Shown: positions 1-39,072 of the stretch, in pieces
Numbering within the stretch: the stretch's first letter is position 1
Layout of the letters: every line of letters begins with the position of its first letter
Assembly: GCA_015295945.1 (NCBI GenBank)
Contig: DVED01000108.1
Location: 1 to 39,072 of the forward strand
Direction of reading: 5' to 3'
DNA length: 39,072 nucleotides
From: Oscillatoriales cyanobacterium M59_W2019_021
Lineage (GTDB): Bacteria; Cyanobacteriota; Cyanobacteriia; Cyanobacteriales; Geitlerinemataceae
The notes under the pieces: model-generated
Told to the model about the DNA's origin: nothing
The model's database searches: none
What the model saw: the letters and a program-made list of their open reading frames with translations, nothing else
Translations under genes and position numbers: made by a program

Positions 1-422
1 CGATCGACGTGATAGGGGGTCAAACTGGCATCGGTGGCACTGGTGGGTAGCGCGATGCAACGATCGCCCACTCCAGAGGCGTAGAGGCGTTCGGCATCGT
101 TGTCTAGACGGCAAATTCCTTTGACATAGCCGATATCGTGGCATAGGGCGGCGATCGTAAAGTGCAACCAATCTTCGGGTGTGACGCCACCTTCCAAACA
201 ATGTCGGCCGTGCAAAATTTCTTGCCCGACGAGGGTAACGCAAACGGTGTGTTCGACGTTGTGGTAGAGCGCGTCGCTGGTGGCAATTTGTTCGAGTGCC
301 ATGCGTCCCGCCCAAACGGCGATTTCGGGAAAGTGAGGTTTTTGACTACCGTAGGTGCGGCGGTAGTTTTCGTGTAAGCGTTCGGTGAATCGATCGACGA
401 TCAGTCGCGTGGAATTAAACAT
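1..422 (-). CDS. HD-domain metal-dependent phosphohydrolase, N-terminal part (runs off window)
   Basis: Reading leftwards from ATG at 422-420 the frame stays open to base 1, giving about 140 residues of a protein whose C-terminus lies outside the window. It carries the HD-superfamily metal-binding pattern: H54 and H58 in an HNVEH segment, then H95-D96 in ALCHDIGY. Proteins of this superfamily are usually metal-dependent phosphohydrolases, often acting on nucleotides. The substrate cannot be read from this part. The start fits the family: a short lead, then the helix before the first His. A -10-like TATAAA (474-469 on this strand) and a palindrome at 456-469 lie just upstream. I recognise it as a cyanobacterial HD metallohydrolase but cannot give a role. 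Confidence 0.8.
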   Translation of the reverse strand, partial: MFNSTRLIVDRFTERLHENYRRTYGSQKPHFPEIAVWAGRMALEQIATSDALYHNVEHTVCVTLVGQEILHGRHCLEGGVTPEDWLHFTIAALCHDIGYVKGICRLDNDAERLYASGVGDRCIALPTSATDASLTPYHVD

Positions 423-455
423 CGTGCAGCCCCTTCACTGAGTCAGTCTAGCTCG

Positions 456-469
456 AGTGACCCGTCACT
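456..469. promoter_or_regulatory. AGTGAC-CC-GTCACT palindrome next to a -10-like box
   Basis: A perfect 6-bp inverted repeat with a 2-bp spacer lies 34 bases before the leftward HD-domain gene. On that strand it directly follows TATAAA, so it would cover the likely transcription start, as a repressor operator would. It does not match the cyanobacterial LexA or NtcA boxes. The regulator is unknown. Confidence 0.35.
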
Positions 470-593
470 TTTATAAAGCCTTAATGAAAGTTTGGCACGA
501 ATTTTCTCAGAACGGAACCAGGAAAACCCAGCGAATTTAAAGCTTTGATAAAGTTTGAGGAGAGCCGTGACCCGGACGATCGTTTGACCGTAT

Positions 594-623
594 AAAATCT
601 CAGAAAACCCCAGAAAATCTCAG
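594..623. repeat. Three tandem 10-bp A-rich repeats (AAAAYYYCAG)
   Basis: AAAATCTCAG, AAAACCCCAG and AAAATCTCAG follow one another without spacing. Looser copies occur upstream at 502-510 (TTTTCTCAG) and 523-531 (AAAACCCAG), about 21 bp apart. The 10-bp period puts every copy on the same face of the helix. The array lies about 280 bp before the vMAP-HTH gene at 901. A similar 10-bp-phased array precedes the other vMAP-HTH gene (17673-17748). Confidence 0.55.
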
Positions 624-900
624 GATATGGAGGGGGAGATGGATGGATCGATCGGACGTTTTCGCAAAAATTCGCTACAATTGCTTATCGCATTCTGTCA
701 CGATCTCAGCGCTCTCGGTGGGGCAGCCGATCAGCAATCCGAAGATCTAGGGGTAAAAACGCGAAATAAGAATAGGGGCGATTGCTCCTTGGGGATCGTT
801 GTCCGTTGCCATTGACACGAAATTGAAATCGTGACAAATTCGCGACGAGACTAACGTTAAAATAAGAAAAACCACAGTTCAGCCAATCTATCGCCACCTC

Positions 901-2757
901 ATGAACGGACGAGAAGCGTTAGAATTTATCGATAGATTAGTGTTCGATCGAACGGGAAAATACCTGAACGATCTCGAACGGGAAATTGTGGTGGGAACTT
1001 GGGATGGTAAAAAATATGAAGAGATTTACCCACTCAATCCTCAGTATTTAGAAAAAGATGTTGGATACAAGCTTTGGAAAAAAATATCGTTGGTTCTCGG
1101 TGAAAAAGTAACGAAGAAAAAAATAAAAGGCGCACTAGAACGAGCCTATCAACAATGGGAGATCGGGAGATCTCAGCTTTTGACAGCTACCCAATTACCC
1201 CCTCAAAAAAATCAGCGCATAGCCATTTTTTACGGAGAGTCGCCGCCGGATTGGCAGGTTGCCGAACGGTTATCTCAAGCGTTACAACAAGCCGGACATC
1301 TTATCGATTGTCAGGATGAAAAAAGGCTATCGATCGCCGAAGAGTTAAACCGCATCGAACGGCAACTCCAGCAATGCGATTGGCTGATTTTATTCCTCTC
1401 TCCCAAATCGGCAAATAGCGAGATGGCGATCGAGTTGCTGCGGCGAGTTAAGGAACTGCAAGAATCGCGTCTGAATCGCAAACCTCGACCGATCGCTATT
1501 CGCGTGAATTGTCCGCCCCATCTTCCCTTTAACTACGATTTACGGGAATATCTTTACGGGAGCTTTCAGTATGAGTTATACACCGAATCCGATCTAAAAA
1601 AATCGATAGACAATATTCTTAGTTTACTGGCACAAACTACTTTTAAGAAGCCATCGAGTCCTCCAGATGAAGGGGAGAATGTCATTCCCACTTTCTCGAC
1701 GATCGACGCGCTACCGTTACCCGTTGCCGAACCGGAGTTACCCAGCGGACAAGTGCGATTGGCGTCGGCGTTTTATATCGAGCGATCGCCCCAGGAAGAA
1801 CTCTGTTATAAAGAAATTGGGACTCCCGGTGCTTTAATTCGGATTAAAGCACCCCGACAAATGGGAAAAACATCCCTGATGGCGCGGATTCTTTACGTTG
1901 CTAAAGATTTAGGGTATCGCACCGTTCCGCTGAGTTTTCAGCACGCCGATGCTGCGGTTTTTACCAGTCTCGATCGGTTATTGAAATGGTTTTGTTCTAA
2001 AATTGCTCGAAAACTGCGGTTGAGCGATGGGATTGAAGCTCGGTGGAGCGACTATTTCGGGAGTAAGGATAACTGTACAGCTTATTTTGAAGATTGCTTG
2101 TTGTCCGATCCGGAAATGCCGTTAATGTTGGGATTGGATGAAGTCGATCGGGTATTTCAATACCCCAAAATTGCTGACGATTTTTTTAGTTTGCTTCGCG
2201 CTTGGTACGAAGAAGCTGGATACGGCGATACGAATAGTCAACTGTGGCAAAATTTGCGCTTGGTGGTGGTTCATTCGACGGAAGTTTACGTGCCGCTCAA
2301 TGTCAATCAATCGCCTTTTAATGTGGGTTTGCCGATCGAATTACCGGAATTCACATCCGCTCAAGTGAGCGATTTGGCGCGGCGTCACGGATTGAATTGG
2401 CAAGACGATCGCGTCGAACCGTTAATAGCTTTGGTGGGGGGTCATCCGTATCTCGTTCGCTTGGCACTCTATCATCTCGCGCAGAACCAGTTAAGTTGGG
2501 AGGAGTTATTGACAACGGCGGCAACGGAAGCGGGTCTTTACGGCGATCATTTGCGTCGGCATTTGTGGAGTTTGCAAAAGCATCCCGAATTGGCGATGGC
2601 GTTTGCGAAAGTCGTCCAAAGTCAAGAGCCGATCGAGTTGGAATCGGCGATCGCCTTTAAGTTACATAGTATGGGATTGGTGCATTTACAGGGCAATTTA
2701 GTCGTTTCTCGGTTTGAATTATATCGCCAGTATTTTGGCGAACGTTTTTTGCAATAA
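901..2757 (+). CDS. vMAP-type HTH + TIR-like + AAA-like (AAA_35) ATPase protein
   Basis: The 618-residue protein has three parts. Residues 1 to about 85 match the winged HTH domain found at the N-terminus of vWA-MoxR-associated proteins (NGREALEFIDRL, then LNDLEREIV). The same domain stands alone at 17129-17638. Residues about 105-245 look like a TIR fold: RIAIFYGES start, WLILFLSPKSANSE core. Residues about 265-615 are an AAA-like ATPase of the family common in cyanobacteria, with Walker A at A317-S325 (APRQMGKTS) and Walker B ending at D413-E414 (LGLDEVD). Such combinations occur in STAND-like signalling or conflict proteins, but a defence role here is inference. TIR catalytic residues are not clearly preserved: the Glu is one position off the S-x-W-C-x-x-E pattern. 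A second AAA-like gene follows after 89 bp. Confidence 0.85.
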   Translation: MNGREALEFIDRLVFDRTGKYLNDLEREIVVGTWDGKKYEEIYPLNPQYLEKDVGYKLWKKISLVLGEKVTKKKIKGALERAYQQWEIGRSQLLTATQLPPQKNQRIAIFYGESPPDWQVAERLSQALQQAGHLIDCQDEKRLSIAEELNRIERQLQQCDWLILFLSPKSANSEMAIELLRRVKELQESRLNRKPRPIAIRVNCPPHLPFNYDLREYLYGSFQYELYTESDLKKSIDNILSLLAQTTFKKPSSPPDEGENVIPTFSTIDALPLPVAEPELPSGQVRLASAFYIERSPQEELCYKEIGTPGALIRIKAPRQMGKTSLMARILYVAKDLGYRTVPLSFQHADAAVFTSLDRLLKWFCSKIARKLRLSDGIEARWSDYFGSKDNCTAYFEDCLLSDPEMPLMLGLDEVDRVFQYPKIADDFFSLLRAWYEEAGYGDTNSQLWQNLRLVVVHSTEVYVPLNVNQSPFNVGLPIELPEFTSAQVSDLARRHGLNWQDDRVEPLIALVGGHPYLVRLALYHLAQNQLSWEELLTTAATEAGLYGDHLRRHLWSLQKHPELAMAFAKVVQSQEPIELESAIAFKLHSMGLVHLQGNLVVSRFELYRQYFGERFLQ

Positions 2758-2846
2758 TAATTAATTTTAGCATACAAAACTATTATTGATCGACTTTTTT
2801 AAGCAGTAATTTGTAATTCTATTTTATTCACTTAGATTGTAGCAAA

Positions 2847-3998
2847 TTGACCTCAACCCCTCATCCAATTTCTCACTATAAAGTTGGCGGACACCTGCCA
2901 TTGGATTCGCCGAGTTATGTCGTCCGCCAAGCCGATCGTCAATTATACGAAGCTTTAAAATCGGGCGAATTTTGCTATGTTTTTAACTCCCGGCAGATGG
3001 GAAAAAGCAGTTTGCGAGTGCGTGCCATGCACCAACTGCAACAAGAGGGTTTTGCCTGTGCGGCGATCGATTTGACTAAAATTGGCAGTCACGATATTAC
3101 CCCCGATCGTTGGTATGCGGGAATTATTCGGCGGTTGGCGACGAGTTTTCGCTTGCCGATCGATGTTAAAGATTGGTTGCGCGATCGCAAATATTTGTCT
3201 CCCGTTCAACGTCTCAGCGAGGCGATCAAACAGGTTTTACTCGAGTCGGTTCGGAAAAAAATTGCAATTTTTATCGATGAAATTGACAGCATTCTCGGAT
3301 TGAATTTTCCGATGGATGATTTTTTTGCCTTCATTCGTTCCTGTCATGGCGACGATCGCCTCACTTTTGCGTTATTGGGAGTAACGACGCCGACGGATTT
3401 AATTCAAGATGCCAATAGTACCCCGTTTAATTTGGGTTTGGCGATCGAACTTCACGGGTTTCAACTGCACGAAGTTCGACCCTTAATTCAGGGTTTAGCG
3501 GGAGTTTGTCCCGATCCTGAAGGGACGATCGCGGCGATTTTAGATTGGACGGGAGGTCAACCCTTTTTAACGCAAAAAGTGTGTCAGGCGATCGTCCGAG
3601 ACAGCGGGTATCGAACACTAACCGCACGTCAACTCACCCAAACCGATCCGAAAACGTTTATCGATCGCTACATCCGAGAAACGATTATTAAAAACTGGGA
3701 ATCTCGGGACGAACCTCCCCATTTGAGAACCGTCCGAGATCGACTGCTGCATAGTGGTGATCGCACGCTGCCAACGCTCAAACTCTATCAAAGTATTTTA
3801 CAAAATGGCGGTATCGAAATCAACGATAGTCCAGAACAAATCAGCCTGAGATTGTCTGGATTGGCGATCAAAAAAGACGATCTGCTTCAAGTTTTCAATC
3901 GAGTGTATGCCGAAGTTTTTAATTGGAAATGGTTGCGGAAGGCGATCGCAGACTTGCAGCCAGATTTTTTGCAGATTGTTGCCAACCAAATCGAATAA
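2847..3998 (+). CDS. AAA-like domain (AAA_35) ATPase
   Basis: This 383-residue protein is almost entirely one AAA-like ATPase domain. It begins with the family's usual YKVGG-LPLDSPSYVVRQADRQLYEAL segment. Walker A is NSRQMGKSS (G52-K53-S54) and Walker B is IFIDEID (D144-E145). The start is TTG at 2847: no ATG or GTG lies between the in-frame stop at 2814-2816 and the conserved N-terminus. Family members are often fused to or encoded beside sensor or effector domains. Here a broken GAF-domain gene begins 14 bp downstream, and the HTH-TIR-AAA gene with a paralogous ATPase lies upstream. The biochemical role is not known. Confidence 0.85.
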   Translation: MTSTPHPISHYKVGGHLPLDSPSYVVRQADRQLYEALKSGEFCYVFNSRQMGKSSLRVRAMHQLQQEGFACAAIDLTKIGSHDITPDRWYAGIIRRLATSFRLPIDVKDWLRDRKYLSPVQRLSEAIKQVLLESVRKKIAIFIDEIDSILGLNFPMDDFFAFIRSCHGDDRLTFALLGVTTPTDLIQDANSTPFNLGLAIELHGFQLHEVRPLIQGLAGVCPDPEGTIAAILDWTGGQPFLTQKVCQAIVRDSGYRTLTARQLTQTDPKTFIDRYIRETIIKNWESRDEPPHLRTVRDRLLHSGDRTLPTLKLYQSILQNGGIEINDSPEQISLRLSGLAIKKDDLLQVFNRVYAEVFNWKWLRKAIADLQPDFLQIVANQIE

Positions 3999-4011
3999 TA
4001 GCACTTTTTCT

Positions 4012-4770
4012 TTGTTTGAACCCATCGATCATCAAGGATTTACACTGGCAGACGAACAGCAGTTTTATGAAAATGCGTCTCCGATCGAGATGATTTTAGA
4101 AAGCTTTCAATCATATCATAAAACGGCACGGGGACAGAGAGTCGCTGCGGCTTTGATGGCAGCCACTCGATCAGTTAACCAGGAAAATTTAGAATTAGAT
4201 GAGATTTTACAACGGGTGATGTCGGCAGCTAAAAAATTAATGAATGCCGATCGCAGTACCCTATGGCTGATTGATCGTACCCAGCAGCAACTCTGGACGA
4301 AAGTTGCATTTTCTGATGGTACGTTTCATGACATTCGCATTCAAATTGGGGAGGGATTTGCGGGAACTGTCGCGTTAATGGGAGAACCGATTAACATCCC
4401 TTTCGATCTGTACGACGATCCGCGTTCGGACACTGCCAAAAAAACCGCTCGGCAAACGGGATATCGAACTTGTAGCTTGCTGTGTATGCCAGTTTGAAGT
4501 CCCGACGGCGAACCGCTCGGCGTGACGCAATTAGTGAATAAAAAACAGGCGAAATAGTTGGATGAAAAACCGAATCATTCCCCAGTTTTCAGTAACGGAA
4601 GTATTCCTGAAGATTGGCAAACAAGCTTTGATGAAAGCGATTGTAAGTATATGCAAATTTTCAACAATCAAGTCGGAGTTATCCTCCAAAATGCCGAATT
4701 GTTAGCCGCCGTTCAACGGCAGGAACAAAATTTGCGAGATTCCTTAAATCGATCGCCGATTGAAGGTTAA
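4012..4770 (+). pseudogene. GAF-domain sensor protein remnant (two in-frame stops, C-terminus missing)
   Basis: One continuous frame encodes a protein with SPIEMILESFQSYHKTARG, a GAF domain (MNADRSTLWLIDR, then GFAGTVALMGEPINIPFDLYDDPRS, then TGYRTCSLLCMPV) and the helix NNQVGVILQNAELLAAVQRQEQ. It is interrupted by TGA at 4495-4497 and TAG at 4555-4557 with no frameshift. It ends at 4770, where relatives continue into PAS and nucleotide cyclase domains. Homology resumes right after each stop: PDGEPLGVTQLVNKKQ follows the TGA. The start is uncertain; TTG at 4012 follows the upstream ATPase stop by 13 bp. I read this as a decayed gene for a GAF/cyclase sensor. The stops could be checked for sequencing error, but two stops plus truncation argue for real decay. 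Confidence 0.8.
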
Positions 4771-4932
4771 CTATTCCTCGGGTTCAAAATCTTCTTTAGA
4801 GACTCCGCAAACCGGACAAACCCAGTCATCCGGGATGTCTTCAAAAGCGGTTCCCGGTGCAATGCCGCTATCGGGATCTCCGACTTCGGGATCGTAAACA
4901 TAGCCGCAAACGGTGCAGATATACTTTTGCAT
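4771..4932 (-). CDS. Rubredoxin
   Basis: The 53-residue protein is a classic small soluble rubredoxin: [20 protein letters not shown] at the start, [19 protein letters not shown] at the end. Four cysteines in two CxxCG loops (6, 9, 39, 42) bind a single iron. Length and spacing match free rubredoxins; the longer membrane-anchored photosystem II rubredoxin has extra C-terminal sequence not present here. The start ATG at 4932 gives the family's usual N-terminus. The stop abuts the end of the convergent GAF pseudogene. It acts as a one-electron carrier in the cytoplasm; its partner is not shown by the sequence. It lies 51 bp downstream of dxr on the same strand and could be co-transcribed with it. 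Confidence 0.96.
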
Positions 4933-4983
4933 TGTGAGTGATTCCTTATTGATAATTGGGATAAAACTGAATGGAAAATCGCC

Positions 4984-6177
4984 CTAAACTCGAACCATCT
5001 GAGCGACCGATTCCAATTTTTGACTGGCTTCGATAACCGCTTGCCGCGCCCAGCGATCAGCTTCTATAATATCGTCTAAGCTGGGATTTTGGCGGTTGTT
5101 AGCTTGATGGCGATCGCACGCCATTTCGATCACTTTAGGAATCTCTAAAAACTGAATCTTTTCTTCTAAAAATAGAGCTACGGCTTGTTCGTTTGCCGCA
5201 TTCAAAACCGCTGTCATCGACCCCCCGGCACGTCCGGCAGCATAGGCTAAATCCATGCAGGGATACTTGTGTCGATCGGGTTCTCGGAAGGTTAAATCCC
5301 CCGCTTTGACTAAATCTAACGGCTTCCAATCTGTCGGCACGCGATCGGGCCAAGAAATGGCATACAACAGCGGCAAACGCATATCGGGCCAACCCAATTG
5401 CGCCAACACCGAGGTATCTTGTAGCTCGATTAACGAGTGGATGATGCTTTGTGGGTGGACGACAATATCGATATCGTCGTAGTCCATGCCAAATAAATAA
5501 TGCGCCTCGATGACTTCCAAACCTTTATTCATCAAGGTTGCCGAATCGACAGTAATTTTTTTCCCCATCGACCAATTGGGATGGGTAATGGCATCGGCCA
5601 CGGTGACTTCCGATAGCCGTTCCACGGGCCAATCCCGGAAGGCACCGCCGGATGCTGTCAGGATAATGCGCCGCAGTCCCCCCTCCGGAACCCCTTGCAA
5701 GCATTGAAAAATTGCCGAATGTTCCGAGTCGGCAGGAAGCAATTTCACCCCGTGTTTTTGCAAGAGGGGATTGACCACCGGACCGCCTGCAATCAGCGTT
5801 TCTTTGTTGGCTAAAGCGATATCTTTTCCCGCTTCGATCGCCGCAATGGTTGGCAATAATCCCGCGCAACCAACGATTCCCGTCACTACGGCTTCCGCAT
5901 CGCCGTATCTCGCCACTTCGATAACTCCGGCATCCCCCGCGAGGATAATCGGTTGGGGATCGATATCGGCAATGGCACTTTTGAGTTCTGCTAATTTTTC
6001 TTCGTTGCAAATCGCGACGATTTCCGGTCGGAATTGGCGAATTTGTCGCGCCATTAATTCGACGTTATTGCCTGCTGCCAATCCCACCAATCGAAATCGA
6101 TCGGGATACTGTTGCAGAATATCGAGGGTTTGCGTGCCGATCGATCCGGTCGATCCGAGGAGAGTAATCGCTTTCAC
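4984..6177 (-). CDS. dxr: 1-deoxy-D-xylulose 5-phosphate reductoisomerase
   Basis: This is the second enzyme of the MEP isoprenoid pathway. It converts DXP to 2-C-methyl-D-erythritol 4-phosphate with NADPH. The Rossmann motif is at the very N-terminus ([20 protein letters not shown]). Family signatures [62 protein letters not shown] and MRLPLLYA are all present. I chose GTG at 6177, giving 397 residues, because known enzymes begin at this MKAITLLG-type position. A GTG at 6228 would add 17 residues not typical of the family. No strong ribosome binding site decides between them. No catalytic residue appears to be missing. Confidence 0.97.
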
Positions 6178-6273
6178 GGGGATTTCTGATAGTTTTGCTA
6201 CTTCCCCATTATCTCGGAGAAGTGACACGGAAGAATACAGAATTCAGAAGTGCGGGAGAAGACTCGCAAAGAA

Positions 6274-6327
6274 TTTCAGTCCATTTTAATGGAGTTGAGC
6301 GATTAGCCTGGGGTTTAAACCCCAGGC
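6274..6327 (+). repeat. Dispersed palindromic repeat, left copy (forward)
   Basis: The 54-bp element joins two palindromes: TCCATT-TT-AATGGA and the 20-bp perfect palindrome CCTGGGGTTTAAACCCCAGG. An inverted copy with only two mismatches lies at 8238-8290, on the other side of the radical SAM gene. It may be a MITE-like or REP-like mobile unit, or it may form hairpins in transcripts. Confidence 0.8.
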
Positions 6328-6403
6328 GGGTGTTGCCACGGGTGCGAGATCTTCGTAAATGCGGGCAAGGGGAGACGCAGAGCCGTTTCATGTTCTGTAG
6401 GGG

Positions 6404-6541
6404 CAATAAGACCCGGCGATTGGAAATCGCGGCGACAGAATCACTCGTCCGCCGACGCGGACTCAATGAATTTTCAATCCGCGCAGGCGGATTTCGTTTT
6501 TGTAGATGCGGTTTTAACCGCCCAGTTCCAATAAGACCCGG
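6404..6541. repeat. Mosaic of four short hairpins bounded by a 13-bp direct repeat
   Basis: CAATAAGACCCGG occurs at 6404-6416 and again at 6529-6541. Between them lie four perfect inverted repeats: 6416-6430 (GCGATT/AATCGC), 6447-6462 (GTCCGC/GCGGAC), 6476-6493 (AATCCGC/GCGGATT) and 6508-6521 (GCGGTT/AACCGC). Related hairpins occur at 38897-38945. No gene is visible between 6178 and 6602. Confidence 0.7.
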
Positions 6542-6602
6542 TTCATTCAGATGTCGATAGTTTGTTAAGATATATGAAAGTCGATCGCTCAACGTATTCG
6601 CC

Positions 6603-8177
6603 GTGAACCGAGTATTATACGTCCGCCTCCCTTGCAACCCCATCTTTCCCATCGGTGTCGTCTACCTCGCCGACCACCTCCACAAGGTTTTTCCCGACAT
6701 CGAACAGCGAATTTTCGACTTGGGAACCGTCCCGCCGTTGGATTTCCATCGCGCTCTCGATCGGTGTATCGACGAGTTTAAACCGACTCTGCTAGTCTTT
6801 TCCTGGCGGGATATCCAAATTTACGCCCCCGTCGGCGGACGCGGCGGCAACCCGTTGCAAAATGCCTTCGAGTTCTACTACGCCAAAAATCCCTTCATCA
6901 AATTGCGAGGGGCGGTGGGCGGATTGCGCTTAGCGGCATCGTACTATACAGAATTATGGCGCAATTTGGGACTGATTAAGCGCGGTTTGAAGCGGGCGCG
7001 GCAGTACCATCCCACCGCGCGAGCCGTCGTTGGCGGCGGTGCGGTGAGCGTGTTTTACGAGCAACTGGGGCGCAGTTTGCCTACCGGAACGGTGGTTTCC
7101 GTAGGCGAAGGCGAAGTGTTGCTGGAAAAGATCGTCCGCGACGAAGATCTCAGGACGGAACGCTGTTATATTGTCGGGGAAACCCAACCGCGCGATCGCC
7201 TGATTCACGAACCCCCCGCACCGTTGGAAAAAACCGCTTGCAATTACGATTATATCGATCGCATTTGGCCCGAATTCGAGTATTACCTCCAAGATCTCGA
7301 TTTCTATGTCGGCGTGCAAACCAAACGCGGCTGTCCTCATAATTGTTGCTACTGCATTTATACCGTCATCGAAGGCAAGCAAGTCCGCATCAATCCCGCC
7401 GATGAAGTGGTAGCCGAAATGCAGCAATTGTACGATCGCGGCATTCGCAATTTCTGGTTTACCGACGCCCAATTTATCCCCGCACGGCGATTTATTAATG
7501 ATGCGATCGAACTGTTGCAAAAAATCCTCGATGCCGGGATGGACGACATCCACTGGGCAGCCTACATTCGCGCCGACAACCTCACTCCCGAGTTGTGCGA
7601 TTTGATGGTAAAAACCGGGATGAACTATTTCGAGATCGGCATTACCAGCGGATCGCAGGAATTAGTGCGGAAAATGCGGATGGGTTACAACTTGCGCGTG
7701 GTTTTGGAAAATTGCCGGGACTTAAAAGCGGCTGGATTCAACGATTTAGTGTCGGTGAACTACTCCTTTAACGTCATTGACGAAACCGAAGACACCATTC
7801 GCCAAACGATCGCCTACCACCGAGAATTAGAGCGCATTTTCGGCGCGGATAAAGTCGAACCCGCTATCTTCTTTATCGGCTTGCAACCCCACACCATCCT
7901 CGAAGAATACGCCTTCAAAAAGGAAATTCTCAAACCCGATTACGATCCCATGAGTTTGATGCCGTGGACGGCGCGCAAACTCCTCTGGAATCCCGAACCT
8001 TTCGGCTCGTTTTTTGGCGAAGTGTGCTTAGAAGCTTGGCAGCGCAATCCCAACGATTTCGGGCGAGAAGTGATGGCAATCTTAGAAGAACGGTTGGGTT
8101 GTGCGCCTTTAGAAGAAGCGCTCTCAGCACCGATCGAACCAAAAGAAACAACCCCAAAATTAGTCGGTAGTCGGTAG
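6603..8177 (+). CDS. Radical SAM protein with B12-binding-like N-terminal region
   Basis: The 524-residue protein begins like cobalamin-binding radical SAM enzymes: RVLYVRLPCNPIFPIGVVYLADHLHK, with GGG and SVGEGE segments near residues 140-170. This is followed by a radical SAM core with the cluster motif C244-x3-C248-x2-C251 (RGCPHNCCYC). ITSGSQELVRKMRMGYN is the usual later strand. It should bind a 4Fe-4S cluster and S-adenosylmethionine; the substrate is unknown. The start is GTG at 6603, with no better start upstream. A classical B12 DxHxxG motif is not obvious, so cobalamin binding is uncertain. Dispersed repeats in inverted orientation flank the gene on both sides. It stands alone, not in an operon. 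Confidence 0.88.
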   Translation: MNRVLYVRLPCNPIFPIGVVYLADHLHKVFPDIEQRIFDLGTVPPLDFHRALDRCIDEFKPTLLVFSWRDIQIYAPVGGRGGNPLQNAFEFYYAKNPFIKLRGAVGGLRLAASYYTELWRNLGLIKRGLKRARQYHPTARAVVGGGAVSVFYEQLGRSLPTGTVVSVGEGEVLLEKIVRDEDLRTERCYIVGETQPRDRLIHEPPAPLEKTACNYDYIDRIWPEFEYYLQDLDFYVGVQTKRGCPHNCCYCIYTVIEGKQVRINPADEVVAEMQQLYDRGIRNFWFTDAQFIPARRFINDAIELLQKILDAGMDDIHWAAYIRADNLTPELCDLMVKTGMNYFEIGITSGSQELVRKMRMGYNLRVVLENCRDLKAAGFNDLVSVNYSFNVIDETEDTIRQTIAYHRELERIFGADKVEPAIFFIGLQPHTILEEYAFKKEILKPDYDPMSLMPWTARKLLWNPEPFGSFFGEVCLEAWQRNPNDFGREVMAILEERLGCAPLEEALSAPIEPKETTPKLVGSR

Positions 8178-8237
8178 GGTGCGTTGAGGCACGAAACGCA
8201 CCGTTGGAGTAAATAATTTCGGTAGAGCAATAACCCA

Positions 8238-8290
8238 CCTGGGGTTTAAACCCCAGGCTAATAGCTAAACTCCATTAAAATGGACTGAAA
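8238..8290 (-). repeat. Dispersed palindromic repeat, right copy (inverted)
   Basis: The reverse complement matches the element at 6274-6327 over 53 bp with two mismatches, including the CCTGGGGTTTAAACCCCAGG palindrome. It lies 60 bp after the radical SAM stop codon, so it could also act as a transcript-end hairpin. Confidence 0.8.
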
Positions 8291-8346
8291 TACTTTCCGA
8301 TCGAGACATGAAACATATTCTTGATTAGCGGCAAACACCCAATCTC

Positions 8347-8365
8347 AAACCCCAAACCCCAAACC
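8347..8365. repeat. Heptamer repeat AAACCCC (STRR-like)
   Basis: AAACCCC is repeated in tandem immediately downstream of the ktrA stop codon. Short tandem heptamers of this kind are well known in cyanobacterial intergenic DNA. Related tracts occur at 9079-9183, 11479-11543 and 31789-31856. Confidence 0.7.
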
Positions 8366-9061
8366 TTAAATCGGCAAACGATCGATATCTTTATTCGAGC
8401 CAATCAACACGAACATCGAGCCCGGAGATAAGCGATATTGTGGCGGGGGATTGACAAGAAACTTTGCCTCTTGACTAACCGCTAATACTGTCACACCGTA
8501 ACGCTTGCGCAGATCTAATTCTGCCAGGGTTCTGCCGATAAATTTATCAGGGACGATCGTTTCGACGATACTGTGTTCGGGATCGAGATCGAAGCGATCA
8601 AGAATTCGCGGTTTGGTGAGCGATCGAGCTAGAGAACAACCCATTTCCCACTCTGGAAACACGACATGATCCGCGCCCACTTTTTTCAACAATTTCATGT
8701 GAATTTCCGAAGAAGCTTTAGCGACAACGTGTTTGACACCGCCTTCCTTTAAATTCAGCGTCGTAGTAATACTTTGAGCGAGATAATTCCCAATAGCAAC
8801 AATGACCGTATCGAATTCTAAAATACCTGCTTCTTTGAGAGCTAAAGGATCGGTCGTATCGACGCGAACGGCATGGGCAGCAATGCGATTGGCTAAGGCT
8901 TTGTTAACCTTATCTTCTTCCCAATCGACAGCAAGAACCTCGTGATTCAAGCTGTGTAACGTCGAACAAACGGCACTACCAAAACGTCCGAGTCCGATGA
9001 CCGCAAATTGCTTATTTTCGGCACTGAGATTGTGAAAGAAATTGAGTTGAGCTAAGTTCAC
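8366..9061 (-). CDS. ktrA: KtrA-type regulatory subunit of K+ uptake (TrkA-N/RCK)
   Basis: This 231-residue cytoplasmic protein has an N-terminal RCK/TrkA-N Rossmann domain with the nucleotide-binding glycine loop VIGLGRFGSAV followed by the acidic strand end VLAVDWEE. A TrkA-C domain follows (about residues 150-230: HSIVETIVPDKFIGRTLAELDLRKRYGVTVLAV). Such subunits gate KtrB channels in response to ATP/ADP or NAD(H) and, in cyanobacteria, support potassium uptake under osmotic stress. The start is GTG at 9061. The gene follows ktrB on the same strand after 116 bp of heptamer repeats, so the two probably form one transcription unit interrupted by a repeat tract. Confidence 0.93.
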   Translation of the reverse strand: MNLAQLNFFHNLSAENKQFAVIGLGRFGSAVCSTLHSLNHEVLAVDWEEDKVNKALANRIAAHAVRVDTTDPLALKEAGILEFDTVIVAIGNYLAQSITTTLNLKEGGVKHVVAKASSEIHMKLLKKVGADHVVFPEWEMGCSLARSLTKPRILDRFDLDPEHSIVETIVPDKFIGRTLAELDLRKRYGVTVLAVSQEAKFLVNPPPQYRLSPGSMFVLIGSNKDIDRLPI

Positions 9062-9078
9062 GCAAAAACTCCAGGTTT

Positions 9079-9183
9079 GTTAGTTGTTAGTTGTTGGTCA
9101 TTTGGGGTTTGGGATTTGGGGTTGGGAAGTTGGTAGGGTGTGCCCCCGGAACGAAACGCACCATTACCCATTACCCATTACCC
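9079..9183. repeat. Heptamer repeat tract between ktrB and ktrA
   Basis: Three repeat types lie side by side: GTTAGTT-like units (9079-9096), TTTGGGGTTTGGG-like units (9101-9126) and CCATTAC units (9161-9183). The last tract overlaps the ktrB stop codon at 9178-9180, so repeat expansion has reached the coding end. Confidence 0.75.
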
Positions 9184-10512
9184 AACCAGCAAATCTTCTT
9201 GCGGGTAATCGACAGCACTAGGTTTCGGATCGCCAATCAACGCAGACATTAACATCAAAACGCTGACCCGACCGACATACATGACGGCAATAATGACTAG
9301 CTTCGCCCACACCGAAACTTGAGCCGTAATTCCCGTAGACAATCCCACGGTGGCAAACGCCGAAAAGACTTCAAAGACCACTTGAATAAAGTCTAATTTT
9401 GGATCGGTAATGGTAATCAGCATCGTGGCAATGACGATGGTTGCCATCGAACCCATGACGCACCCCACGGCTTTTAAAATCGTTTCGGTGGGGACTTGGC
9501 GTTGATATAAAAGGACTTCATCTCGTCCCCGGAGAACGGCGGTCGTGCAATTGGCTAAAACACGTACCGTTGTGGTTTTCAAACCCCCTCCGGTACTGCC
9601 GGGACTGGCACCAATTAACATTAAAGCCATGGTCGCAAAAAGGGCAGCATTGGTCATATGACCGATATCGATACTATTAAACCCAGCAGTTCGGGCGATC
9701 GTCGATTGGAACCACGCTGCCATGACTTTACCTCCGAAACCTAAAGGCGCGAGGGTTTCGGGGTTGTGGAGTTCGGTTAAGAAAAAGATGATCGTGCCGC
9801 CAATCAGTAAAAATAACGTGGTATTGGTCACCACTTTAAAGTGCAGGGAGAAACAAAACCGTTCCGATCGCTGAAATAAAAGATGCTTCAGCCAGTAGTA
9901 GGTTTCCATAATTACCTGATAGCCAATTCCTCCCAAAATCACTAACATAGGAATTGTAAAATTGACGAATGGAGAATCCACGTATTGAACCAGGCTGTCG
10001 GAAAATAGGGAAAATCCGGCGTTATTAAACGCACTGATACTGTGAAAGACCGCATTCCAAACGCCTAGCTGAAATCCGCGTTCGGGAACGAAAACTAGCA
10101 TCAGTAAAAAAACGCCCGTAAGCTGGATTAAAACTGTAGTAGCGATAATCGATCGCACCAGTTGGACGACATTCGAGAGTCCGGTAGCATCGAGGGATTG
10201 TTGGACGGCGAGGCGGTACCGCAGTTTGAACCGTCCCCCCAGTAGTAATAACAGAAATGTGGTTGCCGTCATGTAACCCAAGCCGCCAACTTGGATTAAA
10301 ACCACAACGATCAGTTGTCCCCAAAATGAATAGTGCGTGCCAGTATCGACAACCACTAAACCCGTAACGCAAACCGCAGAAGTGGACGTAAACAGGGCGG
10401 TTACTGGATTGTCCCAAGTGCCGTCCACCAAAGAGAACGGCATCATCAGTAACAGCGTCCCCACTAGAATCACGCCTAGAAAACCCAGGCAAATCGTGCG
10501 CGAGACAGTCAT
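9178..10512 (-). CDS. ktrB: KtrB-type Na+-dependent K+ transporter (TrkH/NtpJ family)
   Basis: The 444-residue integral membrane protein has the four-fold M1-P-M2 layout of the Trk/Ktr/HKT superfamily. Selectivity-filter-like P-loops are visible: STSAVCVTGLVVVDTGTHYS (first), ISAFNNAGFSLFSD (second), STIARTAGFNSIDIG (third) and FSAFATVGLSTGIT (fourth). Each has the key glycine. GASPGSTGGGLKTTTVRV is the conserved loop after the third repeat. It forms the K+-translocating pore in the plasma membrane and needs the KtrA subunit encoded downstream. The ATG at 10512 begins MTVSRTICLGFLGVILVG, the first membrane helix. It is divergent from the methyltransferase gene. Confidence 0.95.
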   Translation of the reverse strand: MTVSRTICLGFLGVILVGTLLLMMPFSLVDGTWDNPVTALFTSTSAVCVTGLVVVDTGTHYSFWGQLIVVVLIQVGGLGYMTATTFLLLLLGGRFKLRYRLAVQQSLDATGLSNVVQLVRSIIATTVLIQLTGVFLLMLVFVPERGFQLGVWNAVFHSISAFNNAGFSLFSDSLVQYVDSPFVNFTIPMLVILGGIGYQVIMETYYWLKHLLFQRSERFCFSLHFKVVTNTTLFLLIGGTIIFFLTELHNPETLAPLGFGGKVMAAWFQSTIARTAGFNSIDIGHMTNAALFATMALMLIGASPGSTGGGLKTTTVRVLANCTTAVLRGRDEVLLYQRQVPTETILKAVGCVMGSMATIVIATMLITITDPKLDFIQVVFEVFSAFATVGLSTGITAQVSVWAKLVIIAVMYVGRVSVLMLMSALIGDPKPSAVDYPQEDLLVG

Positions 10513-10596
10513 TTGACTTAAAACTTAAGAGTTGGGAGTCGAACCCCCTAATGGAAATGTTAGGCTAATTTGTGTCTGTTGCAACCTTGGGGCATT

Positions 10597-11481
10597 ATGA
10601 GCGCGACGCTATCCGATCAAATTGGGGAATTCTACGATACTTCTAGCGGTCTGTGGGAACAGATGTGGGGGGAACACATGCACCACGGCTACTACGGTGC
10701 AGATGGAACCCGTCGTCCGGGACGCAAACAGGCGCAAATCGATTTAATCGAGGAATTGTTGAAATGGACGGCGGATTCCCTGGGGGTGGATTTATCCGGA
10801 GGATCGAACACCCGTCAATTTCTCGATGCGGGTTGCGGCATCGGTGGCAGTACCCTGTATTTGGCGCAGAAGTTTAAGATCAAAGGCATCGGCATTACTC
10901 TGAGTCCGGTACAGGCGGCTAGAGCGATCGATCGGTCTCGGGAAGCCAGAATCGATGGCGAAGTGGGTTTTCTGGTCGCCAACGCCCAAAAAGTGCCGTT
11001 TGCGGACGCATCCTTCGATTGGGTGTGGTCGCTCGAAAGTGGGGAGCATATGCCGGATAAGGAGGGGTTTCTGCGGGAGTGTCACCGGGTGCTGAAACCG
11101 GGGGGAACGTTGATGTTCGCTACTTGGTGTCACCGTCCGACGGAGGAACCTCTAGGGAGGCTTACGGAGTCCGAACAGAAGCTGTTACGAGAGATTTACC
11201 GAATTTATCATTTACCTTACGTCATTTCGCTACCGGAATACGAGGCGATCGCTACGCAACTCGAGTTTCAGAACATCCATACCGCCGATTGGTCGTCCGC
11301 CGTTGCGCCTTTTTGGGATGAAGTCCTCGAATCGGCATTCAATCCTGCCGCAATTTTAGGTCTCCTGATGGCGGGTTGGGGAACAATTCAAGGGGCAATG
11401 GCGATCGGTTTAATGCGCGATGGTTTCGCTCGAGGAACGATTCGCTATGGGGTATTGTGTGCGACCAAAAGTGGTCATTAG
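10597..11481 (+). CDS. Gamma-tocopherol methyltransferase-like SAM methyltransferase
   Basis: The 294-residue class I methyltransferase has SAM motif I FLDAGCGIGGSTLYLA, then NAQKVPFADASFDWVWSLESGEHM and HRVLKPGGTLMFATWCHRP. The N-terminal block YDTSSGLWEQMWGEHMHHGYYG and the C-terminal DWSSAVAPFWDEVLESAFNP closely match the cyanobacterial gamma-tocopherol methyltransferase family (Synechocystis slr0089 and plant VTE4, from memory). It would convert gamma- to alpha-tocopherol at membranes; other small quinol or phenol substrates are possible in paralogs. I chose ATG at 10597. A TTG at 10570 would add nine residues. The stop codon lies at the start of a TCATTGG repeat tract. Confidence 0.88.
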   Translation: MSATLSDQIGEFYDTSSGLWEQMWGEHMHHGYYGADGTRRPGRKQAQIDLIEELLKWTADSLGVDLSGGSNTRQFLDAGCGIGGSTLYLAQKFKIKGIGITLSPVQAARAIDRSREARIDGEVGFLVANAQKVPFADASFDWVWSLESGEHMPDKEGFLRECHRVLKPGGTLMFATWCHRPTEEPLGRLTESEQKLLREIYRIYHLPYVISLPEYEAIATQLEFQNIHTADWSSAVAPFWDEVLESAFNPAAILGLLMAGWGTIQGAMAIGLMRDGFARGTIRYGVLCATKSGH

Positions 11482-11543
11482 TCATTGGTCATTGGTCATT
11501 GGGATAAATAATAAGGACAAAAGACAAGTGACAAAGGACAAAT
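11479..11543. repeat. Heptamer repeats (TCATTGG and GACAA-type) after the methyltransferase
   Basis: TCATTAG-TCATTGG-TCATTGG-TCATTGG begins within the methyltransferase stop codon. It is followed by GACAAAAGACAAGTGACAAA-like units running up to the next gene's start region. This is the same class as 9079-9183 and 31789-31856. Confidence 0.7.
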
Positions 11544-11545
11544 TT

Positions 11546-12553
11546 ATGAACGATAAAATGAAATGGACGATCGCCGGAATGGTGGGGGCAATCGCCTCGA
11601 TCGGATGCAGTTTATCCGCTTCGGCAATGAGTTTTACCGAGTGGTGTACCAATTCCAATTTTAATTCTCCGGCGCGACATACCGTCGAGAAGTTGTTAGA
11701 AATTGCGGGGACGGAAGACTGTGCGGCAGCCGAAACCGAACTGTCGGCAATGACCGATCTCAATCTCAGTGCTAAGGAAATTTCCAATATCGAACCCTTA
11801 GCCGCACTCACGCATTTAGAACGGCTCGATCTCAGCATCAATCAAATTACCGATATCGCTCCCCTATCTTCTCTAACGCAGTTAAAACAACTGTATCTCA
11901 GCAAAAATAAAATTACCGATGTTTCCCCGCTGTCAGATTTAAATCTTATCAAACTCAATCTCGATGGCAACGAACTGGTTGATGTTGCTCCCATAGCTAA
12001 AATTGAAACTTTAAAAGATTTATCCCTGCGAGAAAATCAAATTGTCGATCTGAGTCCTTTAACCGCTTTAAATTCTCTGTCTACTCTGTTCGTCGATGGC
12101 AATCAAATTACCGACCTCCAACCCTTAACTGCCTTCGATACCTTAAGCGGTGCGGATCTCAGTAACAATCAAATTGCCGACTTGCGTCCTTTGGGTACAA
12201 TGAAGCAGTTAGAGTGGATTGCTTTAAGTAACAATCAAATTGAAGATATAACTCCCCTAAAAGAGTTAACGGGATTGGTAGAACTTGACCTCAGTGGCAA
12301 TCAAATTACCGATGTCAGCCCGATCGCCAATTTGACCAATATGAGCGAATTATTCCTCAACAACAATCAAATTGAAGATGTAACGCCGCTAGCATCCCTG
12401 ACCGATTTGACGGCATTATTTTTAAGCGGTAACAAAATTACCGATATCAGTCCGTTAGCTTCTTTACCGCGTTTATCTCGATTGTTAGTGACTGATAATG
12501 CGATCGCCGATCGCACTTGTCCCTTTGAACCGCAGCGAATTTGTCAGTTTTAG
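11546..12553 (+). CDS. Exported leucine-rich-repeat protein (internalin-like repeats)
   Basis: The 335-residue protein has an N-terminal signal peptide (MKWTIAGMVGAIASIGCSL, cleavage likely after SASA). A short cysteine-containing cap follows (TEWCTNSNF...TEDCAAAE), then about eleven 22-residue leucine-rich repeats of the form LxxLxLSxNQITDIxPLxxL, as in bacterial internalins. The array ends in a cap (ADRTCPFEPQRICQF) with two more cysteines. It is probably periplasmic or surface-exposed and binds other proteins; no enzymatic motif is present. The start at 11546 is preceded by AAGGAC. An upstream in-frame extension into the repeat tract is unlikely to be coding. The perfectly regular repeats could vary in number between strains. 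Confidence 0.9.
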   Translation: MNDKMKWTIAGMVGAIASIGCSLSASAMSFTEWCTNSNFNSPARHTVEKLLEIAGTEDCAAAETELSAMTDLNLSAKEISNIEPLAALTHLERLDLSINQITDIAPLSSLTQLKQLYLSKNKITDVSPLSDLNLIKLNLDGNELVDVAPIAKIETLKDLSLRENQIVDLSPLTALNSLSTLFVDGNQITDLQPLTAFDTLSGADLSNNQIADLRPLGTMKQLEWIALSNNQIEDITPLKELTGLVELDLSGNQITDVSPIANLTNMSELFLNNNQIEDVTPLASLTDLTALFLSGNKITDISPLASLPRLSRLLVTDNAIADRTCPFEPQRICQF

Positions 12554-12667
12554 CCAGGAGGTACGCAATTGATCGTCCGAATTATATTAGATCTGGGGAC
12601 TGCCGATAACTAACTTTGCGATCTTTGTGTCTTCGTGGTTTGCAATCATGATTATGAGGAAAATCCA

Positions 12668-13243
12668 ATGTCCAAGTCCAAAAAGAACAAAGGTAAATGG
12701 ATTAAAGAAACCCTAGAACTCAGTGAAAATCACAATTGGAAAGGTACGCCGGGGACGCGAATTTTTGTTGCCGGACGGGGTGCACTGCGGTTCGACGTAC
12801 CCCATGATTGGTATTTTGAACCCGACGAAAAATCCTTCCGGTTTCTCGACAAAAAACCACCCAATGATGACTGTCGCCTAGAAGCTTCGTTTAACCTACT
12901 TCCCCCTGCGAACTGGGCGGAATTTCCCCTCGTTCCCCTGCTGCGAAAAGTCGTCAAAGATGACGATCGAGAAGTGATCGAAACGGGAAAAATCGTACAA
13001 CTCAAACGACAAACTGCTCGCTTGGTTTGGACAGAACTGAAGTTTATCGATCCCGAGGAAAAACGCGAGGCTTATTCGCGAATTTGTATTGGCTTGGGAT
13101 CGGGCGTTCAATGTTTGATCACCTTCGATTATTGGGCAGACCAAGCAGAAAAATTAACGCCCGTTTGGGATACCGTGATGAATTCGGTTGTCCTGGGATT
13201 GTTCATTGCCGACCCGCGTACGGGATTTGCTTTGCCGGATTAG
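12668..13243 (+). CDS. Conserved hypothetical cyanobacterial protein
   Basis: The 191-residue protein starts at ATG 12668, after an AGGA ribosome binding site (TATGAGGAAAATCCAATG). The first 16 residues are lysine-rich (MSKSKKNKGKWIKETL). The remainder looks like a compact alpha/beta fold with LRFDVPHDWYFEPDEKSFRFLDK and YSRICIGLGSGVQCLITFDYWADQAEK. There is no signal peptide or membrane helix. I recognise no catalytic motif and cannot name a function. The stop is one base before the ATG of the next gene, so the two are very likely co-translated. Confidence 0.8.
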   Translation: MSKSKKNKGKWIKETLELSENHNWKGTPGTRIFVAGRGALRFDVPHDWYFEPDEKSFRFLDKKPPNDDCRLEASFNLLPPANWAEFPLVPLLRKVVKDDDREVIETGKIVQLKRQTARLVWTELKFIDPEEKREAYSRICIGLGSGVQCLITFDYWADQAEKLTPVWDTVMNSVVLGLFIADPRTGFALPD

Positions 13244-13244
13244 G

Positions 13245-14132
13245 ATGAATATTACAGAAGTCAAATCTTTAATCCAAAAGGCTCTTCAAGAAACACCCGT
13301 TGGATACCAGCCGCAGGCAGAAGACACCAATCTCGAAAGCGATCTTTTGATGTTCTATTTGCTGCGGCAGAAATCCTGTAGCGATCGATTGCAAATGGCA
13401 GCATCGATGATTCGAGAATCGCGAGGACTATCTTTATACTGCCTTCGCCAACGATTTGGAAACCTCGATCGATCGCAGTTTGCTCGCCAGGTTGCGCGAG
13501 CTTGGCTACAGGAGGATTGTCCGGATAGATTTATTCCCACGGGAGATGAAATGACTTGGATTCAAGACTGCATTCCCCTAGCACGAACCCTACACGAAAT
13601 TTTGGAAAACTCCGGCATTTCTTACTACATTACGGGTGGAGTTGCGGCGATAACCTATGGAGAACCGCGCACGACCAGAGATTTGGATTTAGTGCTATCT
13701 ATTTCCCCAGCAGAGATCGATCGACTGGTGGCAGCTTTAGAAGCAGCAGAGTTTTACGTTTCTGGCGTGGAGGACGCAAAATCCGGTCGGATGCGAACGT
13801 TGAGTATTACCCACATGGTGTCTATTTCTCGGGCTGACTTGATAATAGCTGGAACGGAAGAACTCGATCGCTTACAATTCGATCGGCGGGTCGTCCTGTT
13901 TGTAGAAGGCGCTGGCAATCTCTACTTCACATCGAAAGAGGATGTCGTTCTCAACAAACTCAAGTGGCGGCAACGATCGCACTCGGACAAACAATGGCGC
14001 GACGTTCTCGGGGTTTTGAAGGTTGCGGGTGGCGATCTCGATGTGGAATACCTGAGAAAATGGGCAGATTGCCTGGGAATGACAGATGAGTTGTCTCGCG
14101 CGTTACGAGAAGCTGGACTGGGCAGTCGATAG
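13245..14132 (+). CDS. Nucleotidyltransferase-fold protein (AbiEii/MNT-like)
   Basis: The 295-residue protein has a C-terminal nucleotidyltransferase-fold domain: ISYYITGGVAAITYGEPRTTRDLDLVLSI (about residues 123-151) gives the GG-x-A...R-T-x-D-x-D pattern of minimal and AbiEii-like transferases. Downstream blocks include FTSKEDVVLNKLKWRQ, DKQWRDVLGVL and a helical tail. The first ~100 residues are a separate helical region without a recognised domain. Relatives include toxin-antitoxin transferases, but here the partner is the unrelated 12668-13243 gene, one base upstream. Transfer activity and target are not known. ATG 13245 is preferred because AGG lies in the overlap region and the upstream extension is in the neighbour's coding sequence. 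Confidence 0.8.
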   Translation: MNITEVKSLIQKALQETPVGYQPQAEDTNLESDLLMFYLLRQKSCSDRLQMAASMIRESRGLSLYCLRQRFGNLDRSQFARQVARAWLQEDCPDRFIPTGDEMTWIQDCIPLARTLHEILENSGISYYITGGVAAITYGEPRTTRDLDLVLSISPAEIDRLVAALEAAEFYVSGVEDAKSGRMRTLSITHMVSISRADLIIAGTEELDRLQFDRRVVLFVEGAGNLYFTSKEDVVLNKLKWRQRSHSDKQWRDVLGVLKVAGGDLDVEYLRKWADCLGMTDELSRALREAGLGSR

Positions 14133-14274
14133 GCTAAATTGGCTGGATCGATCGTTCTGAGATTCTAGTTAAACCCTGACAAATTGGAATTGCCCCGACA
14201 ACATTTCGCGATCGCCTTCCGAGTACAATAATCGACAGTTCGATTCCGGAAGACGTGTCGCGATCGCGTCAGCA

Positions 14275-14289
14275 ACTCTCTTAGAGAGT
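14275..14289. repeat. ACTCTC-TTA-GAGAGT hairpin of a dispersed family
   Basis: The 6-bp perfect stem is followed by ATCGCCC. A related element at 18995-19007 (ACTCC-AGG-GGAGT) is also followed by ATCGCCC, which marks a dispersed cyanobacterial repeat. It lies in the 206-bp gap before the GH57 gene; nothing else is evident there. Confidence 0.5.
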
Positions 14290-14338
14290 ATCGCCCAAAC
14301 CCGGAATTCTGGATTTCCTCACATTTATCTAAACCCTC

Positions 14339-16573
14339 ATGTCTCATCCCCTCTACGTTGCTTTCATTTGGCACCAGCACCAACCTCTCTACAAAAGTCG
14401 GGCTGCGGGTGGCGAATATCGGATGCCTTGGGTGCGCCTCCACGGGACGAAAGATTACCTCGATTTAGTCCTGTTGCTAGAACGCTACCCGCAATTGCAT
14501 CAAACGGTGAATTTAGTGCCGTCGCTAATTTTGCAACTGGAAGATTACATCGCCGGAAACGCGATCGATCCCTATCTCAAATTCGCCCTCACACCGATGG
14601 AAAAACTGACATCGGAGGATAAAAAATTCGCCCTCGAACACCTCTTCGACGCCAATCACCACACCCTCATCGATCCCCATCCCCGCTACCGCCAACTCTA
14701 CGAACAGCGTCAGGAAAAAGGTCCGCTGTGGTGTTTGGATAACTGGGAAGACGAAGATTTCGGCGATTTAGCCGCTTGGCACAACTTGGTGTGGATCGAT
14801 CCCCTGTTTTGGGACGATCCCGAGATTGCTGGGTGGCTGAAACAGGGACGGGGCTTCCGTTTGCGCGATCGCCAAGCGATCTGGGAAAAACAGCGAGAAA
14901 TCCTAGCCCGCATCGTTCCCCAACACCGAAAAATGCAGGATGACGGGCAATTGGAAGTCACCACCACCCCCTACACCCACCCGATTTTACCCCTGCTTGC
15001 CGATACCGACTCCGGACGGGTTGCCCTCCCCAATGCCCCCTTCCCCGAACGCCGCTTTCAGTGGGCGCAAGATATTCCCCGCCACTTGCGGAAAGCGTGG
15101 ACGATGTACCAACAACGCTTCGGACGCGATCCTCGGGGGTTGTGGCCCTCGGAACAGTCGGTGAGTCCGGCGATATTGCCCGATGTTGCCCGCCAGGGAT
15201 TTCAATGGCTGTGTTCCGATGAGGCGGTGTTGGGGTGGACGCTGCACCACTTTTTCCACCGGGATGGGGCGGGGAACGTCCTGGAACCGGATTTGCTGTA
15301 TCGTCCGTACCGTTTGGATACCCCTTACGGCAATTTGGCGATCGTTTTTCGCGATCACCGCTTGTCGGATTTAATTGGGTTTACCTACGGTTCCATGCCG
15401 CCGAAGAAAGCTGCCGCCGATTTGGTGGGGCATTTGGAAGCGATTTCTCGATCGCTCAAATACCGCCAAGGCACGGGCAGCACCACCTTAGACACCCCCT
15501 GGTTGGTGACGATTGCCCTAGATGGGGAAAATTGCTGGGAATTTTACCCAGAAGACGGCAAGCCTTTCTTAGAATCGCTGTACGGAATGCTGAGCGATCG
15601 ATCGGATATCAAGTTGGTAACGGTTTCGGAATATCTCGATCGTTTCCCCCCAACGGCAACCCTCCCCGCCGACAAACTCCATAGCGGTTCCTGGGTAGAC
15701 GGCAGCTTCAGCACTTGGATCGGCGATCCTGCCAAAAATCGGGCGTGGGACTTACTCGCCGAAGCTCGGCAAGTGATGGAAAATCACCCAGAAGCCACCG
15801 AAGAAACCAACCCGGAAGCCTGGGAAGCCCTCTATGCCGCTGAAGGTTCCGACTGGTTCTGGTGGTTCGGTGAGGGGCATTCCTCCAACCAGGATGCGAT
15901 TTTTGATGCCCTCTTCCGGGAACACCTCACCGCCCTCTACCAAGCCCTAGGCGAACCCGTTCCCGAATCCATCTTACAGGAAGTGGAGGAACATACTCCC
16001 CAAGGCAGCCAAGTTCCCCTCAGTTTTATCCATCCCGTCATCGACGGCAGAGGCGACGAACAGGATTGGAACTTCGCCGGACGGTTGGAAGTCGGTGGGG
16101 CGCGAGGAACCATGCACCGCAGCAGTGCCATTCAACGGGTGTGGTACGGGTTGGATCACTTGAATTTCTACCTGCGATTGGACTTCAAAAGTGGCATTCG
16201 TCCGGGGAAAGATTGCCCGCCGCAGTTGAATTTGCTGTGGTACTATCCCGATCGCCCGATGCCCAATAGCCCGGTTCCTTTGAGCGAAGTTCCCGATGTT
16301 GCTCCCGCGAATTATTTATTCCACCACCACTTAGAAATTAACCTGTTAAGTCAGTCGGTATGGTTTCAAGAGGCGATCGACGGTTGGCAGTGGCACTCGC
16401 GCAATAGTCGCGCTCAAATTGCCCTGGATAAGTGTTTGGAAATCGCCATTCCTTGGGCGGATTTACCCACAGAACCGGATTGGATGTTACATCTGGCACT
16501 GGTGTTATCGGAGGACGATAAATTCTGCGATTCTGTTTTGGAAGAAGGCTTAGTGGCGATCGGGATGCCGTAA
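14339..16573 (+). CDS. Glycoside hydrolase family 57 protein
   Basis: The 744-residue cytoplasmic protein starts with the GH57 signature YVAFIWHQHQPLYK (H12-Q-H-Q-P16). GLWPSEQSVS (E272) fits the nucleophile region and WLCSDE (D294/E295) follows it. The catalytic barrel covers about residues 1-420, with DGENCWEFYPEDGKPFLESLY typical of the long cyanobacterial members. Residues ~515-744 include a beta-rich C-terminal domain (VIDGRGDEQDWNFAGRLEVGG). Family members act on alpha-glucans as amylases, 4-alpha-glucanotransferases or branching enzymes. A role in glycogen metabolism is likely but specificity cannot be read. There is no signal peptide. The gene stands alone and converges with the small gene at 16576. 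Confidence 0.93.
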   Translation: MSHPLYVAFIWHQHQPLYKSRAAGGEYRMPWVRLHGTKDYLDLVLLLERYPQLHQTVNLVPSLILQLEDYIAGNAIDPYLKFALTPMEKLTSEDKKFALEHLFDANHHTLIDPHPRYRQLYEQRQEKGPLWCLDNWEDEDFGDLAAWHNLVWIDPLFWDDPEIAGWLKQGRGFRLRDRQAIWEKQREILARIVPQHRKMQDDGQLEVTTTPYTHPILPLLADTDSGRVALPNAPFPERRFQWAQDIPRHLRKAWTMYQQRFGRDPRGLWPSEQSVSPAILPDVARQGFQWLCSDEAVLGWTLHHFFHRDGAGNVLEPDLLYRPYRLDTPYGNLAIVFRDHRLSDLIGFTYGSMPPKKAAADLVGHLEAISRSLKYRQGTGSTTLDTPWLVTIALDGENCWEFYPEDGKPFLESLYGMLSDRSDIKLVTVSEYLDRFPPTATLPADKLHSGSWVDGSFSTWIGDPAKNRAWDLLAEARQVMENHPEATEETNPEAWEALYAAEGSDWFWWFGEGHSSNQDAIFDALFREHLTALYQALGEPVPESILQEVEEHTPQGSQVPLSFIHPVIDGRGDEQDWNFAGRLEVGGARGTMHRSSAIQRVWYGLDHLNFYLRLDFKSGIRPGKDCPPQLNLLWYYPDRPMPNSPVPLSEVPDVAPANYLFHHHLEINLLSQSVWFQEAIDGWQWHSRNSRAQIALDKCLEIAIPWADLPTEPDWMLHLALVLSEDDKFCDSVLEEGLVAIGMP

Positions 16574-16575
16574 GA

Positions 16576-17103
16576 TTACTCCCCAAAAAAACCCCGCCAA
16601 ATGTTCCAGAGTCCATCCTTGAGGTGGGGCTCATCTCCTGGCAGGGCAAGTTTTAGGATTTCCTCTCTATCCATCTCTCTCCACCGTTCCGGGCTGATGG
16701 TTGCTGCATAAGTTTCGTAGAACAGCCGACGTTTCTCCTCTATGGTCAGAGGCGGTTCGCCAAAAGCATCTCGAAAGAAATCGTTGAGAGCAACTTGAGT
16801 GAGGGAGCGTTGGAGAGCGAGGGCAGCTTTTTTGCCGTTGGATGCAGCGTAGAGAATCAGCAGATTGAAATCGTCCAAGCTGATGGTTTTTGCTTTGGAA
16901 GCCCCCGAGATGTCCTCCCGCCCAACCGTCACCTCCAACTGGTAGGCTGTGAAGCCCAAGCCCTGTAGGACGTTCAGGGTTTTTCCACCCCTTGTGGTAA
17001 GCCGTGAAAGCCAGTTGCCTGCATATCCCACAACTTTGCTGTAGCCATCCACTTCCAGTCCATCAAAAAATCGGACAGTTTGATGCTCTGCTTTAAGAGT
17101 CAT
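16576..17103 (-). CDS. Small conserved protein, possibly antirepressor-like
   Basis: The 175-residue protein starts at ATG 17103, six bases after AGGAG (a TTG at 17106 is less likely). It contains FFDGLEVDGYSKVVGYAGNWLSRL, a GFTAYQLEVTVGRED region and the helical block LNDFFRDAFGEPPLTIEEKRR. This layout resembles small cyanobacterial proteins with a phage-antirepressor-like domain (a DNA-contacting N-terminal half, then helices with a ND-F/AFG motif). The similarity is from general pattern only and is weak. It follows the vMAP-HTH gene on the same strand by 25 bp, so the two likely form an operon. The function is not known. Confidence 0.7.
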   Translation of the reverse strand: MTLKAEHQTVRFFDGLEVDGYSKVVGYAGNWLSRLTTRGGKTLNVLQGLGFTAYQLEVTVGREDISGASKAKTISLDDFNLLILYAASNGKKAALALQRSLTQVALNDFFRDAFGEPPLTIEEKRRLFYETYAATISPERWREMDREEILKLALPGDEPHLKDGLWNIWRGFFGE

Positions 17104-17128
17104 CAAGATCTCCTGGCAATTGTTGATA

Positions 17129-17638
17129 TCAGTTATGCTTTTGAACGACTTCTATTGATAACTCTAAAACTTCTGCAATTTGCCGATCGCTTAATCCAAA
17201 CTCTCGTAACTTTTTAATCTGTTCGATCTGATTTTCACTCAGAATTTCTTGCAGGTTAGAACGATCGTTCGGGTCTATATCTGAAGTATTGCTAGGTTGA
17301 TCTGACCCCAGGTTGACACAGCCGATAATATGACTTTTGATATGGCTGTTAACACTTTTCTCACCAAACGAAATATTCAGATTGCCTTGGCGTTCCAGCA
17401 CTGACTTGAGATTGCCCTTATCCACAGGTTCGTCAAAAATCTCAGATAAAAGCTGGAGAAGCTCGTACCCAATATCCTTGATATGACCTGCGCTACATCC
17501 ATAAACTTCTGCCATCTCAGTATACTTGTAACGCTTCAGAGTTCCTTCAATGACTCCTCGCTGCAAATCATTGAGATTCTTACCTGTCTTAGTATATACA
17601 GCTTCATCCACAAACTGCAAAACTTCGCGAACGCCCAT
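17129..17638 (-). CDS. Stand-alone vMAP-type HTH protein
   Basis: The first ~85 of 169 residues match the N-terminal domain of the protein at 901-2757: GVREVLQFVDEAVYTKTGKNLNDLQRGVIEGTL with KYTEMAEVYGCSAGHIKDIGYELLQLL, a helix-turn-helix. Residues ~138-169 (LSENQIEQIKKLREFGLSDRQIAEVLELSIEVVQ) form a second HTH-like segment. No ATPase or effector follows, so it probably acts as a DNA-binding regulator. It could bind the phased CCGTCTT array just upstream of its own start (inference). ATG 17638 lacks a clear Shine-Dalgarno sequence. A -10 box lies at 17666-17671. Confidence 0.82.
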   Translation of the reverse strand: MGVREVLQFVDEAVYTKTGKNLNDLQRGVIEGTLKRYKYTEMAEVYGCSAGHIKDIGYELLQLLSEIFDEPVDKGNLKSVLERQGNLNISFGEKSVNSHIKSHIIGCVNLGSDQPSNTSDIDPNDRSNLQEILSENQIEQIKKLREFGLSDRQIAEVLELSIEVVQKHN

Positions 17639-17665
17639 GATTAGCGGTATGAGAGGATATGAATG

Positions 17666-17671
17666 ATTATA
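17666..17671 (-). promoter_or_regulatory. -10 box TATAAT for the vMAP-HTH gene
   Basis: On the minus strand a perfect TATAAT lies 28 bases before the ATG at 17638, so transcription would start near 17659. The repeat array at 17673-17748 begins two bases upstream of it and covers the -35 position. Confidence 0.6.
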
Positions 17672-17672
17672 A

Positions 17673-17748
17673 CCGTCTTAATCCGTCTCAGTCATTCTTT
17701 TTCCGTCTTTTAAACTAATTTAACAAAGATCCGTCTTTTTCCGCTTTT
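17673..17748. repeat. Phased CCGTCTT repeat array in the divergent promoter region
   Basis: CCGTCT units start at 17673, 17683, 17703 and 17731. A variant CCGCTTTT starts at 17741. The spacings are 10, 20, 28 and 10 bp, so the sites lie mostly on one helical face. On the minus strand they read AAAAGACGG or close to it. The array overlaps the -35 region of the leftward vMAP-HTH gene and sits about 140-215 bp before the rightward DUF6232-like gene. It looks like a multi-site operator. Confidence 0.65.
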
Positions 17749-17771
17749 CAATTTTGGGCGATCGGTCTAGC

Positions 17772-17879
17772 ATGAGGAAAATCGACGCACATAACGCAGA
17801 TATTGTCGTTGAGCTTAAATTGTTAAGGCTCATAGTCAAGAAATTTGACACTCAACTATACAAGTATATTCAATGGTGA
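17772..17879 (+). CDS. Possible 35-residue small ORF
   Basis: An open frame from ATG 17772 encodes MRKIDAHNADIVVELKLLRL plus 15 more residues and ends 9 bp before the next gene's ATG. No ribosome binding site is evident and the length is within chance. It is listed because it sits between the phased operator array and the DUF6232-like gene and could be a leader peptide. Confidence 0.2.
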   Translation: MRKIDAHNADIVVELKLLRLIVKKFDTQLYKYIQW

Positions 17880-17888
17880 CGGCAGAAA

Positions 17889-18389
17889 ATGGCATCCGCA
17901 AATCCTTTTGAAAGTAATCAGAATATTACTTTAGAACGTAATAAAGTAATTACTCTAACTAAACGTACTGTACGTTTTTCCAGCAATATTTATCAAACCT
18001 GTAATATTACTGGCTTTACTGAAGGAGAAGTTGATATTGGGACAATTCCTTGGGGAATCATCATCTTAGTTTTGTTTGTATCCCCAATTATCGGCTTAGC
18101 AAATAGTAAAGTTGGTGGTTTTCTAATATTGGCTGCAATTGCTAGTGCGGTCTGGAATTTTATAAAGCCCAAACATTATGGTTTACTTTTCATTCTTAAC
18201 TCAGGAGACAAAAAACTATTTGTTACAACTGACAAACCAGGTCTAAGAAAAGTTATTGAAGGCATTTTGAGCTTAATCGAGAGTGAAAAAGATAGAGCTT
18301 ACGAAATTTCTATAAACAAAAGTCAGGTTAATGGTAACTTTATACAAGGAGATGCAAGAGGTCATGTTCTTTATCGCTCTGATAGTTAG
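17889..18389 (+). CDS. DUF6232-like membrane protein with C-terminal IQGDA motif
   Basis: The 166-residue protein has a short N-terminal cytoplasmic part (ITLTKRTVRFSSNIYQTCNITGF), two hydrophobic segments at about residues 55-74 and 78-95, and a PH-like C-terminal part (YGLLFILNSGDKKLFVTTD). This is the arrangement of DUF6232 proteins, whose function is not known. The last 20 residues contain NGNFIQGDARGHV, matching the N-terminus of the next gene's product (TGNLIQGDAHRNV). Base composition is AT-richer than in the neighbouring housekeeping genes, which suggests an accessory origin. TTGACA at 17845-17850 may be a -35 element, but no good -10 follows. Confidence 0.75.
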   Translation: MASANPFESNQNITLERNKVITLTKRTVRFSSNIYQTCNITGFTEGEVDIGTIPWGIIILVLFVSPIIGLANSKVGGFLILAAIASAVWNFIKPKHYGLLFILNSGDKKLFVTTDKPGLRKVIEGILSLIESEKDRAYEISINKSQVNGNFIQGDARGHVLYRSDS

Positions 18390-18433
18390 GTTAGGTTGAA
18401 TTAAAGATTATTTGATTCAGGAGAAAATCTAAA

Positions 18434-18907
18434 ATGGAAGGAAGATCTGCAAACTTCAAGAACAGCAATTTCACAGGTAACCTTATTCAAGGAGATGCTC
18501 ATAGAAATGTAGAAGCGAATATTAAATCCGACTTGGGTAATCAATTTATATCAGAAAACTACAATCAAGACTTACGTGGAGCCAATATTGCTAATAATGC
18601 CAGTAAAGTTGCAGATAATGCACGGCAGCAGGCAAATCAATATAACCAAGTATCCGAACAAAAACAAACTCTAGCAAAAGCTGCTGCTGAGATTCAAGAA
18701 CTGCTGAAACAGTTGCAGCAAAGCAATCCCACTGCTACGGATGCTGAAAAAGTTGCTTATGTGAATGATGAGACGACTCCCAGTTTTAAGCGTCGTGTGG
18801 TGAGTGCATTGCAAGCTGGAGGTGAAGTTGCGATCGAGGAGTTCTTAGATAATCCCTATGTCAATGTGGGAAAAGCAATCGTTAAAGGCTGGATAAAACC
18901 AGAATAG
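18434..18907 (+). CDS. Conserved cyanobacterial coiled-coil protein with N-terminal IQGDA motif
   Basis: The 157-residue protein starts with ANFKNSNFTGNLIQGDAHRN, a pentapeptide-like beta stretch. NIANNASKVADNARQQANQYNQ and a coiled coil (QKQTLAKAAAEIQELLKQLQ, residues ~75-95) follow. The tail VGKAIVKGWIKPE is shared, from memory, by a family of cyanobacterial hypothetical proteins often found near NTPase or pentapeptide signalling genes. A good ribosome binding site (AGGAG at 18419-18423) lies 10 bases before ATG 18434. It is 44 bp downstream of the DUF6232-like gene and shares the IQGDA motif with it. The function is unknown. Confidence 0.8.
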   Translation: MEGRSANFKNSNFTGNLIQGDAHRNVEANIKSDLGNQFISENYNQDLRGANIANNASKVADNARQQANQYNQVSEQKQTLAKAAAEIQELLKQLQQSNPTATDAEKVAYVNDETTPSFKRRVVSALQAGGEVAIEEFLDNPYVNVGKAIVKGWIKPE

Positions 18908-19258
18908 CTTTTAGGAAACTATGGGCGATCGCAATTTTAACGATCGAGGATATGCCCAAGCTACCAACATCACCCAAAAAACGTTCGCGAAGCGACTCCA
19001 GGGGAGTATCGCCCTCTCGCCCAATTTTCTCCGAACAACTGCGAATACAACTCGGGTTAGATCGAATCGATCGTTAACTGTTTCCAGAGCTATTTACCAC
19101 AGCAATTAAGATAGCCTTCCCGATCGGCAGCCAATTCCCAACGCGCCCAAACGGCTGAAGCCTCAAGCCAATGGGATAGAATAACATAAGGTTCTGCTCG
19201 GGAAAAATTGCCTGGGACCAGACCTGGCTCCGAGTTGCTGCGCCCCAGGAAAACGCTG
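18908..19258. other. Intergenic region with dispersed repeat, no convincing gene
   Basis: A 62-codon frame at 18921-19109 has no recognisable similarity and no ribosome binding site. The stretch GCGACTCC-AGG-GGAGTATCGC (about 18992-19011) is a dispersed palindromic element of a kind common in cyanobacteria. The rest shows nothing I can interpret. Confidence 0.5.
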
Positions 19259-20566
19259 ATGAATGACGCCACGTTAGAAACCGCCAAACGCTTAAAGCAA
19301 GACCTGATCGACTATATTTTCGATGCGGAAGGCGAGCTAGCGGTGGCATTGGAAACCTACAGCGCCACTCCCGGCAACAGTCAGGAGTTCGATATTGATC
19401 GCCGCCACCTGACCCTTGACTCCTTTGCCATCGAAGGAACCGCCGCAGATCGCCGTCCGATCGACTGGTTTCTGGACGATCGCCCGGATTTGTCCCCCGA
19501 CGAACGCCGCCTTCTAGAACGCTGGCAAGATAGTTTCATGGGGTTGTTTGAAGTCAAAGCCACCGATGGCGACACCCTAGAACTGATGAATTGGATCAGT
19601 GCCAAACACTACCCCGTCGTACCCTTCGATCGCGAAAAAACAGCGCGGTTGCAGCCGGGGGATATCCTCCTCACCCGCATTGCACCGCTAACGGACGATG
19701 TGTGGATGCTGTTTGGCAGTTACGCCTATCTCGGCAAATTAGGCAAACCCAAACTCGCCGTCGCCGTCGGTAATTTTAAAGAGAACTACGCCAGCGCACT
19801 GTATGCGGATGCGCCGGAATTATTGGAACTGGCGTGGGAGTCGGTGGCAGAATACCATCGAGAATTTGTCGAATTTTTCGGGAGCGATCGCATTACCCTC
19901 CCCGGTAAGGAACTCAGCGACCAAATCGGCGAACTCCAACAACGCATGACCGATCGACGATTGAGTGCAGCCGGGATCGACCCCACCCAATCCCTGTCAG
20001 AGATGGCACGGGAGGCGGGGGTGGAAGAAGAAGAACTGGTGGCGGCTGCCTCGGAAAGCGGTGCGGATGCCTCGGAAGTAACGCGCTTATTAAAAGGAGA
20101 TGCGAAGATGGTTCGCCCGAAAATCGAGCTACCGGACAACATCAAGCGATCGCCCTCCGTAACCGTCTTTTCCCACCCTCGCTGGGGTCAAACCTTTCTA
20201 CCCAACTACAGCCAATGGGAACGGGTAGCCGCCTCGGCAGAAGAAACCGCACAGACCGAAGCTGCCGCCATCTTGCGCCAGTATATCGACGATCCCTCGG
20301 TAAATTATTGGGTGTGGCAGCAAATCGCGCGGGAACATCCCGCCGCACTGGAATCGAGCTTGCAAACTGCACTGTCGCGTCCGGATTTTCGCTGGGAACG
20401 AGACGCTGCCGAGTGGCTCAACGAAATCGATCGTCCCGAACAACCCAAACTCCCGGAAACGGCGAGCATTCCCCAACACCTTCAAGACTTATTTGAAGCG
20501 GCACTGGCACAGGTGAACTCGTCGAAATCGAAGAAGAAGAAAGCTAAGAGTTCTAAGGGGTTTTAG
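19259..20566 (+). CDS. Conserved hypothetical protein, coupled to tldD
   Basis: The 435-residue soluble protein starts at ATG 19259 after AGGA (CCAGGAAAACGCTGATG). It opens with LKQDLIDYIFDAEGELAVALETY. The middle has HYPVVPFDREKTARLQPGDILLTRIAPLTDDVWMLFGSY, typical of a conserved cyanobacterial family whose role I do not know. Its LLTR-PL-DDVWMLFG stretch resembles a small beta-barrel. A low-complexity acidic/Ala segment (about residues 245-285) and a lysine-rich tail (SKSKKKKAKSSKG) follow. The stop is one base before the tldD start, so translation is probably coupled. No signal peptide or membrane segment is visible. Confidence 0.82.
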   Translation: MNDATLETAKRLKQDLIDYIFDAEGELAVALETYSATPGNSQEFDIDRRHLTLDSFAIEGTAADRRPIDWFLDDRPDLSPDERRLLERWQDSFMGLFEVKATDGDTLELMNWISAKHYPVVPFDREKTARLQPGDILLTRIAPLTDDVWMLFGSYAYLGKLGKPKLAVAVGNFKENYASALYADAPELLELAWESVAEYHREFVEFFGSDRITLPGKELSDQIGELQQRMTDRRLSAAGIDPTQSLSEMAREAGVEEEELVAAASESGADASEVTRLLKGDAKMVRPKIELPDNIKRSPSVTVFSHPRWGQTFLPNYSQWERVAASAEETAQTEAAAILRQYIDDPSVNYWVWQQIAREHPAALESSLQTALSRPDFRWERDAAEWLNEIDRPEQPKLPETASIPQHLQDLFEAALAQVNSSKSKKKKAKSSKGF

Positions 20567-20567
20567 G

Positions 20568-21968
20568 ATGGTGACTCTATCTGATACCAAAAACCTCCTG
20601 GCAGAAACGATCGCCCGTTACGGTTCGCGGGTGGATTATCTGGCGATTCGGTTAGAAGAATCCGAGGGAACGAGCATCTTTTTGCGATCGCAGAAGGTGG
20701 AAACTCTCAGCGAGGAAGTCTCCATCGGCGGGCAGGTGCGGGCGTGTTACAAAGGTGGTTGGGGGTTTGCCAGTTTTAACCGCTTGGATAAGCTGGTGCA
20801 GAAAGTGGAAGAAGCGATCGCGGCGGCACGGTTGCTGGGAACCGAAGAAACTTTCCTCGCTCCCATCCCTATTATCCGAGAAACCTGTCAGCTACCGCTC
20901 ACCGGAACCGACCCCCGCCAAATTCCCCTCGCCCAAAAAAAGGAACTGTGCGATCGCTACACCGACATCCTCCGCAGCGTAGACGGACGCATCACCACCA
21001 CCTCCGTCCGCTACGGCGACTGCGCCCAGCGGGTCATTATCGCCACCTCCGAAGGCACGTTCCTAGAGCAATCTTGGGTGGATATGGAAATGCGCTTTGC
21101 CGCCACTGCCCGGAATGGGGAAACCGTGCAAACCGGACGGGAAACCACCGGATCGCGCAAGGCTTACGAAGATTTGCTCGATTTGGACGACCAAGTGCGA
21201 TCGGCAGCGCAACGGGCTGTTAGCGCCCTCTCCCTGTCCCCGGTCAAGGGCAATACCTATACCGTCGTCATCGATCCCATTCTCGCCGGATTGTTCGTTC
21301 ACGAGGCGTTCGGACACCTCTCCGAAGCCGATATGGCATACGAAAATCCCGACTTGCTGGAAGTGATGACCTTGGGACGGCGGTTTGGCAGTCCCCAGTT
21401 GCAGATTTTCGACGGGGCAGCCCCTCCGGGACATCGCGGCAGCTATTTCTACGACGACGAAGGGACGCCTGCTACCACGACGCAGTTAATCCAAGATGGG
21501 GTGTTGGTAGGGCGGTTACACTCGCGGGAGACGGCGGGAAAGTTAGACGAAACGCCCACGGGAAACGCGCGGTGTTTGAGCTATCATTATTCTCCGATCG
21601 TCCGGATGACGAATACCTGGATCGAACGGGGAACGACGCCTGTAGAACAGTTATTAGAAGATATCCAAGAAGGGGTGTACGCTCGCAATTGGTTGGGCGG
21701 CATGACCAACGGCGAAATGTTTACCTTCAGTGCTGGTGAAGCTTGGATAATCCGCAAGGGAAAACTCGCCGAACCCGTCCGCGATGTTACCTTATCGGGG
21801 AATGTGTTTAGTACCTTAGCCGATATCGAGGCGATCGGGAACGATTTTTACTGGGACGAGTCTGGCGGTTGTGGGAAGGGGGGACAGAATGGGTTGCCCG
21901 TCGGTTGCGGCAGTCCCAGCCTGCGAATTCGCAACGTCGTTGTCGGCGGGGAAACTCGATCGAGCTAA
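20568..21968 (+). CDS. tldD: TldD-family metalloprotease
   Basis: This 466-residue protein has the family zinc motif HEAFGHLSEAD (H245-E246-x3-H250). FDGAAPPGHRGSYFYDDEGTPA and GGMTNGEMFTFSAGEAWIIRKGKL are the conserved C-terminal blocks. TldD pairs with TldE/PmbA to form a heterodimeric protease that trims unfolded peptides and processes some modified peptides such as microcin B17. The partner gene is not in this window. The start ATG is one base after the upstream stop. The protein is full-length, with no missing key residue. It lies 1.5 kb upstream of the lasso cluster, across a pseudogene and the cupin gene. Confidence 0.95.
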   Translation: MVTLSDTKNLLAETIARYGSRVDYLAIRLEESEGTSIFLRSQKVETLSEEVSIGGQVRACYKGGWGFASFNRLDKLVQKVEEAIAAARLLGTEETFLAPIPIIRETCQLPLTGTDPRQIPLAQKKELCDRYTDILRSVDGRITTTSVRYGDCAQRVIIATSEGTFLEQSWVDMEMRFAATARNGETVQTGRETTGSRKAYEDLLDLDDQVRSAAQRAVSALSLSPVKGNTYTVVIDPILAGLFVHEAFGHLSEADMAYENPDLLEVMTLGRRFGSPQLQIFDGAAPPGHRGSYFYDDEGTPATTTQLIQDGVLVGRLHSRETAGKLDETPTGNARCLSYHYSPIVRMTNTWIERGTTPVEQLLEDIQEGVYARNWLGGMTNGEMFTFSAGEAWIIRKGKLAEPVRDVTLSGNVFSTLADIEAIGNDFYWDESGGCGKGGQNGLPVGCGSPSLRIRNVVVGGETRSS

Positions 21969-22128
21969 ACGGAACATCAGTCGTCGATCGCTATAAATCG
22001 CTATAAATAGAGAAATCCCCCACTCGAGCTAGCAGAATGGAGGAGGTTTTGATTAAGGCTTATGTCTGTTCCTGTAGAATACTGTTTTTGCAATTCCCAA
22101 AACTTCACCCATTGGGAGGAATTTAGCC

Positions 22129-22408
22129 TCATCCTTTGGGTTCACCCGATCGGGTGAGGGCAGTTTTTTCTAACTCGACGACCACCCGCTCCAACTCGTC
22201 TACCAGAGGATGGGGCTCTCCTTGGCGAAAAACATCGACAATAGCTCGATAGTATCAGAGACTCCCCTCTTTCTGGTCGCTAAATCGCTCCCACAGGGAT
22301 TCTCCGACCAATTGGTAATCTTTGAGGATCGATTCCTTTCCGAACTTGGTCAGCGTGTAGTTCGGCAGCAAAGGTTAGGGCTTCGGTAAAGCGATCGGAA
22401 AGTTGCAT
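22129..22408 (-). pseudogene. HD-domain (SpoT/RelA-like) protein, internally deleted
   Basis: Reading leftwards from ATG 22408, the sequence MQLSDRFTEALTFAAELHADQVRKG is a typical start of small HD hydrolases of the SpoT type. The homology then jumps directly to the C-terminal part ILKDYQLVGESLWERFSDQK in another frame. The residues that should carry the HisAsp motif, roughly 100, are gone. A TGA interrupts where relatives have Trp (EGSL-stop-YYRAIVDVFRQ), and the frame ends at TGA 22129-22131 after VDELERVVVELEK. Deletion, frameshift and stop together show a dead gene. Confidence 0.8.
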
Positions 22409-22635
22409 GGCAATTGATGTCCGATGGGTAGAGGTTGCTTGTAGTGTATCCGGCGATTTCTGGATATAAAGCGCTCTTTGTTACAGATCCTTCGGAATGG
22501 CGACCCGACGCTGGATCGCCCCCGAAAAATTCAATTTCCTATCACAAAATGGGCGATCTTAGATATCTTTGTTACATTTTTTCAAGACAGAGCGATTTAT
22601 ACTGAAATGTAATGCGAGTAGGGAGGGCAAGTCCC

Positions 22636-23076
22636 ATGGGTCTGATTCGTCAAGTTGAAATTCGATCATTAGATTCGTTCCAAGGCGGGATGGTTGAATT
22701 CTACACCCCCCAATCCAGCCATGAAACCATGTTGGTGCAAATCGCACCCCATACCCTCGACGACTTATTCGTGCATCATTTCCAAACCGACCAACTGTTA
22801 GTCGTACGCGGCAGTTTCGTTTTGGTTATCTTGCAAAATCGCCAATATCACTACATCCCCCTCGGTCAATACCGTCCTCAGGTTGTCAAAATTCCCCCTG
22901 GCGTTCCTCACGGTGCCATCAACTTCAATTCGGAACCCTGCGTTCTCGTGAATGCCGTTCTCCGCCACGGCAAACCCCACGAACGAGACTACCGTCCCCT
23001 CAAGAAACCATTTCCCTTCGATATTGATGCCGCGAAAAGCGCTTTAGAGCAACTCCACTTATCTACGTATCGATAG
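22636..23076 (+). CDS. Cupin-domain protein
   Basis: The 146-residue protein has the jelly-roll pattern of cupins related to sugar-epimerase-like folds: TLDDLFVHHFQTDQLLVVRGSFVLVIL, then IPPGVPHGAINFNSEPCVLVNAVLRHGKP. Histidines at about 41-42 and 86 could hold a metal. ATG 22636 is preferred over 22612 because AGGGAGG (22621-22627) lies 8 bases upstream. No partner gene or substrate is indicated. It is the last gene before the lasso cluster and is separated from it by 418 bp containing a strong palindrome. Confidence 0.8.
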   Translation: MGLIRQVEIRSLDSFQGGMVEFYTPQSSHETMLVQIAPHTLDDLFVHHFQTDQLLVVRGSFVLVILQNRQYHYIPLGQYRPQVVKIPPGVPHGAINFNSEPCVLVNAVLRHGKPHERDYRPLKKPFPFDIDAAKSALEQLHLSTYR

Positions 23077-23494
23077 CAGACCGCTCCTTTTTGAGTTGGA
23101 TTCTGCATATTTATAATAAGGCTCAAACAAGCAACTTCCGGAATTCAAGGTCTTGTCACTCCTTGAGGGGTTTCAGGTTAAACCCGACACCGTTGCTTCC
23201 GTATAAATACTTAAAAAATACGTATTTATACGGAATTAACGTCAATACAAAGTCAATGGATTCCGCATTTTAAGGGTTTTTGGGTAAACTCCAGGCTTTT
23301 TTTTTGTCGCTAATTTTAAAGATTTGAATAATTAGAATGAGTTGAGTTGACAACGGTTGACGCTGCTATTTTCCGAAGCTAGATTGTTAGTAACGAAAGC
23401 TCAAAACCAGAACAACCACTCGAGTTCAAAAGGCTCGACGCTATCTCTGATGTAGAGATATTGTAGTTTCTCGACTCCTACCCAACATACACTT
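23077..23494. other. Upstream region of the lasso cluster
   Basis: This 418-bp stretch has no credible gene. It holds the palindrome at 23197-23235, a T-rich run at about 23296-23306 and AT-rich DNA up to the B1 start. No unambiguous -35/-10 pair for B1 can be picked by eye. Confidence 0.6.
23197..23235. promoter_or_regulatory. Perfect 14-bp inverted repeat, 11-bp loop
   Basis: TTCCGTATAAATAC and its exact reverse complement GTATTTATACGGAA flank a TTAAAAAATAC loop. It lies 120 bp after the cupin stop and 260 bp before B1. There is no run of T directly after the stem, so it is not a standard terminator. It could be an operator, a processing hairpin or a small mobile element. Confidence 0.65.
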
Positions 23495-23785
23495 ATGATT
23501 TCCCAGTTTTCAACGATCGTTGCCGTCCGCGAGCAAGTTTCTTCAGATTTAGCGGACGAATCAGTTATTTTAAATCTTAAATCTGGTGTGTACTATGGCT
23601 TAAATGCAGTCGGAGCTTGGATTTGGAGCCAAATTCAACAGCCGATCGCGGTCAGTTCCTTACAAGAAATTCTCCTCGATAAATACGACGTAGATCCCAA
23701 AGCGTGCGAGCAAGACCTCTTCGCATTATTGCAAGATTTAATGACCGCTCAATTAATCGAGGTTGAGAATGAGGCGGCTGTTTGA
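23495..23785 (+). CDS. Lasso peptide B1 protein, PqqD-like RiPP recognition element
   Basis: The 96-residue protein is a stand-alone RiPP recognition element. VREQVSSDLADESVILNLKSGVYYGLNAVGAWIWSQIQ is the beta-sheet plus helix that binds leader peptides, and the helical part EILLDKYDVDPKACEQDLFALLQDLMTAQLIEV completes the winged fold. B1 proteins bind the YxxPxL leader motif and deliver the precursor to B2. The gene overlaps the next one (B2) by 17 bp in another frame, which points to translational coupling. Upstream ribosome binding is weak. Confidence 0.92.
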   Translation: MISQFSTIVAVREQVSSDLADESVILNLKSGVYYGLNAVGAWIWSQIQQPIAVSSLQEILLDKYDVDPKACEQDLFALLQDLMTAQLIEVENEAAV

Positions 23786-24209
23786 GCGAATTCGCCAAAA
23801 ATATTGCGATCGTAAACTTCTTCTCGAAATCTTTATTTTTCTCAACTTAGTTCGATTGGGATTGCGTTGTCTTCCTTTTCCAACTTTACAAAAACTCCTG
23901 GAAAAAGCCAGCCGATTTTCTCCAAAAACTTCAGAGCGATTGTCCGTTGGCAAAATTGTTTGGGCAGTTGAAACCAGCAGTCGCTATATGCCGGGTGGCA
24001 TTAAGTGTCTCGCTCGTGCTTTAACCACTCAAACTCTGATGAAACAACACAGTCATGTCGGCGAACTTCGCATTGGCGTTGCCAAAGGAGAAACTGGAGA
24101 ATTAGAAGCTCACGCTTGGGTCGAACATCGAGGCAGAATCGTTATCGGTTACCTCAATGACCTAGCACGTTACATCCCCATGTCATCTTTTCAAGGAAGC
24201 AGATCGTGA
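23769..24209 (+). CDS. Lasso peptide B2 protein, transglutaminase-like leader protease
   Basis: The 146-residue protein carries the B2 catalytic pattern: C80 in PGGIKCLARAL, H115 in EAHAWVEHRG and D131 in GYLND. It removes the leader after the penultimate Thr. Its N-terminal ~65 residues are the helical extension usual for separate B2 proteins. I start it at ATG 23769; a TTG at 23763 adds two residues. Its start overlaps B1, and its stop overlaps the cyclase start by four bases (GTGA), so B1, B2 and C form one tightly packed unit. Confidence 0.94.
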   Translation: MRRLFERIRQKYCDRKLLLEIFIFLNLVRLGLRCLPFPTLQKLLEKASRFSPKTSERLSVGKIVWAVETSSRYMPGGIKCLARALTTQTLMKQHSHVGELRIGVAKGETGELEAHAWVEHRGRIVIGYLNDLARYIPMSSFQGSRS

Positions 24210-26221
24210 GCGGCATTGTTGGTATCTTTTATCTTGACGATCGCAGCGTCGAATCGAAACAACTCGAAAGCATGGTCGATCGGATCGCTCATCGCGGACC
24301 TGATGGCTCGAATCTGTGGCTCGAAGGCTCCGTTGGCTTCGGTCATCGGATGCTGTGGACGACCCCCGAATCGCTATTGGAAACCCTACCTTTAGCCAAT
24401 GCAACGGGTGATATCGTTCTCACTGCCGATGCTCGCATCGACAATCGCGACGAGTTAATTCAAAAACTAGATCTGAGCGATCGACCTGCCGAAAAGATTA
24501 CCGACTGCCAACTCATTCTATCTGCCTACGAAAAGTGGGGCAAAGATTGCCCGCAATATCTCTTAGGAGACTTTGCCTTTGCCATTTGGGACGGACGTCA
24601 GCAGCGTTTATTCTGCGCGAGAGACCATATAGGCGTTAAACCATTTTATTACTGCTATCAACCCGGCAAGAGGTTTTTCTTTGCCTCGGAAATCAAAGCA
24701 CTGCTGAGTTTGCCGGAAATTCCCCGCCGAATTAACGAAGTTCGCATCGCCGATTATCTTTATCCGATGTTGGAGGATAAAGCGATTACATCTTACCAGG
24801 GGATTTTCAGATTACCCCCCGCTCAAACCTTAACCGTCAGCGTCCGAGACGACATCAAACTGCAAACCTATTGGTCGCTCGACCCTTCTCGCGAGTTAAT
24901 TCTCGGTTCCGATGAAGAGTATGCCGAAGCCTTTCGCGAGATTTTTACCGAAGCGGTACGCTGTCGTTTGCGGAGTGCTTTTCCCGTCGGTTCCCACCTC
25001 AGTGGTGGACTCGACTCGTCTTCTGTAAGTTGCGTGGCACGCAATCTACTCCAAGAAAAAGATGTTACGTTGCATACCTTTTCCAATATTTTTGACGAGG
25101 TTCCCGAATGTGACGAGCGAACCTATATCGAACCTATCTTAGAGCAGGGGGGTTTTATTCCTCACTACCAACATCCCGATCGAGTCGGTCCCTTGACGGA
25201 ATGGGAACATTTTTTTGAGTGCCAAGACGAATCCTTTATCGGTCCGAGTTGCTACCTCCCTTGGATTCTCAATCGTGCCGCACAACAAGCGGGAGTGCGC
25301 GTAGTGCTAGATGGTTGCGATGGCGATACGACCGTTTGTCACGGCGATGCTTATTTTGCGGAATTGGCACGTCGGGAAGAATGGGAAAAGTTTTTAGTTG
25401 AAGCTAAAGCTGTTTCTCAAAATTTTAAAGGAACGCCGTTAGGATTTCTCTATCAATATGGAATTCCCTATCTAGAAGAACTGGCGAAGCAGTGGCAATG
25501 GGTCGTGTTTGCTAAAAATGCCCGAGAAATCCGCAAGTATTTCAAGATTTCTTACAAACAACTCTTTCTCCAACACGGTCTCAAACCGATCGTTCCTGAA
25601 TTTTGCCGATCGCTCTGGAAAAAGTTGCGGGGACAATCCGAACCCGTCAAGAAGGCAACGTCCGTTATCAATCCTCGTTTCGCTGAAAAGATGGGAATGA
25701 GTTACCGCCTAGAATCCTTTGGTGGAATTCCCAAACCTCCTGTAACAGTGCGAGATTTTCATTGGCGCAAACTGACGTCTGGTGTTTTCCCCTTTGTTCT
25801 CGAATTATCCGATCTCGGTGCGGCTGCCTTCTCGATCGAAGCTCGCCATCCTTTTATGGACAAACGACTGATTGAATTTTGTTTGGCTGTTCCTGCCGAG
25901 CAAAAGTTGAATCAAGGATGGTCTCGGTTAATTTTACGCCGAGCGATGGAAGGGATTCTTCCCAAGCCAGTGCAATGGAGAGGGGGGAAAACAGACATGG
26001 CTCCCAATTTTATCCATGGGTTATTGAAACACAATCGGGATCTGATTGATGAAGTTGTGCGTCAACATTCTGAAGATGTGACTGAGTATATCGATTTAAA
26101 TTTGGTTCGCCAATGTAGAGATTTAGTCTTTCGATCGGCGATCGTTCAAGAAAGTAACATAGTTTATCTTTGGCAATACGTTTCGTTAGCTTTGTGGTGT
26201 CGCGCTCAACAAGTTAAATAA
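24206..26221 (+). CDS. Lasso cyclase (asparagine synthetase B-like)
   Basis: The 671-residue protein has an N-terminal class II glutamine amidotransferase-like domain (residues 1 to ~200: HRGPDG, then LLGDFAFAIWDGRQQRLFCARDHIGVKPFYY). A C-terminal synthetase domain follows with the ATP-pyrophosphatase loop SGGLDSS (266-272) and EARHPFMDKRLIEFCLAVP. In lasso clusters this enzyme adenylates the Asp/Glu side chain and closes the macrolactam. Residue 2 is Ser (MSGIVGIF) where glutaminases have the Cys nucleophile, consistent with a cyclase that does not use glutamine. The start is GTG 24206, overlapping the B2 stop. Confidence 0.93.
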   Translation: MSGIVGIFYLDDRSVESKQLESMVDRIAHRGPDGSNLWLEGSVGFGHRMLWTTPESLLETLPLANATGDIVLTADARIDNRDELIQKLDLSDRPAEKITDCQLILSAYEKWGKDCPQYLLGDFAFAIWDGRQQRLFCARDHIGVKPFYYCYQPGKRFFFASEIKALLSLPEIPRRINEVRIADYLYPMLEDKAITSYQGIFRLPPAQTLTVSVRDDIKLQTYWSLDPSRELILGSDEEYAEAFREIFTEAVRCRLRSAFPVGSHLSGGLDSSSVSCVARNLLQEKDVTLHTFSNIFDEVPECDERTYIEPILEQGGFIPHYQHPDRVGPLTEWEHFFECQDESFIGPSCYLPWILNRAAQQAGVRVVLDGCDGDTTVCHGDAYFAELARREEWEKFLVEAKAVSQNFKGTPLGFLYQYGIPYLEELAKQWQWVVFAKNAREIRKYFKISYKQLFLQHGLKPIVPEFCRSLWKKLRGQSEPVKKATSVINPRFAEKMGMSYRLESFGGIPKPPVTVRDFHWRKLTSGVFPFVLELSDLGAAAFSIEARHPFMDKRLIEFCLAVPAEQKLNQGWSRLILRRAMEGILPKPVQWRGGKTDMAPNFIHGLLKHNRDLIDEVVRQHSEDVTEYIDLNLVRQCRDLVFRSAIVQESNIVYLWQYVSLALWCRAQQVK

Positions 26222-26273
26222 CCATCGAATACAAACTTAAAAGAGCAATACCTCATAATCTTGAAAACTGCTA

Positions 26274-26294
26274 TAAGAACGAAATTCGTTCTTA
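26274..26294. promoter_or_regulatory. 21-bp inverted repeat between cyclase and precursor
   Basis: TAAGAACGAA-A-TTCGTTCTTA is a perfect 10-bp inverted repeat around one base, 53 bp after the cyclase stop. A run of eight T begins about 12 bases later, so it may be a weak terminator or an operator. A second, smaller repeat ATCAAG-AG-CTTGAT lies at 26316-26329, touching a TATAAT at 26329-26334. Confidence 0.5.
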
Positions 26295-26437
26295 ATCAAT
26301 TTGAATTTTTTTTCGATCAAGAGCTTGATATAATTTCTTAAACTTTCTATTTTTTTATTTAAATAGTCGTTTACATTTACTTTAAAAACGTCAATTTTTA
26401 TGCTTAGTTTCATATCAGTAACTTTATGAAATAACTA

Positions 26438-26467
26438 TTGACGATTGCCAGAAATCGAGGCTACATT
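26438..26467 (+). promoter_or_regulatory. Candidate promoter and ribosome binding site of the lasso precursor
   Basis: TTGACG (26438-26443) and TACATT (26462-26467) are separated by 18 bp, pointing to a start near 26474. A strong AGGAG at 26504-26508 lies 9 bases before the precursor ATG at 26518. The precursor therefore probably has its own promoter, separate from B1-B2-C. Confidence 0.5.
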
Positions 26468-26517
26468 AATAGATGTAAGCGCAGTAATGCAACCTAATTC
26501 CCTAGGAGATTTAAAAT

Positions 26518-26724
26518 ATGAAATCCACTTACAATGCTCCCAAGCTGATCCAACACGGAAATTTGGAAGAAATTACCCAAGCTGTGGGAAGTTTGAAATT
26601 TAGCGACACAATTTACCTCAACGACCAAGCTCTTGCGGCTTCTCACGGTTCTCAAGACGCTCACGTCGTTCCTTGCTCTGGCTCTACTTGCACCAGCGAT
26701 CAAGGAGTCAACTCCCCTCAATAA
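26518..26724 (+). CDS. Lasso peptide precursor
   Basis: The 68-residue peptide has a leader that follows the lasso rule exactly: Y5-x2-P8-x-L10-x3-G14-x5-T20-Q21 (MKSTYNAPKLIQHGNLEEIT). Cleavage after Q21 gives Ala22 at core position 1 and Asp30 at core position 9 (AVGSLKFSD), the same Ala1-Asp9 ring geometry as paeninodin. The remaining tail (residues 31-68) is unusually long and holds C53 and C58, a GSQD segment and the end GVNSPQ. An alternative short core, Gly55 to Gln68 with Asp61 at position 7, lacks the penultimate Thr. Genes for B1, B2, cyclase, kinase, exporter and nucleotidyltransferase surround it. The start is set by AGGAG 9 bases upstream. Confidence 0.9.
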   Translation: MKSTYNAPKLIQHGNLEEITQAVGSLKFSDTIYLNDQALAASHGSQDAHVVPCSGSTCTSDQGVNSPQ

Positions 26725-26735
26725 TATTTGAGACT

Positions 26736-26859
26736 ATGAGTTGCAGCCATTTAGCTGTACTCATTGATTGGTATTACATCATTAATATTAGGCTCGATCG
26801 AAATCTGAATTAATTTAAGTCTATTCTTAAATTCTCACATTTCAAGAATCGAGCCTAAT
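26736..26859 (+). terminator. Two strong hairpins between precursor and kinase genes
   Basis: The first hairpin is ATGAGT (26736-26741) pairing with ACTCAT (26759-26764), with CAGC/GCTG inside. The second has an outer 12-bp perfect stem ATTAGGCTCGAT (26787-26798) and ATCGAGCCTAAT (26848-26859), enclosing a perfect 8-bp stem AATTTAAG/CTTAAATT (26812-26833). There is no long T-run, so partial termination or 3'-end protection of the precursor mRNA is more likely than full termination. Confidence 0.6.
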
Positions 26860-26887
26860 CTCAATATTTTCATAAAGGAAAAGCAGA

Positions 26888-27814
26888 ATGTATAATTACA
26901 AAGCCTATAACTTATCTATTAAATCAGATTTTTATTTTCCCGAACTTCTCGATATAGAAAATTCAGCAAGCTCAGATATAGAAATTCGGATTAGTTTCCT
27001 GTCAATTTCTAATTCAGAAATCGACAATCATCCTACCTCATTTTTAGGAAAAGTTGACGGTGCGGGTTTGTTTTTAATCCGGAACGGTAATGAAATTATT
27101 GTCGATCCCGAACCTGGAGTTGAAGAAGCATTAATTCGTCCTTTACTTCTCGGACCGATTATGTGCATTTTGCTGCGGCAAAGAGGAATGCTCGTTTTGC
27201 ATGGTAGCAGCGTCGTGATTGGAGATGAGGCGATCGCTTTTATCGGTCATTCTGGATGGGGAAAATCAACCCTTGCTGATTCGTTTCATGCCAAAGGTTA
27301 TCCTCTCTTAACTGACGATGTAATGGCGCTGCGAATGGATAGAACGCAACCTATTGTTTTCCCTAGTTTTCCACAAGTGAAGCTGTGGCCCGATGCCGCA
27401 AAATCGATTGGGCACGATCCTTCTCAATTACCCTTCCTCAACTCGCAGTCGGAAAAACTCGCTCACAAACTGACAAATGGTTTTGTCCGAGACGCTCTGC
27501 CTTTAAAACGCTTGTACGTTTTGGGAGTGGGAACTCACCACGAAATTATTTCTTTACAACCCCAACAAGCTTTTGTCGAACTCGTTCGTCATTCTAGAAC
27601 CATTACATTACTCAATGATTCGCTCTTCCTCGGCAACCATCTTCAGCATTGCACGAAACTCATCGAGCAAGTCCCCATTGCCCTCCTGAATCGATGTAAA
27701 TCTTTAGCCGCTATCCCCGAACTGATCGAGTTAATCGAAAATGATATCGCCACTCTCAATTCTCAAATTTGGGAAAACCAGAGAAATGATTCTTATTCGC
27801 TTTGCTCGGCTTAA
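26888..27814 (+). CDS. HPr-kinase-like protein of the lasso cluster
   Basis: The 308-residue protein has the HPr kinase P-loop GHSGWGKST (G120-T128), after VLHGSSVVIGDEAIAFI and followed by YPLLTDDVMAL (D143-D144, metal/catalytic). N-terminal residues 1-95 form the small domain usual in this subgroup. True HPr kinases regulate PTS sugar uptake, but genes of this type in paeninodin-like clusters phosphorylate the lasso precursor on a serine near the C-terminus. Here Ser66, third from the end, is the nearest candidate (inference). AAAGGA lies about 10 bases before ATG 26888. Confidence 0.9.
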   Translation: MYNYKAYNLSIKSDFYFPELLDIENSASSDIEIRISFLSISNSEIDNHPTSFLGKVDGAGLFLIRNGNEIIVDPEPGVEEALIRPLLLGPIMCILLRQRGMLVLHGSSVVIGDEAIAFIGHSGWGKSTLADSFHAKGYPLLTDDVMALRMDRTQPIVFPSFPQVKLWPDAAKSIGHDPSQLPFLNSQSEKLAHKLTNGFVRDALPLKRLYVLGVGTHHEIISLQPQQAFVELVRHSRTITLLNDSLFLGNHLQHCTKLIEQVPIALLNRCKSLAAIPELIELIENDIATLNSQIWENQRNDSYSLCSA

Positions 27815-27908
27815 TAAATTATTGTATTTCCAGATTTTTGGCATATTAGATTGAATGAGAATTGTTCTTAGATGCCAATTTTGAACGTAACTCATCGACG
27901 ATTTTTCG

Positions 27909-29777
27909 ATGTTGAGGATAGATAAAGTGGGTTCATCCTTCCAGACTAAATTACACAAAGCGATCGCTCAACTCTCCTACTTCCCGCAAACTTTGCGGCT
28001 CTTGTGGTCGGCTGCTCGAAATTGGACGATCGCTTGGGCAATTCTACTGGTAATTCAGGGGTTAATTCCCGTTGCCATTGTTTATCTCACTCGTCAAGTT
28101 GTTAATAGCTTGGTGGCAGTTACGGGTGCGGGTTTAGCGTGGGAAAGCCTCCAGCAAATTCTATTCCCAACGGCATTGCTTGTAGGTGTTTTGTTACTCA
28201 CTAGTAGTTTGAGCAGCGCGATCGAATGGGTGCGTACTGCTCAAGCTGAATATGTCGAGGATTATATCAATACTGCTATCAATCAAAAGTCGATCGAGGT
28301 CGATTTATCGGTTTACGAATCTTCCGAATATTACGATTATTTAAACCGCGCTCTCAGCAACGCCAGCAGTAGCTCTCTAGCTCTCCTGGAAAATACGGGA
28401 AGTCTGTTTCAAAACAGTATTACTTTATTTTCGATGGCAGCAGTGTTAATTCCTTATGGGTTATGGCTGCCAGCCGTTCTGGTCGTGAGTGCTTTTCCCG
28501 CATTTTATATGGTGTCGTACTTCAATCGCCGCTATCACCACTGGTGGCAGAAAAGTACGACCGATCGACGACGGTTGCAATACTATCAAATGCTGATGAC
28601 GAATAATCAAGTCGCATCGGAATTGCGACTGTTTAACTTAGGATCGTCATTTCAAGCAACCTATCGACAGTTGCGCCGCCAACTCAGAGCCGAGCGATTA
28701 AAACTTATTGCCATTCAAAGTTTGGGTAGCTTGTTAGCCAGCATCACCGGATTGATAATGGTTGGTTTGGCAATGGCTTGGACGGTGCGACAAGTGTTGC
28801 AAGGACAGATGACCCTAGGCGATTTAGCCCTCTTTTTCCAGGCTTTCAATCAGGGGCAAAATTTACTGCGATCGCTCCTGGGCAGCTTGGGAAAAATTTA
28901 TCGCAACAGCTTATTTGTTAGCAATCTCTTCGCCTTTTTACGCCTAGAACCTCAAATCGTAGATCCGCCGCAACCGCAACCCACTCCGGCAAAAATTCAG
29001 CAGGGAATCTGCTTCCGGAACGTCTCCTTTGCGTATCCCAATAGCGATCGCCACGTTCTCAAAGATTTTAACCTCACTATCCCCGCTGGGAAAATCGTTG
29101 CCATTGTCGGCGATAACGGCGCGGGCAAAAGTACCCTCGTCAAACTCCTCTGTCGCTTTTACGATCCGTCTTCCGGCAAAATCGAACTCGATGGTATCAA
29201 CCTGCGCGACTTTGCTGTCGAAAAACTCCGACGCCTGATTACCGTTCTCTTCCAATTCCCCATCACCTACCAACTCACTGCCGCTGAGAATATCGCTTTG
29301 GGCGACCTATCTGCCAATCCCAGCACCGACAACATCGAAATGGCAGCTAAGGGTGCTGGAGCGCACGAAATTATCGATCGCTTGCCCAAAAAATACGACG
29401 CTCTCCTCGGTAAATACTTCCCGGGCGGAACGGATCTCAGCGGGGGAGAATGGCAGCGCATCGCCCTCGCTCGTGCCTTTTTGCGCCGCGCCCAAATGAT
29501 TATTCTCGACGAACCCACCAGTGCCATGGACCCCTGGGCGGAATTCGATTGGTTGGAACGATTCCGCACCCTCGCTAACGGTCGCACTGCCGTTGTCATT
29601 ACCCACCGCTTTACCCTCGCTATGCGTGCCGACATCATCCACGTTATGCGCTTCGGGGAAATTGTCGAATCGGGAACCCACAACGAACTCATCGCTCGCG
29701 GTGGTTTCTACGCTCAATCCTGGAAAACCCAAATGGAAGCCACCCAAGACTCGGCTCTCGAAAACGCTCTCGTTTGA
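27909..29777 (+). CDS. ABC exporter (fused membrane and ATPase domains), lasso D protein
   Basis: The 622-residue half-transporter has a six-helix membrane domain (about residues 30-330) and a nucleotide-binding domain. The latter has Walker A GDNGAGKST (401-409), Q-loop FQFPITYQ, signature LSGGEWQ (510-516), Walker B MIILDEP (530-536) and H-loop VITHRFT. There is no N-terminal C39 peptidase domain, as expected when B2 removes the leader. It should export the mature peptide, giving self-protection. ATG 27909 is used; a GTG at 27927 preceded by GAGG is an alternative that changes only the N-terminal tail. Confidence 0.93.
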   Translation: MLRIDKVGSSFQTKLHKAIAQLSYFPQTLRLLWSAARNWTIAWAILLVIQGLIPVAIVYLTRQVVNSLVAVTGAGLAWESLQQILFPTALLVGVLLLTSSLSSAIEWVRTAQAEYVEDYINTAINQKSIEVDLSVYESSEYYDYLNRALSNASSSSLALLENTGSLFQNSITLFSMAAVLIPYGLWLPAVLVVSAFPAFYMVSYFNRRYHHWWQKSTTDRRRLQYYQMLMTNNQVASELRLFNLGSSFQATYRQLRRQLRAERLKLIAIQSLGSLLASITGLIMVGLAMAWTVRQVLQGQMTLGDLALFFQAFNQGQNLLRSLLGSLGKIYRNSLFVSNLFAFLRLEPQIVDPPQPQPTPAKIQQGICFRNVSFAYPNSDRHVLKDFNLTIPAGKIVAIVGDNGAGKSTLVKLLCRFYDPSSGKIELDGINLRDFAVEKLRRLITVLFQFPITYQLTAAENIALGDLSANPSTDNIEMAAKGAGAHEIIDRLPKKYDALLGKYFPGGTDLSGGEWQRIALARAFLRRAQMIILDEPTSAMDPWAEFDWLERFRTLANGRTAVVITHRFTLAMRADIIHVMRFGEIVESGTHNELIARGGFYAQSWKTQMEATQDSALENALV

Positions 29778-29832
29778 GCCAACTTAAGCGAATTGACACG
29801 ATCTTGTATCCCTCATCTGGAGTTTCCCGCTC

Positions 29833-30918
29833 ATGTCTACTACACTTGTCCGCCATCTTTTGCGTTTGGTATTGGCAAATCCCCATACCGATGAGTTGGA
29901 GTCCGCCCGACTGGACTTGAAGTCAGCCACTCAATCCCAGTGGCAGCAAGCTTTAGAAACCCTGGCATTACATCGATTGCTGCCCCTCGTGGCTTATTCT
30001 TTAGAAAAGCGCGGTTTTACCGACCCGATTCCCCCTGCCGTGCTAGAGGGACTGCAAGCCTCGTACCGCCAAACCCTCGCCCAAAATACGATTTTTCTGC
30101 TATCCCTCGCGGGCATCTTACGAGCCATGGAGGCGCGAAAGTTGCATCCCGTTTTGTGGAAAGGCATCGTCTTAGCCGACAGTTTCTACCCGGATTTGGG
30201 AACTCGCCCCATGACCGATATCGATTTTTCGATTCCAGGGGATGAGCTAGAGGAAGCCATTGCGGCGTTTGCATCGCTGGGATTCGTCAAGCGAGACCAC
30301 ATGACGACTGAGGATGCCATTTACGTTGCCAATGCGATGGGCGTTTATTGCGACGTTCACCATCGCGTGCGGTTGTTTGAGGGTAAGGAGTCGATGAATT
30401 TGACGGTTGACGTGCCGCCCCAACAACTCCAAGTCCCGACGTTCAGGATTTTAGAACCGAATGCCATGTTGGTACACTTGGTATTTCACCTCAACGGACA
30501 TCTCAACGAAACCGGTCTGATGCTGTCTTGGATTCTCGATATTGCCTTTGTGTTGCGCCAATGGGGGAGTTCCCTCGCTCCGGCGAGGTTGCAGCAACTC
30601 ATGCCTGAGAAGCGGCATTGGGTGTCTTTATTTCGGATCTTGCGTTTTCTCGAAGCGGAGTTTGACGAACCCATCCCAGAGTGTTTGGCAGCTTCCGCCC
30701 GGAATTTTGCGCCGTTTACGCTGGGGGAAATTCTCCGTCAGCGACGGTTGACGATGTGGGAGTTACCCCATTGGCGGGGATGGCTGCGACTGGGTGCGAG
30801 CCGATTAGGGATCGAATTGAAGCGCGGTTATCCGACGCTGCAAGGTGACGATTTGCTGGGATGGGTGACCGATGCGGCAACGGCACGACGGATGGCAAGC
30901 TATCCGATTTCTCAGTAA
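29833..30918 (+). CDS. Nucleotidyltransferase family protein of the lasso cluster
   Basis: The 361-residue protein belongs to the NTP_transf_5-type nucleotidyltransferases. VLWKGIVLADSFYPDLGTR (K110-G111) and PMTDIDFSIP (D129-x-D131) form the catalytic pattern. EDAIYVANAMGVYCDVHHRVRLFE continues the fold and HLVFHLNGHLN is the later helix. Members recur in lasso clusters next to HPr-kinase-like genes and are suspected of tailoring the phosphorylated peptide. The activity here is inference. It lies 55 bp after the exporter gene on the same strand, after GGAG. It is probably the last gene of the cluster, since the next gene has a different character. Confidence 0.86.
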   Translation: MSTTLVRHLLRLVLANPHTDELESARLDLKSATQSQWQQALETLALHRLLPLVAYSLEKRGFTDPIPPAVLEGLQASYRQTLAQNTIFLLSLAGILRAMEARKLHPVLWKGIVLADSFYPDLGTRPMTDIDFSIPGDELEEAIAAFASLGFVKRDHMTTEDAIYVANAMGVYCDVHHRVRLFEGKESMNLTVDVPPQQLQVPTFRILEPNAMLVHLVFHLNGHLNETGLMLSWILDIAFVLRQWGSSLAPARLQQLMPEKRHWVSLFRILRFLEAEFDEPIPECLAASARNFAPFTLGEILRQRRLTMWELPHWRGWLRLGASRLGIELKRGYPTLQGDDLLGWVTDAATARRMASYPISQ

Positions 30919-31047
30919 GAGGCTGTTGATATACTCTTTCTTAAGAGCGATCGAAGAGGTTCAAACTTAACCTTCCAGCCGAGAGGCAACTGGTAAGATG
31001 AGAGGCGTTGTTTAGTGAATGACCCACTCATCCACAGGAGTTTCACC

Positions 31048-31653
31048 GTGCTGGAAAACCGCGACTATACCTTGATTATCGACAAAAGCGGCAGTATGTC
31101 CGCCCAAGACCAAGCCGATCGTAAAAGCCGCTGGGAAGTCGTGCAAGAATCAACCCTGGCGCTGGCGCAAAAATGCGAAGAGTTCGATCCCGACGGCATA
31201 ACGGTTTATGTTTTTTCGAGTCGATTCAAGCGCTATGATAATGTCACCTCCGATAAAGTGACGCAAATTTTTGAGGAGAACGATCCGGTAGGACGCACGG
31301 ATCTCGCCAGCGTCTTACAGGACGCCCTCGATAACTTCTTCGCACGCAGAGCGGCAGGGACGACCCAACCCAATGGGGAAACCATGTTGGTGATTACCGA
31401 TGGGGAACCCGACGATCGCAAAACCGTGATGAAGCAAATTATCGAAGCTTCTCGGAAAATCGATCGCGACGAGGAATTGGCGATTTCCTTTATCCAAGTC
31501 GGCGACGATCCCAAGGTAACGGAGTTTTTGAAGGCATTGGACGATAACCTGCAAGAAGCCGGGGCAAAGTTCGATATTGTCGATACTGTGACCTTGGAAG
31601 ATATGAAGGGTTTGAGTCTCTCAGATGTTCTGCTCAACGCGGTCGTGGATTGA
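31048..31653 (+). CDS. VWA-domain protein
   Basis: The 201-residue protein is a single von Willebrand A domain with an intact MIDAS site: DKSGSMS (D12, S14, S16), the threonine in GRTDLASVLQ and the aspartate in VITDGEPDD. It probably binds other proteins in a metal-dependent way; no enzymatic motif is present. GTG 31048 is chosen over GTG 31015 because AGGAG (31036-31040) lies 7 bases before it. There is no signal peptide or membrane segment, so it acts in the cytoplasm. MoxR-type ATPases often pair with VWA proteins, but no such gene is adjacent here. Confidence 0.88.
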   Translation: MLENRDYTLIIDKSGSMSAQDQADRKSRWEVVQESTLALAQKCEEFDPDGITVYVFSSRFKRYDNVTSDKVTQIFEENDPVGRTDLASVLQDALDNFFARRAAGTTQPNGETMLVITDGEPDDRKTVMKQIIEASRKIDRDEELAISFIQVGDDPKVTEFLKALDDNLQEAGAKFDIVDTVTLEDMKGLSLSDVLLNAVVD

Positions 31654-31788
31654 ACAGATCTCCTCTAGCTCCATCCTCGACATCTGTTGCGCTCCTTCCA
31701 TCTGGCTCGAGGTGGCAGGAGCGAGGTAAGAAATAGGGTTAGGGGAAAGAGATCCGGGGGTGAAGAGGTGAGAACATGAGGAGACAGT

Positions 31789-31856
31789 GACCCATTACCC
31801 AACCCCAAACCCCAAACTCCCAATGACGAATGACAAATGACCGATGATCGATGACT
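31789..31856. repeat. Heptamer tract overlapping the next start codon
   Basis: CCCATTA and CCCCAAA-type units are followed by ATGACGA/ATGACAA/ATGACCG-type units, one of which supplies the ATG of the gene at 31844. This is the same repeat class as 9079-9183 and 11479-11543. Confidence 0.65.
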
Positions 31857-32485
31857 CCAAATCCAGACAACCCGGCGATGCGGTCTTTGCCACCTTTAAG
31901 ATTCCCTACGAAAAATGGCAGCATTTCCAGCACGCCGCGCAGTTGGAAGGAAAAACGGCATCGGCAACGTTAGTGGCATTTATCGAACAATACTTATCTC
32001 AAGAGAAAACTTCTCTTTCGTCCAAAGTGCAAACGGCGGAACTGCCTTCCTTAGAGCAACTGGAAATGGAGATCGAACAGATATTGGAAAAGCGCCTGCG
32101 GCAAGCTGCGCTTCCCCAAGTGACCGGTTTGGAGGAAAAACTCGATCGCCTCGAACTCGTATTGCGAAAATTTGACGAACGATTGGGAAAAGTCGAGACT
32201 GCCGTCAGTCAGTGGAAATCCCAGCAATACCAACCCCCTGATTTAGTGGATGTCGAAGCCGTTCCCGTGAAGGGCGATCGATCGTCGGAAACTCGGCAAC
32301 CCCAACCCACGCCTTCAGAAGCTGAAATTGGGGTTGCCGAACGCACGTTATGCGAGCAATTCGGTCTCAATCCGGATACCTTGATGCGACACGCGCGGAT
32401 GCGGGGTTTATCGGCGGCGGAGTATTTGCACCAGGTGACGGGGTGGGTGTATCGCGATGGGAAATACTATCCGGGCGATCGATAA
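31844..32485 (+). CDS. Conserved cyanobacterial protein, RHH-like start and coiled coil
   Basis: The 213-residue protein has a short N-terminal segment resembling ribbon-helix-helix proteins (GDAVFATFKIPYEKWQHFQH, then ASATLVAFIEQYL). A coiled coil (about residues 66-130, LEQLEMEIEQILEKRLRQA, EKLDRLELVLRKFDERLGKV) follows. A proline-rich linker leads to a C-terminal helical domain ending WVYRDGKYYPGDR. No function is recognised; DNA binding through the N-terminus is a guess. ATG 31844 falls inside the repeat tract, so the true start may be slightly downstream, but the conserved segment begins only about 11 residues later. No ribosome binding site is evident. Confidence 0.72.
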   Translation: MIDDSKSRQPGDAVFATFKIPYEKWQHFQHAAQLEGKTASATLVAFIEQYLSQEKTSLSSKVQTAELPSLEQLEMEIEQILEKRLRQAALPQVTGLEEKLDRLELVLRKFDERLGKVETAVSQWKSQQYQPPDLVDVEAVPVKGDRSSETRQPQPTPSEAEIGVAERTLCEQFGLNPDTLMRHARMRGLSAAEYLHQVTGWVYRDGKYYPGDR

Positions 32486-32551
32486 TGGTCATGGGTCACC
32501 GTCTTCCGCTCTCCCGAACGTCTAAACTCCTCGATCGAGATCGATCTGTGT

Positions 32552-32557
32552 TATAAT
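32552..32557 (+). promoter_or_regulatory. -10 box TATAAT before tRNA-Thr
   Basis: A perfect TATAAT ends 14 bases before the tRNA 5' end. No TTGACA-like -35 stands out at 16-18 bp upstream. Confidence 0.5.
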
Positions 32558-32571
32558 TAAAAACTGACAGT

Positions 32572-32643
32572 GCCGATGTAGCTCAGTGGTAGAGCACTCG
32601 ATTCGTAATCGAGCGGTCGTGAGTTCAAATCTCATCATCGGCT
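32572..32643 (+). tRNA. trnT-CGT: tRNA-Thr (anticodon CGT)
   Basis: The full cloverleaf can be drawn: acceptor GCCGATG/CATCGGC, D stem GCTC/GAGC, anticodon stem CTCGA/TCGAG with loop TTCGTAA (anticodon CGT, decoding ACG), and T stem GTGAG/CTCAT (one G-U) with loop TTCAAAT. The discriminator base is T at 32643. The 3' CCA is not encoded. It stands alone. Confidence 0.97.
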
Positions 32644-32718
32644 TTCGATGATTTCTGCCAACGGCTGAGTTGCCATCGAGCGTTCGACCCTCTCATCGAC
32701 ATTGACAGCATCCCGAAC

Positions 32719-33354
32719 ATGAAACCATTTTTGTTACTCTCCTCGTTGGCAGCGATGTTGTTTTGGAGTTGGGGAGAAGGCGGAGATCGCTTTGTTCGAG
32801 CCGCACCACGCGATCGAGGATTGAAGATCGAGGCGGTAGAAGCACAGATCTCGAGGATGGAAACGTCAAGTCCGACGATCGCGCAAGACGCATGGCAATC
32901 CTTATCGCGACCCCAAAGCGGATTTAACGTCGCAATGCCTCCAGGGACAGTACGAGAAGAAGTCAAACCGCTGGAAACAGAGTTCGGCACGGTTGACAAT
33001 CATCTACTGATCGTTTCTCAACCGACAGGTTTTTACGCGCTCCTGTATCGAGATTTTCCGGCGGCGCTGGAAAACTGGTCTCCCGAAGCCGTTTTAAATG
33101 CGATGATCGAAGGGGTCGAAGCCAATGTGAGCCGAAAGCTACAAGACCCGCAAACAATCGCCTTAGACGGCAATCCGGGTGCCGATCTGTACTACGAAAG
33201 CTTTGATGGGTTCACATACAAACAGCGCGTTTACGTGGTCGATCGACGTTTGTACATTTTGGCAGCAGCAACCACCGAAACCGCCAGCGAGAGTTTTGTC
33301 GCCGAAGCCGATCGCTTTCTCAACTCGTTCGAGTTAAATTTGGGGACGCCTTAA
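32719..33354 (+). CDS. Exported conserved cyanobacterial protein
   Basis: The 211-residue protein begins with a hydrophobic signal segment (MKPFLLLSSLAAMLFWSWG), suggesting export. The rest is a compact beta-rich domain: WQSLSRPQSGFNVAMPPGTV, GFYALLYRDFP, LDGNPGADLYYESFDGFTYKQRVYVVDRRLYILAAAT and the tail ADRFLNSFEL. This pattern occurs in cyanobacterial lipoprotein-like or periplasmic proteins of unknown role. There is no lipobox cysteine. The gene stands alone, 75 bp after the tRNA. Confidence 0.82.
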   Translation: MKPFLLLSSLAAMLFWSWGEGGDRFVRAAPRDRGLKIEAVEAQISRMETSSPTIAQDAWQSLSRPQSGFNVAMPPGTVREEVKPLETEFGTVDNHLLIVSQPTGFYALLYRDFPAALENWSPEAVLNAMIEGVEANVSRKLQDPQTIALDGNPGADLYYESFDGFTYKQRVYVVDRRLYILAAATTETASESFVAEADRFLNSFELNLGTP

Positions 33355-33390
33355 GTGGGATGAGACAGTGGGCATTCGAGGGGGGTTCCT

Positions 33391-33652
33391 GTGGAATTGC
33401 TGCACGATCGAGTTCAACTCAACTATCAAGAATTACTGACGTAATGAGCGAGCGCAAATTGAAAGCGAGAATGGGGAAGAACCAACCGATTCTAAGGCGA
33501 TACTCCAATGGCATCGTGGCACGATCAAGCGACAAATTTCCGCAATCGCACTTAAGTATTTTAACGTTTGGGATTGTCAAAACTGGGTATTTTCCCTTAG
33601 AATTTTGATCTCACAACTTCTACAAGCTGGAGTAAACGGTCGTCAAATGTAG
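33391..33652 (+). pseudogene. Possible frameshifted remnant of a small gene
   Basis: From GTG 33391 a short frame reads VELLHDRVQLNYQELLT and stops. A different frame is open from 33440 to TAG 33650-33652 and reads as protein-like sequence (ILQWHRGTIKRQISAIALKY, FNVWDCQNWVFSLRILISQL). The two halves join with one indel near 33440. No family is recognised. Another open frame at 33360-33608 has less natural composition. Confidence 0.35.
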
Positions 33653-34058
33653 TGCAGACGGTATCGAAATCCACTGTATCGCACCCTCTCATATAATAAA
33701 AACAGTATTAAGGGGGATACGGCAAAGGAGTCGCAACGTCCACCCGACGAGCTACACCAGCGCGAGCAAAATGCCTCCAAGTCAGTGCCGGGAACGGCAA
33801 AAACAATCCCATATCCAGGATCTTAACTGTATTGCGACCTCTTGTAGCGGTAAGATTGCCTACGGGTACACTTCCGGGTCTCGACCGTCTCGGGGAGGTT
33901 CTGCGGACTTCGTGAGTCGAGTTTAGCAGGCTCAGTCGAGTCAACCGTTGAAGGGCTCGCACGCCAGCCCTGACCTAACATCTCTATATACCGCATATAC
34001 CGCTCAATATACGTAAAGACACTCGAAAGAGCAACAAAATCATCTTAAGGAGCCGTCA
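33653..34058 (+). promoter_or_regulatory. 5' region of the glutamate synthase gene
   Basis: A perfect TATAAT lies at 33692-33697 without a clear -35. An exact GTA-N8-TAC NtcA-type box lies at 33850-33863. The segment 33976-34010 has repeated ATATACCGC units, and AGGAG precedes the ATG. No glutamine riboswitch motif was recognised. If the promoter is at 33692, the leader is about 350 nt. Confidence 0.45.
33850..33863 (+). promoter_or_regulatory. NtcA-type box GTA-N8-TAC
   Basis: GTAAGATTGCCTAC matches the NtcA consensus core exactly. It lies 195 bp before a nitrogen-assimilation gene. A -10 box at the expected 22-bp distance is not evident, so activation from this site is unproven. Confidence 0.35.
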
Positions 34059-37000
34059 ATGGATCGAATGGGCATAAATTGTAATTCCAGAGTCAATGAA
34101 GTAAGTCAACCCTCAAGCGAGAGCGAAACTCCAAGGACGACCGATCGACCCTATGGCGGTCAACCCTGGCTCGTAGAAGAACGGGATGCTTGCGGGGTCG
34201 GTTTTATCGCCCAGCAACAGGCTCGCCCCAGCCACGATATCCTCGCTAAAGCTCTTACTTCCCTCTCCTGTTTGGAACATCGGGGCGGTTGCAGTGCGGA
34301 CTACGACTCCGGCGACGGATCGGGAGTGATGGCGGCAGTTCCCCGGAACCTGATTGAGGGGTGGCTGCGAGATCGCGCTCTCCCCGTTCCCCCAGCCGCG
34401 CAAATGGGGGTGGGTATGGTCTTTCTCTCTCAAGATCCGGCGACGGCAGACACCGTGCGCCAATTGGTCGATCGCGTGTTGGCTCGCGAAGGATTGACGG
34501 TGTTGGGATGGCGGGAAGTTCCCATCGCTCCCGAAGTTCTCGGACCCCAAGCGCGATCGGTGCAACCCCGCATCGAGCAAGTTATCGTGCGTTCCGAAAC
34601 CCTGGAAGGAGACGCCCTCGATCGCCAATTGTATCTCGCTCGCCGGATCGTCGGTCGCACCCTGGAAAGGGAATTGCAGATGAAATGGGGCGACGAACTC
34701 TATATGTGTTCGTTCTCCAGCCGGACGATCGTTTATAAAGCGATGGTGCGAGCGGCAGTCTTGGGCGATTTCTACTTAGATCTGAAAAATCCCAAGTACG
34801 TCACCCCCTTCGCCCTGTACCACCGCCGCTTCAGTACCAACACCATGCCCAAATGGCCCCTAGCGCAGCCCATGCGCTTGTTGGGACACAATGGGGAAAT
34901 CAACACCTTGTTGGGCAATATCAACTGGATGCGGGCGCGGGAAGGAGATTTGACGCACCCCAATTGGGGCGATGCCATTGAAACCCTCAAACCCATAGTC
35001 GATAATAACATTAGCGATTCGGCGAACTTAGACAACGCCTTCGAGTTGCTGGTGCGTTCCGGTCGCTCTCCCTTAGAAGCCCTGATGTTGTTAGTTCCGG
35101 AAGCCTATCAAAATCAGCCGGAATTGGAGCAATATCCGGAAATCGTCGATTTCTACGAATACTATAGCGGCATCCAAGAGCCTTGGGACGGTCCGGCATT
35201 ACTGGCATTTAGTGATGGCAAACTGGTCGGTGCTGGGCTCGATCGCAACGGTTTGCGTCCCGCCCGCTACGTCCTCACCCGCGACGGTTTGGTGATCGTT
35301 GCCTCGGAAGCGGGGGTGGTGGAAGTTCCCCCGGCTGACATCCTGGAAAAAGGTCGTCTCGGTCCCGGGCAAACCATCGCCGTAGATTTAGAAAATCATC
35401 AAGTTCTGAAAAACTGGGATATCAAGCGGCGGGTGGCGCGGCAGCATCCTTATGGGGAATGGGTGGCAGCCCGTCCCCAACTGGGCAGTGCCGAGGAAAA
35501 TGGCAAAGTCTCACCCTTCTCCCTTGCCGACGAAAAAGCCCTAGTGCAGCAGCAAACGGCATTCGGCTACACCAAAGAAGACGTGGAGATGGTGGTGACT
35601 GCCATGGCAATCGAAGGGAAAGAACCTACCTTCTGCATGGGCGACGATATTCCCCTGGCGGTACTGTCTTCTAAACCTCGCTTGCTGTACGACTACTTCA
35701 AACAGCGGTTCGCTCAAGTCACTAACCCGGCGATCGATCCGTTGCGGGAAGGATTGGTGATGTCGTTGAATATGACTCTGGGACGGCGGGGCAACCTCCT
35801 CGACGAAAAACCGGGGGTTGATCGCCTGCTGAAAATTGCCTCTCCCCTGCTGTCGGAAGGCGACTTTGCCGCGTTGGGTCATTCCGGATTGCAAACGGCA
35901 ACGCTCTCGACGTTGTGGAATGCCAGTGCCGGGGCGGACGGGTTGCGTCCGGCGGTGGAAGCGCTGTGCGAGGCGGCAACGGCTGCCGTGGGAGACGGTG
36001 CGGAGATTTTGATCCTCAGCGATCGCGCGGAAGGGGGTATTGCGAGCAGCCAAGCCTACATTCCTCCGTTGCTAGCCGTGGGTGCGGTTCACCACCACTT
36101 GATCGAACGGGGACTGCGGATGAAAGCCTCGATCGTCGTCGATACCGCTCAGTGCTGGAGTACCCACCACTACGCTTGTTTGGTGGGCTATGGCGCGAGC
36201 GCGGTTTGCCCGTACTTAACCTGGGAAACCCTACGACAGTGGTGGCACGACCCGAAAACCCAAAACCTGATGTCCCATGGCAAACTGCCGCAACTCACCT
36301 TAGAGGAAGCCCTGGGTAACTATCGCCAATCCACCGAAGCCGGATTGCTGAAGATCCTGTCGAAGATGGGGATTTCGCTGCTAGCAAGCTATCAAGGGGC
36401 GCAAATCTTCGAGGCGATCGGCATTGGCTCCGATTTGCTGGAGTTGGGCATGAAAGGGACGACCTCTCGCATCGGCGGGATTAGCGTTGCCGATCTGGCG
36501 CGGGAAATTTTGACGTTCCACGCCATGGCTTTCCCCGAAGCTGCCAAACTGGAAAACTTCGGCATCGTCCAATATCGCAAAGGCGGCGAGTATCACGCCA
36601 ACAGCCCGGAAACGGCAAAGGCACTGCACAAAGCCGTGCGCGACGGCACTTACGACCATTACGAGATCTACAAGCAACAGCTTCTCAACCGTCCGGTGGC
36701 GACGTTGCGCGATTTGCTCGACTTCCAGAGCGATCGCCCCTCCATCCCTGTAGAAGAGGTGGAATCGGTAGAGGAGATCGTCAAGCGCTTCTGTACCGGG
36801 GGAATGTCCCTGGGGGCGCTGTCTCCGGAGGCTCACGAAACTTTGGCGATCGCTATGAACCGCCTGGGCGGTAAGTCCAATTCCGGAGAAGGCGGGGAAG
36901 ATCCCATCCGGTTTACAGTCCTCGACGATGTAGACGAAGCCGGACATTCGCCGACGCTGCCCCACCTGAAAGGGTTGCGCAATGGCGACACCGCCTCTTC

Positions 37001-38735
37001 GTCGATCAAACAGGTGGCATCGGGGCGCTTCGGCGTGACGCCGGAGTACCTGATGAGCGCCCAGCAAATCGAAATTAAGGTGGCGCAGGGGGCAAAACCG
37101 GGTGAAGGCGGACAACTGCCGGGTAAGAAAGTCAGTCCCTACATCGCTATGTTGCGGCGTTCCAAACCGGGGGTGACGTTGATTTCGCCGCCGCCGCACC
37201 ACGATATTTACTCGATCGAAGATTTGGCGCAGTTGATCTTCGACTTGCACCAAATTAACCCCAAGGCGGGGGTTTCGGTGAAGTTGGTTTCTTCCATCGG
37301 GATTGGGACGATCGCTGCCGGAGTTGCCAAAGCCAACGCCGATATCATCCAAATTTCCGGTCACGAAGGCGGGACGGGGGCTTCGCCGCTCAGTTCCATC
37401 AAACACGCCGGAAGTCCCTGGGAATTGGGTTTGACGGAAGTGCACCGGGTGCTGATGGAAAACAAACTGCGGGAACGGGTGCTGCTGCGTGTCGATGGCG
37501 GGATGCACACCGGATGGGATGTGGTGATGGCTGCACTGATGGGCGCTCAGGAATTCGGTTTCGGGACGATCGCCATGATTGCCGAAGGGTGCATCATGGC
37601 TCGCGTCTGTCACATGAATAGCTGTCCGGTGGGCGTGACGACGCAACAAGAAAAGTTGCGAAAACGCTTCCCCGGAATGCCGGAACACGTCGTCAACTTC
37701 TTTGTCTTCGTTGCCGAAGAAGTGCGATCGCTCCTGGCGCGGTTGGGTTATCGTTCGATCGACGAGATCGTCGGTCGTTCCGATTTGCTCAAAGTCCGCG
37801 AAGACGCGAAGCTGACGAAGACTCAGGCGTTGAATTTGGATTGTATCACCCAGTTGCCCCAAGGGGAAAACCGCAACTGGGTGACGCCGCCACCCGTTCA
37901 CAGCCACGGTGCGGTGTTGGATGACGACCTGTTAAACGATGGGGAGATTCGTGCCGCCATTGAGGGTCAAGGCAGCGTTACCAAAACCATCCCGATAGTC
38001 AATACCGATCGCTGCGTTGGGGCGCGCATTGCCGGAGAAATTGCCAAGAAATACGGCAACACCGGATTTGAAGGGCAAATTACCCTCAACTTTACCGGGG
38101 CAGCCGGACAGAGTTTCGGGGCATTCAACCTTCCCGGCATGACGATGACCCTCACTGGGGTTGCCAACGACTACGTGGGTAAAGGGATACACGGCGGCGA
38201 AATTATCCTCAAACCCCCAGCGGAAACCACCTTCGATCCGTCTCAAAATGTGATTTTGGGCAATACTTGCCTGTACGGGGCGACGGGCGGCAGCTTATTT
38301 GCCTTGGGACAAGCGGGAGAGCGTTTCGCTGTCCGCAACTCTAAAGCCCAAGCGGTTATTGAAGGGGCGGGGGATCACTGCTGCGAGTACATGACCGGAG
38401 GCGTTATCGTCGTTCTGGGCAAAGTCGGTCGCAACGTCGGTGCCGGGATGACGGGGGGTATCGCCTACTTCCTGGACGAGGACGGGTTGTTCCCCGCTAA
38501 AGTCAACCGGGAAATCGTCAAGATCCAGCGCGTTTGCACCTCGGCAGGGGAAGAGCAATTGAAAACCCTAATCGAGGCTCATCTCGATCGCACGGGGAGT
38601 CCCAAAGCGGCGGCAATTCTCGCCAATTGGTCGGACTACCTGCCTAAATTCTGGCAAGTGGTACCGCCTTCGGAAGCGGATTCCCCCGAAGCGAGCGATC
38701 GATCATTGGAAGAGAAGGAGTTAGCGATCAAATAG
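34059..38735 (+). CDS. glsF: Ferredoxin-dependent glutamate synthase (Fd-GOGAT)
   Basis: The 1558-residue enzyme makes two glutamates from glutamine and 2-oxoglutarate. The N-terminal glutaminase begins at Cys45 ([10 protein letters not shown]) after a 44-residue propeptide that should be removed. The central domain follows, then the FMN/2-oxoglutarate barrel with [20 protein letters not shown] and [11 protein letters not shown]. The 3Fe-4S motif is C-x5-C-x4-C in [16 protein letters not shown]. The C-terminal beta helix has [11 protein letters not shown] and [13 protein letters not shown]. The ending [25 protein letters not shown] matches cyanobacterial GltS/GlsF rather than the NADH-dependent large subunit, and no small-subunit gene follows. 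AAGGAG precedes ATG 34059. Transcription probably ends at the hairpin at 38780. Confidence 0.95.
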
Positions 38736-38779
38736 CGTAACGAAATTGCTCCCAAGTTGGAGGAAAGAATAAATCTATG

Positions 38780-38814
38780 TCGGGCGGACGATTCGCGGTT
38801 CGCCCGATTTTTTT
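38780..38814 (+). terminator. Intrinsic terminator of the glutamate synthase gene
   Basis: TCGGGCG (38780-38786) pairs with CGCCCGA (38801-38807) across a 14-base loop and is followed directly by seven T. It lies 45 bp after the stop. Confidence 0.85.
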
Positions 38815-39072
38815 AGAATCAAACTTTGGAGTGCGAATATTCTGGCGATCAAGATGGCTCTATCCTCGATCGAACGCGGCAAGTCAAATTTATAGCAACC
38901 GCCAGGGCGGTTAGGACAATTTGTAGGGGCGAATGGCATTCGCCCGCAATGGGACATTTGCCCCCCCTATAATCCCAGGGCTGTTTCATTTTCATGAATT
39001 TTAGCTTATGTTTGCACCGCCAATAGGTCTAGAGCGGGTTAATAAATTGCCTCTAATTTTTTAGGCGATCGA
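38815..39072. repeat. Right-end intergenic DNA with two hairpin modules
   Basis: AACCGCC-AG-GGCGGTT (38897-38912) and GGGCGAAT-GGC-ATTCGCCC (38927-38945) are perfect hairpins joined by TAGGACAATTTGTAG. They resemble the modules at 6404-6541. No gene is visible up to the window end. Confidence 0.6.

Follow-up and report, generated by a model that had tools for sequence, protein, structure and literature searches.

A kinase-bearing lasso peptide gene cluster with a long predicted core in an Oscillatoriales cyanobacterium

Among the described lasso peptide systems closest to the locus studied here are those of paeninodin and pseudomycoidin, in which a precursor, B1, B2 and a cyclase are accompanied by an HprK-like kinase with an H-K-D-D motif (PadeK and PsmK, respectively); pseudomycoidin also has an N gene annotated as a nucleotidyltransferase (PsmN). 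According to the review that covers them, PadeK phosphorylates the Ser at the C terminus, and a C-terminal Ser is extremely conserved in lasso clusters with such a kinase. The bsf cluster of Bradymonas sediminis has the same seven gene types as our locus, and its kinase, BsfK, does not use a C-terminal Ser and is accelerated by BsfB1 (PMC10368454). Pandonodin, a class IV lasso peptide with a tail-tail disulfide, resembles our predicted peptide in having both Cys after the ring and an unusually long tail. However, it has only 33 aa in total, 18 of them in the tail, and its cluster reportedly lacks genes beyond A-D; a 2026 review gives it as the longest-tailed lasso peptide and names 30 and 33 aa as the longest cases. 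For cyanobacteria, the literature that we found offers genome-mining predictions only. The cluster of Cyanocohniella sp. LLY comprises B1, B2, C and A with a predicted peptide of 36 residues and, unlike our locus, carries no kinase, N, tail Ser or Cys that the accessible text of the report mentions (PMC9332814). Here we describe a locus on a 39,072-nt stretch (the window; contig DVED01000108.1) of the genome of Oscillatoriales cyanobacterium M59_W2019_021.

Gene content and order

Seven open reading frames occupy positions 23495-30918 of the window in the order B1-B2-C-A-K-D-N, all on the + strand, as the original prediction had read them; every coordinate below refers to that strand. The overlaps that it had noted between B1 and B2 and between B2 and C amount to 23 nt (17 nt instead if B2 begins at ATG 23769) and 4 nt, and the remaining genes are separated by 296 (C/A), 163 (A/K), 94 (K/D) and 55 nt (D/N). 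Its claim that the lasso cluster is complete and includes the two tailoring genes was borne out, with B2, C, A and N above their family cut-offs and the first three above those of NCBI lasso profiles.

B1 (23495..23785, 96 aa) is a stand-alone, PqqD-like RiPP recognition element (RRE) scoring 60.5 bits against PF05402 (cut-off 23.4); it narrowly missed the cut-off of the lasso-specific NF033536 (76.2 bits vs. 80), and phmmer matched it to PDB 9x90, a 'Lasso peptide biosynthesis PqqD family chaperone' (E 2.9e-16), and to TbiB1 (5v1u, E 2.1e-10). B2 (23763..24209, 148 aa from TTG, with an alternative ATG at 23769) is a leader peptidase of the transglutaminase-like Cys protease type (NF033537, 104.9 bits, cut-off 33), whose catalytic Cys82 and His117 are present in all 33 aligned B2 proteins, the window's included. 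Among PDB sequences, phmmer found no useful relative for B2, K or N. C (24206..26221, 671 aa) is a lasso macrolactam synthetase homologous to Asn synthetase, with 1008.2 bits against NF033535 lass_lactam_cya (cut-off 525); S266, G267, G268, D270 and S271 of its loop are found in 41/41 aligned cyclases and L269 in 40/41. An active glutaminase is expected to have Cys at position 2, which is Ser, not Cys, in 39 of these 41 proteins. D (27909..29777, 622 aa) is an ABC exporter with fused permease and ATPase (PF00664, 30.5 bits, cut-off 28; PF00005, 114.4 bits, cut-off 25). Scans for promoters (18 sites vs. 10.6, sd 3.3, in shuffles) and terminators (7 vs. 9.3) carry no claim made here. The locus is almost certainly a lasso cluster, and very probably one of the paeninodin-like, kinase-bearing type within a cyanobacterial branch already curated by NCBI, the window cyclase and precursor lying above the curated cut-offs of both NF033535 and NF033528.

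We also compared 62 relative clusters, of which two duplicates and cyclase ORFs shorter than 1500 nt (such as L029) form no part. Five of the 62 are in records not titled as cyanobacteria, and because some are near-copies (e.g., L019, L020, L023, L027 and L028), the counts are of clusters rather than of independent events. Of the 62, 21 had been picked through a precursor match, as had L080 among the other 41, so that a precursor in these is no surprise. Homologous loci do not consistently lack a precursor: the ORF right after C is precursor-like in 57/62 clusters, and in 37 of the 41 that were, except for L080, chosen by cyclase. The arrangement C-A-K occurs in 56/62 (37/41 without the 21 precursor-chosen loci), and in 60 a kinase gene lies downstream of C. 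The order B1-B2-C-A-K-D is seen in 30, and 7 have the complete order ending in N. At least 20/62 contain N, a lower bound because each neighbourhood was counted only as far as the next B1 or C or the edge of the contig. The original prediction had regarded a precursor after the cyclase, with K and N added, as unusual in a cyanobacterium, but C-A-K is the norm among the relatives; nor do K and N distinguish the locus, as clusters with both have been published from Bacillus and Bradymonas, according to the accounts available. Gene order and tailoring genes are therefore not the novelty. By content and order, the locus is an ordinary lasso gene set, and its unusual features, none of them noted in the original prediction, lie in the precursor: a predicted 47-residue core, a Cys pair in the tail and a conserved internal Ser that replaces the C-terminal one.

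The precursor and its long predicted core

The precursor, A (26518..26724, 68 aa), was identified by NF033528 lasso_cyano (47.6 bits, cut-off 33) and because relatives have homologous ORFs in the interval from C to K. Its profile match, to positions 1-29 of the 35-position model, covers the leader and the start of the core; the long tail, tail Ser and Cys pair lie outside. Candidates elsewhere were ORFs of fewer than 140 codons that fit a leader pattern, with identical cores counted once, and this pattern missed two precursors visible otherwise (L015:1400 and L119). The 21-residue leader (26518..26580) has the YxxPxL motif, with Y5, P8 and L10, followed by G14 and by T20 at -2, a position held by Ile in BsfA (PMC10368454). 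P, G and T, as well as Y or W, are each found in 46/46 long-core precursors, residues that the search pattern itself demanded.

Predicted cleavage after the leader's T-Q would leave a core of 47 residues, namely a putative macrolactam ring A1-D9 (AVGSLKFSD, 26581..26607) and 38 residues of loop and tail (26608..26721), the latter read directly from the sequence. A lasso precursor is expected to have Asp or Glu at core position 7-9, and the ring-Asp column is D in 45/46 long-core precursors. Among 103 distinct cores, 65 have D9 and another 16 have D8; a second set, made up of 31 further distinct cores and not fully independent because it was retrieved with a profile containing the Asp and Ser columns, has D9 in 21 and D8 in 7. 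This conservation makes closure from A1 to D9 very likely. Together with one tail Ser, S24 of the window core, the ring Asp is the most conserved core position among long-core relatives.

Both Cys of the window core lie in the tail, at precursor positions 53 and 58 (core 32 and 37), within C-S-G-S-T-C (26674..26691; spacing C-x4-C), and may form a tail-tail disulfide. Of the 103 distinct cores, 66 are free of Cys, 36 have two, one has three and none has a single Cys, and no Cys occurs among the first 9 residues. The second set likewise holds cores with 0 or 2 Cys only. Two-Cys cores come from 17/56 sources, and a Poisson estimate for the absence of single-Cys cores ignores relatedness and was not relied on. 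The paired occurrence argues for a disulfide in the tail, which we consider reasonably likely.

The kinase and its candidate acceptor serine

K (26888..27814, 308 aa) falls below the cut-offs of the HprK models (e.g., PF07475, 20.2 vs. 33.3), and we read it as an HprK-like peptide kinase because of its motif and its structure model. H105, K126 and D144 are present in 42/42 aligned kinases and D143 in 40/42 (Glu in 2), so that the H-K-D-D motif of paeninodin-like kinases is intact, with the same residues and spacing as in BsfK (PMC10368454). The structure model (pLDDT 89.4) matches the PEPCK/HprK fold. In all likelihood, the substrate of K is the precursor.

Which residue K would phosphorylate is less readily assigned. 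Unlike the paeninodin and pseudomycoidin precursors, as described in the review, that of the window has a 47-aa core with a Cys pair and ends in Gln rather than Ser (NSPQ), which rules out a C-terminal Ser as its phosphosite. In the first set, the last residue is Ser in 4/46 long cores, and 10 of the 62 cores in that set end in Ser. Long cyanobacterial cores thus mostly break the C-terminal-Ser rule and have one conserved internal Ser instead. The tail Ser column, corresponding to precursor S45 or core S24 of the window (26650..26652), is S in 40/46 long-core precursors; in the non-redundant set, the count is 35/41 vs. a maximum of 17 over 200 shuffles of the tail, for a motif drawn up after the sequences were seen. 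The Ser column alone was used because a control with any residue in the column was uninformative (shuffles averaged 29, up to 40). We tentatively propose S24 as the acceptor, at somewhat short of an even chance, and it is not the sole candidate, since the window core carries eight Ser. In a tree of K, the window kinase belongs to a 30-row clade (support 99/96) in which 26/30 are labelled internal-Ser, and most kinases of internal-Ser clusters fall inside it, by labels that were also assigned after the sequences were seen and of which 'C-terminal' also took in short cores with Ser in the last four residues. Because whole clusters descend together, the clade need not reflect adaptation to the position of the Ser.

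It is somewhat less probable that K targets another residue, such as S4 or S8 in the ring or the C-terminal-most Ser, core S45, and that the tail Ser is structural, for example as part of the plug or in recognition by the exporter. Known kinases of this type do act elsewhere, BsfK (PMC10368454) and LppK on Ser3 near the core N terminus and PadeK on the C-terminal Ser. The window core has Gly at position 3. Neither in the ring nor at the C terminus, however, is there a column with Ser in half of the 46 long cores, as opposed to 40 for the tail Ser.

We consider it unlikely that the long tail is a follower, trimmed after cyclization (e.g., near S24) to yield an ordinary-sized lasso with a C-terminal phospho-Ser, as in paeninodin. 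Trimming after S24 would give K its C-terminal Ser back, and the lasso peptides known so far are short: pandonodin, the one with the longest tail, has 33 aa. Nevertheless, relatives conserve sequence past the Ser (GSxDG followed by V/I and P, or GSxDxC...C), the Cys pair comes after the Ser motif in 31/36 two-Cys cores, and B2 is the sole protease that Pfam identifies among the seven genes. Whether the tail of the 47-residue core is kept whole in the product appears evenly balanced.

The N protein, proposed pathway and significance

N (29833..30918, 361 aa) is a nucleotidyltransferase-fold protein by its match to PF14907 (132.7 bits, cut-off 31.2), with K110, G111, D129 and D131 in 14/15 aligned sequences. 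Its identity to 8 N homologues found at relative loci is just 18-23%, which rules out a single N family across all clusters; close homologues of the window N occur in 7 other genomes of 290. All 7 also give a lasso-precursor match, which in 4 lies on the same contig as N within about 5 kb. In two of these linked relatives N sits upstream of B1 on the opposite strand, and in one of the other two, L133, no cyclase was seen. N may well modify the phosphate, a proposal to which we give even weight. The original prediction of a phosphate- or nucleotide-modified product stands in its first part, phosphorylation being the most likely modification; its second part fares less well, as the only product that we found reported for such an N, that of PsmN in E. 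coli, has its phosphate extended by one or two hexoses and not by a nucleotide, and the review leaves open a host glycosyltransferase acting after nucleotidylation. That N is a genuine nucleotidyltransferase, adenylylating the phosphate or the peptide, is therefore improbable, albeit favored by its conserved nucleotidyltransferase motif and by its best fold matches, ANT(2'') adenylyltransferases (of the solved folds, ANT(2'')-Ia comes closest, with TMt 0.65-0.70 and an E value of 1.4e-3 at best). None of these matches reaches E 0.001, confidence in the structure model is no more than moderate (pLDDT 70.7), and in B. subtilis LppN was without visible effect. A linear polyphosphorylated peptide (LPP; RRE, HprK-like kinase, NTP transferase and exporter) in place of a lasso can be dismissed as highly improbable, since LPP clusters share K, N and the exporter with the window but are characterized by the lack of a macrolactam cyclase and by an SpI-type signal peptidase, whereas the window has a full-length cyclase with an intact SGGLDS loop, an adjacent B2 and a conserved ring Asp, and Pfam finds no signal peptidase among its seven genes.

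We favor with good confidence a long-tailed lasso peptide in which an internal Ser probably carries a phosphate and to which N perhaps adds a further decoration. In the pathway that we infer, B1 would bind the YxxPxL leader, and K would phosphorylate the precursor, most likely at core S24, probably with the help of B1, which is plausible because of the BsfB1 precedent (PMC10368454). B2 would cut after T20-Q21, and C would close the ring by linking the A1 N terminus to D9, with the tail threaded through it. A disulfide between the two Cys of the tail would give the peptide a class IV topology. The phosphate may receive a hexose or a nucleotide from N, and D would export the product.

The single conserved internal Ser offers a one-residue test of the kinase site. 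It is possible, though we put it forward with reserve, that these clusters form a distinct cyanobacterial lasso subfamily with cores of ~30-60 residues, in which HprK-like kinases phosphorylate a conserved internal tail Ser rather than the C-terminal one, often along with a tail-tail disulfide, and the mid-tail phosphate, with any addition by N, acts as a plug. If so, the window peptide would rank with the largest lasso peptides at 47 residues, 38 of which follow the ring, and if the whole core is kept, the long cyanobacterial cores would exceed the 30 and 33 aa that the review gives for its longest examples.

Composition and spread of the cluster

An ORF check confirmed the seven genes predicted in the order B1-B2-C-A-K-D-N (RRE, leader peptidase, cyclase, precursor, HprK-like kinase, ABC exporter and nucleotidyltransferase-fold protein; 23495-30918, plus strand), including their coordinates, strand and overlaps. 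In a Pfam/NCBIfam profile search, curated cut-offs were exceeded by B1 (as PqqD), D (ABC exporter) and N (PF14907), and the assignment of the other proteins to lasso families was likewise supported above cut-off for B2 (lasso B2), C (cyanobacterial lasso cyclase) and A (cyanobacterial lasso precursor, matched in its leader part). B1 scored narrowly below the cut-off of the lasso-specific NCBIfam model, and K matched the HprK models of Pfam/NCBIfam only below cut-off. The original prediction of a complete lasso cluster with both tailoring genes, K and N, was borne out.

The window makes up all of contig C144, one of the 212 contigs into which this 4.99-Mb genome is assembled. A vWA (TerF-like) gene on the same strand (31015-31653) starts 96 nt past N. 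Inverted repeats flank the precursor gene, one a perfect 10-bp repeat directly 3' of the cyclase gene (26274-26294) and the other of 27 nt (78%) between A and K (26772-26874). They may be transcript ends or attenuators; a terminator scan flagged neither repeat.

We scanned 60 loci, consisting of 23 found by the cyclase (17 with cyanobacterial record titles) and sets of 17 and 20 further stretches, the set of 20 picked by precursor matches; some loci end at contig ends. With two duplicates removed and cyclase ORFs below 1500 nt excluded, 62 clusters were left. The precursor is kept at most of these homologous loci, as a precursor-like ORF lies immediately 3' of C in 57 of the 62. K is found downstream of C in 60/62 and N in 20/62. 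The order B2-C-A-K occurs in 44 clusters, B1-B2-C-A-K-D in 30 and the full window order in 7. It had also been proposed that a precursor placed after the cyclase, together with K and N, is unusual for a cyanobacterium; however, C-A-K is present in 56/62 clusters (37/41 without the set chosen by precursor). The cyclase exceeded its family cut-off in 16 of 386 sampled genomes of the phylum, and in the order 71 of 388 genomes had a hit to a long-core precursor profile (E 0.001), with many hits weak and short. Given these cluster and genome counts, the window cluster, complete with K and N, is an ordinary lasso cluster of a known and widespread cyanobacterial kind.

The same genome holds a second lasso cluster (L064; contig C49, 3966-9263) with B1-B2, a gap of about 1 kb and C-A-A-K up to the contig end, its precursor cores being 21 residues long. 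Contig C207 (L131, 1-2658) opens with D followed by N and may be the other half of that cluster. A decayed third cluster (L132; contig C128, about 39.2-41.8 kb) retains B1, B2, K fused in frame to an apparent D start, and only the last part of N; neither cyclase nor precursor was picked up within a 16-kb stretch. In genome G500, locus L133 (6245-14041) reads B1-B2-A4-K-D-N with a 341-residue ORF between K and D, and in its precursors a leader of lasso type is followed by DVSSGMPPR and long GGR repeats; no cyclase was detected there. Two contigs of G552 (L138, L140) carry parts of an L133-like cluster with Gly/Arg-rich cores.

The N protein

The window N retains the nucleotidyltransferase residues but, sharing 18-23% identity with eight N homologues of the relative loci, it belongs to a separate subfamily. 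Close homologues (at least 49% identity, E cut-off 1e-40) occurred in 7 other genomes of 290, all seven with lasso-precursor matches. In four (G004, G460, G500, G557) homologue and precursor share a contig, about 5 kb apart at most, and in the remaining three they are assembled on different contigs. Two of the four linked cases, L126 and L133 (where no cyclase was detected), have N downstream of D in the same orientation, as in the window; in the other two, L124 and L134, N lies upstream of B1 on the opposite strand. This co-occurrence and linkage tie the window-type N to lasso-type clusters. The fold model of N is of moderate confidence (pLDDT 70.7); its nearest solved fold is ANT(2'')-Ia (E 1.4e-3), and no solved structure matched at E 0.001. 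Because pseudomycoidin N (PsmN) is reported to yield a hexose on phospho-Ser, according to a review (PMC9266682), addition of a sugar by N would by analogy be no less likely than addition of a nucleotide.

The precursor core

A first set of 67 ORFs found by leader pattern, plus the window, gave 62 distinct cores, with the core start read two residues past the leader Thr. Asp stands at position 9 in 40 of these and at 8 in 7 more. Among the 46 precursors with cores of at least 30 residues, P, G and T of the leader never vary, as the search pattern itself required them. The ring-Asp column holds D in 45, and a single tail column holds Ser in 40 and Thr in 2, followed by two Gly columns (36/46 and 35/46). 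Ser fills that column in 35 of 41 non-redundant sequences, compared with at most 17 for the best Ser column in 200 tail shuffles, which ignore relatedness. A second set of 31 new distinct cores, found by a profile that itself contained the Asp and Ser columns, had Asp at position 9 in 21 cores and at position 8 in 7, zero or two Cys per core, and, among 23 long cores, the internal Ser motif in 15 and a terminal Ser in 2. Pooling both sets with ten cores from later loci gave 103 distinct cores, with D9 in 65, D8 in 16 more and D7 in 3 more. Cys numbered zero in 66, two in 36, three in one and never one, and none of the 103 had Cys within the first nine residues.

The window core has 47 residues, a predicted A1-D9 ring, Ser 24 within GSQD, and Cys 32 and 37. 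The pattern GSxD..V.P plus a Cys pair, written post hoc, fits 2/103 cores, the window and one other. The long core with conserved internal Ser and paired Cys is common to many relatives, not specific to the window, and is the part deserving follow-up. Tandem precursors, three to five copies per cluster and mostly with similar cores bearing a Cys pair, occur at L065, L080, L114, L117 and L127.

The matches listed from the literature (titles and abstract starts, mostly without subscription papers) included no report of an isolated cyanobacterial lasso peptide or of a conserved internal tail Ser; with this coverage, such absence is weak evidence. Further sources on lasso and related peptides are PMC13352647 (review), PMC7533575, PMC9332814 and PMC9967302; those for the kinase and N comparisons are PMC9266682 (review), PMC10368454 and PMC13381572.

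The kinase and its candidate site

The motif residues of the window K (H105, G120, G123, G125, K126, S127, D143, D144) are identical, spacing included, to those of the Bradymonas bsf kinase BsfK (H148-G163-G166-G168-K169-S170-D186-D187) given in PMC10368454. They are conserved, in that order, in 42, 38, 41, 42, 42, 42, 40 and 42 of 42 aligned K proteins, window included. The structure model of K (pLDDT 89.4) best matched PEP carboxykinases (E 2.5e-9) and also HPr kinase 3tqf (E 3.7e-6, TMt 0.61).

Classical lasso kinases target the C-terminal Ser, called extremely conserved in kinase clusters in the review PMC9266682. Of the 62 distinct cores in our first set, 10 have Ser as the last residue, 32 carry an internal GSx(D/N)-type motif and one has both (Fisher p 0.005, with the motif written post hoc). 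In a tree of 55 K proteins, 26 of 28 rows labelled internal fall in a single 30-row clade with the window (support 99/96), and 18 of 20 labelled C-terminal lie outside it; the internal label requires 7 changes versus 18.7 in shuffles, all labels having been set by the analyst. Cluster descent alone could produce this pattern. As to phosphorylation at the internal Ser, BsfK and the LPP kinase LppK both modify Ser3 and not the C-terminal Ser, according to PMC10368454 and PMC13381572, respectively. Kinases acting on a non-C-terminal Ser are already known, and the novelty, if the reading is true, would be the mid-tail position of the phosphorylation.
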